64,000 nt of DNA from Leifsonia sp. fls2-241-R2A-40a (GTDB lineage: Bacteria; Actinomycetota; Actinomycetes; Actinomycetales; Microbacteriaceae). The DNA is taken from the NCBI RefSeq assembly GCF_030209575.1, contig NZ_JARVRS010000001.1:1116001-1180000 (forward strand), given 5' to 3'. Under the pieces are notes generated by a model, which was not told where the DNA came from, did no database searches, and was given only the letters and a program-made list of their open reading frames with translations. Every line of letters begins with the position of its first letter. Within the stretch, counting starts at the first letter, position 1. Position numbers and translations under genes: made by a program. Positions 1-64,000 of this stretch are shown piece after piece.

Positions 1-266
1 TCGAGGCCGTTGGGCACCTTCCCGCTGCGACCGAAGCCGGGCAGGTCGGGCACGAGCGTGTGGAACTCGTCGGCGAGGCGTTCGGCGGTGGGCAGCAGGT
101 AGCGCCCGGAGAGTCCGAAGCCGTGCACGTGCATCATGGCCGGCGCGTCGGGCGGACTGGGCGACTCCCGGTAGAACACGTCGACGCCGTCGACCGTGGT
201 CCACCGCTCCGCCAGACCGGATGCCGGGCGCCTGGGAAGGCGCCTCGGCGCGCTCGTCGTTCCCAT
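1..266 (-). CDS. alpha/beta hydrolase, N-terminal part (cut by window edge)
   Basis: Minus-strand reading from the ATG at 266 runs open to the window edge (about 88 codons). The visible protein has the alpha/beta hydrolase oxyanion-type stretch HVHGFGLSGRY followed by LVPDLPGFGRSGK, the usual start of this fold. The nucleophile elbow and the catalytic Asp/His lie outside the window, so the substrate cannot be named. It begins 49 nt downstream of the HAD phosphatase stop on the same strand and could be the last gene of the ABC importer operon. The family call is fairly secure; its role in the operon is inference. Confidence 0.8.
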   Translation of the reverse strand, partial: MGTTSAPRRLPRRPASGLAERWTTVDGVDVFYRESPSPPDAPAMMHVHGFGLSGRYLLPTAERLADEFHTLVPDLPGFGRSGKVPNGL

Positions 267-315
267 ATGGCCGATGATCCTCGCGGCGGGCACGCTCGCG
301 CAATGCTCTTGTGTG

Positions 316-945
316 TCAGGCGAGGAGCGCCCGGAACCCCGCGTAGTCGGTGAGCCGGCCGAGGCCTGCGGTCGTCGCGGATTCGTGTCTTCCCACCACG
401 ACGGCACGCGCGCCGGAGGCGACCGCGGCGGCCAGCCCGGCCTCCGCGTCCTCGAAGACGACGCAGTCCGCGATCGGCACGCCGAGGAGTTCGGCCGCGC
501 GCTGGTACCCCTGCGGGTCGGGCTTGCCACGCTCGACGTCCTCCGCCGCCACCAGCACCTCCGGCACCGGAACGCCCGCGGCGCGCATCCGGGCCACGGC
601 CAGCTCGCGCGGGGCGCTCGTGACGACCGCGACCGGTGCGCCCTCGGCCAGCAGCCGCTCGAGCAGCGCCACCGCGCCCGGGATCTCCACGATCCCGTCG
701 GTGCGGCTCACCTCCTCGGCGACCAGCTGACGCACGAGTCCGGCCCGTTCGACATCGCTCAGCGCCGGCAGGAAACGCGTGACCGTATCCAGGGCCTGGC
801 GCCCATGCGAGTACGCGAGCAGCGCCACCGGGTCGATGCCGTGCCGCTGCGCGAACGCCGTCCACACGGACTCGACGACCGCCGTCGAGTCGACGAGCGT
901 CCCATCCATGTCGAACAGGAACCCGGCCGCCTCGATCTCATCCAC
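316..945 (-). CDS. HAD-superfamily (subfamily IA) sugar-phosphatase-like hydrolase
   Basis: 209 aa, full length for the beta-phosphoglucomutase/phosphatase-like HAD group. Motif I FDMDGTLVD lies near residue 12 with both catalytic Asp residues. Motif II is the Thr in VVTSAPRE, motif III the Lys in RGKPDP, and motif IV the acidic pair in VFEDAEAG. The cap follows motif I, as in subfamily IA. Such enzymes dephosphorylate small sugar or polyol phosphates in the cytosol. It lies 45 nt behind the FAD oxidoreductase on the same strand, so it is probably co-transcribed with the importer operon. Its real substrate is not visible. Confidence 0.85.
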   Translation of the reverse strand: MDEIEAAGFLFDMDGTLVDSTAVVESVWTAFAQRHGIDPVALLAYSHGRQALDTVTRFLPALSDVERAGLVRQLVAEEVSRTDGIVEIPGAVALLERLLAEGAPVAVVTSAPRELAVARMRAAGVPVPEVLVAAEDVERGKPDPQGYQRAAELLGVPIADCVVFEDAEAGLAAAVASGARAVVVGRHESATTAGLGRLTDYAGFRALLA

Positions 946-990
946 CTTCCGAGCTTAGGAGACGTGCTGAGACCGAAGCGGCCGGGTCGC

Positions 991-2121
991 TCACACCAGG
1001 GCGCCCGAGAAGCGCGCCGGGCGGAACGTGTCGAGCAGCGGCGACTTCTCGCCGGTGAGGATCTCGCGGGCGAGCAGTTCGCCCGCGATCAGCCCCAGGG
1101 TGGCACCGCTGTGGGTGAAGGCGACGAAGTAGCCGGAGAGCTGCTCCAGCTCGCCGAGGACGGGGTCGCCGTCTCCCGGGATGGGCTTGCCGCCGATTCC
1201 GAAGCCGTCGAGCGCGAGCGCGGGGTTGCCGGCGAGCACGCGGGACGCCTCCTCCAGCAGACGGTCGACGACGCCGTCCGGCACGGTGACCGAGCCGTCG
1301 TCGCCGACGATCAGCGCCTCCTCCGACCAGGCCGAGTCGAGGGCGAGCGCGCCGGACGGCGTCGGGCGGACGGCCACGTTCGGCGTGTTGAGCACCGCCT
1401 TCAGCTCCGTCTCGACCGGCTTCGTCCAGACCAGGAGGGCCGTGGGGCTGCCGTCCTCGATGGTGATGCCGTGCTCGGCCACCTGAGCCGGGACGTCCGG
1501 ACCGGTCGCGAGCAGTACCGCGTCGCCGCCGAAGCGACGGCCGTCCGCGGTCAACGCACCGACGGCGCGGCCGTCCTCGACCAGGACCACAGCGCGCCCG
1601 GCGCCGGTGACGAGACGTCCGCCGCGGGCGGTGAACTCGGCGGCGAGGAACGCGATGAGCGACGGCAGGTCGACCCAGCCCTCCCCGGGGTTGAAGATGG
1701 CGCCCTCGGCGGCGAGGGCCGCGGGGTCGACGCCCGGCGTCCACTCGGCCACGTTCGAGGCGGTGACCCACTGGGCGTCGTAGCCGATCGAGCGCTCGTG
1801 GTCGAGGATCGACGCGAAGGACTCGCCGTCCGGCGCCCAGGTCAGGCCGCCGTCGAAGCGGAGGAAAGCCGACACGTCGGAACGCGCCGCGAGCGTGCGG
1901 TAGCGGTCGATCCCGAGCTGGCGGAGGGCGTGGTACTCCGGCGAGCGCAGGCCGGCGGTGTTCAGCCACGAGAGCGACCGCCCGCTGGCGCCGCTGGCCA
2001 GTTCGCCCTCGGTCAGCAGCGTCACGTCGGCGCCGGAACGGACCAGGTGGACCGCCGTGGAGACGCCGAGGATGCCGCCACCGATGACGACGACGCGGGA
2101 ACGGATGGATGGCGTGGTCAT
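991..2121 (-). CDS. FAD-dependent oxidoreductase, D-amino-acid oxidase (DAO) family
   Basis: 376 aa from the ATG at 2121, which has AAAGTGAG 4 nt upstream. An alternative GTG at 2130 would overlap the preceding stop. The N-terminus carries the Rossmann dinucleotide site VVVIGGGILGVSTAVHL and then ELASGASGRSLSW, typical of DAO-fold amine and amino-acid oxidases/dehydrogenases. The C-terminal FTHSGATLG matches the second FAD-contacting segment. Members oxidise secondary or primary amines such as sarcosine, D-amino acids, opines or fructosyl-amino acids. With a polar amino-acid-type ABC importer and a Gfo/Idh/MocA dehydrogenase in one operon, it probably attacks an imported amine or amino-acid conjugate. 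The exact substrate is unknown. Confidence 0.85.
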   Translation of the reverse strand: MTTPSIRSRVVVIGGGILGVSTAVHLVRSGADVTLLTEGELASGASGRSLSWLNTAGLRSPEYHALRQLGIDRYRTLAARSDVSAFLRFDGGLTWAPDGESFASILDHERSIGYDAQWVTASNVAEWTPGVDPAALAAEGAIFNPGEGWVDLPSLIAFLAAEFTARGGRLVTGAGRAVVLVEDGRAVGALTADGRRFGGDAVLLATGPDVPAQVAEHGITIEDGSPTALLVWTKPVETELKAVLNTPNVAVRPTPSGALALDSAWSEEALIVGDDGSVTVPDGVVDRLLEEASRVLAGNPALALDGFGIGGKPIPGDGDPVLGELEQLSGYFVAFTHSGATLGLIAGELLAREILTGEKSPLLDTFRPARFSGALV

Positions 2122-2126
2122 GGTGC

Positions 2127-3146
2127 TCACTTTCGGTTCTGAGTGTGAATGGTGTCGATCAGTTCGAGGGCCGCGAGACTGTCTCGCGGGTCGACGGGCA
2201 GTGCGGCGCCGTCCCGGAAGGATGCGGCCAGTCGCCCGTAGAAGTCGGCGTAATCGCCGGGTGCGAGCGGGATCTCGTCGGGGTGCGCGTCCGTCCCCAG
2301 GCGGGCCGGCGCGCTCGCGCGGCCGAGCCGCGGGTCTCCCGGGCGCATCCCGCCGGCGAGCTGCGCCTCCTGCGGGTCGAGGCCCCAGGAGACGAAGCCG
2401 GAGCGGGAGCCGAGCACACGGAAACGCGGCCCGGCGATCGGGGCGACCGCGCTCATCCACAGGTGGCTGACGGTTCCCGACTCGTGCTGCAGGACGACGA
2501 ACGCGTCGTCATCCGCACGGCCCCCGCGCCGGTTGTGGAGCTCGGCGTGGGAGACACGACCGGGTCCGAACAGCAGCAGCGCCTGATCGATCAGATGCGC
2601 GCCGAGGTCGAACAGGATACCGCCGCCCTCGCCTGCGTCGGTGGTCGACTTCCACGAGTCGTCGGCCGACGGCTTCCACCATTCGAATCGCGACTCGAAG
2701 CGGCGTACGTCGCCGAGGGAGCCATCGTCGACCAGGCGGCGCAGAGTGAGGAAGTCGCCGTCCCACCGGCGGTTCTGGAAGACGGTGAATGGCACGTCTG
2801 CGGTCTCCGCCCGCTCGATCAGCACACGGCCCGACAGGGTGTCGGGTGCGAACGGCTTGTCGACGACGGTCGCCAGTCCCGCGGCGATCGCAGCCTCGGC
2901 GTGCGCGACGTGCAGCGGGGTGGGCGAGGCGACGACCACCAGGTCCAGTCCGGGATGCGCGAGCAGCGCATCCACATCGGGCACCGCCGTCGCGTCCGGG
3001 TGGTCTGCGGCCAGCCGGTCCGTCTGCGAGGTGACGACCGCCGCCAGTTCGAACGCGGGATCCGCCGCCAGGAACGGCGCGTGGAAGACCCGCCCGGCGA
3101 CCCCGTAGCCGATGAGGCCGACGCGGATGGGGCCCCCGCCGCTCAC
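2127..3146 (-). CDS. Gfo/Idh/MocA-family NAD(P)-dependent oxidoreductase
   Basis: 339 aa starting at a GTG that overlaps the ABC ATPase stop by 4 nt (GTGA), so translation is probably coupled. The N-terminal Rossmann motif is VGLIGYGVAGRVFHAPF. The EKP-type motif appears as VDKPFAP near residue 98, and GGILFDLGAHLIDQ carries the family's Asp/His active-site region. The family oxidises or reduces sugars, inositols and derivatives with NAD(P). In this operon it may act on the sugar-like half of an amino-sugar or opine-type compound, which is inference from context only. Confidence 0.9.
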   Translation of the reverse strand: MSGGGPIRVGLIGYGVAGRVFHAPFLAADPAFELAAVVTSQTDRLAADHPDATAVPDVDALLAHPGLDLVVVASPTPLHVAHAEAAIAAGLATVVDKPFAPDTLSGRVLIERAETADVPFTVFQNRRWDGDFLTLRRLVDDGSLGDVRRFESRFEWWKPSADDSWKSTTDAGEGGGILFDLGAHLIDQALLLFGPGRVSHAELHNRRGGRADDDAFVVLQHESGTVSHLWMSAVAPIAGPRFRVLGSRSGFVSWGLDPQEAQLAGGMRPGDPRLGRASAPARLGTDAHPDEIPLAPGDYADFYGRLAASFRDGAALPVDPRDSLAALELIDTIHTQNRK

Positions 3147-3913
3147 AGCACCTCCGAAAGGAAGCGCTGCAGGCGCGGGCTCTGCGGACGGTCGAACAGG
3201 TCGTCCGGACGGCCGGCCTCCACAACGCGACCCTCGTCCATGAAGACCACCTGGTCGGCGACCTTGCGGGCGAAGTTCATCTCGTGTGTGACGACGACCA
3301 TCGTCATCCCCCGGCGGCCCAGGTCGGCCATCAGGTTGAGCACGCCCTTCACGAGTTCCGGGTCGAGAGCGCTGGTGACCTCGTCGAACAGCATCACCTC
3401 GGGCTCCATGGCCAGCGCACGGGCGATCGCCACGCGCTGCTGCTGACCGCCGGAGAGGTCGCGCGGGCGGTGATCCATCCGCTCTCCGAGCCCCACCTCG
3501 GTCAGCCGCTCCTCGGCGACCCGCTGTGCTTCCGCCTTCGGCATCCGCTTGACGCTCCGCAGAGCGAGCATGACGTTCTGCAGCGCCGTGTGGTCCGGGA
3601 ACAGGTTGAAGTGCTGGAACACGAGACCGATCCGGCGGCGCAGCGCATCCGGCTTGGCGCCGAGGATGCTGACGCCGTCGAGCAGCACGTCGCCGCTCTT
3701 CGGCTCGTGCAGCCGGTTGATGCCGCGGAGCATGGTCGACTTGCCCGACCCGGAGGGGCCGATCACGCAGGTCGTGGTGCCCGGCGCGACCGACAGCGTT
3801 ACACCGCGCAGCACCTCGATGTCGCCGTAGGCCATGGTCAGGTCGGTGAGGTGGAGGGCGGACCCCCGGAAGTCGGGCTTCTGCTGCGCCGGCAGCGGAG
3901 AGGTGTAGGTCAT
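3143..3913 (-). CDS. amino-acid-type ABC transporter, ATP-binding protein
   Basis: 256 aa. Walker A is GPSGSGKST, the Q-loop lies in VFQHFNLFPDHT, the signature is LSGGQQQRVAIARAL, Walker B is VMLFDEVTSALDPE, and the switch His is in VVVTHEMNFA. The H-loop region and MNFARKVADQVVFMDEG are characteristic of the GlnQ/HisP polar amino-acid importers. The ATG overlaps the permease stop (ATGA), and its own stop overlaps the next GTG, so permease, ATPase and dehydrogenase are made as a coupled unit. It powers uptake of a polar amino-acid-like solute. Confidence 0.93.
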   Translation of the reverse strand: MTYTSPLPAQQKPDFRGSALHLTDLTMAYGDIEVLRGVTLSVAPGTTTCVIGPSGSGKSTMLRGINRLHEPKSGDVLLDGVSILGAKPDALRRRIGLVFQHFNLFPDHTALQNVMLALRSVKRMPKAEAQRVAEERLTEVGLGERMDHRPRDLSGGQQQRVAIARALAMEPEVMLFDEVTSALDPELVKGVLNLMADLGRRGMTMVVVTHEMNFARKVADQVVFMDEGRVVEAGRPDDLFDRPQSPRLQRFLSEVL

Positions 3914-4698
3914 GTGTTGCTCCCGTAGGTCAGGGCTGCCGGGGTCTGGACCTCGTCCAGCTCGTCCAGACCGCTCTTGGGCGGCGCCGGCTTGCGGCGT
4001 CCGGTGCGGAACCGGTTGTCGAAGTAGTTGACGAGGTGCGTCAGCGGGACGGTGATGACGAGGTAGAACAGTCCGGCGAGCACCAGCGGCGACAGGTTTC
4101 CGGTCAGCACAGCGGCGTCCTGTCCGACTCGGAACAGCTCGCGCTCACCGACCAGGAGGCCGAGGAAGTACACCAGGCTGGAGTCCTTCACGATCGCGAT
4201 GAACTGGTTGACCAGCGCCGGAAGAACGCGGCGGATGCCCTGCGGCACCACGACCAGCCGCATCGCCTTGGCGTAGCTGAGGCCGAGCGCGCGGCAGGCC
4301 TCCAGCTGTCCGCGGTCGACGCTCTGGATGCCGGCGCGGAAGATCTCGCCGATGTACGCGGCCGCGATGAGCGACAGCGCCAGGATGCCCAGCGGATACG
4401 GCGACGGCCCGAACACCGACTGCGAGAACCGTGCGAAACCCTGGCCGATGAGCAGGATGGTGAGGATCGCCGGCAGGCCGCGGAACACGTCCGTGTAGAT
4501 GCGTGCGGGGATGCGCAGCCAGCGGGAGGTGGAGATCCCCATGACGGCGACCACCATGCCGAGCACGACGCCGATGACGGTCGCCGCGATCGAGATGATC
4601 AGCGTGTTGACGAGCCCGACTCCGAGGAGCTGCGGGAACACCTGCAGCATCGACGGGATGTCGAAGAAGGTGTGCGTGATGGTGGTGAGCCAGTCCAT
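3910..4698 (-). CDS. amino-acid-type ABC transporter, permease
   Basis: 262 aa integral membrane protein of the HisM/GlnP group. It has several hydrophobic spans (LVNTLIISIAATVIGVVLG and others) and the cytoplasmic EAA loop EACRALGLSYAKAMRLVVVPQ, which contacts the ATPase. Only one permease gene is present, so the channel is probably a homodimer. It lies 27 nt behind the binding-protein gene and overlaps the ATPase gene by 4 nt. Confidence 0.92.
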   Translation of the reverse strand: MDWLTTITHTFFDIPSMLQVFPQLLGVGLVNTLIISIAATVIGVVLGMVVAVMGISTSRWLRIPARIYTDVFRGLPAILTILLIGQGFARFSQSVFGPSPYPLGILALSLIAAAYIGEIFRAGIQSVDRGQLEACRALGLSYAKAMRLVVVPQGIRRVLPALVNQFIAIVKDSSLVYFLGLLVGERELFRVGQDAAVLTGNLSPLVLAGLFYLVITVPLTHLVNYFDNRFRTGRRKPAPPKSGLDELDEVQTPAALTYGSNT

Positions 4699-4725
4699 GG
4701 GGATCTCCCTGATCGCCTGCCGGGC

Positions 4726-5637
4726 CTATTCGGAGGGGGTCGGCGTCGCGGTCTGCTCGGCCTTCGGCAGGTACTGCTTCGGCATGGGCGAACCCGGGAA
4801 CCACTTCTCGTAGAGCTTCTTCCAGGTGCCGTCCTCCATCGCCGCGTGCAGCGCCGTGTCGAGGGCGCTCTTGAGGGCGGTGTTGCCCTTGGCGATGGCG
4901 AAGCCGGCGGGAGCGTCGAAGGAGGGGATGTCCTCGGCGTCCTTCAGCGACGGGTACTGCGCGACGTAGCTCTTGGCGGCCTCGTAGTCGAGGAAGTGCG
5001 CATCCACCGAACCGCTGTTGAGGGCGGAGACGGCGGCGTTGTTGTCCGGGAAGCGGACCAGGTTGGCCTTCGGGAAGTTCTTGACCGCGTACGACTCCTG
5101 CAGGGTGCCCTGCACGACGCCGAGGCGCTTGCCCGCGAGGTCCTTCGCCGAGTCGATGCCCGCGCTCTTGGTGGTCAGCACCGTGAGGTACCCGGCCAGG
5201 TAGCCGTCGGAGAAGTCGACCGTCTTCTTGCGGTCGTCGGTGATGCCGATGGCGGCCACGCCGACGTCGAACTGGTGGTTCGCGACGGCGGAGAGCAGAC
5301 CGGAGAAGTCCTGGCCGGTGAAGACGGCCTTGCCCAGGTGGGCGCGCTTCGCCACATCCGTGAACAGCTCGACGTCGAATCCGGTGAAGTTGCCGCTCGC
5401 GTCGGTGAACGTGTACGGCTTGGCGTCGCCGAGGCTCGCGACGCGGACCGTGCCCGCCTCGATGAGTCCGTAGGGGTTGTCCTTGGTGGCGGCGCCGGAC
5501 GCGCCGCCGGAGCTGCAGGCCGCGAGGACGAGGGCGGCGGAGGCCGCGGCGGCCAGCAGCGCGGCCGGCCGGAGGAGGGTGCGTCGTTTCACTGCGGGGG
5601 TCCAATCGTCGAAAGAGGTGGACGAGAAACGGGACAT
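4726..5637 (-). CDS. amino-acid-type ABC transporter, solute-binding lipoprotein
   Basis: 303 aa. The ATG at 5637 is preceded by GAGGA at a 5-nt spacing. A basic stretch (KRRTLLRP) and an Ala/Leu core lead to the lipobox LAAC with the lipidated Cys at residue 41, so it is a membrane-anchored lipoprotein. The mature part fits the family-3 periplasmic binding fold ([36 protein letters not shown]). It is the first gene of the operon, directly behind the LacI operators. The N-terminus before the basic stretch is longer than usual. Confidence 0.92.
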
Positions 5638-5664
5638 ACGATCCTCGTCGATCCGGTACTTGCT

Positions 5665-5703
5665 GAGACCGGTCTCTGCTGTTTAGGCTGAGACCGGTCT
5701 CAG
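5665..5703. promoter_or_regulatory. paired LacI-type operators
   Basis: The 12-nt palindrome GAGACCGGTCTC occurs twice, at 5665-5676 and 5690-5701. The second copy extends to CTGAGACCGGTCTCAG (5688-5703). The copies are 25 nt apart and have the central CCGG typical of LacI-family sites. They lie between the divergent importer operon and the LacI-family regulator gene. Binding by that regulator is inferred from position and symmetry. Confidence 0.8.
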
Positions 5704-5716
5704 TTGGTTTTCTGGG

Positions 5717-5746
5717 ACGCTACAACACGGTTCCGGGGTTCGTCAA
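5717..5746 (-). promoter_or_regulatory. predicted promoter of the importer operon
   Basis: On the minus strand, TTGACG (5741-5746) and TAGCGT (5717-5722) are separated by 18 nt, a fair sigma-70-type promoter. The transcription start would fall near 5710, immediately upstream of the two palindromic operators, so a repressor bound there would block initiation or early elongation. Confidence 0.5.
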
Positions 5747-5776
5747 CCTTCGGGCCCCGAGCAGGAAGGCGCATCG

Positions 5777-6865
5777 ATGTCACCACGCCCCGAATCCCGG
5801 CGCGCAGTCACGGTGGCCGACATCGCCCGGGCGGCCAAGGTCTCCAAGGCGACCGCCGCCCGTGCCCTCGGCGACTACGGGCAGGTGAGCGACGCCGTGC
5901 GATCCCGCGTGCTGGCCGCCGCAGAGGAGCTCAACTACCGCCCCAACGCCCTCGCGAAGTCGATGAACACCGGCCGCTCGAACACGATCGGCGTCGTCGT
6001 CGGAGACATCGAGAACCCCTTCTTCGCCCATGCGATGCGCGGGATCTCCGACGTGGCCAGCAAAGCCGGTTACGACGTCATCCTCACCAACTCGGACGAA
6101 GACGTGGATGCGGAGCACGCCGCCGTGGACGTCCTCCTCGACAAGCAGGTCGACGCGCTCATCGTGGCGCCGGCCTCCTCCGCCCGGGTCGCCCACCTGG
6201 CATCCGTCGGCGCTGCCGGGCGCCCGCTGGTCCTGCTCGACCGCCGGGCCGACGGCGAGCCCTACGACTCCGTCACGGTCGACAACCGCACGGCCGCATC
6301 CCGGGCGACGGCGGAGCTGCTGGCCGAGGGCCACCGGCGCATCGCCTTCATCTCGACCCACGACCATCCGTCGGGGGTCTATGCGCCGGGCGACACCATC
6401 ACGATGTCGAGCGTCGCGGATCGCGTGGACGGCGTGATGGAGGCGCTCACCGACGCCGGCGTCGCCTCGCCTGAACGGAACATCCGCCTGGATGCGCGCC
6501 GCCGGGGAGTGGATGCGGTCGCCCGAGACCTCCTCCAGGGCGACGACCCGGTGACCGCCATCATCGCGTCGGACAGCCTGATCGCCATGACTGTCTTCCA
6601 GACCATCCGGACCCTCGGCCTCAGCATCCCGGACGACGTCTCCCTGATCGCCTTCGACAACCCGGAGTGGACGGGAATCACGACGCCTCCACTGACGGTC
6701 GTGGAGCAGCCGATCTACGAACTCGGGGCGGCCGCCGCGCGCCTGGCGCTGCAGCGCATCCACGGCGAGCGGGTCGATGACGAGGCCGTCGTCTTCGACG
6801 CGGACCTCGTCCGCCGCGCCTCTGTCGCCCCGCCCGCGTCTGCCCGCGTCGAGTTCCCCTCCTGA
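5777..6865 (+). CDS. LacI-family transcriptional regulator
   Basis: 362 aa. The N-terminal helix-turn-helix is VTVADIARAAKVSKATAARAL (about residues 11-31), followed by the hinge-helix region NYRPNALAKSMNTG. The remainder is a periplasmic-binding-protein-like effector domain with GVVVGDIENPFFAHAM and SLIAFDNPEWT. It is divergent from the amine/amino-acid importer operon and faces two copies of a perfect palindrome, so it most likely represses that operon (and itself) until the imported compound or a catabolite binds. The inducer is unknown. Confidence 0.93.
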   Translation: MSPRPESRRAVTVADIARAAKVSKATAARALGDYGQVSDAVRSRVLAAAEELNYRPNALAKSMNTGRSNTIGVVVGDIENPFFAHAMRGISDVASKAGYDVILTNSDEDVDAEHAAVDVLLDKQVDALIVAPASSARVAHLASVGAAGRPLVLLDRRADGEPYDSVTVDNRTAASRATAELLAEGHRRIAFISTHDHPSGVYAPGDTITMSSVADRVDGVMEALTDAGVASPERNIRLDARRRGVDAVARDLLQGDDPVTAIIASDSLIAMTVFQTIRTLGLSIPDDVSLIAFDNPEWTGITTPPLTVVEQPIYELGAAAARLALQRIHGERVDDEAVVFDADLVRRASVAPPASARVEFPS

Positions 6866-6894
6866 CTCCGTCTGACCGCGCCCTTTGACCCCCT

Positions 6895-6988
6895 CGAGAT
6901 TTGCGCCAAATCGTCGCTCAGGCTGTGGCGATTTGCGCCGAATCATCGCTCTGGCCGCGCCAGAACCGAGATTTGGCGCAAATCGCGA
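6895..6988. repeat. cluster of short inverted/direct repeats
   Basis: GATTTGCGCCAAATC at 6898-6912 has an exact reverse-complement copy, GATTTGGCGCAAATC, at 6970-6984. A third diverged direct copy, GATTTGCGCCGAATC, sits between them at 6930-6944. Flanking TCGTCGCT/TCATCGCT bases are shared by the first two. The pair could fold into a 15-bp stem. It follows the LacI gene stop (6865), so it may also end that transcript, but it looks like a dispersed intergenic repeat element. Confidence 0.7.
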
Positions 6989-7009
6989 GGGTGCGCCCCA
7001 GCGGCCCCC

Positions 7010-7225
7010 TCAGCGCCCGGTCTCGCGCGCGGACTGCGCTGCGCGCAGGTCGCCCAGTGCGCGCTCGGTCTCGCGGTCGACGTGTCCGCCGCGCGCGAGG
7101 ATCGCCGCGGGCAGCCACTCGCTGAGCAGGAAGCGCCGCCGCGCGGGCGGTTGTCCTCCGTTGGTGCGCGTCGGCCGGAGCACCCAGCCGTGTTCCATCC
7201 CCTGTGTCCATGTCGTGTTCGCCAT
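7010..7225 (-). CDS. small hypothetical protein
   Basis: 71 aa from the ATG at 7225 (MANTTWTQGMEHGWVLRP). A longer frame upstream exists but would run through the divergent promoter region. The protein is basic, with a central RRRFLLSEWLPAAILARGGHVD and a charged C-terminal helix. I recognise no family. It is divergent from the GlxA-type regulator and shares its 86-nt intergenic region, so the regulator may control it. Confidence 0.55.
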   Translation of the reverse strand: MANTTWTQGMEHGWVLRPTRTNGGQPPARRRFLLSEWLPAAILARGGHVDRETERALGDLRAAQSARETGR

Positions 7226-7234
7226 GTCATCAAC

Positions 7235-7249
7235 GTTACGAACGTAAAC
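7235..7249. promoter_or_regulatory. inverted repeat in divergent region
   Basis: GTTACG-AA-CGTAAAC is a near-perfect dyad between the small protein gene (start 7225) and the AraC-family gene (start 7312). It is a candidate operator; which protein binds is not known. Confidence 0.4.
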
Positions 7250-7311
7250 ATTCGGACACGAGATGGCTTCAGGTCTATCTTCGCAAAGATCCGGCCAGTA
7301 CACTCTCGACC

Positions 7312-8262
7312 ATGATCCGATCCGTCGCGGTGCCCGTCATCGACGACTTCGCCATGTTCGAGTTCGGCGTCGTCTGCGAGGTGTTCGGTCTCGACCGCAG
7401 CTATGCGGGACTCGAGCCGTTCGACTTCCGCGTGTGCTCCATCCACCCCGGCACCCCCGTCGCCAGCCCGGTCGGCGTCACGCTGACCGCCCCGTACGGG
7501 CTGGAGGCGATGGAGGACGCCGACCTCATCGCCGTCCCCGCGGCGACCGTCCGCGACGAGTACCCCGAGGAGTTCCTGGAGGCGCTCCGCCGGGCGTACG
7601 CGCGCGGCGCCATCCTGCTCAGCGTCTGCTCCGGTGCGTTCGCACTCGGCGCGGCCGGGCTCCTCGACGGCCGCGACTGCACGACGCACTGGCGCTTCTC
7701 CGCCGAGCTGCAGCGCCGGTTCCCCGCAGCGCGCGTCGACCCCGACGTGCTCTTCGTCGACGACGGCCGCATCATCACCAGCGCCGGGACCTCCGCCGGC
7801 ATCGACGCCAGCCTGCACCTGGTGCGCCGCGAGCTCGGCAGCGCGGTGGCGAACACCATCGCGCGCAACATGGTGGTTCCGCCGCAGCGCGACGGAGGCC
7901 AGCGCCAGTACATCGACAAGCCCGTGAGCGATTGCGAAGACGACACGTTCAGCGAGCTGCTCGACTTCCTCGCCGACCGCCTCGACGAGACGCACACGGT
8001 CGGCAGCCTTGCCGAGCGCACGCACATGTCGACCCGGAGCTTCTCGCGTCGCTTCGTCGCGGAGACCGGCGTTCCGCCCATGCAGTGGCTCACGACCCAG
8101 CGCGTCCTCCACGCCCGCCTCCTGCTCGAGACCACCGACCTGCCGATCGACGAGGTCGCGAGGCGGTGCGGCTTCGGCAGCGCGACGCTGCTGCGGCACC
8201 ACTTCGACGCCGAGGTAGGAGTACCCCCGACCCGCTACCGGGCCGCCTTCGCCCGAGCCTGA
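7312..8262 (+). CDS. GlxA-family transcriptional regulator (DJ-1/PfpI + AraC HTH)
   Basis: 316 aa from ATG 7312. Residues about 1-170 form a DJ-1/PfpI-like domain (VAVPVIDDFAMFEFGVVCEVF; nucleophile-elbow-like SVCSGAFALG). Residues about 215-316 form a double AraC helix-turn-helix domain (HMSTRSFSRRFVAETGVPPMQWL, then VARRCGFGSATLLRHHF). The family usually activates amine or metabolite catabolism genes after sensing a ligand in the PfpI-like domain. Its target is not evident; the divergent 71-aa gene is the closest candidate. The 3' end overlaps a convergent membrane-protein gene by 28 nt. Confidence 0.9.
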   Translation: MIRSVAVPVIDDFAMFEFGVVCEVFGLDRSYAGLEPFDFRVCSIHPGTPVASPVGVTLTAPYGLEAMEDADLIAVPAATVRDEYPEEFLEALRRAYARGAILLSVCSGAFALGAAGLLDGRDCTTHWRFSAELQRRFPAARVDPDVLFVDDGRIITSAGTSAGIDASLHLVRRELGSAVANTIARNMVVPPQRDGGQRQYIDKPVSDCEDDTFSELLDFLADRLDETHTVGSLAERTHMSTRSFSRRFVAETGVPPMQWLTTQRVLHARLLLETTDLPIDEVARRCGFGSATLLRHHFDAEVGVPPTRYRAAFARA

Positions 8263-8504
8263 CGGCGCGGGGCCAGGTCGTCGCCGCGGTAGTGGCGCAG
8301 CAGCCTCCAGTTGCGGACCGCGACCTGCCCGCACACCTCCACGGTGACCAGCCCGCAGACGATCACGCCCCACGCGCGCGGGTTCTCCCCCTGGGTCGGG
8401 ATGGCGATCGCCAGCGCCACGGTGGACACCAGCGCGAGTGCGGCCAGGAGTCCGGCGATGCTCGCCATCCGCCACGCCCGCGCGCGATCCGACCGGTCTC
8501 CCAT
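8235..8504 (-). CDS. small two-span membrane protein, unknown function
   Basis: 89 aa with two hydrophobic segments, ASIAGLLAALALVSTVALAI (about 14-33) and AWGVIVCGLVTVEVCGQVAV (about 44-63), between basic ends. No family is recognised. No clear ribosome site precedes ATG 8504; the internal ATG before ASIAGLL is an alternative start. Its last codons overlap the end of the GlxA-type regulator gene on the opposite strand. Confidence 0.5.
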   Translation of the reverse strand: MGDRSDRARAWRMASIAGLLAALALVSTVALAIAIPTQGENPRAWGVIVCGLVTVEVCGQVAVRNWRLLRHYRGDDLAPRRQARAKAAR

Positions 8505-8595
8505 GCAGGGGAAGCTACTCCGCGGCGCGGGTTAACGAAAGATGAATCTCCGCCCAACGGGATGGGAACGCGTGCGGGGACCTCGCCGGACGTAG

Positions 8596-8629
8596 CGAAG
8601 CCCCCGCCCGATCCCGGGAGGGGGCTTCG
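8596..8629 (-). terminator. hairpin terminator behind csbD-like gene
   Basis: CGAAGCCCCC (8596-8605) pairs perfectly with GGGGGCTTCG (8620-8629) around a 14-nt loop, 13 nt past the stop of the CsbD-family gene. There is no T-run, which is usual for actinobacterial terminators. Confidence 0.75.
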
Positions 8630-8642
8630 TCGTAGAACGGCG

Positions 8643-8816
8643 TCAGTCCTTGAAGGCGTCCTTGATCTTCTCGCCGGCCTGCTTCACGTCGGCCTTGACC
8701 TGGTCGCCTTTGCCCTCGGCCTCGAGGCGCTCGTCTCCGGTTGCCTTACCCGTGGCCTCCTTGGCGTTGCCTCCGAGCTTCTCGCCCGCGTTCTCGATCT
8801 TGTCGTCGAGTCCCAT
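8643..8816 (-). CDS. CsbD-family stress protein
   Basis: 57 aa from ATG 8816, chosen because AAAGGAG lies at proper spacing upstream; a longer frame to 8858 lacks such a site. The sequence (MGLDDKIENAGEKLGGNAKE, then repeated Lys/Glu/Ala-rich turns ending AGEKIKDAFKD) is a textbook short CsbD-like hydrophilic protein. Members are induced by general stress in many bacteria; the molecular role is unclear. A strong hairpin follows the stop, so it is likely monocistronic. Confidence 0.88.
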   Translation of the reverse strand: MGLDDKIENAGEKLGGNAKEATGKATGDERLEAEGKGDQVKADVKQAGEKIKDAFKD

Positions 8817-8916
8817 GACGTCTCCTTTCGTCGTCCGATTCTTCTTCGACGCTCCCACCGCGGTCGCAGCGCGTCTACCCCCGACGATCCGCCTGAGAAA
8901 TCAAGCCCGAATCGGC

Positions 8917-9315
8917 TCAGGGAGCGCCGTCCGAGCGGTCGAGCGCACCGATGGCGATCGACATCCTGCCCAGGAATTCGCGGACGACGACCGCTTCGCG
9001 CTCCCCGAGGTCCCCTGCCGCCTCGAGCATCCGGCGGTGCATCGCCTCGAGGGTGTGCCGCACCTCCTCGTCGGCTCCGGGCGTCGCAATGATGACGAGG
9101 CTGCGGCGATCGGAGGGATGCGGACGGCGGGTGACCCATCCCGCGACCGTCAGCCGGTCGAGCATGACCGTCACGGACGAGGACTTCAGCTTCAGCAGCG
9201 CGCCCAGTTCGGCGGGCGTCACCGGCTCGCCTTCGGCCTGGCGTTTCAGCAGGAACCGCAGCGCACGGAGGTCGTTCTCACCCATCCGCATCGACTCGCG
9301 CGTACGCCGGCGCAT
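8917..9315 (-). CDS. MarR-family regulator, second of an in-frame tandem pair
   Basis: 132 aa from the first ATG. Winged-helix: ELGALLKLKSSSVTVMLDRLTVAGWVTRRPHPSDRR. Similarity to the upstream MarR gene begins before this ATG: the codons from 9426 to 9316 read on without a stop and include GYWYDQ and VDVLRALRDYRAAEQAM, matching YWYGDG and VDVLEAMRAYGAAESAM of the neighbour. That stretch contains no ATG, GTG or TTG and begins right after the TAA (9427-9429) of the upstream gene, in the same frame. Either the protein starts at 9315 without its first dimerisation helix, or it uses a rare start (ATC/CTG) or TAA readthrough. Confidence 0.7.
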   Translation of the reverse strand: MRRRTRESMRMGENDLRALRFLLKRQAEGEPVTPAELGALLKLKSSSVTVMLDRLTVAGWVTRRPHPSDRRSLVIIATPGADEEVRHTLEAMHRRMLEAAGDLGEREAVVVREFLGRMSIAIGALDRSDGAP

Positions 9316-9426
9316 CGCCTGCTCGGCCGCGCGGTAGTCGCGCAGCGCCCTCAGGACGTCAACGGTGTGCGGGTCCGCCTGGTCGTACCAGTAGCCCTCG
9401 TCGGTCTGTGCTTCGATACGGCGATT

Positions 9427-9981
9427 TTACGTGCTGCGCCGTGTGCGCTCGCGGTGAGGGTTCGGCCGGCCCGACCGCTCGGTCGCGTCGATGCGGTCGA
9501 CGGCGTCGCGCATCCGGTGCAGGAAATCGACGACCACCGCCGCGTCGGCGGCGTCGAGCGAGACCGCGACCTCGACCAGTTCCTCGCGGACGTCCGCCAG
9601 GATCGCGCGCTGCAACTGATCTTCCGGCACCGCGGGCACGACGATCAGGGCGCGGCGGTCGAAGGGACTCGCCTCGCGGCGGATGTGCCCGGCCCGCTCC
9701 AGACGGTCGAGCAGCGCGGTGACCGATGAGCTCTGGATGCCGAGGTATTCGGCGAGTTCCTTGGGGCCGACCGAGCGGCCGGCCTGCTGGGCCCGGAGGA
9801 GATAACGCATCGCCGAGACGTCGTTCTCGCTCATCCGCAGCACTCCCTCGGAGCGCCTCCGCATGGCGGACTCAGCGGCGCCATAAGCGCGCATCGCCTC
9901 GAGCACGTCGACGGCCGGGGAACGGTTCTCGCCGTCGCCGTACCAGTAGTGGCGCGCCGATCCCTCGTTCTCGGACGTCAT
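9427..9981 (-). CDS. MarR-family regulator, first of an in-frame tandem pair
   Basis: 184 aa from ATG 9981, which overlaps the stop of the preceding small gene (ATGA). The N-terminal helix region is YWYGDGENRSPAVDVLEAMRAYG. The winged helix is ELAEYLGIQSSSVTALLDRLERAGHIRREASPFDRR, and a dimerisation helix follows (VVVDFLHRMRDAVDRID). The C-terminal tail is Arg-rich (NPHRERTRRST). The next MarR gene follows in the same frame after a single TAA. Likely autoregulates through sites upstream of the small gene at 10310. Confidence 0.85.
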   Translation of the reverse strand: MTSENEGSARHYWYGDGENRSPAVDVLEAMRAYGAAESAMRRRSEGVLRMSENDVSAMRYLLRAQQAGRSVGPKELAEYLGIQSSSVTALLDRLERAGHIRREASPFDRRALIVVPAVPEDQLQRAILADVREELVEVAVSLDAADAAVVVDFLHRMRDAVDRIDATERSGRPNPHRERTRRST

Positions 9982-10310
9982 GCGCTTCTGGCCGTCGAAG
10001 CATCCCGGGGGTCGAGGGTCGATTGGCCGGGCTCGGGCGTCAGCAGCAGTCCGTTCGGCCGGTGCGTTCCATCCATGAGCACCTCGAGCCACTCCCGGTT
10101 CAGCGGCGCGATGGCCCCCTCGTCGTACCGGAACCGGATCGGGAAGCCGTTGTCGACCCAGATCGTCTCGCGGCCACCGTCGTCCTCGCGGATCCAGCTC
10201 AGCGCGAAGGACTCGCGCCGACGGAGTTTGCTCGTGATCACGACCTGGAGGTGCGCGAGCGTGCGATCGCTGAAGTCGTAGTCGGCACCCCCGTAGCTGA
10301 GCACTGCCAC
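9978..10310 (-). CDS. small conserved actinobacterial protein (DUF7882-like)
   Basis: 110 aa from GTG 10310, preceded by GGGGAGAC. The sequence (MAVLSYGGADYDFSDRTLAH, then KLRRRESFALSW, NREWLEVLMD, LLTPEPG) resembles a short protein common in Microbacteriaceae that is often mislabelled as an ATP-dependent DNA ligase; I recall it as DUF7882 but could not check. It has no ligase motif. It heads a coupled operon with two MarR genes, overlapping the first by 4 nt, so its level is probably set by them. Function unknown. Confidence 0.65.
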   Translation of the reverse strand: MAVLSYGGADYDFSDRTLAHLQVVITSKLRRRESFALSWIREDDGGRETIWVDNGFPIRFRYDEGAIAPLNREWLEVLMDGTHRPNGLLLTPEPGQSTLDPRDASTARSA

Positions 10311-10358
10311 GTCCGTCTCCCCCTCGGGCTAACCGCATCCTTGTCCAGCGGATATGTA

Positions 10359-10396
10359 GTTAGTCTAACCGTATAGCTCGTCTGTCTAGCAATACG
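10359..10396. promoter_or_regulatory. candidate MarR operators
   Basis: Upstream of the small gene at 10310 lies the dyad GTTAG-T-CTAAC (10359-10369). Directly next to it is an imperfect inverted repeat with arms CGTATAGCT (10370-10378) and AGCAATACG (10388-10396). TTAG/CTAA dyads are typical MarR-family sites. They also lie 50-87 nt upstream of treY on the other strand, so both genes could be affected. Confidence 0.45.
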
Positions 10397-10445
10397 ATCG
10401 ACGCGGGATTTCAAGGCCTTCTGAGCGCCCGTCCCCTCCCCCACA

Positions 10446-12710
10446 ATGAACGCTGTGAGCACCTACCGACTGCAGATCTCCCCCGACTTCACTTTGCGCG
10501 ACGCGATGCAGGTGCTCGACCACATCCAGCGCCTCGGCGCGGACTGGGTCTACCTGTCGCCGCTGCTCGAGGCAGAGCCGGGGTCGATGCACGGCTACGA
10601 CGTCGTCGACCACGGCCGTGTCGACGCCTCGCGAGGCGGCCCGGAGGCGCTCCAGGAGTTCTCCGACGCCGCGCACGAGCGCGGCCTCAAGGTCCTCGTC
10701 GACATCGTGCCCAACCACATGGGCGTCGCCACCCCTGCCCTCAATGCCTGGTGGTGGGATGTGCTCGCTCACGGCACCGAGTCGCGCTTCGCGTCGTACT
10801 TCGACATCGACTGGGAGTTCGGCCACGGCCGGCTGCGACTCCCCATCCTCGGCGACGGCCCCGACGAGGAGGACGCGCTCCGCATCGAGGACGGCGAGCT
10901 CCGGTACTACGACCACCGGTTCCCGATCGCCCCGGGGACGGGCGAGGGCACCCCGAAGGAGGTGCACGCGCGGCAACACTACGAGCTCATGTCGTGGCGA
11001 CGCGCCGACGCCGAACTGAACTACCGCCGCTTCTTCGCGGTCACGACGCTGGCCGGCCTGCGCGTCGAGGACCAGCAGGTCTTCGACGACAGCCACCGTG
11101 AGATCGGCCGCTGGGTGCACGAGGGCCTGGTCGACGGCGTCCGGGTCGACCACCCGGACGGCCTCCGCGACCCGGGCCAGTACCTGGAGCGCCTGCGCGC
11201 ACTCGCCGGGGATGCGCCCATCTGGGTCGAGAAGATCATCGAGGGCGACGAGCGGATGCCCGACTGGCCCGTCCAGGGCACCACCGGCTACGACGCGCTC
11301 GGCGTCATCGACCGCGTCTTCGTCGACCCGTCCGGCGAAGGCCCGCTGACCGCACTCGCCGGGGAGATCGACGAACGCGAGGAGAGCCAGGACTGGGTGG
11401 AGCTGATGCACCGCCGCAAGCGCGCTATGGCCGACAGCATCCTGCGCTCCGAAGTGCTGCGCGTCGTCCGCGAGCTCGGCGAGGGCACCGACGAGGAGAC
11501 GGCCGATGCGGTCGCCGAGCTCGCCGCCTGGTTCCCCGTCTATCGCAGCTACCTGCCCTACGGCACCGAGTACCTGGAGGAGGCGCGCCTCGCGGCGGCG
11601 GAGTCGCGCCCGGACCTCGTCCCGGTGATCGAGCGGATCACCGACCGGCTGGGCGACCGGTTCGAGCAGACCACCGGAGCCATCATGGCGAAGGGCGTCG
11701 AGGACAACGCCTTCTACCGCTTCACGCGGCTGGTCTCCCTCACGGAGGTCGGCGGCGATCCGTCGGAGTTCGCCCTCTCGCCGGAGGAGTTCCACCGCCG
11801 TCAGGAGGACCGCCTGCAGCGCCTCCCCGAGTCGATGACCGTCCTCTCCACGCACGACACCAAGCGCGGAGAGGACACGCGGGCGCGCATCCACGTGCTC
11901 GCCGAGCTGCCCGGACGCTGGGAGCGGTTCCTGCGGACCGTGCGCGAGCGCGTCGGCTTCGGCGACGGATCCCTGGAGAACCTGCTCTGGCAGTCGGTCG
12001 TCGGCGCGTGGCCCGCGTCGCGCGAACGCCTGCAGGCCTATGCCCTGAAGGCGGCGCGGGAGGCGGGCGCGTCCACCGGCTGGACGGACCCCGACGAGGA
12101 GTTCGAGGCGCGCATGGCCGCGGCGATCGACGCCGCCTTCGACGACGAGCGCGTCCGGGCCGAGGTGGAGGCGCTGGCCGCCGTCATCGAGGCTCCGGGT
12201 GCGAGCAACGGCCTCGGCGCGAAGCTGCTGCAGCTGACCGCGCCGGGCATCCCGGACGTCTACCAGGGCTCCGAGCGCTGGGAGCGGTCGCTGGTCGACC
12301 CGGACAACCGCCGCCCGGTCGAGTTCGACGCGGCCGCCGCCCTCCTCGCGCACATCGACGAGGGATGGATCCCCGAGATCGACTCGTCCGGCGCCGCCAA
12401 GGAGCTGGTCACCGCCAAGGCACTCCGCCTCCGGCGCGACCGCCCCGAGCTGTTCACCGGGTACCGGCCCGTCTACGCCGCAGGCTCGCGGGCCGGCCAC
12501 CTGGTCGCCTTCGACCGCGGCGGCGCCGTCGCGCTCGCCACTCGGCTTCCCGTCGGCCTGTCCGCCACCGGCGGCTGGGCGGACACCACGGTCGACCTCG
12601 GCGAGGAACCGCTGCGCGACGAGCTCACCGGCCGCGAGCACCGGGGCCGCGTCTCTCTCGCCTCGGTCTTCGAGACCTACCCGGTCGCACTCCTGGCGGT
12701 CGCACGATGA
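10446..12710 (+). CDS. treY: malto-oligosyltrehalose synthase
   Basis: 754 aa, the usual length for TreY. This GH13 enzyme converts the reducing-end alpha-1,4 bond of a malto-oligosaccharide into the alpha,alpha-1,1 bond of trehalose. The N-terminus [16 protein letters not shown] and the early [19 protein letters not shown] are diagnostic. GH13 regions visible are [22 protein letters not shown] (nucleophile Asp), KIIEGDE (acid Glu) and [20 protein letters not shown] at 10455 is an alternative start. treZ overlaps its stop by 4 nt. Together they release trehalose from glycogen-derived chains. Confidence 0.96.
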
Positions 12711-14413
12711 CCGGCGCGTGGGGCGACCGCCGCTTCCCGGTCTGGGCTCCTCGGGCCCGATCGGTGGATGTCGTGCTCGACGGCATCGGCACCTTCCCGC
12801 TGACCCCCGTCCCGGCGACGGACGCGAGCCCGACCGGCGGCTGGTGGGAGCTGGCCGAGCACCCCGAGCTGCCCGACCGTCCCCTCGACTACGGCTTCGT
12901 CGTCGACGGCGAAGGACCCTTCCCGGATCCGCGCTCGCTGCGCCAGCCGAACGGCGTGCACGAGTTGAGCCGCGAGTTCGACCCCCGCGCCCGCGAGTGG
13001 GCGGACGGCGGATGGGAGGGACGCGACCTCACGGGCACGGTCATCTACGAGCTGCACATCGGCACCTTCACCCCCGAAGGCACCCTGGATGCGGCACTCG
13101 GGCGTCTCGATCACCTGATCGACCTCGGCGTGGACGCGATCGAGCTGCTCCCGGTCAACGCCTTCAACGGGACCCACAACTGGGGCTACGACGGCGTGCT
13201 CTGGTACGCCGTCCAGGAGCAGTACGGAGGACCGGAGGCCTACCAGCGCTTCGTCGAGGCGTGCCACCAGCGCGGGCTGGCCGTGATCCAGGACGTCGTC
13301 TACAACCACCTCGGCCCGAGCGGCAACTACCTGCCGAAGTTCGGCCCCTACCTCGGGGAGGGCAGGAGCACCTGGGGCGTCTCGGTGAACCTCGACGGTC
13401 CGTCCTCCGACGAGGTGCGGCGGTACATCCTCGACAACGCCGAGTACTGGCTTCGCGAGATGCATGTCGACGGGCTGCGACTGGATGCGGTGCACGCCCT
13501 GCACGACGCCGGCGCGACCCACCTCCTCGAGCAGCTCGCCGTGCTGGCCGACGAACTCGCCGGCGAGACCGGCCGCGCCCGCACGCTGATCGCCGAGAGC
13601 GACCTCAACGACCCCGAGCTGATCCGCACCCGCTCGCACCACGGCTACGGACTGCACGCCCAGTGGGACGACGATGTGCACCACAGCATCCATGCCAACC
13701 TGACGGGCGAGGACACCGGGTACTACGCGGACTTCGCCCGGCCGGAAGCACTCGTGAAGGTGTTCCAGCGCGGGTTCTTCCACGACGGCACCTGGTCGAG
13801 CTTCCGCGAGCGCCACCACGGGCGCCCGCTCGACGGCGACATCCCGTTCACGCGCCTCGTCGCATTCAGCCAGGATCACGACCAGATCGGGAACCGGGCC
13901 GCCGGCGACCGCCTCACGGCGACCCTCGACCCTGGCCGTCTCGCCGTCGCCGCCACGCTGACGCTGCTCGGCCCGTTCACCCCGATGCTCTTCATGGGCG
14001 AGGAGTGGGCGGCGACCACTCCGTGGCAGTTCTTCACCTCCCATCCGGAGCCCGAACTCGGGAAGGCGACGGCGGAGGGCCGCATCGAGGAGTTCGCCCG
14101 GATGGGCTGGGACCCCGCCATCGTCCCCGACCCGCAGGACCCGGAGACCTTCCAGCGCTCGAAGCTCGACTGGTCGGAGCCGGATCGCCCCGGGAACGCC
14201 CGGATGCTCGACTGGTACCGCGCGCTGACCGCTCTGCGACGCACGCTCCCGGCGGATGCGCGGGCGACAGACGTCGCCTACACCGACGGCGTCTTCCGCT
14301 TCCAGCGCGGCGGCCTGCTCGTGGAGGTGAGCCTCTCCGGCAGCGGCCTCGGCACCGCGCCGTCCGACGCGGTCGCCGCCTTCGGCGAGGCCGTGCGGGT
14401 GACGCGGGCATAA
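12707..14413 (+). CDS. treZ: malto-oligosyltrehalose trehalohydrolase
   Basis: 568 aa from ATG 12707, overlapping the treY stop (ATGA). An N-terminal beta-sandwich ([17 protein letters not shown]) precedes the GH13 barrel: [25 protein letters not shown] (nucleophile Asp), [12 protein letters not shown] (acid Glu) and [11 protein letters not shown] (transition-state Asp). It hydrolyses the alpha-1,4 bond next to the terminal trehalose made by TreY, releasing free trehalose. The gene ends just before a toxin-antitoxin pair that separates it from glgX. Confidence 0.96.
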
Positions 14414-14419
14414 TCAACC

Positions 14420-14448
14420 GTATATACTGTTAATTCTCCGGTATATAC
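14420..14448. promoter_or_regulatory. paired GTATATAC boxes upstream of toxin-antitoxin genes
   Basis: The 8-nt palindrome GTATATAC occurs at 14420-14427 and 14441-14448, 21 nt apart (two helical turns), each in a similar context (CCGTATATACTG and CGGTATATACACTG). They lie just upstream of the antitoxin. Such spaced palindromes fit an autoregulatory operator, and the AT-rich bases could also supply the -10 element. Confidence 0.6.
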
Positions 14449-14466
14449 ACTGAGGAGATGACTCTG

Positions 14467-14685
14467 ATGGCAGTACCTGCTCGCAGCAAGAAGCTCATTT
14501 CTTTCCGCGAGGACCAGGTCGAGGCACTGACCGCGATCGCTACGGACACGCACAGCAACTTCACCGCGACGGTACTCGATGCCGTCGACGCGTACATCGC
14601 TGCCCACGACCGCACGACGCAGCAGATGATCGACCGCGTCGTCAGCCAGAATTCGGGTCTCCTCGAACGACTCCGCGACGCTTGA
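14467..14685 (+). CDS. antitoxin of a Phd/Doc-like pair
   Basis: 72 aa starting at ATG 14467. An in-frame ATG at 14458 directly abuts GAGGAG (14452-14457), which leaves no spacer, while 14467 has a 9-nt spacer, so 14467 is preferred. The N-terminal half (SKKLISFREDQVEALTAIA) looks like a ribbon-helix-helix DNA-binding segment. The C-terminal half (DAVDAYIAAHDRTTQQMIDR and on) is a charged helix of the kind that caps the toxin. It overlaps the Doc-like gene by 4 nt. Base composition looks less GC-rich than the flanking glycogen genes. Confidence 0.75.
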   Translation: MAVPARSKKLISFREDQVEALTAIATDTHSNFTATVLDAVDAYIAAHDRTTQQMIDRVVSQNSGLLERLRDA

Positions 14686-15074
14686 GCATCCGCTACGTCA
14701 CTCTCGAGGAGTCGCTTCTGGTGATCCGAACCGTGCACGGTGATGAGCCCCTGAAGTTCGTCCGCGACACGGTCCTCCTCCAGTCCGCTTTGGAGAGGCC
14801 TGCCGCCACCCTCTTCGGTCTCGACGCCTACCCGGATGTGTACGCCAAAGGAGCCGCGCTGCTTCATTCGGTCCTGCGCAACCATGCACTGCTCGACGGC
14901 AACAAGCGCACAGGCTGGATCCTGTGCGTCCTCTTCTTCACGATCAACGGGTACGACGAGCGTTATGACGAGGATGCGATGTTCGACTTCGTACTGGCCG
15001 TCGCTGCGGGCGATATCGAGGACATCGGCGAGATCGCACGTCGCCTGTCTTCCTGGTTCCAGCCCCGCGTCTAA
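14682..15074 (+). CDS. Fic/DOC-family toxin (death-on-curing type)
   Basis: 130 aa from TTG 14682, whose TTGA overlaps the antitoxin stop. The Fic signature is present as HALLDGNKRTG near residue 69, with the catalytic His, the acidic residue and the GNKR anion-binding loop intact. Length matches Doc, which inactivates translation factor EF-Tu by phosphorylation. The upstream LERPAATLFGLDAYPDVYAKGAALL region is typical of Doc proteins. The pair lies between treZ and glgX, genes that are usually adjacent in related genomes, which suggests insertion. Confidence 0.88.
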   Translation: MSIRYVTLEESLLVIRTVHGDEPLKFVRDTVLLQSALERPAATLFGLDAYPDVYAKGAALLHSVLRNHALLDGNKRTGWILCVLFFTINGYDERYDEDAMFDFVLAVAAGDIEDIGEIARRLSSWFQPRV

Positions 15075-15155
15075 CGTCCCGCCGCCTCCCTGTCAATGCC
15101 TGGAGGACGGCCCCACTCCCCGGTATCGTGGCGGTCTACCCGAATCGGAGGCACC

Positions 15156-15226
15156 GTGCCTAAGCCCTGCCCCCGGCCCCACCGCCGGACCACCCCCAGC
15201 GCCACCGTCCAGCGGGGGTCTTCCCT

Positions 15227-15230
<4 letters not shown>
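15156..15230 (+). CDS. possible 24-codon leader peptide coupled to glgX
   Basis: GTG 15156 has GGAGG (15147-15151) at a 4-nt spacing, the best ribosome site near glgX. Its frame runs 24 codons (MPKPCPRPHRRTTPS and on, rich in Pro, Arg and Thr) and ends in a TGA that overlaps the glgX GTG (GTGA). This is the same coupling seen between real genes in this window. The peptide has no recognisable function. It may be a translated leader that controls glgX initiation, or a chance frame. Confidence 0.45.
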
Positions 15231-17262
<2,032 letters not shown>

Positions 17263-17263
<1 letters not shown>

Positions 17264-18117
17264 TGGCCGAGTCGACCATCCCAGCACTGCTCGGGCGGTA
17301 CCGCCCGCAGCATGTGATCGGCCGCGGCGGTGAGGCGAGCATCTTCCGCGCCACCGACGAGCTGCTCGGCCGGGAGGTCGCCATCAAGCTCTACCGCGCG
17401 GGCGGTGAGGAGGAGATGGCCCAGTACCGCACGGAGCAGGCGGCCCTGGCCAAGCTCAGCCACCACGGCATCGTCTCGCTGATCGACGCCGGGATCGACT
17501 ACACGTCGCCCAAGGACCCGCGCCCGTTCCTGATCATGGAGCTGGTCTCGGGCACCGACCTCGCGACCGCGCTGGCCCAGCGGGAACTGACCCTCGAGGA
17601 GATCGCCGAAGTCGCCTACGACATCTCCGAGGCGCTCGAATACGTTCATGCGAACGGAGTCGTGCACCGCGACATCAAGCCCTCGAACATCATGCTGGTC
17701 TCCTACGGCACCACGACGTTCCGGGCCCGGGCGCGCCTCACGGACTTCGGCATCGCCAGCGGCATCGCCGGTGCGCCGACGCAGCTCGACGAGGGCAAGA
17801 CGACCGGCACGGCCGCCTACCTGAGCCCCGAGCAGGCCTTGCGTCAACCGGCCACGTCGGCGAGCGACATCTACTCGCTGGGGCTGGTGCTGCTGGAGTG
17901 CTTCACCCGCTCGGTGGCGTACCCCGGCCCCGCCGTCGAGTCGGCCATGGCCCGCCTGGAGCACGAGCCGCCGGTCCCCGACGGTCTCCCGGACAGCTGG
18001 AGCGACATCCTCCACGCCATGACGGCGAGCGACCCGGCCGCTCGCCCCACCGCGGAGCAGCTGACACCGAAGTTCCGCGAGGCGGTCATCGTGGCGGCCG
18101 GTCTGCAGCGGGTGTGA
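17263..18117 (+). CDS. soluble Hanks-type serine/threonine protein kinase
   Basis: 284 aa, essentially only a kinase domain. The Gly-rich loop VIGRGGEASIFRA is near residue 18, catalytic Lys42 is in VAIKLY, HRDIKPSN carries Asp137, and the DFG motif with Asp161 is DFGIASG. The activation segment ends GTAAYLSPEQ. No transmembrane or PASTA region follows, unlike PknB-type kinases, so it acts in the cytosol. It overlaps both neighbours, glgX and the GH15 gene, so it is made together with them. It may phosphorylate enzymes of glycogen or trehalose turnover, which is inference from the operon. Confidence 0.93.
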
Positions 18118-19925
18118 CGACGGGCGGGACGACCGGCGGGATCACGCGCGGCGCCACGCCCGGGGCGACGGGCGGGGCGACCGCGATCGAGGACCACGCC
18201 GCCCTCGGCGACGGCCGCACCGTCGCCTTGATCGATCGTTCCGGCACCGTCGACTGGCTGCCCATCCCGAGCCTCGACTCGCCGCCCGTCTTCGCCGCCC
18301 TGCTCGACCCCGAACGCGGCGGCCGCATCCTCCTGCGGCCGGTCAGCGACTTCGAGGCTCGCAGGCGCTACCTGCCCGGGACCAACGTGCTCGAGACCAC
18401 GTTCACCACCGCGACCGGCTCGGTGCGGGTCACGGATGCGCTGGTCACCGGCGTCGCCGGCCGCCTCCCCTGGTTGGAGCTCGCCCGCCGCATCGAGGGG
18501 ATCGCGGGCACCGTCGTCATGGACTGGGCGGTCGAGCCGGGCACCATGCTGGGCGAGGCCGGCCCGTGGGCCGAGCGGGTGGACGGCAAGCGCATCCTGC
18601 GTGTCCGCAAGGTCAACATCGGCGTCACCGGACTGACCGATGCCGAGGACGACGAGGATGCGCCCCGCTTCGGCGGCCGCATCCGGGTCGCCGACGGCTC
18701 GCGCCGGACGCTCACCATCGTGGCGACGAACGACGAACCGCTGCACCTCCCCGACCCGGGCAACGTCGACATCGGTATCGACCGGACGGTCTCCAACTGG
18801 GAGCTCTGGTCTCGCACGTTCTCGTACCAGGGCCCCTGGGATGAGGCCGTCCAGCGGAGCGCGCTCGCCCTGAAGCTGCTTCTCTACGCCCCGACGGGCG
18901 CCATCGCGGCGGCCGGCACGACGTCCCTTCCGGAGACGCCGCGCGGTGGCAAGAACTGGGACTATCGCTTCGCCTGGGTGCGCGACACGGCCTACGCCCT
19001 GCGGGCGCTCGCCCGCTTCGGCCTGCGCGAGGAGACGCATGCCGCGATCTCCTGGCTGCTGCGCGCCGTGAAGGGAGACGTCGCCGAACTGCGCGTGCTG
19101 TACGGGCTGCGCGAGGAGGCATCCACGGATCCCCAGACCCACGACGCCCCCGGCTGGCGCGGGATCGGGCCGGTGGTCACCGGCAACCGGGCCGCGGGCC
19201 AGCTGCAGCTCGGCGTCTTCGGCGACCTGCTCAGCGTCGCGCTGGCGTACGCCTCTGCGGGCAACGTCCTCGACGTTCCGACCCGGAGGCTGGTCGCCGA
19301 CGTCGCCGATCACGTCTGCGACGTGTGGCGCCTGCCCGACTCGGGGATGTGGGAGCTCAGCGAGCTGCGCCACCACACCTCCTCGAAGATGGGCTGCTGG
19401 CAGGCCCTCCAGTCGGCGCTGTCACTGGTCGAACTCGGCCAGATCGAGGGCAACCCGTCGCGGTGGCGGCGCGAGGCGGACGTCATCCACGCGTGGGTGG
19501 AGGAGAACTGCTGGTCCGAGCGTCTGGGCGCCTACACGATGGCGGCCGGCGACGAGGAGTTGGATGCGTCGGTGCTGCTGCACGCGCCGAGCGGATTCGA
19601 TCGCGGCGAGCGGATGCGGTCGACCATCGACGCGCTTCGACGCGAGCTGGGAGACGGCCCGCTGCTGTTCCGGTTCACCGGCGCCGAGGCGGAGGGGGAG
19701 CTCCCCTTTGTCGCGTGCTCCTTCTGGCTGGTCTCGGCGCTCGCCTGCGTCGGCGATATCCCGGAGGCGACGGCGCTCATGGACGACCTGGTCGGCCGCG
19801 CCAACGACGTCGGGCTCTATGCCGAGATGATGGCTGCCGACGGCGCCTTCTGGGGCAACTTCCCGCAGGCGCTGTCGCATCTGGGCCTCATCGACGCCGC
19901 TCTGACGATCGCCGACCTGCGCTGA
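18114..19925 (+). CDS. GH15-family glycosidase (glucoamylase/trehalase-like)
   Basis: 603 aa from GTG 18114, overlapping the kinase stop by 4 nt. It opens with a low-complexity Gly/Thr stretch (TTGGTTGG..TRGATPGATGG), then IEDHAALGDGRTVALIDRSG, the usual start of actinobacterial GH15 proteins. The (alpha/alpha)6 domain shows NWDYRFAWVRDTAYALRAL and WELSELRHHTSSKMGCWQAL. Without a signal peptide it is intracellular, releasing glucose from maltodextrins or, as in the mycobacterial branch, from trehalose; sequence alone does not decide. It ends the glgX-kinase-GH15 unit and is followed by a hairpin. Confidence 0.9.
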   Translation: MTTGGTTGGITRGATPGATGGATAIEDHAALGDGRTVALIDRSGTVDWLPIPSLDSPPVFAALLDPERGGRILLRPVSDFEARRRYLPGTNVLETTFTTATGSVRVTDALVTGVAGRLPWLELARRIEGIAGTVVMDWAVEPGTMLGEAGPWAERVDGKRILRVRKVNIGVTGLTDAEDDEDAPRFGGRIRVADGSRRTLTIVATNDEPLHLPDPGNVDIGIDRTVSNWELWSRTFSYQGPWDEAVQRSALALKLLLYAPTGAIAAAGTTSLPETPRGGKNWDYRFAWVRDTAYALRALARFGLREETHAAISWLLRAVKGDVAELRVLYGLREEASTDPQTHDAPGWRGIGPVVTGNRAAGQLQLGVFGDLLSVALAYASAGNVLDVPTRRLVADVADHVCDVWRLPDSGMWELSELRHHTSSKMGCWQALQSALSLVELGQIEGNPSRWRREADVIHAWVEENCWSERLGAYTMAAGDEELDASVLLHAPSGFDRGERMRSTIDALRRELGDGPLLFRFTGAEAEGELPFVACSFWLVSALACVGDIPEATALMDDLVGRANDVGLYAEMMAADGAFWGNFPQALSHLGLIDAALTIADLR

Positions 19926-19940
19926 CCAGCTGCCTGACGC

Positions 19941-19974
19941 GACACGCCGTCCGGCGGGCGCCGCACGGCGTGTC
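19941..19974. terminator. bidirectional hairpin terminator
   Basis: GACACGCCGT (19941-19950) and ACGGCGTGTC (19965-19974) form a perfect 10-bp stem between the convergent GH15 gene (end 19925) and acetyl-CoA synthetase gene (end 19978). It can end transcription from both sides. Confidence 0.8.
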
Positions 19975-19977
19975 CCG

Positions 19978-21972
19978 TCAACTCGATCGGACAGGTCCCG
20001 TCCGGGCGGCCAGCGCCGTGGCGATCGCGTGGGGCACCGTATCGTCCTGGAGCGACGTCGTATCCCCGAGCGGACGCCCGTCGAACAGGTCGACCAATAG
20101 TCGCCGCATGATCTTGCCCGACCGCGTCTTGGGCAGATCCCCGACCAGGACGACGTGCCGCGGCTTGGCGATCGCACCGATCTCGCGGGTCACCTGTTCG
20201 CGCAGCTCCGACTCCTGCGGGGCCCTCCCCGACGGGACCACGAACGCCGCGACCGCCTGACCGGTGGTGTCGTCGCCGACGCCGACCACTGCCGCCTCCG
20301 AGACGCGAGGATGCGCCACGAGTGCCGACTCGATCTCGATCGTCGACAGGCGGTGACCGGAGACGTTGATGACGTCGTCGAGCCGTCCGAGCAGCCAGAT
20401 GTAGCCGTCGGGGTCGACCGCTGCTCCGTCGCCGGCGAGGAAGTACCCGCGCTCCGCAAAGGGACGCCAGTACGAGTCGCGGTAGCGCTCCGGGTCGCCC
20501 CAGACCGTGCGCGACATCGCCGGCCAGGTCCCGTCGATCACGATGGAGCCCCCAGAGCCCCGGGGCACCTCAGCTCCGCACTCGTCCACCACCCGCACGG
20601 TCACGCCGGGCACCGCGACGGTCGCGGATCCCGGCTTCAGCGCGGTGACTCCCGGCAGCGGCGCGACGATCGCGGCGCCCGACTCCGACTGCCACCAGGT
20701 GTCGACCACGGGCGCCCGCCCGGCGCCGATGTGTTCGCGGAACCACATCCACGCCTCCGGGTTGATCGCCTCCCCGACCGTCCCGAGCAGCCGGATGCTG
20801 GACAGGTCCCAGCCGTCGCCGAGACCCTCCGGGAACCAGGTCATGAAGGTCCGGATGAGCGTCGGCGCCGTGTAGTACGTGCTCACTCCGTAGCGCTCGA
20901 TGATCTCGAAGTGGCGACCGGTGTGCGGGGTGTTCGGCGTCCCCTCGTAGATCACCGATGTGGCGCCGTTGGAGAGCGGTCCGTACAGGACGTACGTGTG
21001 CGCGGTGACCCAGGCCAGGTCGGCCGTGCACCAGTACACGTCGTCGTCCTTCGCGTCGAAGAGGGCCCAGTGGCTCCAGGACGCCTGCGTCAGGTAGCCG
21101 CCGGTGGTGTGGACGACGCCCTTCGGACGTCCCGTCGTGCCCGACGTGTAGATGATGAACAGCGGCGTCTCGGCGTCGAAGAACTCGGGGTCGTGGATAT
21201 CCGGGGCCGTGTCCACGACGTCGTGCCACCAGACGTCGCGGCCAGGGGTCCACGGGATGTCGGGGGTGAGGTCACCGGTTCGCCGGACCACCAGGACGTG
21301 CTCGATCGCGTTGTCCCCGTCGACCGCCGCATCCGCGTTCGCCTTGACGGGCACCGCGGCGCCCCGTCGGAACTGCCCGTCGGAGGTGACCAGCAGCTTG
21401 GCGCCGGTGTCTTCGACGCGGAACCGCAGCGCCTCCGCCGAGAACCCTCCGAAGACGAGCGAGTGGATGGCGCCCACGCGCGCGATCGCGAGCGTGATGA
21501 CGACGGTCTCGGGGATCACCGGAAGGTAGACCACGACGCGGTCCCCCTTCCCGATGCCGAGCTCGGCGAGAGCGTTCGCCGCTCGTGCCACCCGGCGCTG
21601 GAGGTCCGAGTACGTGATGGTCTCGCGGTCGCCCGGTTCGCCCTCGAAGTGGAGAGCCACCCGGTCGCCGCGTCCCGCCGCGACGTGCCGGTCGACGCAG
21701 TTGACGGCGGCGTTCAGGCGGCCGCCTGCGAACCACTCAGCCTGCGGCACGGTCAGCTCGCCGTCGGGGCCGGCGACGGCCGGCTCCCAGGTGTGGGCGG
21801 TGTGCCACGGCTCGGCCCAGTCGAGCCGTGCGGCCTGGCGCTCCCAGAACGCGACAGGACCCGCGGCGGCCTCGGCGAACACCGACGCGTCGACGTTCGC
21901 TTGCGCGGCGAATGCGGCGGACGGCGGGTAGAGCCGGGTCTCGCGGCCGAGGTTCTCGATCGGGGAGCTCAT
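19978..21972 (-). CDS. acs: acetyl-CoA synthetase
   Basis: 664 aa, usual length. It activates acetate (possibly propionate) to the acyl-AMP and then acyl-CoA. The AMP-binding P-loop motif IYTSGTTGRPKGVVHTTGGY lies near residue 270, the hinge/adenylate motif is LLGRLDDVINVSGHR, and the acetylatable catalytic Lys is in KTRSGKIMRR near the C-terminus. The N-terminal ACAS segment (FWERQAARLDWAEPWHTAHTWE) is present. It stands on the minus strand behind the UvrA-like gene with a 119-nt gap in which I see no clear promoter. Confidence 0.95.
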   Translation of the reverse strand: MSSPIENLGRETRLYPPSAAFAAQANVDASVFAEAAAGPVAFWERQAARLDWAEPWHTAHTWEPAVAGPDGELTVPQAEWFAGGRLNAAVNCVDRHVAAGRGDRVALHFEGEPGDRETITYSDLQRRVARAANALAELGIGKGDRVVVYLPVIPETVVITLAIARVGAIHSLVFGGFSAEALRFRVEDTGAKLLVTSDGQFRRGAAVPVKANADAAVDGDNAIEHVLVVRRTGDLTPDIPWTPGRDVWWHDVVDTAPDIHDPEFFDAETPLFIIYTSGTTGRPKGVVHTTGGYLTQASWSHWALFDAKDDDVYWCTADLAWVTAHTYVLYGPLSNGATSVIYEGTPNTPHTGRHFEIIERYGVSTYYTAPTLIRTFMTWFPEGLGDGWDLSSIRLLGTVGEAINPEAWMWFREHIGAGRAPVVDTWWQSESGAAIVAPLPGVTALKPGSATVAVPGVTVRVVDECGAEVPRGSGGSIVIDGTWPAMSRTVWGDPERYRDSYWRPFAERGYFLAGDGAAVDPDGYIWLLGRLDDVINVSGHRLSTIEIESALVAHPRVSEAAVVGVGDDTTGQAVAAFVVPSGRAPQESELREQVTREIGAIAKPRHVVLVGDLPKTRSGKIMRRLLVDLFDGRPLGDTTSLQDDTVPHAIATALAARTGPVRSS

Positions 21973-22091
21973 CCTGCGACGGTATCGGCGGTCAGCCTGC
22001 CACCCCGCGCCGGCCCGTAAGGATCCGTAACGCCCGGCCCCTCACCGCCGGATCCCACGGCGAACCACCCCGCCGCAGACCCGCCCGCCGC

Positions 22092-24431
<2,340 letters not shown>

Positions 24432-24467
24432 GTCGATTCCCTCCGGTCGAACGTGACCCACGATATA

Positions 24468-25037
24468 TCAGCCCTCTGACATCGGGGGATGGACCGTGTA
24501 CCGCAGGCGCGCGAACTGCCCGACCGCCGAGGCCGACTCGAGGTGCAGACGGTCCGACTCCACCCTCCGCGGGAACAGCGGCGCGCCGCCGGTCAGGGCT
24601 ACCGGCGCGATCGACAGCGCCAGCTCATCCAGCGCGCCGGCATCGAAGAATTGCCCCGCGAGCTCGCCGCCGCCGACGACCCAGATGTCGCCATCACCGG
24701 CCGCCTCCCGGATGGCCGGAAGAGCCTCGGACACGGGCCCGGAGACGAAGCGGATGTCGGCGCCCTTCGGAACCGGCAGTTCCCGGTGCGTGAACGCGAA
24801 CGTCGGCCGGGTGCCGTGGAACTCCTGCCACTTCTCGGGATGCGCCAGGATGTCGCCCTCCCGGAGCACCCACTCGTACGTGGTGCTCCCCTCCACCATC
24901 ACCGCCGCATCCGTCGGCAGCAGTTCGGAGTCCGGCACCTCTCCACCCGGAACGGCGAACAGCCAGGCCAGCGAGTCGTTCTCATCCGCGATCCACCCGT
25001 TGATCGTCGCGGCCGTGTCGAAGATGATCCTCCCCAT
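24468..25037 (-). CDS. dihydrofolate-reductase-like (RibD C-terminal) protein
   Basis: 189 aa from ATG 25037. The fold signature is MGRIIFDTAATINGWIADE at the start and GDIWVVGGGELAGQFFDAGALDEL near residue 120, the NADPH-binding strand of the RibD-C/DHFR-like family. Members reduce pteridine- or flavin-related substrates, but most are uncharacterised. It lies 36 nt upstream of the UvrA-like gene on the same strand and 49 nt from the divergent PHP gene. Confidence 0.88.
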   Translation of the reverse strand: MGRIIFDTAATINGWIADENDSLAWLFAVPGGEVPDSELLPTDAAVMVEGSTTYEWVLREGDILAHPEKWQEFHGTRPTFAFTHRELPVPKGADIRFVSGPVSEALPAIREAAGDGDIWVVGGGELAGQFFDAGALDELALSIAPVALTGGAPLFPRRVESDRLHLESASAVGQFARLRYTVHPPMSEG

Positions 25038-25086
25038 GTCCGCCGACGGTACCGGCCACCACCGACACGGTGGGAGCATGGTCCGC

Positions 25087-26097
25087 ATGGATGCCGTCGA
25101 CGCGCTGAACGAGATCGCTTTCTGGCTCGAGCGGGAGCTGGCGCCCAGCTTCAAGGTCCAGGCCTTCCGGCGCGCAGCGGCCACCATCGCCCCGCTCGAC
25201 GCCGACGAGCTCGCCGCCCGCGTCGCCGACGGCCGCCTGAAGCGCACCAAGGGCATCGGCGACCGCACGTTCCAGGTGATCGCGCAGGCGGTCGACGGAG
25301 AGGTGCCCTCCTACCTCGCCGACCTGCGCGAGCGCAACGACCAGCCGCTCGACACCGGCGGCGCCGAGCTGCTCGCCCAGTTGCGCGGCGATCTCCACAG
25401 CCACACCGAGTGGTCCGACGGCACCGTCCCGATCGAGGTCATGGCCGCGGCCGCCGCGACGCTCGGCCGGGAGTACCAGGCCATCACCGACCACTCCCCC
25501 ACCCTCACCGTCGCGAGCGGCCTCAGCGCGGAGCGGCTCGAGGAGCAGCTCGGCGTCATCGCGGCTCTCGACACCGGCTCGCTCACCCTCCTCACCGGGA
25601 TCGAGGTCGACATCCTCGAGGACGGCACCCTCGACCAGACCCCGGAACTGCTGGGCCGGTTGGATGTGGTGGTCGGCAGCGTGCACTCCAAGCTCCGGTC
25701 GGACCGCCGGACGATGACGAAGCGGATGCTCGGCGGCATCCACGACCCGCAGACGAACGTGCTCGGACACTGCACGGGACGGCTGGTGCAGGGATCCCGC
25801 GGAACGCGTCCCCCGTCGGAGTTCGACGCCGACGCGGTGTTCGCCGCGTGCGTCGAGAACCAGGTCGCGGTGGAGATCAACTCGCGTCCGGAACGTCAGG
25901 ACCCGCCGGACGACCTCATCCAGCGTGCGCTCGATGCAGGGTGCTTCTTCTCGATCGACACGGACGCCCATGCACCGGGTCAGCTCGACTTCCTCGCCTA
26001 CGGCGCCGCGCGCGCTGCCGCGAACGGCGTCCCCGCCGACCGCATCATCACCTCCTGGCCGCTCGACCGCCTCCGCGCCTGGCTGGCCAAGTCCTGA
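25087..26097 (+). CDS. PHP-domain metal-dependent hydrolase with helix-hairpin-helix N-terminus
   Basis: 336 aa from ATG 25087, the start with proper spacing to GGGAG; an ATG at 25078 is too close. Residues 1-85 resemble the DNA polymerase X HhH region (AFRRAAATIAPL, RTKGIGDRTFQVI). The PHP domain follows with metal ligands in GDLHSHTEWSDG, ITDHSP, GIEVDILEDG, GSVHSK, GHCTGR, EINSRP and DTDAHAP. It looks like the N- and C-terminal parts of a bacterial PolX without the polymerase palm. A phosphoesterase role on DNA ends or sugar phosphates is plausible but unproven. Confidence 0.9.
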   Translation: MDAVDALNEIAFWLERELAPSFKVQAFRRAAATIAPLDADELAARVADGRLKRTKGIGDRTFQVIAQAVDGEVPSYLADLRERNDQPLDTGGAELLAQLRGDLHSHTEWSDGTVPIEVMAAAAATLGREYQAITDHSPTLTVASGLSAERLEEQLGVIAALDTGSLTLLTGIEVDILEDGTLDQTPELLGRLDVVVGSVHSKLRSDRRTMTKRMLGGIHDPQTNVLGHCTGRLVQGSRGTRPPSEFDADAVFAACVENQVAVEINSRPERQDPPDDLIQRALDAGCFFSIDTDAHAPGQLDFLAYGAARAAANGVPADRIITSWPLDRLRAWLAKS

Positions 26098-26118
26098 CCT
26101 CGCCGCTGCGGGAAGGGC

Positions 26119-26886
26119 TCAGAGGCCCCAGGCGGACGCGGGAGCCTGCACGACCTGCACCGGCCGCGTGCTCCAGTGCGAACCGTTGCCGTAGTGGCTG
26201 GTCGCCCACGGTGACGCCCAGATCGCGGCGGCGGTCGCGTCCGCCGACGTCCCGGCCTGCAGGCCGGCCACGATCGCGGGATACCCGCGCTGCAGGTTCT
26301 TCGCGCAGTACTCGGCCGCGGTGACGAGATCCGGATAGCTTCCGAGCCCGGCGCCGCCGCCCGACCCGTACCCGTTGTTCAGGGGGTTGTTGCGGTTCCA
26401 CCAGTCGGGCGGCCCGTTCTCCTGGCGCATCCAGCGCAGCATCACGTTGACGTTCTCGTCGGTCTGCGGCCAGCCGCCGAACATGAGCACGAGCTTCGCC
26501 CACGCCTCGTTCGTCCCGACGCGGGCGAGCGTCTGCAGCCCGTCGGTCGCGCTGAGGTTCTCGCGGTTAACCACCGGCGCGGCGATGGTGGCATCCACGA
26601 GCAGCTGCTGGTCGGGAGCGGGCGCAGGAACGACACGACCCGGCGCGACGGTGGTCGACGGCGCGACGCGCAGAGTGGATGCGAGCGCCTCATCCGTCGG
26701 CACGATCGAGAATCCGCACACCAGCCCGATCACGGCGAGCGTTACTCCGATGCGGTGCTGCAGCGGCAGCCCGGCCCTCCGCGGCGGCTTCGGAAGCCGG
26801 ATGCGCACCCGCTGCGTCGGCACGGCAGCACGACGACCGGCCGGACGACGGCCGCGGGGGCGGAGGGGGGCGGATGCGGGGGGCAT
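26119..26886 (-). CDS. secreted lysozyme-like protein (putative)
   Basis: 255 aa. A long basic N-terminus (RPRGRRPAGRRAAV) leads into a hydrophobic segment (IGVTLAVIGLVCGFSIV), then EALAS as a possible cleavage site, so it is exported or membrane-anchored. The C-terminal half (about 115-255) has MLRWMRQENGPPDWW and WNRNNPLNNGYGSGG, a pattern seen in lysozyme-like domains, where the Glu would be catalytic. The family assignment is tentative. It is convergent with the PHP gene. Confidence 0.55.
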   Translation of the reverse strand: MPPASAPLRPRGRRPAGRRAAVPTQRVRIRLPKPPRRAGLPLQHRIGVTLAVIGLVCGFSIVPTDEALASTLRVAPSTTVAPGRVVPAPAPDQQLLVDATIAAPVVNRENLSATDGLQTLARVGTNEAWAKLVLMFGGWPQTDENVNVMLRWMRQENGPPDWWNRNNPLNNGYGSGGGAGLGSYPDLVTAAEYCAKNLQRGYPAIVAGLQAGTSADATAAAIWASPWATSHYGNGSHWSTRPVQVVQAPASAWGL

Positions 26887-26930
26887 ACCCGACGTAGAGT
26901 ACCAGCGTCCTACGGGAACGCCACCGCGAG

Positions 26931-27437
26931 CTACCGGGCCACCTCGTTCAGACGGGCGAGCAGACCGGCCAGCCGGCGCACATCCTCTTCGCCCCAGCGA
27001 CGCAGGCCGCGGTACAGGGTGGCCTGGTCGGCCGCCCGCACTTCGTTCACCTTCTCGACCGCTTCGGGGGTCGCCGCGATGAAGCTCGCCCGACGGTCCT
27101 CCGGGTCGGTCTTCCGCTCGACGAAACCCATGTCTTCGAGCAGTTTCACCTGCCGGCTGATCACGCTCTTGTCCGTGTACAGCATCGCGGCGAGCGCGCC
27201 CGCGTGGATGGGTCCGCTGCGCACGATCGTGGTGAGCAGCTTGTAGCCGCCCGGCTGGAGATCCGGGTGGATGCGCTCCGCGCGGTCGCGCATCGCGGTG
27301 CCCACCTGGTTGAACAACCGGGTGAACTGCTCCTCCACGTCGGAGATGGCCGCGTCGCTCGCCTGTTCCGAGTCGACGGGAAGGGTGGCGGCGGAGCCCG
27401 CCGCCACCCGATCCGTATTGTCCATGGCCGCGATCAT
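26931..27437 (-). CDS. MarR-family regulator of the adjacent efflux pump
   Basis: 168 aa from ATG 27437, which has GGAG at 4 nt; an internal ATG at 27425 is the alternative. The winged helix is ALAAMLYTDKSVISRQVKLLEDMGFVERKTDPEDRR. It lies 11 nt behind the MFS exporter gene on the same strand, so pump and regulator form one operon. A strong dyad overlaps the pump promoter and is its likely operator. Loss of binding on drug contact would switch the pair on. Confidence 0.9.
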   Translation of the reverse strand: MIAAMDNTDRVAAGSAATLPVDSEQASDAAISDVEEQFTRLFNQVGTAMRDRAERIHPDLQPGGYKLLTTIVRSGPIHAGALAAMLYTDKSVISRQVKLLEDMGFVERKTDPEDRRASFIAATPEAVEKVNEVRAADQATLYRGLRRWGEEDVRRLAGLLARLNEVAR

Positions 27438-27448
27438 AACGCGCTCCG

Positions 27449-29167
27449 CTAGCGGCCCTTCACAGCGGAGAGGTCGTCCTCCTCCGATGGCCGGACCGCC
27501 GCCACCGAGCCGGTCACGGGAGCGCCGATGAGCGCCTCTGCGACGCCGAGCGCGTTCTCCTCCGCGGCCTCGAGCGGCGTCTCGCCGTTCTCCTCCTGCA
27601 TCCGCTCGATGGCGGTCTTGCTGCCGAGCTTGATGTTCGGGAGGAAGAGGATGGCGACGATCGTGATGATGGCGAGCGGCACAGCGACGAGGAAGATGTC
27701 CGCGACGGACTGGCCGTACACCGACTCCACGATCGTGCGGATCGGGAGGGGCAGCGAATTGACCTCGGGCAGCGTGCCGCTCTGCAGCGACTTCGCCGCC
27801 TCGACGCCCTTCGCGCCGAGCTTCGCGACAGCGGCCATCAGGTCGTCCTTGCGGTCCGCCATCCCGTTCGTCACCGCCGTGCCGAGGATGGAGCCCATCA
27901 CCGAGACGCCGATGGTGCCGCCCAGGCTGCGGAAGAACGCGACGTTCGAGCTCGCCGCGCCGAGCTGCTCCGGCCGCACCGTGTTCTGCACGATGAGCAC
28001 GAGGTTCTGCATCACCATGCCGACACCGGCGCCGAGGATCAGCATGTACACCGAGACCAGCCAGTAGTTCGTGTCGTACTCGATCGTGCTCATGAGGTAC
28101 AGACCGACGGTCAGCAGCACGGAGCCGACGACCATGAAGGCCTTCCACTTGCCGAACCGGCTGATCAGGTTGCCCACGATCATCGAGGACAGCAGCAGAC
28201 CGAGGATCATCGGCAGCGTCAGCAGACCCGACTCTGTCGGCGTCGCACCGCGAGCCAGCTGCATGTACTGGCCGAGGAAGACGGAGGTTCCGAACATCGC
28301 GACCCCGACCGAGATGGAGGCGATGACCGCGAGGGTGAAGGTGCGGTTCTTGAACATCCCGAGCGGGATGATCGGCTCCTTCACGACGAGCTCTGTGACG
28401 ATCGTCGCGATGATCAGGGCGATCGCGCCGCCCACCATCCAGAACGACTCCGGGCTGACCCAGTCGAAGTTCTTACCGGCCAGAGAGACCCAGATCAGCA
28501 GGAGCGAGACGCCGGCGGCGAGGAAGATCGCACCGAGGTAGTCGATGCGGACCTTGCGTGCGGGGCGCTTGGGGAGGCGGAGTGTGACCTGCAGCAGGAA
28601 GATCGCGACGATCGCGACGGGGACGCCGACGAAGAAGTTCCAGCGCCATCCGATGGAGTCGGTGAGCAGACCGCCGACCAGCGGGCCGCCGACCGTGCCG
28701 ACCGCCATGATGCCGCCGAAGAGGCCCATGTACCGGCCGCGCTCGCGCGGGCTGATGATGTCGGCCATGATGATCTGGCTCAGGGCGGTCAGTCCGCCTG
28801 CGCCGAGGCCCTGGATGACGCGGAATCCGATCAGCATGTTGGTGTCGGCCGAGAAGCCGGCGAGCGCAGAGCCCGCGACGAAGATGACGAGGGCGAGCTG
28901 GATGAGCAGCTTGCGGTTGAGCAGGTCGGCGAGCTTGCCCCAGATCGGGGTGGAGACCGTGGTGGCGAGCAGCGTGCTGGTGACGACCCACGTGTAGGCG
29001 GTCTGGTCGCCGTGCAGCTCGGAGATGATCCGCGGCATCGAGGTCGACACGACCGTGCCCGCGAGGATCGAGACGAACATCCCGAGCAGCAGCCCGGAAA
29101 GGGATTCGAGCACCTGCCGGTGCGACATCACTGCCGGTGCTCCATCCCTGGAGAGAGTGGTTGACAT
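27449..29167 (-). CDS. MFS multidrug exporter, DHA2 (EmrB/QacA) type
   Basis: 572 aa with about 14 hydrophobic spans. The N-terminal motif A-like loop GKLADLLNRKLL, motif C-like GGPLVGGLLTDSIGWRWNFF and QGLGAGGLTALSQ mark a proton-driven DHA2 drug exporter. The last 45 residues are cytoplasmic and acidic. It is transcribed from a strong promoter overlapped by a palindrome, with its MarR regulator next in the operon. Confidence 0.93.
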   Translation of the reverse strand: MSTTLSRDGAPAVMSHRQVLESLSGLLLGMFVSILAGTVVSTSMPRIISELHGDQTAYTWVVTSTLLATTVSTPIWGKLADLLNRKLLIQLALVIFVAGSALAGFSADTNMLIGFRVIQGLGAGGLTALSQIIMADIISPRERGRYMGLFGGIMAVGTVGGPLVGGLLTDSIGWRWNFFVGVPVAIVAIFLLQVTLRLPKRPARKVRIDYLGAIFLAAGVSLLLIWVSLAGKNFDWVSPESFWMVGGAIALIIATIVTELVVKEPIIPLGMFKNRTFTLAVIASISVGVAMFGTSVFLGQYMQLARGATPTESGLLTLPMILGLLLSSMIVGNLISRFGKWKAFMVVGSVLLTVGLYLMSTIEYDTNYWLVSVYMLILGAGVGMVMQNLVLIVQNTVRPEQLGAASSNVAFFRSLGGTIGVSVMGSILGTAVTNGMADRKDDLMAAVAKLGAKGVEAAKSLQSGTLPEVNSLPLPIRTIVESVYGQSVADIFLVAVPLAIITIVAILFLPNIKLGSKTAIERMQEENGETPLEAAEENALGVAEALIGAPVTGSVAAVRPSEEDDLSAVKGR

Positions 29168-29186
29168 GCGAATCCTTCACACAATT

Positions 29187-29230
29187 GGTTGACGACGATC
29201 AACCATATCTAAATAGATGACCATAGTCAA
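29187..29230 (-). promoter_or_regulatory. promoter and MarR operator of the MFS/MarR operon
   Basis: On the minus strand, TTGACT (29225-29230) and TATGGT (29202-29207) are spaced by exactly 17 nt. The dyad GGTTGA-CGACGA-TCAACC (29187-29204) overlaps the -10 element and the start of transcription, and a GTCAAC half-site recurs at the -35 box. This geometry fits autorepression by the MarR protein. Confidence 0.75.
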
Positions 29231-29343
29231 CTAACGTTCTGCAGTCCTGCAATATTTCCGTCTATGCCCGTTGGCTGAACGTCCTCGTAGCGGAGCGGGT
29301 CGACGCTCAGGGAGCGGCGTCGCGCATTCCCTAGCCTCGAGGG

Positions 29344-30021
29344 ATGCATGCTCGTCGACAGCGCTCCTGGACGCTGCGCGTCCCCGCCCACTGGATCGTC
29401 TGGACCGTCGTCCTCTTCGCGCTCACGGTCGCCCTCGGCTTCGCCGCGAAGACCCTCCCAGCCCTGCGCCTTGCGGGACTGGATGCGGCGGTCAACCGCG
29501 TGAACGCTCCCGTGCTGGACGACCTCGCCCTCGTGCTCGACCGCCTCGACCACCCGGTGGTCGTCGCGGTCGTCCTGGCAGCCGTCTTCGTCGTGCTGCT
29601 GTTCGTCGTGGGATGGCGTCGCGCGCTCGGCGTGTGCGTCGCGACCGGCGCGGGATGGCTCACGACGCTGGTCGTGAAGACCGTGGTGGCGCAGCCGCGC
29701 CCCTCCACCGACGGTCTGACCCATCTGCTCCGCATCTCTCCCGCGACCCTGAGCTATCCGAGCGGCCATGTGGTGTTCGCCGCTGCCCTCGTCACGGCGC
29801 TGGCGACGGTGTGCGCCACCGTCCGCGCCCGCACCGTCGTGCTCGTCATCGGGGCACTGTTCGTCCTCGCCGTCTCGTGGTCGCGGCTGTACGTCGGCGT
29901 CCACTACGGCACGGATGTTGTCGGCGGCGCGCTCAACGGCGTCGCCGGTGCCCTGCTGATCGCCGGTCTCTGGAACGTCGCGACACGAGGTCGCCGAAAG
30001 GGATACGCAGTCTCTCGGTAG
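29344..30021 (+). CDS. PAP2-family membrane phosphatase
   Basis: 225 aa with about five to six membrane spans. The three PAP2 motifs are present: KTVVAQPRP, SYPSGHVVF and SRLYVGVHYGTDVVGG, giving the Lys/Arg, Ser/His and Arg/His/Asp catalytic set. Such proteins remove phosphate from lipid phosphates such as undecaprenyl pyrophosphate or phosphatidic acid at the outer face of the membrane. It opens a stretch of envelope-related genes. Confidence 0.92.
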   Translation: MHARRQRSWTLRVPAHWIVWTVVLFALTVALGFAAKTLPALRLAGLDAAVNRVNAPVLDDLALVLDRLDHPVVVAVVLAAVFVVLLFVVGWRRALGVCVATGAGWLTTLVVKTVVAQPRPSTDGLTHLLRISPATLSYPSGHVVFAAALVTALATVCATVRARTVVLVIGALFVLAVSWSRLYVGVHYGTDVVGGALNGVAGALLIAGLWNVATRGRRKGYAVSR

Positions 30022-30111
30022 TCCGACGGTCCCGCCGCGCGGGGCCGGGGCCGGATCGTGGAATCACCGATCCACGAACGCCCACGGGCGTCAGACCCCG
30101 AGAAGGACCCC

Positions 30112-30813
30112 ATGCTCCGCCGCGTCTCCACCACCGTCCTCGCCGCCCTCCTGCTGGTCGCCGCCACCGACGTCGCCGGCGCCGAGGCAGCCCAGCCGAC
30201 GACGTCGCTGTCCTCGGCCCTGCGGGTGGTTCCGGACACGCGCGCGGAGCTTCGCGACCTCCCGCCGGCAGTGCACGCGCAGGATCCGGCCGAGCCCGAG
30301 CCGGGCGCACAGCCGGACGAGTCCGCACCCGCAGGGGCCCCCGAGCCCGACGCGGCCGAGCCCCCGGCCCCCGCGCCGCCCGCCGCCGTCTGGCCCGTCG
30401 ACCGCGGCGCAGCGATCACCGATGGATTCGGCCCGCGCGAGGCGCCGACGGCCGGAGCGTCGAGCAACCACCGCGGCATCGACTTCGGAGCGGCCGCAGG
30501 GACACCGGTACTCGCGGCCGCTTCGGGGATCGTGACCCACGTCGTGCCCATCGACCAGGGTGGATGCGGCGTCGAGGTGATCATCCAGCACGGTGAGGAC
30601 GTCGGCTCGGTGAGCACCCGCTCCTGCCACCTCCTCGACGGTTCCGCGCTCGTCGAGGTGGGCACGGTCGTGGCAGCAGGTCAGCAGATCGGCGCGGTCG
30701 GAAGCACCGGCGTCTCCACCGGACCGCACCTGCACTTCGAGGTTCTGATTCCGGGCGGCGAGGCGATCGATCCGCTGCCCTGGCTCGAGCGGTTCACCGC
30801 ACCGGCCGGGTGA
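30112..30813 (+). CDS. secreted M23-family metallopeptidase
   Basis: 233 aa from ATG 30112 with GAAGGA upstream; an upstream in-frame ATG at 30058 lacks a ribosome site. The signal peptide is MLRRVSTTVLAALLLVAATD. A Pro/Ala/Glu-rich linker (about 60-105) precedes the lysostaphin-type domain with the zinc ligands in HRGIDFGA and HLHFEV. It probably trims peptidoglycan cross-bridges or acts as a LytM regulator. The membrane-anchored sigma factor fusion follows 149 nt downstream. Confidence 0.9.
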   Translation: MLRRVSTTVLAALLLVAATDVAGAEAAQPTTSLSSALRVVPDTRAELRDLPPAVHAQDPAEPEPGAQPDESAPAGAPEPDAAEPPAPAPPAAVWPVDRGAAITDGFGPREAPTAGASSNHRGIDFGAAAGTPVLAAASGIVTHVVPIDQGGCGVEVIIQHGEDVGSVSTRSCHLLDGSALVEVGTVVAAGQQIGAVGSTGVSTGPHLHFEVLIPGGEAIDPLPWLERFTAPAG

Positions 30814-30962
30814 TCCGGCGCCCGGCGTCAGCACCTGCCCACGACCTGGGTCTCTGCGGTCATGCGCGCTCTCGAAAAAACCTGTGGATCGTCGCGTCAC
30901 GATCGCGAATCGGCTGCGTCATCAACTACACACGCCCGAACCGCCCGTAAGGACCCGACCTT

Positions 30963-32939
30963 ATGACCCGTGAACTCGACGACGTCTCCGACACCGATCT
31001 GCTGGACCGCTCCCGCGAGGGCGACACCCTCGCCTACGGCGTGCTCTGGAAGCGCCACTGGCAGGCTGCGCGCGCGATGGCCGCCTCCGTGACCAGCCGG
31101 TTCGACCCGGACGACCTCGCCTCGGAGGCGTTCGCGCGCATCCTCAAAGCGGTCGAGAAGGGCAAAGGCCCCCGGTCGGGCTTCCGCTCGTATCTCGCGA
31201 CGACGATCCGCAACGTCGCCATCGACTGGTCGCGCCGCAAGACGACTCCCAACATCGAAGACCCCGATGGCATCGAAGACTGGACGTACAGCGAGCTCAC
31301 CGCCCTCGGCCGGATCGATCAGGAGACCGTCGCGCGCGCCTTCTACGCGCTCCCCGACAGCTGGCAGGAAGTGCTCTGGTACACCGAGGTCGAAGACATG
31401 GCGCCGCGCGACGTGGCGCCGCTCCTCGGCCTCACGCCGAATGCCGTCTCGGCGCTGGCCGTCCGGGCGCGCGAAGGGCTGCGGCAGGCGTGGATCAACG
31501 CACATCTCGCCGAGGCGGGTACCGACAATCCCGCCCACAGCTGGACACTCAAGAAGCTCGGCTCCTTCGTCCGCGGCAAGCTCTCCCGGGTCGAGCACCG
31601 CAAGGTGATGCACCACCTCGAGAACTGCGAACCGTGCTCCGCTGCGGCGGAAGAAGCGGACCGCGTCGGCTCGCGTCTCGCCCTCGGCATCCTCCCGCTC
31701 ATCCTCGGCGTGGCCGGCGCTGCGTCGTACACGGCGTGGGGGAACGGCGCCGGCACGGCGGTCGCCGCCACACTGCCCGGCGCCGGGGTGGCCGTACGCC
31801 GGGCAGGCAACCTGCGACACCTGTTCACCTCGGCGACGACGGGCTCCAACATCGGAATGGGAGCGGTGGCCGCCACCGTCGTCGCGGCCGCCGCACTGAC
31901 GGCAGGAGCCGTCATCGGGGCTCCGCAAGCCAACGAACCGGCGGCGTCGGCAGCGAATGCCGCTGCAGTGCCGCCGGGCACGGACGACGCACCCCGGCAG
32001 CCCGCCACCGGCGAGCTCTCCGCTCCGGCGGGTCCTGAGGACGGCCCGTCCGTCGAACCGCAGGACGGGCGCGCACCTGCGGCCGACTCGCCCCGCGCGC
32101 CGTCCACACCCCCACCATCGGACGTCTGGCCGGATACCGGCGCCGGCCGGCCGGCCGGTGACACGCCTCCGTCCACGACCACGCCGGCGGGCATGACCGA
32201 AACGCCGCCGGAGCCATCGCCGTCGGCGACACCCACACCGGCCCCGACCTCGACACCGGGGCCCACACCCTCGCCGACACCCTCCCCCCGCACCATGGCG
32301 GAGGCCCGCGAGGCCGCGGTCCGCACGGTCCCGCCCGCCGACACCCTGCTCGCCTACCGCGTCGACGACGCACCGGGGTCGACGACCGCCACCGATTTCA
32401 TCCACGGCAACAGCGCCGCCTACGCCGGATCGCCGGGGACGCCCGGATGGTCGTTGACCGACAGCGTCCTGCGCGCTCCCACCGACGCATTCAGCATCCA
32501 GATCTGGTTCCGGACGACGACGGGCGGTGGACGGCTCCTCGGTTTCGGCTCGGCCGCCCAGGGAACGTCCTTCTACTTCGACCGCCACCTGTTCCTCGCC
32601 GACGACGGAAGGCTGGTCTTCGGCGTGTTCCCCGGAGCCGTGCACACCATCGCGTCGACGGAGAGCTACTCCGACGGCAATTGGCACCAGGCGACGGCGA
32701 CGCTCTCCGTGGCCGGCATGGCGCTCTACGTCGACGGCGAGCGGGTCGCACAGGACCCATCGGTCACGCAGGCGCAGGACTTCTCCGGCTACTGGCGCGT
32801 CGGCTACGACAATCTCGCCGCCTGGGGTCCGGACACACCCACGCGCCGCCAGTTCGCCGGAGACCTCGGCTTCGCCGCCGTGTACAGCGACGCGTTGACG
32901 GCGGACCAGGTCCGGCTGCAATGGAACGAGAGCAATTGA
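30963..32939 (+). CDS. ECF sigma factor fused to zinc anti-sigma motif, membrane segments and LamG-like domain
   Basis: 658 aa in one uninterrupted frame; AAGGA lies 9 nt before the ATG. Residues 10-90 are sigma region 2 (DDLASEAFARILKAVEKG, YLATTIRNVAIDWSRR), and residues 120-180 are region 4 (LPDSWQEVLWYTEVEDMAPR, LLGLTPNAVSALAVRAREGL). H218-x3-C222-x2-C225 is a ZAS-type anti-sigma zinc motif. Hydrophobic stretches at about 239-257, possibly 262-278, and 297-319 flank a basic loop (RRAGNLRH), so the remainder is probably outside. A Pro/Thr/Ser-rich linker (330-443) ends in a concanavalin/LamG-like domain (about 455-655; FSIQIWFRTTTGGGRLLGF, YSDGNWHQATATLS, ALYVDGERV). It looks like a one-protein surface sensor and sigma factor. 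Confidence 0.9.
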   Translation: MTRELDDVSDTDLLDRSREGDTLAYGVLWKRHWQAARAMAASVTSRFDPDDLASEAFARILKAVEKGKGPRSGFRSYLATTIRNVAIDWSRRKTTPNIEDPDGIEDWTYSELTALGRIDQETVARAFYALPDSWQEVLWYTEVEDMAPRDVAPLLGLTPNAVSALAVRAREGLRQAWINAHLAEAGTDNPAHSWTLKKLGSFVRGKLSRVEHRKVMHHLENCEPCSAAAEEADRVGSRLALGILPLILGVAGAASYTAWGNGAGTAVAATLPGAGVAVRRAGNLRHLFTSATTGSNIGMGAVAATVVAAAALTAGAVIGAPQANEPAASAANAAAVPPGTDDAPRQPATGELSAPAGPEDGPSVEPQDGRAPAADSPRAPSTPPPSDVWPDTGAGRPAGDTPPSTTTPAGMTETPPEPSPSATPTPAPTSTPGPTPSPTPSPRTMAEAREAAVRTVPPADTLLAYRVDDAPGSTTATDFIHGNSAAYAGSPGTPGWSLTDSVLRAPTDAFSIQIWFRTTTGGGRLLGFGSAAQGTSFYFDRHLFLADDGRLVFGVFPGAVHTIASTESYSDGNWHQATATLSVAGMALYVDGERVAQDPSVTQAQDFSGYWRVGYDNLAAWGPDTPTRRQFAGDLGFAAVYSDALTADQVRLQWNESN

Positions 32940-33044
32940 CGTCTGCGCGTCATCGTCGGGCCCCGTCCGACGTCTATTCATGTGAGAGCGCGATTCGGGC
33001 ATCGCACTCTTACCTGGAGCCGCTTCGATAAGGGCGTCTCCGCC

Positions 33045-33094
33045 ATGGAGTGGCCCGCCGTCCGTCGGGTATCGAGCCGGCCGGGCCACTCCAT
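33045..33094. other. long inverted repeat (13-bp stem hairpin)
   Basis: ATGGAGTGGCCCG (33045-33057) and CGGGCCACTCCAT (33082-33094) are perfectly complementary, with a 24-nt loop. It lies 105 nt after the sigma-LamG fusion and 45 nt before a small gene. It could be a terminator or an operator; there is no T-run. Confidence 0.75.
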
Positions 33095-33139
33095 CACCCG
33101 CCCTTCCCAGACAAGCAGACCGACGAGCGAGAGGATGCG

Positions 33140-33421
33140 ATGCGAGCGACCGGCTGGAATCCGCGCGAACACGCCGCCCGGCTGGTCAGCATCATCACAG
33201 ACGGCTGGCGCGGTGAGATCGTCACCCCGCTCATCCCCCGCGATCCGACCTCGCCTCTTCGGTCCGCCTTGCTCAACGAACGCGCGCAGCGCCTGAGCGA
33301 GCTGCGCACGCTCGACTTCCGTGTCTACGACACGGTCCGACTCGAGGAGTCCGGCTCGGGCGACGCGTACCGCATCATCGACCGGTTCAAGGTCGCCACG
33401 GGCATCGAACGTCCCGCCTGA
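33140..33421 (+). CDS. small hypothetical protein
   Basis: 93 aa from ATG 33140, which has GAGAGG at a 5-nt spacing; upstream in-frame codons lack a ribosome site. The protein is hydrophilic without signal or membrane segment (RATGWNPREHAARLVSIITD; ERAQRLSELRTLDFRVYDT). No family recognised. It follows a 13-bp hairpin and is convergent with the HtrA protease gene (6 nt between stops). Confidence 0.6.
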   Translation: MRATGWNPREHAARLVSIITDGWRGEIVTPLIPRDPTSPLRSALLNERAQRLSELRTLDFRVYDTVRLEESGSGDAYRIIDRFKVATGIERPA

Positions 33422-33427
33422 CTCCGC

Positions 33428-34546
33428 TCACCCGTTGCCGAGAGTGACGGTCGTGGTCTTCGTCGCGCCGTCGCGCACGTAGGTCACTGTCACCTTGTCC
33501 CCCGGTTTGCTGGTCAGCTGGATCGCGGTCAGATCGTCGACACTGCCGACCGGCTTGCCGTCCACCTTCGTGATGATGTCGCCGGCCTGCAGACCGGCCT
33601 GCTTGGCGGGGCCACCGGGGGTCACACCCTGGACGTACAGGCCCGGCTGCTGACTGCCGCCCTCCCCCGGCTGGATCGGGCTCACCACGATGCCGAACGT
33701 CGGATAGGTCACTTTGCCCGTATCGATGATCTGCTTCGCGATCGGGCTCGCGACCGCCTCAGGCACCGCGAAGCCGATTCCGACGCTGCCACCACCGGCG
33801 ACCCCGCTTGCGCTGGGCACCGTCGCGATGGCGGAGTTCACGCCGACGAGCCGTCCCTCGCAATCGACCAGCGCGCCCCCGGAGTTGCCCGGGTTGATGG
33901 AGGCGTCGGTCTGGATGGCGTCGGCGAGCACCGCGTTACGGTCACCGTCGCCCTGCACCGGCACGGTACGTCCCAGGGCGCTCACCACACCCGTCGTGAC
34001 CGTGCTGGAGAGTCCGAGAGGCGCGCCCAGCGCAACGACCGGTTGGCCGACCTTCAGAGTCGTCGAGTCGCCCTGTTCGATGGTGGGAAGCCCGGACGCG
34101 TCCACCTTGATCACCGCGATGTCCGCGCGCTCCGAACGCCCGATCAACTTGGCGGGGTGTGTCGACCCGTCGTTGTAGAGGACGACGATGTCGGCGCCTT
34201 CGGCCGCCGGCGCGATCACATGGTTGTTGGTGAGGATGTAGCCGTCGGAGGTGATGATCTCGCCGCTACCGGTGCCTCCCGATCCGTCGGCCGAGGTCAC
34301 GCCGATCGTCACGATCGTGGGAAGGACGTCGCGGGCGACTGTCTCGGCGTCGCAGACGGATTGAGACGGCACCGAGGCGATGCGGGACGGCATCATCCCG
34401 CCGATCGTCCCCGCCGTTCGGATCGCCAGGCCGCCGAGCGTTCCCGCTCCCAGCAGGATCACCGCAGCCAGGATCGCCAGGAGGACGATCGCCCAGACCG
34501 GGAACCGTCGTGAACGATGCGCGTGGTCGTCGCACGATGACGTCAT
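33428..34546 (-). CDS. membrane-anchored HtrA/DegP-type serine protease with PDZ domain
   Basis: 372 aa. A short cytoplasmic N-terminus and one membrane span (FPVWAIVLLAILAAVILLGAG, about 15-35) place the enzyme outside. The trypsin-like domain carries the triad: His in LTNNHVI, Asp in RADIAVIKV and Ser in NPGNSGGALVD. A PDZ domain covers about residues 280-370 (GLYVQGVTPGGPAKQAGLQAG). Two Cys (SVCDAE and VDCEGR) could form a disulfide. It degrades or senses misfolded envelope proteins. It is downstream of a second ECF sigma gene, separated by a hairpin. Confidence 0.95.
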   Translation of the reverse strand: MTSSCDDHAHRSRRFPVWAIVLLAILAAVILLGAGTLGGLAIRTAGTIGGMMPSRIASVPSQSVCDAETVARDVLPTIVTIGVTSADGSGGTGSGEIITSDGYILTNNHVIAPAAEGADIVVLYNDGSTHPAKLIGRSERADIAVIKVDASGLPTIEQGDSTTLKVGQPVVALGAPLGLSSTVTTGVVSALGRTVPVQGDGDRNAVLADAIQTDASINPGNSGGALVDCEGRLVGVNSAIATVPSASGVAGGGSVGIGFAVPEAVASPIAKQIIDTGKVTYPTFGIVVSPIQPGEGGSQQPGLYVQGVTPGGPAKQAGLQAGDIITKVDGKPVGSVDDLTAIQLTSKPGDKVTVTYVRDGATKTTTVTLGNG

Positions 34547-34650
34547 GTCGCGCCCCCTTCGACTTCGTTGACGAAATGGTGAGCGTGGTCACGCAGCCTT
34601 GGCTAGACAGTTTGGCCGGCGGCGCTGCACCGCTGACGGATGACCGCGCA

Positions 34651-34685
34651 CCCGAAGGACACGGCGTGTACGCGTGCCCTTCGGG
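34651..34685 (-). terminator. hairpin terminator behind the ECF sigma gene
   Basis: CCCGAAGG (34651-34658) pairs with CCTTCGGG (34678-34685), and inside it CACG (34660-34663) pairs with CGTG (34673-34676). It begins 8 nt past the sigma gene stop and separates it from the HtrA gene. Confidence 0.75.
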
Positions 34686-34693
34686 GCGGACGA

Positions 34694-35254
34694 TCAGGCG
34701 GCGAGGACGAACTCGTCGCAATTCCGGGCGAGGGCCAGCCGCAGCCCCCGGCGGGCGCGTGCCGCGAGGGCGGTGGCTGCTCCGACGGTCATGCCGAGGT
34801 CGGCGGCCACCGCGGCCATCGGGAGGTCCTGCAGGGAGGTGAGGATGAGGACGCGCTGCCACCGCGCCGGCAGGCTGCGGAACGGCTTCTCGAGTTCTCC
34901 GAGGTCGGTGACCTCGAACTCGTAGCTGCCCACCGCAGTGTCCTCGTTGAAGGGGACGACGGTCGCACGCGAGTCACGGGCACCCCAGGTCGCTGCGACG
35001 TTGCGGATGGCGGTGCGGAGGTAGTGCGCGAATCCGAGCATCGGACCGTTTCCGTTGCGCAGCGAGCTCAGCACTTTCGCGAAGGCTTCCTGGACGATGT
35101 CCTGCGCGTCGTAGCGCGAGGTGGTCGAGCGGGCGACGTGGTGGGCCCAGCCCTGGTAGCGGTGCCACAGCTCTCCGAACACCGCGTGCTCGCCCTGACG
35201 GACGCGCTCGAGCAGCTCCAGGTCGGTGGGACGGACGTTGTTCGCGGTGGTCAT
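34694..35254 (-). CDS. ECF-type sigma-70 family factor
   Basis: 186 aa from ATG 35254; the ATG at 35257 lies only 1 nt from GGAGG, so 35254 is preferred. Region 2 (YDAQDIVQEAFAKVLSSLRNG, HYLRTAIRNVAATW) and region 4 (SLPARWQRVLILTSLQDLPM, GMTVGAATALAARARRGL) are clear. The sequence is visibly related to the sigma part of the LamG fusion at 30963 but has no anti-sigma or membrane extension. No separate anti-sigma gene is adjacent, so its control is not evident. Confidence 0.92.
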   Translation of the reverse strand: MTTANNVRPTDLELLERVRQGEHAVFGELWHRYQGWAHHVARSTTSRYDAQDIVQEAFAKVLSSLRNGNGPMLGFAHYLRTAIRNVAATWGARDSRATVVPFNEDTAVGSYEFEVTDLGELEKPFRSLPARWQRVLILTSLQDLPMAAVAADLGMTVGAATALAARARRGLRLALARNCDEFVLAA

Positions 35255-35345
35255 CATGCCTCCTCGGTCGGGGTGGCGGATGGGGTGTCTCCCGATCCGA
35301 TGACCCCAGACTCGATGCCGTGTCCGCGCCTCCAGAACCGGGGAA

Positions 35346-36512
35346 CTACGCAGTCACTACCGAGTCGGAGGCCGGCGCGAAGTCGGGCAGACGATCGCCC
35401 TTCCCGAACATCGCCGCGAGCGCAGCGACGGTCCGCTGGGCGGCGGCGCCATCGCCGAAGGGGCTGGCCGCCTGGGCCATCCGCGCGTGTCGTACCGGGT
35501 CGGTCAGCAGGTGCGCCGACTCCTCGACGATGGCCTCCACGCGCGTCCCCACCAGCCGTGAGGTGCCCGCGAGCACCGCCTCCGGACGCTCGGTCGTGTC
35601 GCGCAGGACGAGCACCGGCGTGCCGAGGGCGGGCGCCTCCTCCTGCACGCCGCCGGAGTCGGTGAGGATGAGCGTCGCGCGGTCCATCAGGTGCACCATC
35701 TCGGGGAAGGCGACCGGAGCGGTGACCAGGATGTTGTGCGCCGTGCCGAGCGCCGACAGCAGGTGCTCCCGCACCGCCGGGTTCGGGTGCGCGGGGAGCA
35801 CGAAGACGTGGTCCGGGAAGCGCGCGGAGAGCACACGGACGGCCGCACCGATGCGCTGCATCGGCTCCCCGTGGTTCTCGCGGCGGTGCGCCGTGATGAG
35901 CACCATCGGACGGTCGCCGGAGACGGTCTCGGCGAGCGCCGGGTCGGTGAACTCCGGCTCGCGGCCGAGCATGAGGTGGAGCGCGTCGATGACCGTGTTG
36001 CCGGTCACGGCGATCCGCTCCTCCGGAACCGCGGAGGCGAGCAGGTTGCGCCGAGCGTGCTGTGTGGGCGCCAGGTGCAGGCTGGCGATCTGGCCGACGA
36101 TGCGGCGGTTCGCCTCTTCCGGGAACGGGTCGAAGAGGTCGCCGCTCCGCAGGCCGGCTTCGACGTGGATGACCGGGATCTTGCGCTCGAAGGCCGCGAG
36201 CGCCGCGGCCATCGCCGAGGTCGTGTCCCCCTGCACCATGACGGCATCGGGCGCGTGCTCGTCGAGGAGGGCCTGGAGACCCGTCATCGTCCGCACCGTG
36301 ATGTCGTGCAGCGTCTGCCCGGCAGTCATGATGCCGAGGTCGGCGTCCGCCGTCACGTCGAAGACGCCGTTGACCTGGTCGAGGATCTCCCGGTGCTGCC
36401 CGGTGAGGACCACCGTCGGCGTGAAGTGCGGGGACTCGCGCAATGCTCGGACCACCGGCGCCATCTTGATGGCCTCGGGGCGCGTTCCGTAGACGGGCAT
36501 GATCGTGAGCAC
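35346..36512 (-). CDS. wecB: UDP-N-acetylglucosamine 2-epimerase (non-hydrolysing)
   Basis: 388 aa from GTG 36512 with GAGGAG 7 nt before it. It interconverts UDP-GlcNAc and UDP-ManNAc for cell-wall polymers. Hallmarks are GTRPEAIKMAPVVRAL at the start, QGDTTSAM (Asp), HVEAGLRSGD (Glu), PFPEEANRR (Glu), ITAHRRENHG (His) and LTDSGGVQEEAPALGTPVLVLRDTTERPE near the end. All catalytic positions of the family are intact. No other wall-polymer gene is adjacent. Confidence 0.95.
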   Translation of the reverse strand: MLTIMPVYGTRPEAIKMAPVVRALRESPHFTPTVVLTGQHREILDQVNGVFDVTADADLGIMTAGQTLHDITVRTMTGLQALLDEHAPDAVMVQGDTTSAMAAALAAFERKIPVIHVEAGLRSGDLFDPFPEEANRRIVGQIASLHLAPTQHARRNLLASAVPEERIAVTGNTVIDALHLMLGREPEFTDPALAETVSGDRPMVLITAHRRENHGEPMQRIGAAVRVLSARFPDHVFVLPAHPNPAVREHLLSALGTAHNILVTAPVAFPEMVHLMDRATLILTDSGGVQEEAPALGTPVLVLRDTTERPEAVLAGTSRLVGTRVEAIVEESAHLLTDPVRHARMAQAASPFGDGAAAQRTVAALAAMFGKGDRLPDFAPASDSVVTA

Positions 36513-36617
36513 GGGATGTCTCCTCTCGTCGCGAGGGCGCTGACTGCGCCCTCGTACCTAGAGACGGAGCGAACCGCGCCAATCTGACGCGTGATCGGCC
36601 CGGGGTAGCGTGGCGTC

Positions 36618-36902
36618 ATGACTCTGACCGTCGAGAACCAGCCCGATCAGTCCCGCTATGCCCTCCTACAGGACGGCGAGGCCATCGGAGTGGCGGAGTA
36701 CCAGCTGCGCGACGGCGCCATCGTCTTCACCCACACCGAGGTGGACGAGGAGAAGCGCGAGAAGGGGATGGCGTCCACCCTGGTGAAGGCGGCGCTCGAC
36801 GACGTTCGCGACAACTCCGAGCTGCGGGTCATCGCGACCTGCCCCTACGTTCGGAGCTGGCTCAGCGAGCATCCCGACTACGCGGAGCTGCAGCAGCGGT
36901 AG
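36618..36902 (+). CDS. YjdJ-type GNAT-family N-acetyltransferase
   Basis: 94 aa. The short GNAT form is recognisable from GEAIGVAEYQLRDGAIVFTHTEV, then EKREKGMASTLVKAALDDVR (acetyl-CoA loop), and CPYVRSWLSEHPDY at the end, the signature of the YjdJ/Acetyltransf_CG group. The substrate is unknown. Its 3' end overlaps a convergent gene by 41 nt. Confidence 0.88.
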   Translation: MTLTVENQPDQSRYALLQDGEAIGVAEYQLRDGAIVFTHTEVDEEKREKGMASTLVKAALDDVRDNSELRVIATCPYVRSWLSEHPDYAELQQR

Positions 36903-37233
36903 CACGCCCGCCTTCCGAGGGCTCCCGGCCCGGAGCGCGCTGGCCGTGACCCGCCGGTCCGAGGTCGAGCGTGATCTTGCCACCCTCCCAGGCAGCGTCG
37001 CCCTTATCGCCGGGCAGCGGCGCGGGCGCGGGGAGGAGCGTCTGCCGGTCCAGCTCCTGCTGGGCCTCGTGGCGGGTCGGCGCGAAGACCTCGTCGAACG
37101 AGCCGCCGATGGCGCCGCTCATGGTGCCGGAGCCCCTCTGCGCCTTGTTGGAGAGGTCGATCCAGCCGAGCTTGACCGCGAGCACGATAAGCCCGACGAA
37201 TGCCGCCACGATCCCCACGACCCACCAATTCAC
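36862..37233 (-). CDS. single-span membrane protein, unknown function
   Basis: 123 aa. One N-terminal membrane span (WWVVGIVAAFVGLIVLAVKL, about 3-22), then a hydrophilic tail with FDEVFAPTRHEAQQELDRQT and a low-complexity C-terminus (GGRATAAAAPRSRDAR). FDEVFAP-type short membrane proteins occur in related actinobacteria, but I know no function. The last 13 codons overlap the end of the GNAT gene on the other strand. Confidence 0.6.
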   Translation of the reverse strand: MNWWVVGIVAAFVGLIVLAVKLGWIDLSNKAQRGSGTMSGAIGGSFDEVFAPTRHEAQQELDRQTLLPAPAPLPGDKGDAAWEGGKITLDLGPAGHGQRAPGREPSEGGRATAAAAPRSRDAR

Positions 37234-37284
37234 GCCGTCCAGGGTACCGGAGGAGCTGTGGGCTTCCTGAAGGACCGCCGGTTC

Positions 37285-38433
37285 TCAGACCGCGAACTGG
37301 TGGTTGATCGCCTCGGCCGAGTAGAGCGCGTCGGTGACGATCCGCGCCATCCCGACCAGACCGGAGTCCTCGCCCAGCGCGCCCAGGCGGATGTCGAGGT
37401 TGCGGGTCGCCCGGGGAAGCGAGCGCGGGTAGAGCGTCTCGCGCAGCCCGCCGAGCAGCTCGCTGGAGGCGAGGTCGCCGCTGACGACGAGGACGCCCGG
37501 GTTGATCATGGAGACCACCGTCGCCATGACCTCGCCGATCCGGCGTCCGGCCTCGTGGGTCAGCGCCAGCGCCTCGACGTTTCCCGCCTGGATCAGCCGG
37601 CGGACGTCGCGACCGGAGGCGGCCGGGAATCCGCGCTCGGCCAGCGTCATCGCGACCGCACGACCGCTGGCCACGGCGGCAAGGCAGCCGCGCGAGCCGC
37701 ACTGGCAGATGGCGTCCTCGCCGGCGAGGCGGATGTGACCGATGTCGCCCGCTCCGCCGTCGATGCCGTGGTACACGGACCCGTTGATGACGAGCCCGGA
37801 CCCGATACCGGTCGAGACCTTGACCAGGCAGACGGCATTGCTGTCGCCGAAGTTCGTGGACTGCTCGCCGAACGCCATCGCGTCGGCGTCGTTCTCCACG
37901 AACGTCGGCACCGGGAGCTCGTCGCTCAGGTGGTCGGCGATCGGGTAGCCGTCCCAGCCGGGCATGATCGGCGGCTGCGCCGGTCGCCGGGTCTTCGGGT
38001 CGACCGGTCCGGGCACCGAGATCCCCGACCCGACGACGGTGCGATCGCCTGCCGACGAGGCGATGAGACCGCGCATGGACGCGGCCAGCGCATCCAGGAC
38101 CGTCTTCGGGCCGTCGACGATCGCGACGTCGACGGTGTCCGTCGCGAGGATGCGCCCGCTCAGGTCGGTGAGCGCCGTCCGCGAGTGCGCGGTGTCGACC
38201 GCCGCCACCGCCAGGAGCGAGCGCGACGAGTGGAAGGCGAGTCGATCGGGGCGACGGCCGCCGGTCGCCCCGCCGCCTCCGGCGACCTCGGTGACGAGGC
38301 CGGCATCCATCAGGGCATCGACCCGCTGGGCCACCGTGACGCGCGACAACCCGGTGACCTGCTGGATATCGCGGCGCGTCGTAGCCTCGGAGCGGCGGAT
38401 CAGTTGCAGCACATCTCCCGGCCCAGAGCTCAT
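37285..38433 (-). CDS. ROK-family transcriptional repressor
   Basis: 382 aa from ATG 38433 (GGAGG upstream). The N-terminal winged helix is EATTRRDIQQVTGLSRVTVAQRVDAL. The ROK sugar-kinase-like domain follows with GSGISVPGPVD, a GIDGGAGDIGHIRLAG loop and the CQCGSRGCLAA zinc motif. Last gene of the importer unit behind the inner-membrane permeases. It probably represses this importer and the divergent glycosidase operon until the sugar ligand binds. Confidence 0.92.
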   Translation of the reverse strand: MSSGPGDVLQLIRRSEATTRRDIQQVTGLSRVTVAQRVDALMDAGLVTEVAGGGGATGGRRPDRLAFHSSRSLLAVAAVDTAHSRTALTDLSGRILATDTVDVAIVDGPKTVLDALAASMRGLIASSAGDRTVVGSGISVPGPVDPKTRRPAQPPIMPGWDGYPIADHLSDELPVPTFVENDADAMAFGEQSTNFGDSNAVCLVKVSTGIGSGLVINGSVYHGIDGGAGDIGHIRLAGEDAICQCGSRGCLAAVASGRAVAMTLAERGFPAASGRDVRRLIQAGNVEALALTHEAGRRIGEVMATVVSMINPGVLVVSGDLASSELLGGLRETLYPRSLPRATRNLDIRLGALGEDSGLVGMARIVTDALYSAEAINHQFAV

Positions 38434-38501
38434 CGGCCGCCTTTCCTCCGGGGGGACCCACGTTCGCCTCCCCATCGTACGAGGTCGGCCGGAGTCGTCG
38501 G

Positions 38502-39368
38502 TCACCCCTTGTCCGCCCCACTCGTGAGGCCATCGGTGAGCGAGCGCTCCGCGAGACCGTAGAGGACGATGATCGGGATGGTCAACAGCACCGATCCGGC
38601 CATCAGCACGGTCTTCGACACCTCGATGCCGTTCGACAGCTGCGAGAGGCCGAGCGAAACCGTCCACAGGTCGCGGTCCGCGGCGAGGAAGAGCAGCGCG
38701 AACAGGAACTCGTTCCACGCGATCATGAACACGTAGAGACCGGTCGACACGATCGACGGCATGGCGAGCGGCACGGTGATGCGCAACAGGATGCGGAACC
38801 GCCCGGCGCCGTCGACCATCGCGGCCTCCTCGACGCTCTCCGGTATGGACTGCAGGTACGACCGGAGCATGTGGATGGAGACCGGAATGGTCTGCGCGAT
38901 GTACACGATCACCAGCGAGGCCAGCGACTCCCGGATGCCGAGCGCCGAGAACCCGACGAACAGGGGGATCGCAATGATGATCGTCGGGAACAGGTAGACC
39001 GCCAGGAAAAGCGAGCTTATCTGCCGGCGGCCGAAGAACTTCAGTCGCGAGACCGCGTACGAGCCGGGGATGGCCACGATCAGAGTGATGATGACGGCGG
39101 CGATGGCGACGAGCGCCGAGTTCAGCATGAACTGGGCGAAGCCCTGGCCGCCCTGCTCCTGCGGCTTGAGCACCTCGGCGTACGTCTGCAGCGTGAGGTT
39201 CTGCAGCGGCACCCACAGCCGTTCGGGGTGCAGCAGCACCTGCTCGATCGGCACGAGGCTCAGTTCGACCATGTAATAGAAGGGGAAGACGGTCGCGACG
39301 ATCAGTACGGCGATCACGACCCAGCGCAGGGCTCCGAAGGTGCGCTTCTGCACCACGATCCGGCTCAC
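38502..39368 (-). CDS. carbohydrate ABC transporter permease, MalG type
   Basis: 288 aa from GTG 39368, overlapping the stop of the other permease (GTGA). Six predicted spans. The EAA loop SVEEAAMVDGAGRFRILLRITVP near residue 190 couples to an ATPase. No ATPase gene is in this unit, so a shared MsiK-type ATPase encoded elsewhere probably energises the system, as is common in actinobacteria. Third gene of the binding-protein/permease/permease unit. Confidence 0.93.
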   Translation of the reverse strand: MSRIVVQKRTFGALRWVVIAVLIVATVFPFYYMVELSLVPIEQVLLHPERLWVPLQNLTLQTYAEVLKPQEQGGQGFAQFMLNSALVAIAAVIITLIVAIPGSYAVSRLKFFGRRQISSLFLAVYLFPTIIIAIPLFVGFSALGIRESLASLVIVYIAQTIPVSIHMLRSYLQSIPESVEEAAMVDGAGRFRILLRITVPLAMPSIVSTGLYVFMIAWNEFLFALLFLAADRDLWTVSLGLSQLSNGIEVSKTVLMAGSVLLTIPIIVLYGLAERSLTDGLTSGADKG

Positions 39369-40339
39369 TGGTCGTCCCCCTTTCCGGCGAAGAATTTGAC
39401 GTAGACGAACAGGAAGACGCCCAGGATCGCGGAGAGCACGAACGCATTCGCCGCGGCGCCCCCGATGTCGAAGCTGCCGATGAGGGTGTCGTAGACGCGG
39501 ACCGCCGAGACCTCGGTGCCGGCGGCGCCTCCCGTCAGCAGGTAGACGTCGTCGAATTTGTTGAACGTCATGATCAGGCGGAGCACGGACAGCAGGGAGA
39601 TGACCGGCAGCAGCTGCGGGAACACGATATGGCGGAAGTTCTGCCACGGGGTGACGCCGTCGACGAGGGCGGCCTCCTCCACATCGCGCGGCAACGCCAC
39701 CAGGCGAGCCGTGATGAAGAGGAAGGCGAACGGGAAGTAGCGCCAGATCTCGAAGAAGATCACGGTGATCAGCGCGTACGGAGCCTTGCCGAGGAAGTCG
39801 ATCGGGTGCTCCCAGCCGAACCACTCCTTGCCGAGCGTGTTCACGATGCCGAACTGCGAGTTCAGCATGATCTGCCACACGAAGGTGACGGCGACCACGG
39901 GGGCGACGTACGGGAGCAGCATGAGCGACCGGGCGACGCCCCGGCCGCGGAAGGGGGCGCGGAAGGCGAGCGCGGCGATCAGGCCGACGGCGATCGACCC
40001 CGCGGTCGAGAACACCGAGTAGACGATGGTGGTCCACAGCGAGGACCAGAAACCGGGGTCGGTGAAGACCTCGACGAAGTTGTTCAGGGTGAACGAGTTG
40101 AGCAGCCCGTTCTCGGCGATGCTCGTGAAGTCGGTGTCCTGGAACGCGAGGATGAGGTTCCAGATCACCGGGACGATGACGATCGCGAGGATGATGATCG
40201 TCGTCGGGAGGACCATCGCCAGTCCGGCGCGGTTGTCGCGTCCGGCCAGCGCGCCCCGGCGCTGGCGGCCCCGCGAGGGGGCCGCCGGCGTCGGGGCGGG
40301 AGCCCCTTGCTTCGGTGTGGTCGGTGCCAGACGGGTCAT
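39365..40339 (-). CDS. carbohydrate ABC transporter permease, MalF type
   Basis: 324 aa. A basic Pro/Ala-rich N-terminus (about 1-38) precedes six spans beginning AGLAMVLPTTIIILAIVIVP. The EAA loop is VEEAALVDGVTPWQNFRHIVFP. It is separated by 4 nt from the binding-protein gene and overlaps the MalG-type permease by 4 nt. Together they form the channel of a sugar or glycoside importer. Confidence 0.93.
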   Translation of the reverse strand: MTRLAPTTPKQGAPAPTPAAPSRGRQRRGALAGRDNRAGLAMVLPTTIIILAIVIVPVIWNLILAFQDTDFTSIAENGLLNSFTLNNFVEVFTDPGFWSSLWTTIVYSVFSTAGSIAVGLIAALAFRAPFRGRGVARSLMLLPYVAPVVAVTFVWQIMLNSQFGIVNTLGKEWFGWEHPIDFLGKAPYALITVIFFEIWRYFPFAFLFITARLVALPRDVEEAALVDGVTPWQNFRHIVFPQLLPVISLLSVLRLIMTFNKFDDVYLLTGGAAGTEVSAVRVYDTLIGSFDIGGAAANAFVLSAILGVFLFVYVKFFAGKGDDQ

Positions 40340-40343
40340 GGAG

Positions 40344-41750
40344 TCACTTCTTCAGCTTCGACTGCAGCTGCTCGACCGCGTCGTTCGCGCTCTTCGCCGC
40401 GTCGCTCGCACTCGTGCCGGAGCCGAGGCTCGCGACCGCCTTCGAGATGGGCAGCTGGGTGTTCACCGGTCCGAGCAGCGCGCCCTGACCCTGCGGGATG
40501 GCCCAGCGGTCGATCTCCGAGGGCATGTTCAGCAGGGCGTCGATCGTTGCCGCGTCGTAGATGTCGGACAGCTTCTTCTTGGTGTCGACGCCGGCCTCGA
40601 GGTTCTTCCAACCGTCGGTGTACTCGGTCGCGTTCGCCGAAGTGCCGGTGCGCAGCGGGAACTTGCCCTCGGGAGCCATCCCGAGCCACTTGAGGTAGCC
40701 GTCGGACAGCATGTACTCGATGAACTTCTCGGAGGCGGAGGCGTTGGCCTTCTTGGTCACCAGCCACGAGGTGGCCTCCCCGTAGGTGGCGCCCTTCTTG
40801 CCGTCCGGGCCCTGGATCGAGGTCACGATCCCGCTGTTCTTGGCGAGCCAGGTCGGGTCGGCGGTGCACTGCGGGCACGTGGGCAGCGCGTCGTTCCGGA
40901 GGCCGCCGAGCTCGTCCAGGATGTACGTCGACCAGTCGACCATGGCCGCCTGTCCGGCGAAGTACGTGGCGCGCGTGGTGTCCACGGTCTGGGTTCCCTG
41001 CGGCGAGTAGTGCTGCGCGAGCGAGCCGTAAAGGTCCCACGTGGTCTTGCAGGCGCTGGAGTCGAGGCCGACCTTGCCGCTCTTGTCGACCAGCTGGCAG
41101 TCATTGCCCAACGCGAGCGACTCGAAGGTCTGCGACGTGAAGACGTCGGCCGGGTCGGTCGCGAGCGTGATGCCGTAGTTGCTGCCGGAGGTGAGCGTCT
41201 TCGCGGCCTTCTCGAGGTCGGCGTACGTCGTCGGCGGCTTGAGCCCCGCCTTCTCGAACAGGTCCTTCCGGTAGACCAGGATCTGCGCGTAGGCCGAGTC
41301 GGGCACGGCGAGTTGGCGGTCCCCATCCTTGTCGAGGGCGAGCGCCGAGTCGACGAAGGTCTTCTCCCCCAGGCTCTTGACGACGTTGGCCGCCGAGTCC
41401 GGATTGAGCAGCTTCTGGGAGTCGAGCTGGCGCACGAGGGAGAGCGGGATGGCACCCATCACGTCCGGGAGCTTGCCCGAGATCGCGGCGGAGGCGACCA
41501 GCTGCGGGACCTGGTTCTCGTCGACCGGCACCAGCTTGACCTGGATGCCCGTCTTCTTGGTGAACCCGTCGATGATCTCCTTCGTCACGTTGACGCGATC
41601 GGGCTGGTTCTCCTCCGACCAGACGGTGATGGTCTTGCCCTTGTCGTTGCCGCCGCTGTTGGAGCTGCCGGAACAGCCGGCGAGGGTGGCCGCTCCGGCG
41701 ACCAGCAGGGTCGCTCCGGCGACGATCTTGGTGATGCGCGACGTCATCAT
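40344..41750 (-). CDS. carbohydrate ABC transporter solute-binding lipoprotein
   Basis: 468 aa from ATG 41750, preceded by AGGAGACGCG. The signal sequence ITKIVAGATLLVAGAATLAGC ends in a lipobox with the lipidated Cys in LAGCSGSS. The mature protein is a family-1 (maltose-type) binding fold (TITVWSEENQPDRVNVTKEI, IYDAATIDALLNMPSE). First gene of the importer unit, facing the divergent glycosidase operon across 123 nt with palindromes. Ligand probably the glycoside handled by that operon. Confidence 0.93.
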   Translation of the reverse strand: MMTSRITKIVAGATLLVAGAATLAGCSGSSNSGGNDKGKTITVWSEENQPDRVNVTKEIIDGFTKKTGIQVKLVPVDENQVPQLVASAAISGKLPDVMGAIPLSLVRQLDSQKLLNPDSAANVVKSLGEKTFVDSALALDKDGDRQLAVPDSAYAQILVYRKDLFEKAGLKPPTTYADLEKAAKTLTSGSNYGITLATDPADVFTSQTFESLALGNDCQLVDKSGKVGLDSSACKTTWDLYGSLAQHYSPQGTQTVDTTRATYFAGQAAMVDWSTYILDELGGLRNDALPTCPQCTADPTWLAKNSGIVTSIQGPDGKKGATYGEATSWLVTKKANASASEKFIEYMLSDGYLKWLGMAPEGKFPLRTGTSANATEYTDGWKNLEAGVDTKKKLSDIYDAATIDALLNMPSEIDRWAIPQGQGALLGPVNTQLPISKAVASLGSGTSASDAAKSANDAVEQLQSKLKK

Positions 41751-41779
41751 CGCGTCTCCTTTCGGGGGATGGGGTGTGG

Positions 41780-41806
41780 TTGGAGAGTAATCCAACTTAT
41801 GCATAA
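41780..41806. promoter_or_regulatory. palindromes in the divergent importer/glycosidase region
   Basis: TTGGA-GAGTAA-TCCAA (41780-41795) and the perfect palindrome TTATGCATAA (41797-41806) lie side by side between the divergent units. They are the best candidates for binding by the ROK repressor encoded at 37285-38433; this is positional inference. Confidence 0.5.
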
Positions 41807-41873
41807 TGTCTATACACAAGAAGCACAATCACGATGCTAATGTAGTCGCCATCACGAAACCAAGGACGGTCGC

Positions 41874-42926
41874 ATGAACAGCCTTCTCCGCTTCGCCGCC
41901 CCGCGCGCCGTCGAGGTCATCGACGCACCGCGGGCGGAACTGACACCCGGACAGGTGCGGGTTCGCACCCTCTACTCGGGAATCTCGGCCGGGACGGAGC
42001 TCACCGCGTATCGCGGGACGAATCCCTACCTGACTTCGCAGTGGGACCCGGAGCTGCGACTGTTCCGCGGCGGGGCGGATAGCGGACAGCTCGCCTACCC
42101 GCTGGACGGCTGGGGCTACTCCGAAGTCGGCGAGGTCGTCGAGATCTCGGAGCCCGAAGGCGGCCTCCCCGCGGACGCGCCGCGGGTCGGAGACCGGGTG
42201 TGGGGCATCTGGGGACACCGCGCTGAGGGCGTCCTCGCCGTCGAGGCGCTGCGCGGACACGTCCTCCCGGACGGCCTCGATCCTCTCGCGGCGGCCTTCG
42301 TGCGCGTCGGTGCGATCGCGCTCAACGGTGTGCTCGCCGCCGACCTGGGCGTCGGATCCACGGTGGTCGTCTTCGGCCAGGGCGTGATCGGGCTGCTCGC
42401 CACGCGTCTTGCGTCCCTCAACGGCGCGACGGTGTTCGCTGTGGACGGCATCCCCTCGCGCCGGGAGGCCGCGACCCGCTGGGGCGCCGCGCACGCTCTC
42501 GCCCCCGACGACGGGCTGGCGATGACCCTTCGCGAGCTGACCGCCGGAGCGGGCGCCGACGCGGCCATCGAGCTGAGCGGCAACTACCACGCCCTCCAGT
42601 CCGCCATCCGGGCCGTCGGAGCCGATGGCACCGTCGTCGCATCCGGCTTCTACCAGGGGGAGGCGACTCCGCTGCACCTCGGCGAGGAGTTCCACCACAA
42701 CCGCGTCCAGCTCCTCGCCTCGCAGATCGGATCGGCGCCCAACCGCCTCCGCGCGCGCTGGGACGTGCCGCGTCTGCAGCGCACTGTCGTGGATGCTCTG
42801 GCTGACGGCCGCGTCGACGCGGCCGCACTGGTGACGCACCGCTACCGCATCGAGGATGCGGCCGAGGCGTACCACCTGCTCGACACCGACCCGTCCGCCG
42901 CCCTCCAGGTGGTGCTGGAGTTCTGA
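41874..42926 (+). CDS. MDR-family (zinc-type) alcohol/polyol dehydrogenase
   Basis: 350 aa. GroES-like N-terminal half (GQVRVRTLYSGISAGTELTAYRG) and Rossmann half with VVVFGQGVIGLLATRLA. The classical catalytic Cys of the zinc site is not evident at the usual place; the sequence resembles the BchC/sugar-cluster subgroup. It probably oxidises a sugar or sugar-acid hydroxyl with NAD(P). First gene of a five-gene operon; its stop shares a base with the next ATG. Confidence 0.88.
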   Translation: MNSLLRFAAPRAVEVIDAPRAELTPGQVRVRTLYSGISAGTELTAYRGTNPYLTSQWDPELRLFRGGADSGQLAYPLDGWGYSEVGEVVEISEPEGGLPADAPRVGDRVWGIWGHRAEGVLAVEALRGHVLPDGLDPLAAAFVRVGAIALNGVLAADLGVGSTVVVFGQGVIGLLATRLASLNGATVFAVDGIPSRREAATRWGAAHALAPDDGLAMTLRELTAGAGADAAIELSGNYHALQSAIRAVGADGTVVASGFYQGEATPLHLGEEFHHNRVQLLASQIGSAPNRLRARWDVPRLQRTVVDALADGRVDAAALVTHRYRIEDAAEAYHLLDTDPSAALQVVLEF

Positions 42927-43723
42927 TGAACCAGATCACCGTCCAGGAACAGCACGTCCCCGGCGAGACGCTCGAGCAGAAGTTCGAGACCGCGCTCGCA
43001 TGGGGTTACGACGGCCTCGAGCTGCGCAGCCGCGGCGACTTCCACTTCGCCGGGCGCCTGCCCGATCTGAAACGCGCGGCGGCCGCCGGCGTCGTGATGC
43101 CGACGTCGTGCGTCGAGATGTCGCACTTCATCGGCGCCTTCGACCCGGAGCTGCGCGAGGATGCGATCGCCCAGCTGTCGTCGCAGCTGACCGTGATGGC
43201 CGAGATCGGCGGGGTGGGAGTCATCACCCCCGGCTCGTACGGCATGTTCTCGCGGCGCCTCCCCCCGTTCGAGCCGCCTCGGACCCCCGACGAGGACCAC
43301 GCCATCCTCGTGGATGCGCTCGGTCGCCTCGGCGAGCATGCCGAGCGCGAGGGCGTCGAGCTGTTCCTCGAGCCCCTGAACCGGTACGAGGACTACCTCG
43401 TGAACACGCTCGCGGGCGCCGCAGCACTCCTCGCCGCGGTGGGCTCCCCGGCCGTCAAGATCGTCGCGGACACCTACCACATGAACATCGAGGAGGCCGA
43501 TCCGGCCGCCGCGCTCCTGGAGGCCGCGCCCTACATCGGCCACCTGCAGGCCAGCGACTCGAACCGGCTGGAGCCGGGTGCCGGTCATGTCGACTGGGCG
43601 CTGTTCGGAGCGACGGCCCAGGCGATCGGCTACGAGCGCTCGATCTCCATCGAGAGCCGGCTCTCCGGTCCGGCCGAGACGGTGCTGCCGACCGTGCCGC
43701 CCCTTCTCCGGCGGTATCTGTGA
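42926..43723 (+). CDS. sugar phosphate isomerase/epimerase family TIM-barrel protein
   Basis: 265 aa of the AP-endonuclease-2/xylose-isomerase-like barrel family. Metal-binding Glu/His/Asp positions are seen in LFLEPLNRYEDYL, IVADTYHMNIEEADP, HLQASDSNRLEPGAGHVDW and SIESRL. Members include epimerases, isomerases and 3-keto-glycoside-processing enzymes. Coupled to the dehydrogenase and, by GTGA overlap, to the glycosidase. The reaction is not determined. Confidence 0.88.
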   Translation: MNQITVQEQHVPGETLEQKFETALAWGYDGLELRSRGDFHFAGRLPDLKRAAAAGVVMPTSCVEMSHFIGAFDPELREDAIAQLSSQLTVMAEIGGVGVITPGSYGMFSRRLPPFEPPRTPDEDHAILVDALGRLGEHAEREGVELFLEPLNRYEDYLVNTLAGAAALLAAVGSPAVKIVADTYHMNIEEADPAAALLEAAPYIGHLQASDSNRLEPGAGHVDWALFGATAQAIGYERSISIESRLSGPAETVLPTVPPLLRRYL

Positions 43724-45000
43724 GCACGCTCGGCCCGGCCGCCGCCCGCATCCTGCTGAGCAACTGGCGTCGCGGCTACACGGTGCCGGCGGGCGGCCTC
43801 TACCCGCACCAGTGGAGCTGGGATTCGGCCTTCATCGCCATCGGCCTGCGGCACCTTTCGCCGCGCCGAGCGCAGCAGGAGCTCGACACCATCCTGAGTG
43901 CGCAGTGGAGCGACGGCCGGCTGCCGCAGATCGTGTTCCACTCCGGGCATGACGACGGCTACTCCCCCGGGGTGAGCTTCTGGCACAGCAGCCGCATCCC
44001 CGGATCCCCGCCGGTCGAGACGTCGGGTCTGGTGCAGCCGCCGAACCACGCGCTCGCGGCGCTCATGGTTCATGAGGCCGACCCGGACGAGTCGGCCCGC
44101 CGCGGTTTCCTGGAGCGTGCGTATCCGCGTCTCGCCCGGTGGCACGAATACCTGCGCGACCGCCGCGGCGGCGGCTCCGGACTCGCCCGCGTCGTGCATC
44201 CCTGGGAGAGCGGGATGGACAACTCGCCGTACTGGGACGCCTGCTTGCGCAGCATGACCCAGACGTACGCGGACGAGATCCCCCGCCCCGATCTGCTGCA
44301 CGCGGACGCCGAGCACCGACCCTCCAACGGCGAGTACGGCAAGTACCTGTACCTGGCGGCCCGCTACCGCGACCACCAGTGCGACGACGCGGACGTCGAG
44401 TTCCCCTTCCAGTTCGAGGACCCGGCGTTCAACGCCCTCTGGGCGCGCTCGGAGCTGTCCCTCGCGGCGATCGCCGAACTCGTCGGCGCCGACCCCGAGC
44501 CGCACCGCGCCGAGGCCCGCAGGATCAGGCACCACCTCGAGCAGCTCTGGTCCCCCGAGCTCGGCTGCTACGTGGCACGGGATGCGCGGACCGGCGAACT
44601 CCAGCCGTATCGCACGGTCTCCGGTGTCGTTCCGCTGCTGCTCCCGGAGCTCCCGCACACCGGCGAGCTGCTCGAGCTGCTCCGCGGCCCCCACTTCCGG
44701 CTCGGCGAGGTCGCCATGGTCCCGAGCCACGACCTGACGGCACCCACGTTCGACTCCGCTCGCTACTGGCGCGGCCCCTCCTGGTTCAACACCGCATGGC
44801 TGATCGCGGAGGCGCTCTACGAGCGCGGCTTCACCGCCGAGGCGGAGCTTCTGTCGCGCAACATGGACGACGGCGCGCTCCAGCACGACTTCCCGGAGTA
44901 CCTCGACCCGTACTCCTCCGATCCGCGCGGAACGCGGCGCTTCAGCTGGACCGCCGCCCTCGCCCTCGACCTCTCCCAGAAGATCGGAAGCCCTCGATGA
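43720..45000 (+). CDS. GH63/MGH1-like glycosidase, probable glycosylglycerate hydrolase
   Basis: 426 aa from GTG 43720, no signal peptide, so cytosolic. The (alpha/alpha)6 family of mannosyl-/glucosylglycerate hydrolases is suggested by [31 protein letters not shown] (general-acid Asp region), [30 protein letters not shown] and [20 protein letters not shown] (second acidic residue region). Length is typical of bacterial MgH/GgH. With a glycerate kinase as the last gene of the same operon, release of glycerate plus a hexose is the simplest reading. GH37/trehalase-like activity cannot be ruled out. Confidence 0.8.
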
Positions 45001-45749
45001 CCGTCGTCCGCGCCACCGTCTGGAACGAGAACGTCCACGAGACCACCGAACCGCACATCATGCCGTTCTATCCGGACGGGATCCACGGCGCCGTGGCCTC
45101 CGCCCTGCGTGAGCAGCTCGGGGATGCGGTCGAGGTGCGCACCGCGACCCTCGACCAGCCGGAGCACGGCCTCAGCGAGGAGGCACTGGCGGCCACCGAC
45201 GTCCTGTTCTGGTGGGGGCACCTCGCTCACGACCGCGTCGATGATGCCGTCGTGGATCGCGTCCAGCGGCATGTCCTCGGCGGGATGGGCCTGGTCGTGC
45301 TGCATTCGGGTCACTTCTCGAAGATCTTCACCCGGCTGATGGGGACGACGTGCTCGCTGGCCTGGCGGGACGACGGCGACCGCGAAGCGGTGTGGACGAC
45401 GGCACCCGGCCATCCGCTGACCGCCGGTGTAGCCTCTCCTCTCGTGATCGACGCGCACGAGACGTACGGCGAGCACTTCGACGTGCCGGAGCCCGACGAG
45501 ACCGTGTTCATCAGCGCGTTCAGCGGTGGGGAGGCGTTCCGGTCCGGGCTCGTCTACCGCCGCGGGCGGGGACGGGTCTTCTACTTCAGCCCGGGTGACC
45601 AGAAGTATCCGGTCTACCGGAACCCCGGGGTGCGACGGGTGCTGGCGAACGCGGCGCTGTGGGCCGCCGGCGACGGTGAGCACGTCCTGCCGGCTGTCTC
45701 GCATCCCCGCCACGGCGAACTGATCGAGGCAGCGGCGTCGCGCGCATGA
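44997..45749 (+). CDS. ThuA-family protein
   Basis: 250 aa; ATGA overlap with the glycosidase. The ThuA glutamine-amidotransferase-like fold is marked by [51 protein letters not shown] and [18 protein letters not shown]. ThuA proteins help degrade disaccharides in rhizobia, apparently through 3-keto intermediates. Together with the MDR dehydrogenase and TIM barrel this hints at an oxidative branch in the same pathway. Confidence 0.9.
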
Positions 45750-46876
45750 ACGCCCGGATCGTCGTCGCGCCCGACTCCTTCAAAGGGTCGGCAGGCGCAG
45801 AGGTCGTGGCGGCCGCCGTCGCCGACGGCTGGCGTTCCGTGCGCCCGAGCGACGAGGTGATCGAACTGCCGATGGCGGACGGCGGCGAGGGGACGGTGGA
45901 TGCGTTCCTCGCCGCGGTGCCCGGCGCGATCCAGCGCACGGTCGTCGTGGACGGCCCGGACAACCGCCCGGTGACGGCCCGCTGGGCGCTGCTGCCCGCC
46001 GCAGAGGCGACGCCCGGCGGCACGGCGGTCATCGAGGTGGCGCAGACCAGCGGGCTCGGCCTGCTGGACCCGCTGCGGCCGCTCCATGCGCACACCCGGG
46101 GTCTCGGTCAGGCGATCGCCGCGGCGCTGGACGGGGGCGTGTCGCGCGTGCTCGTCGGCCTCGGCGGAAGCGCCACGACCGACGGCGGAGCCGGTGCGCT
46201 GGTCGCCCTCGGCGCCCGCCTCACGACGCGGACGGGGGCGGACATCGCGGACGGCAATACCGGGCTGGGGACGGTCGCGGCCGTCGACCTCAGCGGCCTG
46301 CGTCCTGCGCCCGAGGGCGGCGTGGTGCTGCTGACCGACGTGCGGAGCCCGCTCCTCGGCGAGCGCGGAGCGGCCCGCGTCTTCGGCCCGCAGAAGGGTG
46401 CTTCGCCCGGCGACGTCGAGGTGATGGAGGTCTACCTCGAGAACCTGGTGCGTCGCACGGCCGAACACTTCCCCTCGGCGACCGCCCTGAGCGAGCGGCC
46501 GGGAGCCGGCGCGGCCGGAGGGACGGGGTTCGGGCTCAGCCTGTGGGGCGCCACCATCCGGGTAGGCGCGGACGAGATCGCCGCGCAGCTGAAGCTTCCG
46601 GAGGCGGTCCGGGCCGCCGACCTGGTGATCACCGGCGAGGGACGCTACGACGAGCAGACCGGTGAGGGCAAGGTCGCCGCACGCGTCGCATCCCTCGCGC
46701 GGGAGGCGGACGTACCGGTCGCGCTCGTGGCCGGACTCGTGGCCATCGAGCCGCAGGGCTTCGCGGACCGGGTGGAGCTCACGTCCCTCGCCGGCTCGGC
46801 CGCCGCCTCCCTCGCGGACGCGGCGAACTGGGCGCGGCGCGCCGGCGGGGTGCTGGCCGCACGCTGGCGGGGCTGA
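45746..46876 (+). CDS. glycerate kinase (GarK/GlxK family)
   Basis: 376 aa; ATGA overlap with the ThuA gene. Family marks are [14 protein letters not shown] at the start, [39 protein letters not shown] and [16 protein letters not shown]. It phosphorylates D-glycerate with ATP to (usually) 2-phosphoglycerate for lower glycolysis. As the last gene of the glycosidase operon it points to glycerate as a product of the imported glycoside. Confidence 0.94.
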
Positions 46877-46889
46877 CGCCCGGCAGCCG

Positions 46890-47939
46890 TCACGGCACGC
46901 GGTAGAGCCACTCCTCGGTCTCGAACTTCTCGGCGACCAGCTTCTCCGCCTCGGCGTACTCGGCGTCCGTGAGGTCGCCCTCGGTCGCGCCGTACAGGCT
47001 CGTGAAGGTCCGCTTCATCTGCTCGATGATCTCGGCCCGGCTGAGACCCGTCTGGCTGCGCAGTGGATCCACTCGCTTGGCGGCGCTGGTGATGCCCTTG
47101 TCGCTGATCTTCTCGCGGCCGATGCGGAGCACCTCCGTCATCTTCTGGCCGTCCATGTCGTAGCTCATGGTGACGTGGTGCAGCACGGCGCCCGAGCCGA
47201 GCCTCTTCTGCGCGGCTCCGCCGATCTTGCCGGACGGGCTCGTGATGTCGTTCAGCGGCTGGTAGACCGCGTCGATCCCGAGGGACTTGAGCGCGATGAT
47301 GGCCCACTCGTCGAGGAAGGCGTAGCTGTCGGCGAAGCTCATCCCCTGCACGAGATCGGCCGGCGCGTAGATGGAGTAGGTGACGACCGACCCGGCCTCC
47401 ATGAACATGGCACCGCCGCCGGAGATGCGACGGACCACCTGGATCCCGTACTTCTCGGCGTTCGCCGGGTCCACTTCGTTCTTGACCGACTGGAAGCTGC
47501 CGATCACGACAGCCGGCTGCTCCCACTCCCAGAAGCGCAGCGTCGGCCCGCGCCGTCCCTCGCCGACCTCGTTCGCGAGCACCTCGTCGAGGGCGAGGTG
47601 CATCTGCGGAGACACGGCCTTCGCGTGCACGATCTGCCAGTCGTAGTCGCGCCAGCTGGTCGCCTTCGCGAGCGCCCGGCGGACGGTCACGGCGACCGCC
47701 TCCGGCGAGAACCCGAGCAGGCTGGCCCCCTCGGGAAGCGCATCCTTCACGGCGGCGGCGATGGTCTTGGCGTCGGCTTCTGCGGGGAGCCCGTTCACCG
47801 CGGCGTCGATGGCCTCAAGAGCGCTGTCCGGTTCGAGGAAGAAGTCTCCCGCGAGCTGGAAGTCAGCGATCTTGCCGTCGACCACCTCCAGGTCGACGAC
47901 GACGAGCTTGCCCCCGGGGACCTTGTACTCACCATGCAT
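46890..47939 (-). CDS. lipoate-protein ligase with N-terminal accessory domain
   Basis: 349 aa. Residues 1-85 resemble the small accessory domain usually at the C-terminus of LplA (GEYKVPGGKLVVVDLEVVDG, EGASLLGFSPEAV). The catalytic domain follows, with RFWEWEQPAVVIGSFQS, VRRISGGGAMFMEAGSVVTYS and DITSPSGKIGGAAQKR (binding Lys). It attaches lipoate or octanoate to the E2 and H proteins of oxo-acid dehydrogenases. The domain order is the reverse of E. coli LplA. Convergent with the glycerate kinase gene. Confidence 0.9.
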   Translation of the reverse strand: MHGEYKVPGGKLVVVDLEVVDGKIADFQLAGDFFLEPDSALEAIDAAVNGLPAEADAKTIAAAVKDALPEGASLLGFSPEAVAVTVRRALAKATSWRDYDWQIVHAKAVSPQMHLALDEVLANEVGEGRRGPTLRFWEWEQPAVVIGSFQSVKNEVDPANAEKYGIQVVRRISGGGAMFMEAGSVVTYSIYAPADLVQGMSFADSYAFLDEWAIIALKSLGIDAVYQPLNDITSPSGKIGGAAQKRLGSGAVLHHVTMSYDMDGQKMTEVLRIGREKISDKGITSAAKRVDPLRSQTGLSRAEIIEQMKRTFTSLYGATEGDLTDAEYAEAEKLVAEKFETEEWLYRVP

Positions 47940-47998
47940 GCCCTCAGCCTACGACCGTCGGGCGACGGCGCTGGAAGAAGGGTGCCCCGGCCCGATCC

Positions 47999-48871
47999 TC
48001 AGTCGCGTCCCGGGAATCGTTCCACCAGCCAGGCCGTCAGGTCGTCATAGACCTCTTCCCGGTTGATCTCGTTGAATACCTCGTGCCGCGCGCCCTCGTA
48101 GACGATGGTGGTCACATCCGTGAGACCCGAGCGCTCACGGTAGGCCCGCTCGAGGCGGCGAGCGCTGACCGGGCCGCCCAGCGGATCGTCCGAACCCACC
48201 TGAATGAGGAGCGGGATGTCGCTCAGCCCGCGCGCGGGCCGGCCGAGCAGGCGCGCGGCGTCCGCCATCCCGAACAGCTTCTGCAACGGCGTGAGCGTGG
48301 TCAGCGGGTCGTCGACGAACGCCTGTGCCACCGCGGGGTCGCGGCTCAGCCATTCGGCTCCAGTGGTGCCGTGCTGAGCGAACCGCTTGTTGAGGTCGCC
48401 GCCGTTCATCGACCCGAGGACCCGGTAGGCCGTTCCGGAGAGCACCATCGCGTCGTACTGGTCGCTGTGGCGGTTGAGCAGCAGCTGGCCGATCAGCGAG
48501 CCCCAGCTGTGGCCGACGAAGATGAGCGGGAGGTCGGGGTTCTCCTCGCGGATGAGACGGCTGAACGCGAAGACGTCGCGGACCGCGGCTCGCAGGCCGC
48601 CGGGCCCGAGGCGGCCGAGCCGCAGGGCGTCCCCGTCCCACTGTTCCATCCCGGTGCGGCCGTGGCCGAGGTGGTCGTCGGCGTAGACGGCGAACCCGGA
48701 CCGGGCGAGGTGCTCGGCGAGCTCCCGGTAGCGTCCGGCGTGCTCCCCCACCCCGTGCGCGAGCTGGACGACGGCGGATGGTCTTGTGCCCTCCGGCTCC
48801 GGCGCGTACACATCGAAGTAGACGCGGACGCCGCCTTCGGCCTCGAAATCGCGTCCCTGCTCGCTCTGCAC
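47999..48871 (-). CDS. alpha/beta hydrolase, monoacylglycerol-lipase-like
   Basis: 290 aa from GTG 48871. Oxyanion region QLAHGVGEHAGRY, nucleophile Ser in GHSWGSLIG, Asp in VGSDDPLGG and His in GARHEVFNE: a complete triad in the serine-aminopeptidase/MAG-lipase arrangement. Probably hydrolyses monoglycerides or similar esters. It is divergent from a MarR/MFS operon and shares its operator region, so the MarR protein may also affect it. Confidence 0.88.
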   Translation of the reverse strand: MQSEQGRDFEAEGGVRVYFDVYAPEPEGTRPSAVVQLAHGVGEHAGRYRELAEHLARSGFAVYADDHLGHGRTGMEQWDGDALRLGRLGPGGLRAAVRDVFAFSRLIREENPDLPLIFVGHSWGSLIGQLLLNRHSDQYDAMVLSGTAYRVLGSMNGGDLNKRFAQHGTTGAEWLSRDPAVAQAFVDDPLTTLTPLQKLFGMADAARLLGRPARGLSDIPLLIQVGSDDPLGGPVSARRLERAYRERSGLTDVTTIVYEGARHEVFNEINREEVYDDLTAWLVERFPGRD

Positions 48872-48911
48872 GAGCTTTATTGTGACGTACGCCCGCAGCG
48901 AAGGGGGTTTA

Positions 48912-48939
48912 GTTAGCCAGCCTAATTTGTTAGGCTAAC
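48912..48939. promoter_or_regulatory. nested inverted repeats, MarR operator
   Basis: AGCCTAA (48919-48925) and TTAGGCT (48930-48936) form one dyad; GTTAGCC (48912-48918) and GGCTAAC (48933-48939) form a second that encloses it. The TTAG/CTAA halves are typical for MarR proteins. The site lies 5 nt before the MarR ATG and 40 nt from the divergent lipase start. Confidence 0.8.
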
Positions 48940-48944
48940 TATGC

Positions 48945-49376
48945 ATGAACGGACGACTGTCGACCCACGACCTGAGCAGCGTTCTCCGCATCGCGGTGGC
49001 GCGGCTCTCCCGTCGCCTCCGCGCCGAGAAGGAGGACGACGAGCTGAGCGACGCGCAGACCACCATCCTCGGCTACCTCGTCCGTGAGGGCTCCGGCACG
49101 ATCGGTCGTCTCAGTGAGTTCGAACGGGTCAAGCCGCCGTCGATGAACCGCACGGTGAACCGGCTGGAGCAGGCGGGCTACGTCGTCCGCACCTCCGACG
49201 AGGCCGACGGACGCAAGGTCGTCGTCGTGCCCACCGATCGTGGCGTCGAACTCGTCACCGAGACGCGCAGGCGTCGAGACGCCTGGCTGAACCAGCGCCT
49301 GCGCAGCCTCAGCACCGAGCAGCGGGCAACCCTGGCCGCCGCCGCCGAGATCATGCGGGAGCTCGCCGACTCGTGA
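48945..49376 (+). CDS. MarR-family regulator
   Basis: 143 aa. Winged helix: TIGRLSEFERVKPPSMNRTVNRLEQAGYVV, then SDEADGRKVVVVPTDRG. The ATG lies directly behind nested inverted repeats, which suggests strong autoregulation. The stop overlaps the GTG of the MFS transporter (GTGA), so the two are made together. Confidence 0.93.
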   Translation: MNGRLSTHDLSSVLRIAVARLSRRLRAEKEDDELSDAQTTILGYLVREGSGTIGRLSEFERVKPPSMNRTVNRLEQAGYVVRTSDEADGRKVVVVPTDRGVELVTETRRRRDAWLNQRLRSLSTEQRATLAAAAEIMRELADS

Positions 49377-50680
49377 GTTCCATGTTCCGCTCCCTGGCCG
49401 GGGTCAACTACCGCATCTGGGCTGCCGGGGCGCTCGTCTCCAATGTCGGCACGTGGATGCAGCGCACGGCACAGGACTGGATCGTCCTGACCCAGCTGAC
49501 CCACAACAACGCCTCCGCCGTCGGCTTCGTCATGGCCTTGCAGTTCGCCCCGCAGCTGCTGCTCCTGCCGGTGACGGGATGGGCGGCCGACCACCTCGAC
49601 CGGCGCAAGCTGCTCATGGCGACCCAGGGCGCGATGGGCCTGCTGGGTCTCGGGCTCGGCATCCTTACGGTCAGCGGCGTCGTGGAACTCTGGCACGTCT
49701 ACCTGTTCGCTCTGCTGCTGGGCGTCGTCGCCGCGTTCGACGCCCCCGCTCGGCAGACCTTCGTCTCGGACCTCGTCGCGGGGCCGAATCTCTCCAATGC
49801 GGTCGCCCTCAATTCGGCCTCGTTCAACGCCGCGCGCCTCCTGGGGCCGGCGGTGGCCGGCTTGCTCACGGCGGCCGTCGGCGCTGGATGGGTCTTCCTC
49901 ATCAATGCCGCGACCTTCGGCGCCGTCCTGCTGTCGCTCGCCACGCTGCACCGCGACCAGCTCTACCGCACGGAGCGTGCGAAGCGGTCGCGCGGCAGCC
50001 TGGTCGACGGCTTCCGTTACGTGCGACGCCGTCCTGACATCCTGGTGATCCTCGTGATGGTGTTCCTCATCGGGACGTTCGGACTCAACTTCCCGATCTT
50101 CATCTCGACCATGTCGGTCAGCGTCTTCCACCAGGGCGCCGGCGAGTACGGCATCCTCTCGTCGATCATGGCCGTGGGGTCGGTGGTTGGCGCATTGCTG
50201 TCGGCGCGGCGCGACAAGCCGCGCGTCTCGCTGCTCTTCGCCGGTGCCGCGTTCTTCGGCCTCGGCTGCGCATTGGCCGCAGTGATGCCGACGTATTGGC
50301 TGTTCGCGATCGCGCTGATCGTGATCGGCATCTCGTCGCAGACTCTGATGACGACGGCCAACGGCACCGTCCAACTGACCACCGACCCGATGCTGCGCGG
50401 ACGGGTCATGGCGATCTACATGGCGATCTTCATGGGCGGGACACCGATCGGCGCCCCGATCGTGGGCTGGGTCGCGGACACCTTCGGACCGCGCTGGGCG
50501 CTCGGCGTCGGCGCCGCCAGCGGCATCGCAGCGGCGCTGGTCGGCCTGATCTACCTCGTGATGTATCGCGGCCTGCGCGTCCGCTTCGCAGGCCTCCGGC
50601 CGCGGGTCGAGCTGACGCCCCGCGAGGTCGTGCGCGAGGAGCTCGAGGAGACCGAGGCGACCGCGACGCGCGCATCCTGA
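49373..50680 (+). CDS. MFS transporter, drug-export type (MFS_3-like)
   Basis: 435 aa with about 12 spans from GTG 49373. Conserved loops: SNVGTWMQRTAQDWIVL, GWAADHLDRRKLL (motif A-like), FDAPARQTFVSDLV and GRVMAIYMAIFMGGTPIGAPIVGW. This subfamily includes enterobactin exporter and macrolide-efflux-like pumps. Co-translated with a MarR regulator, so likely inducible by its own substrate. A charged C-terminal tail follows the last span. Confidence 0.9.
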   Translation: MSSMFRSLAGVNYRIWAAGALVSNVGTWMQRTAQDWIVLTQLTHNNASAVGFVMALQFAPQLLLLPVTGWAADHLDRRKLLMATQGAMGLLGLGLGILTVSGVVELWHVYLFALLLGVVAAFDAPARQTFVSDLVAGPNLSNAVALNSASFNAARLLGPAVAGLLTAAVGAGWVFLINAATFGAVLLSLATLHRDQLYRTERAKRSRGSLVDGFRYVRRRPDILVILVMVFLIGTFGLNFPIFISTMSVSVFHQGAGEYGILSSIMAVGSVVGALLSARRDKPRVSLLFAGAAFFGLGCALAAVMPTYWLFAIALIVIGISSQTLMTTANGTVQLTTDPMLRGRVMAIYMAIFMGGTPIGAPIVGWVADTFGPRWALGVGAASGIAAALVGLIYLVMYRGLRVRFAGLRPRVELTPREVVREELEETEATATRAS

Positions 50681-50702
50681 CCCGGTGCGATACGGTGCGG
50701 GG

Positions 50703-51647
50703 ATGTTCCCTGCGAGCACTCCCTACGCCCACGGCCGGGTCGTGAATCCCGCCGGCGACAGCATCTACTGGGAGACCAGCGGCACCCCCGCGGGCAAGCC
50801 CGTGCTCTGGCTGCACGGCGGACCCGGATCGGGTCTGGGGTCGACGAACTACACCAAGCGCTACGACCCGGAGTTCTTCCGGATCGTCGGAATCGACCAG
50901 CGGGGATGCGGCCGCAGCACGCCGCTCGTGATCGACGCACTCGACCGCCTCGCCGAGAACACGACCGACGGTCTCATCGCCGACATCGAGCTTGTGCGCG
51001 AGGAGCTGGGCATCGAGCGCTGGCTCGTCACCGGCGGCTCGTGGGGATCGACGCTCGCGCTCGCCTATGCGCTGGCGCATCCCGACCGGGTGGAGGGCAT
51101 CGTGCTCGGCGCCGTCACCACCACCGGGCGCGACGAGGTCGACTGGATCAGCGAGACCATGGGCCGCGTCTTCCCCGAGGCGTGGGAGGCTCTGGAGCAG
51201 TCGTCGCACCGGCGCCCCGGCGAGCGTGTCGTCGAGGCGTATGCCCGGGTGCTGGCGACCGGCACCCCGGCCGAGCGGGAAGCGGCGGCCGATGCGTGGG
51301 ACGCCTGGGAGGCGACCCACGTCTCGCTGGACCCGAACTTCGTGCCGGGCCCGCTGCACGACGACCCCGTGCAGCGGCAGGTGTTCGCGACGCTGGTGAC
51401 GCACTACTGGGCCAACGACGCGTTCCTGCCCGGCGATCGGGCCATCCTGGACCGGATCGGGGAGCTCGCTCACCTGCCCGCCATCCTCATCCACGGCCGG
51501 CACGACGTCAGCGGTCCGGTCATCACCCCGTGGCTGCTGCACCGCCGGTGGCCGGCGAGCCGGCTGATCGTCGTGGAGGGCGAAGGACACGGCGGCCCGG
51601 AGTCGTCGGAGCGGATGGCGGAGGCGATCAGCGGGTTCGCGCGCTGA
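50703..51647 (+). CDS. pip: prolyl aminopeptidase (proline iminopeptidase)
   Basis: 314 aa from ATG 50703; a GTG at 50685 is possible. Oxyanion motif HGGPGSG near residue 39, DQRGCGRSTP, nucleophile Ser in GGSWGSTLAL, Asp in GRHDVSGP and His in EGHGG complete the triad. The family removes N-terminal Pro from peptides in the cytosol. It follows the MFS gene by 22 nt and precedes a P-loop kinase by 10 nt. Confidence 0.93.
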   Translation: MFPASTPYAHGRVVNPAGDSIYWETSGTPAGKPVLWLHGGPGSGLGSTNYTKRYDPEFFRIVGIDQRGCGRSTPLVIDALDRLAENTTDGLIADIELVREELGIERWLVTGGSWGSTLALAYALAHPDRVEGIVLGAVTTTGRDEVDWISETMGRVFPEAWEALEQSSHRRPGERVVEAYARVLATGTPAEREAAADAWDAWEATHVSLDPNFVPGPLHDDPVQRQVFATLVTHYWANDAFLPGDRAILDRIGELAHLPAILIHGRHDVSGPVITPWLLHRRWPASRLIVVEGEGHGGPESSERMAEAISGFAR

Positions 51648-51657
51648 ACGCAGCAGA

Positions 51658-52350
51658 ATGGAACGCGTGACCTCCGCCGCCGCCTCCCCCGCCGCCGCCG
51701 ATCTGACCGCACTCGCCCGGCGAGCGCTCGCTCTCGCGCCGGAAGGCCGCCGGGCGATCCTGGGCGTGGCCGGCAGCCCCGGCTCGGGCAAGACGACCCT
51801 GGCGCGCGCGGTCGCCCGCCGAGTGGATGAGCTGGCCGGCGCGGGCACCGCCGTGCACCTGCCGATGGACGGCTTCCACCTGGCCAATGCGACGCTGGAT
51901 GCGCTCGGCCGGCACGACCGCAAGGGCGCCATCGACACGTTCGACGGCTGGGGGTTCGTCGCCCTGCTCGAGCGCGTCCTGTCCGAGACGGGCAACCCGG
52001 TCTACGCGCCCGCCTTCGAGCGGACCGTCGACGAGCCGGTCGCCGGGTCCATCGCCGTGCCGCCCGAGGCGCGCCTCGTTGTGGTCGAAGGCAACTATCT
52101 CCTGGTCGACGCCGACCCCTGGTCGCGCATCCCGGCCCTGCTGGCCGAGAGCTGGTTCGTGGCGACGCCGGAGGAGGTGCGGATGCGGCGCCTCGTCGAC
52201 CGGCACACCCGCCACGGCCGCACGGTCGAAGCGGCGACGGCGTGGGCGCGTGACGTGGACGGGTCGAACGCCGTCCTCATCGAGGCCTCGCGGGCGCGGG
52301 CGACGTTCGTGGTCGACGGCACCACCGGTCTCCCAGGTGACGCCGCTTAA
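51658..52350 (+). CDS. P-loop nucleoside/pantothenate-kinase-like protein
   Basis: 230 aa from ATG 51658 (GTG 51667 is an alternative). Walker A is GVAGSPGSGKTTLA; MDGFHLANATLDALGRHDRKGAID matches the substrate loop of uridine kinase/PanK/YggC-type enzymes; VVVEGNYLLVD is the Walker B-like strand. It phosphorylates a small hydroxyl substrate, identity unknown. Part of a run of closely spaced plus-strand genes. Confidence 0.88.
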   Translation: MERVTSAAASPAAADLTALARRALALAPEGRRAILGVAGSPGSGKTTLARAVARRVDELAGAGTAVHLPMDGFHLANATLDALGRHDRKGAIDTFDGWGFVALLERVLSETGNPVYAPAFERTVDEPVAGSIAVPPEARLVVVEGNYLLVDADPWSRIPALLAESWFVATPEEVRMRRLVDRHTRHGRTVEAATAWARDVDGSNAVLIEASRARATFVVDGTTGLPGDAA

Positions 52351-52359
52351 CCTGGAGCA

Positions 52360-52617
52360 ATGACTTCCCCGACCCCGTCCTTCGACCGCGTGACCGTCTT
52401 CGGAGCCGATTGGTGCCGTGACTGCATCCGCTCCAAGTCCCTGCTCGACCGCCTCGGCGCCGACTACGAGTACGTGGACCTGGTGGCTCGCCCCGACGAG
52501 GCGGAGCGCGCGCAGCAGATCAGCGGCCGCACGAACATCCCCGTCATCGTCTTCCCGGACGGCCGGCACCTCGTCGAGCCGACCGACCCCGAGCTCGAGG
52601 CCGCCCTGCGCGGCTGA
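52360..52617 (+). CDS. glutaredoxin-like redoxin
   Basis: 85 aa; GGAG 4 nt upstream. FGADWCRDCIRSK carries the CxxC active site, and TNIPVIVFPDG the cis-Pro loop. Similar to the actinobacterial mycoredoxin/NrdH-like group, which uses mycothiol or thioredoxin reductase. General disulfide reduction is likely; the specific partner is unknown. Confidence 0.9.
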   Translation: MTSPTPSFDRVTVFGADWCRDCIRSKSLLDRLGADYEYVDLVARPDEAERAQQISGRTNIPVIVFPDGRHLVEPTDPELEAALRG

Positions 52618-52619
52618 GT

Positions 52620-53246
52620 TCAGTCGAGTCGTCCTGCCCGGCCGTGTCCGGGCAGGACGAGCCGCGGACGCAGGGCGGTGATCGCCGCCAGGGTTGCGTC
52701 CGCCTGACCCCGATCCGAGATCAGCGGACCCGGCAGGTGCCGGAGGCGACCCTTCGACACCAGTGCGGCATCGCCGATGAACGCGACGCCGCGCCACCGC
52801 ACGAGGTGATGACCCGGCGTGTGCCCGGGCGCCGGGACGACCAGCAGCCCGGGGACGATCTCCGTCTCGCTGTCGTCCGACAGCTCGGTGAGCTGCGGCT
52901 GCTCCGCCCGGTCCGGGCGGCTCATCCTCCGCATCACGCGTCGGGTCCTCGTCGGCGGCGGCACCTCGCCGCGCAGGATGCGCGCATCCGCCGCACCGAG
53001 CCAGACGGTGGCACCGGTCTCCCGCTGCACCGCAGCGGCGGAGCCGATGTGGTCGGGGTCGTAGTGCGTGATCACGACATCGGTGATGGCCGGGATGCGC
53101 GCCGCCCGCAGCTCGGCGACCAGACGCTGGCCGCCGGACGCGACGCCCGTATCCACGACGACCGAGCGGTCGGCCGCCTCGATCAGGTAGGCATTGGCGC
53201 CTCGGGCTCCGTCGAGACGGTGGACGCTGTCGATCAGCTCTCGCAT
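52620..53246 (-). CDS. MBL-fold metallo-hydrolase
   Basis: 208 aa. The zinc motif is THYDPDHIGSA, followed by APGHTPGHH, IGDAAL and LPGHG, giving the usual His/Asp ligand set of glyoxalase II-like and lactonase-like hydrolases. Short form with no extra domain. Substrate unknown. Convergent with the redoxin gene (2 nt between stops) and divergent from an aldo/keto reductase. Confidence 0.92.
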   Translation of the reverse strand: MRELIDSVHRLDGARGANAYLIEAADRSVVVDTGVASGGQRLVAELRAARIPAITDVVITHYDPDHIGSAAAVQRETGATVWLGAADARILRGEVPPPTRTRRVMRRMSRPDRAEQPQLTELSDDSETEIVPGLLVVPAPGHTPGHHLVRWRGVAFIGDAALVSKGRLRHLPGPLISDRGQADATLAAITALRPRLVLPGHGRAGRLD

Positions 53247-53365
53247 GGTGGGATGCTAGTCCTCCCTCCGCTGAGAACGACCAATGCCATTCATCGCCCC
53301 GGGCGCGCAATCCCATCCACGCCACCTGTTGGACATGTGACTGACTTGGGCGGAGAGTGACGCTC

Positions 53366-54337
53366 ATGGAGTACACACACCTGGGTCGGTCCGGCCTGAA
53401 GGTCTCGCGCCTCGTTCTCGGCACGATGAACTTCGGACCGCAGACCACCGAAGAGGATTCGCACCAGATCATGGACGCCGCGCACGACGCGGGCATCAAT
53501 TACTTCGACACCGCCAACGTCTATGGCCAGCACAAGGGCCGCGGGGCGACCGAGACGATCGTCGGCAACTGGTTCGCGCAGGGCGACGGCCGTCGCGAGC
53601 GGACCGTCCTCGCGACCAAGCTCTACGGCGACATGGGCGACTGGCCGAACGAGAACCGGCTGTCGGCGCTGAACATCCGCCGCGCCCTCGACGCCAGCCT
53701 GAAGCGCCTCCAGACCGACTACATCGACATCTACCAGTTCCACCACGTCGACAGGAACACGCCCTGGGACGAGATCTGGCAGGCCATCGAGACCGCCATC
53801 GCCCAGGGCAAGATCCTGTACGCCGGCTCCAGCAACTTCGCCGGGTGGCACATCGCGACCGCTCAGGCCGAGGCGCGCAAGCGCAACCTCCTGGGACTCG
53901 TCAGCGAGCAGTCCATCTACAACCTGCTGACCCGCCAGGTCGAGCTGGAGGTGCTTCCCGCGGCCCAAGCGAACGGCGTCGGCGTGATCGCCTGGTCGCC
54001 GTTGCAGGGCGGACTGCTCGGCGGCGTTGTCCGCAAGCAGAACGAGGGCAAGCGCCGTCTGGAGGGTCGCGCGGCGGAGACCCTCGAGAAGCACCGCGAT
54101 GCGATCGAGGCTTACGAGGCGTTCGCCGAAGAGCTCGGCCACGAGCCCGGCGACCTGGCCCTCGCGTGGCTGCTGACCCGGCCGGGCGTTACCGGTCCGA
54201 TCATCGGCCCGCGCACCCGTGAGCAGCTCGACGGCGGACTGCGCGCCCTCGACATCCACCTCGACGAGGCGGCACTCGGCCGGCTCGACGAGATCTTCCC
54301 GGGCCACAAGACGGCCCCCGAGGACTACGCCTGGTGA
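53366..54337 (+). CDS. aldo/keto reductase (YajO/Kv-beta-like)
   Basis: 323 aa from ATG 53366, with GGAGAG 9 nt upstream. The AKR tetrad is visible: Asp/Tyr in FDTANVYG, Lys in VLATKLYGDMG and His in YQFHHVD. The C-terminal NADPH site is GPIIGPRTREQLDGGL. It reduces aldehydes or ketones with NADPH. A second AKR gene follows 31 nt later in the same direction. Confidence 0.92.
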   Translation: MEYTHLGRSGLKVSRLVLGTMNFGPQTTEEDSHQIMDAAHDAGINYFDTANVYGQHKGRGATETIVGNWFAQGDGRRERTVLATKLYGDMGDWPNENRLSALNIRRALDASLKRLQTDYIDIYQFHHVDRNTPWDEIWQAIETAIAQGKILYAGSSNFAGWHIATAQAEARKRNLLGLVSEQSIYNLLTRQVELEVLPAAQANGVGVIAWSPLQGGLLGGVVRKQNEGKRRLEGRAAETLEKHRDAIEAYEAFAEELGHEPGDLALAWLLTRPGVTGPIIGPRTREQLDGGLRALDIHLDEAALGRLDEIFPGHKTAPEDYAW

Positions 54338-54368
54338 CCCCGGGCCGACACGAAACGAAGGAGAACAG

Positions 54369-55232
54369 GTGAAGACACGCACGATCGGTGACGTCCAGGT
54401 CTCGGCCATCGGCCTCGGCGGGATGCCCATGTCGATTGAAGGGCGGCCCGACCGCGAGCGGTCGATCAAGACCATCCACGCGGCACTCGACGAGGGGATC
54501 ACCTTCATCGACACCGCGGACGCCTACCACCTGCACGCCGACGAGGTCGGCCACAACGAGGAGCTCATCGCGGAAGCGCTGCGCACCTGGGGCGGCGGCG
54601 ACGCCTCCGCGGTCCTGGTCGCGACGAAGGGCGGACACCTCCGTCCCGGCGACGGCTCGTGGACGGTGAACGGGAGCGCCGAGTACATCAAGGAGGCCGC
54701 GAAGGAGTCGCTGCGTCGCCTCGGCGGCGACGCGATCGGTCTCTACCAGTTCCACCGCCCGGACCCGGAGGTGCCGTACGCGGAGTCCGTCGGCGCCGTG
54801 CGCGACCTGCTCGACGAGGGCGTCATCCGCATGGCCGGAATCTCGAATGCGAACCCGGAGCAGATCCGGGAGGCGCAGGAGATCCTCGGCGGCCGCCTCG
54901 TCTCGGTGCAGAACCAGTTCTCCCCGGCGTTCCGTTCGAGCGAGCCGGAGCTGCGTCTGGCCGACGAGCTCGGCATCGCCTTCCTGCCGTGGAGCCCGCT
55001 CGGCGGGATCACCTCGGCCGGCGACCTCGGCAGCCGGTTCGAGCCGTTCAAGCAGGTGGCGGACGACCGCGGAATCAGCCCGCAGGTGGTCGCGCTCGCC
55101 TGGCACCTCGCGCAGAGCCCGCACGTCATCCCGATCCCGGGCTCGTCGCGCCCCGAGACCATCCGCGACTCGGTCACGGCGGTCGACGTGGAGCTCACCC
55201 CCGAGGAGCTCGACCGCCTCAACGCGGCCTGA
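54369..55232 (+). CDS. aldo/keto reductase (second, different subgroup)
   Basis: 287 aa from GTG 54369 (GGAG 6 nt before). Tetrad: Asp and Tyr in FIDTADAYHLH, Lys in LVATKGGHLRPGD and His in LYQFHRPDPEV. The C-terminal nucleotide site is PIPGSSRPETIRDSV. Only distantly similar to the preceding AKR. Convergent with a LysR gene that could regulate the pair. Confidence 0.92.
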   Translation: MKTRTIGDVQVSAIGLGGMPMSIEGRPDRERSIKTIHAALDEGITFIDTADAYHLHADEVGHNEELIAEALRTWGGGDASAVLVATKGGHLRPGDGSWTVNGSAEYIKEAAKESLRRLGGDAIGLYQFHRPDPEVPYAESVGAVRDLLDEGVIRMAGISNANPEQIREAQEILGGRLVSVQNQFSPAFRSSEPELRLADELGIAFLPWSPLGGITSAGDLGSRFEPFKQVADDRGISPQVVALAWHLAQSPHVIPIPGSSRPETIRDSVTAVDVELTPEELDRLNAA

Positions 55233-55250
55233 TCCCTCCCCGAGCCGCCG

Positions 55251-56129
55251 TCACGCGGCCGCGGTTACCGGATCCAGCTGGGTCAGGAACGCCGCGGCCG
55301 CCGGGCTCGGCTGCTCGGCGACCGCGACCGCGACGGTCCACGCCGGGGCGCCCTGCAGGTTCACAGCCCGCAGGGCGTCCGGGCGTTTCCGGGCGAAACT
55401 GGCCGGGACCACGGCGACGCCCAGGTTGTATCCGACGAGGTCGAGCAGCGGGTGCACGTCGTTGACCTCCATCGCGGCGCGGTAGTCGAAGCCGGCCGCC
55501 GCGAACGCACGCCGGGTCAGCGCCTGGGCGCCCCACCCCTCCTGGAAGCCGACGAGCGGCTCGCCGCGCAGGCTCTCCAGCGGGATGCTCGACTCGGCGG
55601 CGAAGCGGTGGTCCGGGTGGCACAGCACGAGCATGTCCTGCGTGCTCAACGGCCGCAGGTGCACGCCGGCCGGCGTGTGACCCGTGTCGACGACGAGGGC
55701 GACGTCCGCGCGGCCGCCCGCCACATCATCCACGAGCTCTTCCGAGCCCGAGTAGCGCAACCGCACCTCGACCCCGGGATTGTCCGTGCGGAAGGCGGCG
55801 AGCTCGGCGGGCAGGTCGACGGATCCGAGGCACGGCTCGGCGCCGATCGTCAGACGGCCGCGCAGCAGCCCGCGCACCGCGGCGACGGCATCTCGCGCGG
55901 CGGCTGCGCTCGCCAGAGTCCGGACGGAGTCGGCGAGGAGCGCCTGCCCTGCGGCGGTCAGCTCCACCCTGCGGGTGCTGCGGATGAACAGCGAGGTCCC
56001 GAGCTCCTGCTCCAGTGAGCGGATGGATGCGGAGAGCCCCGACTGCGAGATGCGCAGCAATTCGGCGGCACGGGTGAAGTGCTTCTCCTCGGCGACGGTG
56101 ACGAAGTGCTCGAGCTGGCGGAGTTCCAT
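55251..56129 (-). CDS. LysR-family transcriptional regulator
   Basis: 292 aa. The N-terminal HTH is VAEEKHFTRAAELLRISQSGLSASIRSLEQELG. The substrate-binding domain follows from about residue 88 (GRLTIGAEPCLGSVDLPAEL). It is convergent with the AKR genes (18 nt between stops), so its target is not obvious from position. In this family the regulated gene is usually divergent, and the upstream neighbour here is HxlR on the same strand. Confidence 0.92.
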   Translation of the reverse strand: MELRQLEHFVTVAEEKHFTRAAELLRISQSGLSASIRSLEQELGTSLFIRSTRRVELTAAGQALLADSVRTLASAAAARDAVAAVRGLLRGRLTIGAEPCLGSVDLPAELAAFRTDNPGVEVRLRYSGSEELVDDVAGGRADVALVVDTGHTPAGVHLRPLSTQDMLVLCHPDHRFAAESSIPLESLRGEPLVGFQEGWGAQALTRRAFAAAGFDYRAAMEVNDVHPLLDLVGYNLGVAVVPASFARKRPDALRAVNLQGAPAWTVAVAVAEQPSPAAAAFLTQLDPVTAAA

Positions 56130-56188
56130 TCAGCGATCGTACTGCTCAATGCGGCGGATGCCACAAGCGCATTCGATACGACAGGGGC

Positions 56189-56899
56189 CTAGGCGGCGGA
56201 CCTCTCCGCATCAACGCCCATTCCCGGCAGCGGGTCGAAGCGGAAGGTGCTGCCGAACCGCTCGACCAGCTCGCTCCTGCCCGCCAGCACCTCCAGAGGA
56301 GAGACATCGCCGCCGAGGAGCCGGTCGAGATCGGCTACAGCGACCTGGAACTCCAGCACGTCCTCCGTCGAGCCCACCGACAGGCGGCCCTGCGGTTGCG
56401 GCAGCGCATCCGGCCCCACATCCATCACGTCCAGCGCACCGCCGGCGACCACAGCACTGACCGATGCTTCGCCGGCGTGCAGCAGGTATTCGGTCGGCGG
56501 GAACGCGGCCGCCACATCGCTGCGGAAGGCCGCGCGCAACGTGATGCCGAGCGCGTCCGCCGTGAAGACGTCACCGTCGGCGGCGTCGCCGGGCGCCGCC
56601 CAGCCCCAGCGCTCCAGCGCCAGCACCACCGGCTCCAGGCCGCGTCCGAGCGCGGTCAGCTCGTAGCCGCCGCGCACGGTCGGCACCCGGCGGATCACTC
56701 CCGCCAGCTGCAACTCCTTCAGCCGATCGCTGAGGATGTTCGTCGGGATGCGCGGCAGCCCCGCCTTCAGGTCGCTGTAGCGACGCGCGCCGGCGAGCAG
56801 GTCCCGGACGATGAGCAGTGCCCACCGCTCCCCGACCCGCTCGACGGCGCGCGCCACCCCGCCGTACTGGCCGAAGCCGCGCGGGGATCGTGTCGCCAT
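56189..56899 (-). CDS. HxlR-family transcriptional regulator with extra C-terminal domain
   Basis: 236 aa, about twice the length of a minimal HxlR protein. Winged helix at about 10-100 (ERVGERWALLIVRDLLAGAR, IPTNILSDRLKELQLAGVIRR). The C-terminal half is an SCP2/sterol-carrier-like region (VFTADALGITLRAAFRSDV, LLGGDVSPLEVLAGR) that may bind a ligand. It follows the VOC gene by 12 nt, so both are driven from the promoter with paired inverted repeats. Confidence 0.9.
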   Translation of the reverse strand: MATRSPRGFGQYGGVARAVERVGERWALLIVRDLLAGARRYSDLKAGLPRIPTNILSDRLKELQLAGVIRRVPTVRGGYELTALGRGLEPVVLALERWGWAAPGDAADGDVFTADALGITLRAAFRSDVAAAFPPTEYLLHAGEASVSAVVAGGALDVMDVGPDALPQPQGRLSVGSTEDVLEFQVAVADLDRLLGGDVSPLEVLAGRSELVERFGSTFRFDPLPGMGVDAERSAA

Positions 56900-56911
56900 C
56901 GGGATGTGCGC

Positions 56912-57367
56912 TCAGGCCTGCGCCGGAGACGCGGCTCCCTGCTCGGCCATGTACGCCTCAGGACCCTGCTCGGCCGCCTGCGGCGCCATGTACAGGTAGG
57001 ACAGGTTGTTGCCGTCCGGGTCCTCGAGGTCACGCGAGTACATGAAGCCGTAGTCCTGCGCCGGACGGGGCTCGGTGCCGCCGGCCTCCAGACCCTTGGC
57101 GACGATGGCGTCGACCTCTTCGCGCGAGTCCTGGCTGAGGGCGATCGACGCGCCTGCCTGGGTGCGCGGGTCGATGATCTCCTTATCCGTGAACGTGGCG
57201 TAGAACTCACGCGTCTGGACCATGAAGTAGATGGTGTCGCTCAGCACGACGCAGGCTGCGTTGTCGTCGGTGAAGAGCGGGTTGATCGTGTAGCCGAGGG
57301 ACTCGTAGAACGCCTTCGAACGGTCGAGGTCGTTCGTCGTGAAGTTCACGAAGATGTTGAGTGACAT
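56912..57367 (-). CDS. VOC-superfamily (glyoxalase/bleomycin-resistance-like) protein
   Basis: 151 aa from ATG 57367 with TTGGAG 7 nt upstream; an in-frame TTG at 57379 is rejected. The VOC start is IFVNFTTNDLDRSKAFYESLGY, and EDPDGNNLSYLYM carries the second metal-side residue. Typical roles are isomerisation, dioxygenation or binding of toxic small molecules. First gene of a VOC/HxlR operon, transcribed from a promoter inside the end of the MOSC gene. Confidence 0.9.
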   Translation of the reverse strand: MSLNIFVNFTTNDLDRSKAFYESLGYTINPLFTDDNAACVVLSDTIYFMVQTREFYATFTDKEIIDPRTQAGASIALSQDSREEVDAIVAKGLEAGGTEPRPAQDYGFMYSRDLEDPDGNNLSYLYMAPQAAEQGPEAYMAEQGAASPAQA

Positions 57368-57412
57368 GGTGTGCTCCAAGCGTGGTGAGGTGAATGGTGC
57401 CCGAATACGCTT

Positions 57413-57451
57413 AGCTTGCTCTTTGCAAGCTTACTTGTCAAGAACAAGTAA
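57413..57451 (-). promoter_or_regulatory. promoter with two inverted repeats controlling VOC/HxlR
   Basis: Inverted repeat 1 has arms AGCTTGC (57413-57419) and GCAAGCT (57425-57431). Repeat 2 has arms TTACTTGT (57431-57438) and ACAAGTAA (57444-57451). Both have 5-nt spacers and their centres are 19 nt apart. A consensus -35 box TTGACA (minus strand, 57436-57441) sits inside repeat 2. Repeat 2 overlaps the last codons of the MOSC gene. HxlR binding is the likely use. Confidence 0.75.
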
Positions 57452-58087
57452 ACGCCGCGATCGGATTCTTCGGATGGACTCCTCCATCTCCCGCACCACC
57501 TTCACCAGGCCGTTCGCCTGTGCGGCCTCCAGCGCGTCGGCCTGGGCGTCGTCGGCCCCCGAGAACCAGGACGCCACTGTCACCCCATGCCCCGGGCGCG
57601 AGAGCACCCGGATGCCGTCTCCGGCGCCGACGCTGCCGGACTTGACGACCGACAGGTATGCGCCGGGGCGCCCCTCCGCCGTGAACCGCTTCACCCACTG
57701 CGGCTCTTTCATCCTGCGCTGGAATGTCGCGCACGGCTCGCGCGGGCACGTCACCTCGACGACCAGCTCGTCGCCGATCGCCCAGCGCTCACCGATCTCG
57801 GCGCCGTTCACATCGATCCCACCAGTCCGCAGGTTCTCGCCGAACCGGCCGGGCGGGATGTCGTACCCGAGCTCCTCCGCCCAGAACCGGGCGTCCTCTT
57901 CCGCGTACGCGTACAGCGCCTTCGACGCTCCGCCGTGGTGCTTGCGGTCGGCTTGCACGTCGCCGAACAGCCCCAGCGGGCGCACCCGCAGCCGCTTCTC
58001 AACCGGCCGCTTGTCGATCGCCGTGACGCCGATGCCGGAATCGGGGAGCAGCTGCTCAACCCGGCACACCGCGAGAATCTCTGCCAT
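57431..58087 (-). CDS. MOSC-domain protein (YiiM-like)
   Basis: 218 aa from ATG 58087; ATG 58099 is the alternative. MOSC fold: FGDVQADRKHHGGASKALYAY, PPGRFGENLRTGGIDV, and the conserved Cys in CPREPCATFQ. These proteins act in molybdenum-cofactor-linked sulfur transfer or N-hydroxylated compound reduction. The C-terminal helix is basic (RRIRSRRLLVLDK), and its coding DNA doubles as the promoter of the following VOC gene. Confidence 0.9.
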   Translation of the reverse strand: MAEILAVCRVEQLLPDSGIGVTAIDKRPVEKRLRVRPLGLFGDVQADRKHHGGASKALYAYAEEDARFWAEELGYDIPPGRFGENLRTGGIDVNGAEIGERWAIGDELVVEVTCPREPCATFQRRMKEPQWVKRFTAEGRPGAYLSVVKSGSVGAGDGIRVLSRPGHGVTVASWFSGADDAQADALEAAQANGLVKVVREMEESIRRIRSRRLLVLDK

Positions 58088-58124
58088 CGGCCCAGTCATC
58101 CGCCCAGTATGCCAGCCGGCCGTT

Positions 58125-58859
58125 TCAGTCGCCCTCTCGCTCGGCGCCGCGGAACACATCCGGGTAGTTGTCGAGCCACGACCAGTGGCTCACCGGCCAG
58201 CTGATCACGAACCCTCTCCCGACCACGTCGGAGAGCGGGACGAACCCCTTGCCCGGGTCGTCCATGTGATAGCGGGAGTCGGCCGAGTTGTAGCGGTTGT
58301 CGCCCATCATCCACACCATGCCGTCGGGCACCGTGACCTTGAAGGACTTCTCGGAGACCGCCTGCACGCCGGCGGGAAGAAGCACGTAGGGCTCCTTCAG
58401 CGGGACGCCGTTCACACTCATCTGGCCGAGAGCATTGCAGCAGCTGATGTGGTCGCCGGGCAGGCCGATCAGGCGCTTGACCAGGTGCTGGTCGGAGTCG
58501 GAGGCGCCCAGCCCGACGAAGTCGAGGACGGCGCCGACGCTCTGCTGGAACGCATTGCCGGTGGCCGGGGGAGCAGGAGGCAGCCAGCCGCCCGGATCCT
58601 TGAAGACGACGACGTCGCCGCGCTGCAGCCCGAACACCTTCGGCTGGAGCTCGTTGACGATGATCCGGTCGTTGATCTGGAGGGTGTTCTCCATCGACCC
58701 GGACGGGATGTAGAAGGAGCGGGCGACGAACGTCTTGATGAGGAACGACACCAGCACCGCGACCACGAAGATGACCACCACATCCCGCAGCAGGGTCTTC
58801 CAGCTGGAGGCACGCCGGGCGGAACGGCGCGCCTCAAGTGTCGTCGATGTCTCTGTCAA
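58125..58859 (-). CDS. lepB: signal peptidase I
   Basis: 244 aa. One N-terminal membrane span (VVVIFVVAVLVSFLIKTF), then the catalytic Ser in PSGSMENTL and Lys in VKRLIGLPGDH, plus GDNRYNSADSRYHM and VGRGFVISWP. It cleaves signal peptides of exported proteins. The only start codon at the natural N-terminus is TTG 58859, without a clear ribosome site, 6 nt after the stop of a small secreted-protein gene, so translation is probably coupled. May be an extra copy. Confidence 0.93.
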   Translation of the reverse strand: MTETSTTLEARRSARRASSWKTLLRDVVVIFVVAVLVSFLIKTFVARSFYIPSGSMENTLQINDRIIVNELQPKVFGLQRGDVVVFKDPGGWLPPAPPATGNAFQQSVGAVLDFVGLGASDSDQHLVKRLIGLPGDHISCCNALGQMSVNGVPLKEPYVLLPAGVQAVSEKSFKVTVPDGMVWMMGDNRYNSADSRYHMDDPGKGFVPLSDVVGRGFVISWPVSHWSWLDNYPDVFRGAEREGD

Positions 58860-58865
58860 TGGTGG

Positions 58866-59174
58866 CTACAGGATGTTGACGTAGTAGCCGTCCGCGTACG
58901 ACCCCTTCGTCCACGTTGCGGAGCCACCGGGTGCAACGACCAACGTAACGCTGCCCGTTGTTTGGTTCTTGCTGTTGAACGAGACGATCTGGTAGCGACC
59001 GGACAGATTCGTGCATGGGTTCTTCGCTGTGGCCGCGGTCCGGGCGGCATTTACCGTCAGCGTGACCTTGGTGCAGGTGCCGGCTGCTTGGGCGGGAGCG
59101 GCTGCGATCAAGAGCGATCCGCCAACAACTGCGCTAGCGATGGCGATCGACACAGGGGTCGTGAAGCGGGACAT
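58866..59174 (-). CDS. small secreted protein, unknown function
   Basis: 102 aa from ATG 59174 (GGAGG 6 nt upstream). A clear signal peptide (SIAIASAVVGGSLLIAAAPAQA) with cleavage near APAQA-AG leaves a mature protein of about 75 aa with two Cys (GTCTKV and NPCTNL) that could pair, and a Thr/Val/Ser-rich beta pattern. No family recognised. It is directly followed by signal peptidase I, an unusual pairing that suggests dedicated processing. Confidence 0.75.
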   Translation of the reverse strand: MSRFTTPVSIAIASAVVGGSLLIAAAPAQAAGTCTKVTLTVNAARTAATAKNPCTNLSGRYQIVSFNSKNQTTGSVTLVVAPGGSATWTKGSYADGYYVNIL

Positions 59175-59255
59175 TTGTTCCTCCATTGGATCGTCCGCCC
59201 GTCAGAAGCCAAGAGGCCCCTATCCGTGGCGGTTATCCATATGGACGGAGCGAAT

Positions 59256-59273
59256 CGCGCGTCATGACGCGCG
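59256..59273. promoter_or_regulatory. 18-nt perfect palindrome
   Basis: CGCGCGTCATGACGCGCG is fully symmetric with no spacer, 82 nt before the secreted-protein ATG and after the POT transporter stop. With no loop it suits a protein site better than a terminator. Binding protein unknown. Confidence 0.6.
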
Positions 59274-59326
59274 CTCCCACGTCGCGGCAATTCCGCTTCG
59301 GCGCCGCCTTCGCGCTCGGCTCCGGC

Positions 59327-60802
59327 TCAGCGCACCCCGCGCATCATCCGCAGCACCCACGGGCTCACCAGCGCCAGCACCACACCGATCACCACGGCCA
59401 CACCGCCGATCACGCTGAAGTAGATGCCCTCGGTCTCGGGCTTGTAGAGCTTCGCGAGTTGACCGGCCATCGCCGTCCCCAGCGCGACCGACAGGAAGTA
59501 CAGCGCGACCATCTGCGCCTGGAATGCGCGCGGCGCCAGCTTCGTCGTCACCGACAGGCCGACGGGCGAGATCAGCAGCTCCGCGATCGTGAAGACGAAC
59601 AGGATGCCCACCATCGCCAGCAGCGGCGTGCTGTTCGCGCCTCCCCCCGTCCAGAACAGGAACAGGAAGAACGCGAGACCCATGATCACCGTTCCGGCAG
59701 CGAACTTGATCGGCGTCGAGGGCTGCTTCTCGCCCCACTTCGTCCAGATCGCGGCGAACACCCCGGACAAAATGATGATGAAGATCGGGTTGATGGACTG
59801 CACCCACGACACCGGGAACTCCCACCCGAACAGATTCCGGTTCAGACGCTCGTCCGAGTAGATCGTCACGACGGTGAACTGCTGCTGGTACAGCGACCAG
59901 AACGCCGCATTGGTGATGAACAGCGGGATGAACGCGACGATGCGGCTGCGCTCCTCCGGTCCCAGAAGCCGCGACGACAGGATCACGACGAAGTACGCGA
60001 CGGCCGCCGCGATGGTCACGCCGATCACCCACAGCGCGAGGTTGAACGCGTTGATCACACGCGTCAGCACGAGGACGACGATGACGATGAGCGCCCCCAC
60101 CGCGACGCCGATCACCAGTGGATACCGCGAACGCTGGAGCGGGTTCGGCACGTGGCGCGCCTCATCCGGCAGGCGCTTTCGTCCGAGCGAGTACTGGATG
60201 AGGCCGATCGCCATCCCGACGGCGGCCAGGGCGAAGCCCCAATGGAACCCGAGCGTCGTCTGCAGCAGCCCGGTGAGCAGCGGCCCGAAGAAGGCGCCCA
60301 GGTTGATGCCGAGGTAGAACAGCGAGAAGCCCGCGTCACGCCGCGGGTCCTTCTCGGCGTACAGCGTCCCGACGATCCGGGTCGCGTTCGCCTTGAGGCC
60401 TCCGCTGCCGAGCGCGACGAACAGCAGACCGACAAGCACACCGGTGACGCCGGGCAGCACTGCGAGCGAGATGTGCCCGGCCATGATGACGACCGCGCTC
60501 CAGAACAGCACGCGCTCGGATCCGAAGAGCCGGTCAGCCAGCCACGCACCGAGGATGGTCGAGAGGTAGACCGCGCCGCCGTACGCCCCCACCACGCCGG
60601 CGGCGGTGGGTTGGTCGATGCCGAGCCCGCCGCGTTCGACCGAGTAGTAGAGGTAGATGAGCAGGATGCCCTGCATGCCGTAGAAGGAGAATCGCTCCCA
60701 CATCTCCACGCCGAAGATGTTGGCGAGTGCCCGCGGCTGACCGAAGAACCCGTGGCTGCTGTCGTCGTCGCGTCGCGCCGGCGCGGTGTCCGTCTCGCTC
60801 AT
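59327..60802 (-). CDS. POT/PTR2-family proton-coupled peptide transporter
   Basis: 491 aa with about 14 spans. The POT marks EMWERFSFYGMQGILLIYL at the start (ExxERFxYYG), FYLGINLGAFFGP, and the C-terminal QMVALYFLSVALGTAMAGQL are diagnostic. It imports di- and tripeptides with protons. It is divergent from an Lrp-type regulator across 148 nt. This pairing suggests amino-acid-dependent control. Confidence 0.94.
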   Translation of the reverse strand: MSETDTAPARRDDDSSHGFFGQPRALANIFGVEMWERFSFYGMQGILLIYLYYSVERGGLGIDQPTAAGVVGAYGGAVYLSTILGAWLADRLFGSERVLFWSAVVIMAGHISLAVLPGVTGVLVGLLFVALGSGGLKANATRIVGTLYAEKDPRRDAGFSLFYLGINLGAFFGPLLTGLLQTTLGFHWGFALAAVGMAIGLIQYSLGRKRLPDEARHVPNPLQRSRYPLVIGVAVGALIVIVVLVLTRVINAFNLALWVIGVTIAAAVAYFVVILSSRLLGPEERSRIVAFIPLFITNAAFWSLYQQQFTVVTIYSDERLNRNLFGWEFPVSWVQSINPIFIIILSGVFAAIWTKWGEKQPSTPIKFAAGTVIMGLAFFLFLFWTGGGANSTPLLAMVGILFVFTIAELLISPVGLSVTTKLAPRAFQAQMVALYFLSVALGTAMAGQLAKLYKPETEGIYFSVIGGVAVVIGVVLALVSPWVLRMMRGVR

Positions 60803-60882
60803 GGCGCCAATAGTGCCACCGCGCGAGACGAAGGTGAACGCCCTGTTTCACCCCCACGCCCTCTGCCGGCCGAGGTCCGTTC

Positions 60883-60898
60883 GTGCGCCTGCGCGCAC
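60883..60898. promoter_or_regulatory. dyad in POT/Lrp divergent region
   Basis: GTGCGC-CTGC-GCGCAC is a perfect 6-nt-arm dyad between the POT transporter (start 60802) and the Lrp-type gene (start 60951). It is a candidate Lrp/AsnC site. Confidence 0.45.
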
Positions 60899-60950
60899 AA
60901 AACGGTCACATCCCTCGCTTGGACGCAAAGATTCACCATAAACTCGGCCC

Positions 60951-61388
60951 GTGGACAACCTCGATCGCAGCATCCTCGACCTGCTCCGCCAGAACGCCCG
61001 CGCGGGCTACGGCGACATCGGCTCCGTCGTCGGACTTTCGGCGTCCGCCGTGAAGCGGCGAGTCGACCGTCTCGTCGCCGACGGCGTGATCCGTGGGTTC
61101 ACCATCCAGGTCGATCCCGCGATCGACGGGATGAGCACCGAGGCGTACGTCGAACTGTTCTGCCGCGGAACCGTCTCGCCGGAGGAGCTGCTGCGCATCC
61201 TGTCCGCGGTGCCCGAGGTGGTGGATGCCGGAACCGTCACGGGGAGCGCCGACGCCATCGTCCACATCCGTTCGCGCGACATCCCGAGCCTGGAGGCGGC
61301 CCTCGAGAAGGTGCGTCTCGCGCCGAACGTCGACCACACGCGCAGCGCCATCGTGCTCTCGCGGCTGATCAACCGCAGCCACGCCTGA
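60951..61388 (+). CDS. Lrp/AsnC-family transcriptional regulator
   Basis: 145 aa from GTG 60951. The N-terminal HTH is DLLRQNARAGYGDIGSVVGLSASAVKRRVDRL, followed by a RAM ligand domain (AYVELFCRGTVSPEELLRIL, DAGTVTGSADAIVHIRSRD). It probably senses an amino acid and controls the divergent peptide transporter. Confidence 0.93.
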   Translation: MDNLDRSILDLLRQNARAGYGDIGSVVGLSASAVKRRVDRLVADGVIRGFTIQVDPAIDGMSTEAYVELFCRGTVSPEELLRILSAVPEVVDAGTVTGSADAIVHIRSRDIPSLEAALEKVRLAPNVDHTRSAIVLSRLINRSHA

Positions 61389-61438
61389 GCGTCGCGAAAC
61401 TTCAAGACCGCGGCGGCGGCGTGGAAGAGACTGGCGGC

Positions 61439-61879
61439 ATGAGCACGACAGCACGAGCCGACATCCACATCGACGCCTCACGCGAGCGCCTCTGGCAGGC
61501 ACTGACCGACCCCGACACCATCGCGCGATTCATGTTCGGCAGCCGGGTGGTGACCGACTGGCAGCAGGGCAGCCCGATCGTCTACCGCGGCGAGTGGGAG
61601 GGGAAGCCGTACGAGGACAAGGGCACCATCCTCGAGATCGTCCCCGGCGAGCGCCTGGCGACCAGCTACTACAGCCCCCTCAGCGGCAAGCCGGATGTGC
61701 CGGAGAGCTACCAGACGGTGTCGTACCTGCTCGACGACGGCGGCGCCGAGGGCACCCGAGTCACCATCACTCAGGACGGCTGCGCCGACGACGAGGAGGC
61801 CGAGCGGATGAGCGGCAACTGGGCCATGGTCCTGCAGACGCTGAAGTCCGTCGTCGAGGAACACGTCGAGGAGCACTGA
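61439..61879 (+). CDS. SRPBCC-family (AHSA1-like) protein
   Basis: 146 aa from ATG 61439. START/AHSA1 pattern: IHIDASRERLWQALTDPDTIARFMFG at the start, and the C-terminal long helix MSGNWAMVLQTLKSVVEEHVEEH. These small cavity proteins bind hydrophobic ligands or act in stress responses; the ligand is unknown. It stands alone between the Lrp-type regulator and the two-component genes. Confidence 0.9.
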   Translation: MSTTARADIHIDASRERLWQALTDPDTIARFMFGSRVVTDWQQGSPIVYRGEWEGKPYEDKGTILEIVPGERLATSYYSPLSGKPDVPESYQTVSYLLDDGGAEGTRVTITQDGCADDEEAERMSGNWAMVLQTLKSVVEEHVEEH

Positions 61880-61967
61880 GCCGCTCCTTCGAGAACGTTC
61901 AGCCCGCGCGAGGCGGGCAACCGCCGGATCCGAGCGCCAGCACGGCCAACAGTGGGACGATGGGCGC

Positions 61968-62714
61968 ATGAAGCTGCTCGTTGTCGAAGACGATCCCGAC
62001 ATGGGAGGCCTCGTCCAGCGCGGTCTCGCTGCCGAGGGCTACGACGTCACGCTGGTCACGAACGGTGTGGATGCGCTTATCGCGCTGCGCAGCGACGGCT
62101 ACTCGGCCGCCGCGATCGACGTCATGCTCCCGGGGATGAGCGGCTTCGAGCTGTGCCGGCACATCCGTGAGGCGTCGAACCCCATGCCCATCCTGCTGCT
62201 GACGGCGCGTGATGCCATCGAGGACCGCGTGCACGGGCTCGACTCGGGCGCCGACGACTACCTGACCAAGCCTTTCGCGTTCGCCGAACTCGCCGCACGG
62301 GTCCGTGCGCTGCTGCGGCGCGAGCCGACCGGGATGCGCCCCCAGGTCACCGTGGGCCGGCTCACGATCGACTCCCACGAGCATCAGGCGCTGGTCGCCG
62401 GGCACGAGATGCCGTTGAGCCGCCGCGAGTTCACCCTGCTGCGCCTGTTCGCGACGAACCCGGACAAGACGCTGTCGCGTTCCGACATCCTCGAGTCGGT
62501 GTGGGGGACGACGGAGAACATCGGCACGAACGTCATCGACCAGTACGTGTCCTATCTGCGGAAGAAGCTGGATGCGGCGGGCGCCGGCCTCTCGATCGTC
62601 ACCGAACGCGGACGCGGCTACCGGCTGGATGCCCGCAACGCCGCAGACCGCTCCCGAGCCGGCGCCGGTTCCGAGTCCGCTCCCAACGCGCACGACACCG
62701 CTTCGACCCTGTGA
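61968..62714 (+). CDS. two-component response regulator, OmpR/PhoB family
   Basis: 248 aa. Receiver domain 1-115 with the acidic pair in VVEDDPD, phosphoacceptor Asp51 in AIDVMLPG, Thr in LLLTARD and Lys in LTKPF. The winged-helix output domain is about 130-225 (LSRREFTLLRLFATNPDKTLSRSDILESVW, GTNVIDQYVSYLRKKL). A 20-residue polar tail follows. Its stop overlaps the kinase GTG by 4 nt. Confidence 0.95.
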   Translation: MKLLVVEDDPDMGGLVQRGLAAEGYDVTLVTNGVDALIALRSDGYSAAAIDVMLPGMSGFELCRHIREASNPMPILLLTARDAIEDRVHGLDSGADDYLTKPFAFAELAARVRALLRREPTGMRPQVTVGRLTIDSHEHQALVAGHEMPLSRREFTLLRLFATNPDKTLSRSDILESVWGTTENIGTNVIDQYVSYLRKKLDAAGAGLSIVTERGRGYRLDARNAADRSRAGAGSESAPNAHDTASTL

Positions 62715-64000
62715 ACCGTCTTCGGCGGCTGTCGATCACGGCGCGGATCACGATCGGCAGCCTCGTCGTGGCCGCACTGTTCGCTCTGCTCGCCGTGGTG
62801 ATCATCCGCATCGGGGTGTCGTCCATCCTGCACAACGCGACGGTCACGCTCCTGAATAACGACGTCGTGGCGCCCGCCCAGGCGCTCCCCTCGAAGCCGT
62901 CCGGCCCCTTCGACCTGCCGGGCGGCGGGCAGGAGCTCGCGATCGTGGACGCCAAGGGGTCGGTCCTCGCCTCGACCCTGCCGGAAGCGCTCGAGGACCG
63001 CATCCACTCCCTCATCAGTCAGGGAGACGACCCGCGCGAGGTCCAGGCGGGGAATGATCACTACCTGGTCCTCACCCGGAGCGTCGCCACCTCCGATGGC
63101 ATCATGCACATCGTCGCGGCGCGGAATGACGAGACCACGGCCTTGATCCTGGACCGCCTGACCATCGCGCTTCTGGTCGGCGCGGGCGTCGTGATCTTCG
63201 CGTTCGGTGCGGCGTCGTGGCTGCTGGCGCGGGCGGCCCTGCGGCCCGTGAGCCGGATGCGCGAGCAGGCCGACCGCATCGCAGGGTCGACGCCGGAGGA
63301 CGCGGGGCTGCTGCCGGTCGGACCGGCCGAGGACGAGTTGTCCGAGCTGGCGACCACGTTGAACGACCTCATCCTGCGGCTGCGGGCGTCCGCGGATCGC
63401 GAGCGCCAGATGGTGTCGGATGCGAGCCACGAGCTGCGGACGCCGCTCGCGGTCCTGCGCGGCCAGTTGGAGCTCGCCGAGTTGGATGCGGGCGATGCGG
63501 ATGCCCTGCTGTCCGACGTCCGGTCGTCGCACGCGACCGCCATCCGCTTGGCGCAGCTCGCGAACAACCTGTTGGAGCTGTCGCGGATCGAGGCCGGGCC
63601 GTCGAGCGGACGCATCGACTGGCGCACCCTCGTGGACGAGCTGACGGATGCGATCGACCGTGCGCGCCTTTTGGTGAGCAGCGACGACGAGGCGGCGGGC
63701 ATCTCGGTCGACTTCGAGTACGACCCTCGGCGCCGCCCCGACCCGGAGGCGCGGGTGGCACTGTCCCCGACCGATTTCGGCCGCATCCTGGACAACCTGC
63801 TGGGGAACGCGATCACCGCGATCCGTTCGTCCGGCCCCGACCGCGCCGATGCGACCGTCACGGCCGCGCTGAGGCTGGAGGACGGCGAGGACGGCGGCGA
63901 GGTGGCGGTGCTCACAGTGCACGACTCCGGCCCGGGGATGCCGGAGGAGTTCATCCCCGTGGCGCTGGACCGGTTCACCCGTGCGGACGGTGCTCGCACC
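62711..64000 (+). CDS. two-component sensor histidine kinase (runs off the window end)
   Basis: 430 codons visible from GTG 62711, open to the last base. Two spans (about 12-38 and 151-173) enclose a small extracytoplasmic domain. HAMP region (RPVSRMREQADRIAG), dimerisation box with His240 in DASHELRTPLAVLRGQLE, N box in RILDNLLGNAI and the G1 box beginning HDSGPGMPEEF. Only the final part of the ATPase domain is missing. The paired regulator is directly upstream. The stimulus is unknown. Confidence 0.95.
   Translation, partial: MNRLRRLSITARITIGSLVVAALFALLAVVIIRIGVSSILHNATVTLLNNDVVAPAQALPSKPSGPFDLPGGGQELAIVDAKGSVLASTLPEALEDRIHSLISQGDDPREVQAGNDHYLVLTRSVATSDGIMHIVAARNDETTALILDRLTIALLVGAGVVIFAFGAASWLLARAALRPVSRMREQADRIAGSTPEDAGLLPVGPAEDELSELATTLNDLILRLRASADRERQMVSDASHELRTPLAVLRGQLELAELDAGDADALLSDVRSSHATAIRLAQLANNLLELSRIEAGPSSGRIDWRTLVDELTDAIDRARLLVSSDDEAAGISVDFEYDPRRRPDPEARVALSPTDFGRILDNLLGNAITAIRSSGPDRADATVTAALRLEDGEDGGEVAVLTVHDSGPGMPEEFIPVALDRFTRADGART

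Follow-up and report, generated by a model that had tools for sequence, protein, structure and literature searches.

In the 64,000-nt stretch of Leifsonia sp. fls2-241-R2A-40a DNA analyzed here (the window), one gene joins an ECF sigma factor, a zinc anti-sigma (ZAS) domain, a membrane anchor and a LamG domain in a single polypeptide. With a probability of roughly 0.6, this protein is a membrane-tethered sigma factor of the ECF52/ECF53 type that is inhibited by its ZAS domain, exposes the LamG domain outside the cell and is released by proteolysis. In the proposed mechanism, the sigma domain would be held inactive at the inner membrane face by its own fused ZAS domain, and one transmembrane helix (about residues 298–320) followed by a flexible Pro/Ser/Thr stalk would carry the LamG/ConA-like domain outside, where it could bind a surface glycan or a glycan-linked protein, most likely part of the wall or exopolysaccharide that the cell itself makes. 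Altered binding would then expose the stalk or the membrane part to proteolysis, a site-1 cut followed by intramembrane cleavage, and the freed sigma part would transcribe surface genes and probably also its own gene. The ligand, the proteolysis, the targets and the autoregulation are the steps that we infer.

The domains, the zinc ligands, their conservation and the family were all read from sequence. The gene runs without a stop as a single frame from an ATG at 30963 to a stop at 32939, and its GC content per codon position (0.68/0.59/0.87, in a genome of 70% GC) indicates a coding pattern. A 730-codon antisense open frame (30897–33089, minus strand) spans the whole sigma gene; it is a product of the high GC content and is not regarded as a gene. 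The preliminary description had listed one open 658-codon frame containing sigma regions 2 and 4, a zinc motif, hydrophobic segments with a basic loop between them, a Pro/Thr/Ser linker of about 110 residues and a LamG part, and each of these was borne out: the frame is open throughout, Pfam and NCBIfam profile searches recovered the sigma, zinc and LamG parts, the loop holds three Arg and no acidic residue, and residues 335–447 are 53% Pro, Ser and Thr (Table 1). The entire architecture was found by sequence search in three Leifsonia genomes, which excludes a chance arrangement. Identities to these orthologues were 81–86% in the sigma part, 50–60% in the zinc part, 56–66% in the LamG domain and just 25–31% in the linker (residues 321–447), indicating that the LamG domain is constrained, whereas the linker serves as a spacer.

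Table 1. Features of the sigma/anti-sigma/LamG gene in the window, and outside modules of its relatives by locus.
Feature	Position in window, or locus	Strand	Basis
Candidate autoregulated ECF-type promoter, GCGTCAYGA-N14-CGTC, 42 bp ahead of ATG	30894..30920	+	conserved at 4/4 loci
Sigma/anti-sigma/TM/LamG fusion protein, 658 aa	30963..32939	+	ORF, NCBIfam/Pfam, Leifsonia orthologues
ECF sigma part, residues 1–185, regions 2 and 4	30963..31517	+	TIGR02937, Pfam; 81–86% identical in Leifsonia
ZAS motif, ligands H192, H218, C222, C225	31536..31637	+	zf-HC2; family alignment
Hydrophobic segment 1, residues 239–259, with conserved Pro	31677..31739	+	hydrophobicity/charge statistics
Hydrophobic segment 2, residues 299–319, likely sole crossing	31857..31919	+	insertion energy and charge statistics
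Pro/Ser/Thr-rich linker, residues 335–447, fast-changing	31965..32303	+	composition, identity to relatives
LamG/ConA-like domain, residues 497–650	32451..32912	+	Pfam, Foldseek, VIA-align
Bacterial Ig module in sigma relatives	L056, L058, L150		extracted relatives
Fn3 module in sigma relative	L055		
DUF11 module in sigma relative	L070		
Ricin B module in sigma relatives	L013, L016, L144		
NPCBM module in sigma relatives	L140, L142, L143, L149		

The outside part was assigned to a fold by three routes. The Pfam model Laminin_G_3 matched residues 497–650 with an E-value of 6e-16. An AlphaFold model built from 4 sequences had a low mean pLDDT of 49, with 60–85 in its core, and a Foldseek search with it placed LG, pentraxin and LG-containing PAPP-A structures on top (PTX3, E 1.6e-5; perlecan LG3, E 3.4e-5). 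Aligned by VIA-align to a laminin alpha-2 LG domain, the model gave a Z of 11.0 and an rmsd of 3.1 over 124 residues. The jelly-roll C-terminus that the preliminary description had put up for testing is thus supported as a predicted LG jelly roll, with the model confidence being low.

When the LamG region was searched in 17 genomes, a tandem pair of LamG repeats, 44–48% identical, was found in all four Leifsonia-type genomes, within one secreted protein of about 1500–2100 residues (open-frame length). The copy that was scanned (L075:7152–11834, minus strand; other copies at L176–L178) also contains PKD repeats. This giant LamG gene directly follows a bacterial sugar transferase gene in three genomes, and in the genome of the window it belongs to an exopolysaccharide cluster that also encodes a sugar transferase and an AAA/Wzc-like protein. 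Such LamG repeats also occurred in 3 of the 13 other genomes, and kinship confounds the association. The sensor domain thus has close relatives in a very large secreted protein encoded among exopolysaccharide genes, and the most plausible ligand would be a glycan from the exopolysaccharide that the cell itself makes.

Relatives were searched with residues 1–246, since full-length queries missed them, probably due to the Pro-rich linker. Within the order, 44 of 149 genomes matched the sigma/zinc half (E 1e-25), and within the class 104 of 297 did so (E 1e-20), some stand-alone sigma factors being among the matches; no viral relatives were found. The extracted relatives mostly carry a Pro/Ser/Thr-rich stretch followed by widely differing secreted modules, and among these relatives a LamG domain was seen in the four Leifsonia-type proteins alone. 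In the tree, the LamG members formed one group and the NPCBM members another, with the deep forks and the root left open. Several relatives (L066, L068, L074, L076–L078 and L088) are about 980–1350 residues long, and in L066, the one of them scanned, parts of the outside region had no Pfam match. Genes for SpaA-type pilins or LPXTG-like proteins lie within a few kb of relatives L009, L012, L016, L055, L062, L065, L070, L073 and L088.

The modules of the relatives, which are not lectins alone but include surface-protein types such as Ig, Fn3 and DUF11, and the surface protein genes beside several relatives would also fit an external domain that is mainly an anchor or adhesin-like part, by which the sigma factor is attached to the wall or a surface layer and senses a mechanical or envelope state without a specific glycan. 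This appears rather unlikely, as the LamG, ricin B and NPCBM folds include numerous carbohydrate-binding members. A speculative generalization, less likely than not, is that actinobacteria may share one sigma/ZAS/transmembrane chassis into which outside modules are swapped. Each module would be a copy from one of the cell's own proteins, either of the surface or linked to exopolysaccharide, and would let the sigma factor read the state of the cell's surface layer, here through a LamG domain that also occurs in the giant LamG/PKD protein encoded in the exopolysaccharide cluster. As the outside module differs between lineages and the sigma/zinc core stays, chimeric tests are straightforward.

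The ECF membership of the N-terminal part follows from the presence of regions 2 and 4 within a short part and a match to the ECF model (TIGR02937 sigma70-ECF, residues 28–176, E 1e-17, above the NCBIfam cut-off). Sigma70_r2 matched residues 33–94 (E 1e-9, above the Pfam cut-off), and Sigma70_r4_2 weakly matched residues 129–171 (E 0.02, under it). ECF sigma structures also ranked first in a Foldseek search with the N-terminal model, at a weak E of 0.004; the model was rejected as a view of ZAS docking, being too weak (pLDDT 54, with the sigma4 part low). The zf-HC2 model of Pfam matched residues 195–225 above its cut-off, with an E of 6e-6, or 1e-6 for the N-terminal part alone. Besides the H-x3-C-x2-C motif already placed at 218–225, a fourth ligand that had gone unnoticed, H192, lies 26 residues ahead of H218 and completes a classical ZAS set, H192-x25-H218-x3-C222-x2-C225. 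The pattern [H/C]-x25-H-x3-C-x2-C is kept family-wide, position 192 being Cys in 56 of 62 aligned relatives and His in the window protein.

A complete cysteine-containing zinc site would also suit a sigma factor that acts while membrane-attached or by a change of shape, in which binding of a ligand, or redox/zinc loss at the ZAS, loosens the grip without any cleavage. Conformational change is how other ECF groups with C-terminal extensions work (PMC8999054), and SCO4117 of ECF52 is phosphorylated, a further non-proteolytic input (PMC5826349). Nevertheless, a long stalk and an outside domain exceed the needs of a cytoplasmic redox switch, and the LamG domain is conserved, making activation without cleavage improbable. 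Release by proteolysis is retained as the preferred reading.

Topology was evaluated in 63 relatives from charge counts and a simple insertion score weighted by position. Segment 2 was the better membrane segment, with the lower insertion energy, in 60 of these; its leading flank was more positive than its trailing flank in 61, and in 58 the next 40 residues carried a net negative charge. A single crossing at residues ~298–320 is therefore favoured by this sequence-based prediction, which places the C-terminus outside the cell, as claimed before. Segment 1, whose Pro is kept in 53 of 62 aligned relatives, probably does not cross and may be a membrane-surface or re-entrant piece. Although segment 1 scores 1.7–2.1 in the four Leifsonia proteins, hydrophobic enough that by sequence alone it may cross as well, a protein with both segments spanning the membrane and a cytoplasmic LamG part is very improbable, given the conserved Pro and weaker score of segment 1, the basic loop between the segments, the acidic stretch following segment 2, and the typically secreted nature of a Pro/Ser/Thr stalk and of LamG, NPCBM, ricin B and Ig modules.

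A PAP2 phosphatase gene adjoins the sigma gene in all three Leifsonia relatives, and HtrA lies beside it in two (Leifsonia CL147 lacks it at the syntenic position); no M23 peptidase was present near the sigma gene across the three Leifsonia loci compared. In the whole family, HtrA was close to just 2 of 63 members. The earlier suggestion that the nearby HtrA (33428–34546) is the cleaving protease was therefore rejected as a genomic inference for a dedicated protease, as it is missing in CL147 and near 61 of the 63 relatives; HtrA may still cut the sigma protein. In three Leifsonia genomes, the LamG sigma gene also keeps a stand-alone ECF sigma gene nearby (34694–35257, minus strand, in the window), whose product shares about 40% identity with the sigma part and has no anti-sigma part.

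The candidate promoter ahead of the sigma gene lies at a distance plausible for an autoregulated ECF promoter. Its motif is kept at all four Leifsonia-type loci, with an N15 spacer in one, and a conserved GTAAGGACC is located ahead of the sigma start. A promoter common to the genes at 29344, 30112, 30963 and 33428 had been put up for checking, but the motif ahead of 30963 does not recur upstream of the others: the best scores upstream of 29344, 30058/30112, HtrA (34546) and 35257 were 9–10 of 13, at background level. The region ahead of the giant LamG gene likewise lacks the motif, and control of that gene by the same promoter was rejected. Genome-wide, 6 matches vs. 1 control were counted in the own genome and 3–9 vs. 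0–2 in three relatives, which is no clear enrichment, and no regulon defined by the motif is claimed. A second exact copy of GCGTCAYGA-N14-CGTC (0.12 expected per window) lies at 59244–59270 on the minus strand, some 70 nt ahead of position 59174, where the frame of a small secreted protein begins that three Leifsonia genomes lack.

Ordinary ECF sigma/ZAS pairs, SigW/RsiW and SigR/RsrA, have the same sigma regions and the same kind of zinc motif, but are encoded by two separate genes, unlike the one polypeptide here. ECF53 and ECF48 comprise actinobacterial fused sigma/anti-sigma proteins with a C-terminal zinc finger, one or two transmembrane helices and long extensions, and some ECF53 members carry glycosyl hydrolase or carbohydrate-binding domains (PMC8999054, PMC10766802). 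The window protein shares with them, as compared by description only, the zinc finger, the transmembrane helix and the long extension.

A carbohydrate-binding module, together with a zinc finger, a transmembrane part and a Pro-rich stretch, is known from SCO4117 of ECF52, for which carbohydrate binding, proteolysis and a freed sigma domain were proposed earlier (PMC5826349, PMC8999054), so the preliminary view of a lectin-type outside sensor on a sigma factor as unusual is not supported. SCO4117, the first characterised member of its group, lies behind the TetR gene SCO4118/atrA, and when cut to the sigma domain alone it retains part of its activity in S. coelicolor (PMC5826349). Among the relatives, a TetR gene lies directly upstream of the sigma gene in L140, L141 and L143 (three checked), as at SCO4118/atrA, so the NPCBM members show the SCO4117/ECF52 arrangement; we infer that they come from a Streptomyces-like genus. 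In the sigma/zinc half, NPCBM relatives share 39–44% identity with the window protein (one member, 39% across 233 residues). With L140 as query, the window protein was the best match in its genome (E 1.9e-42 vs. 4e-20 for the next).

Like SCO4117, the window protein is actinobacterial and unites sigma, zf-HC2, a transmembrane part and a Pro-rich stretch; unlike it, it carries a LamG/ConA-like module without an NPCBM match (smart00776/PF08305; Pfam), has His instead of Cys as its fourth zinc ligand, and is flanked by different neighbours. Judged by domain layout, a membrane-tethered one-component sigma factor of the ECF52/ECF53 type is the best explanation. No report of a LamG-bearing sigma factor was found in the literature searched; the idea of sensing plus release is a rediscovery, and the LamG sensor is the new element. 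Through the domain that it has in common with the secreted protein of the exopolysaccharide cluster, the Leifsonia LamG form offers a candidate ligand class, the cell's own exopolysaccharide.
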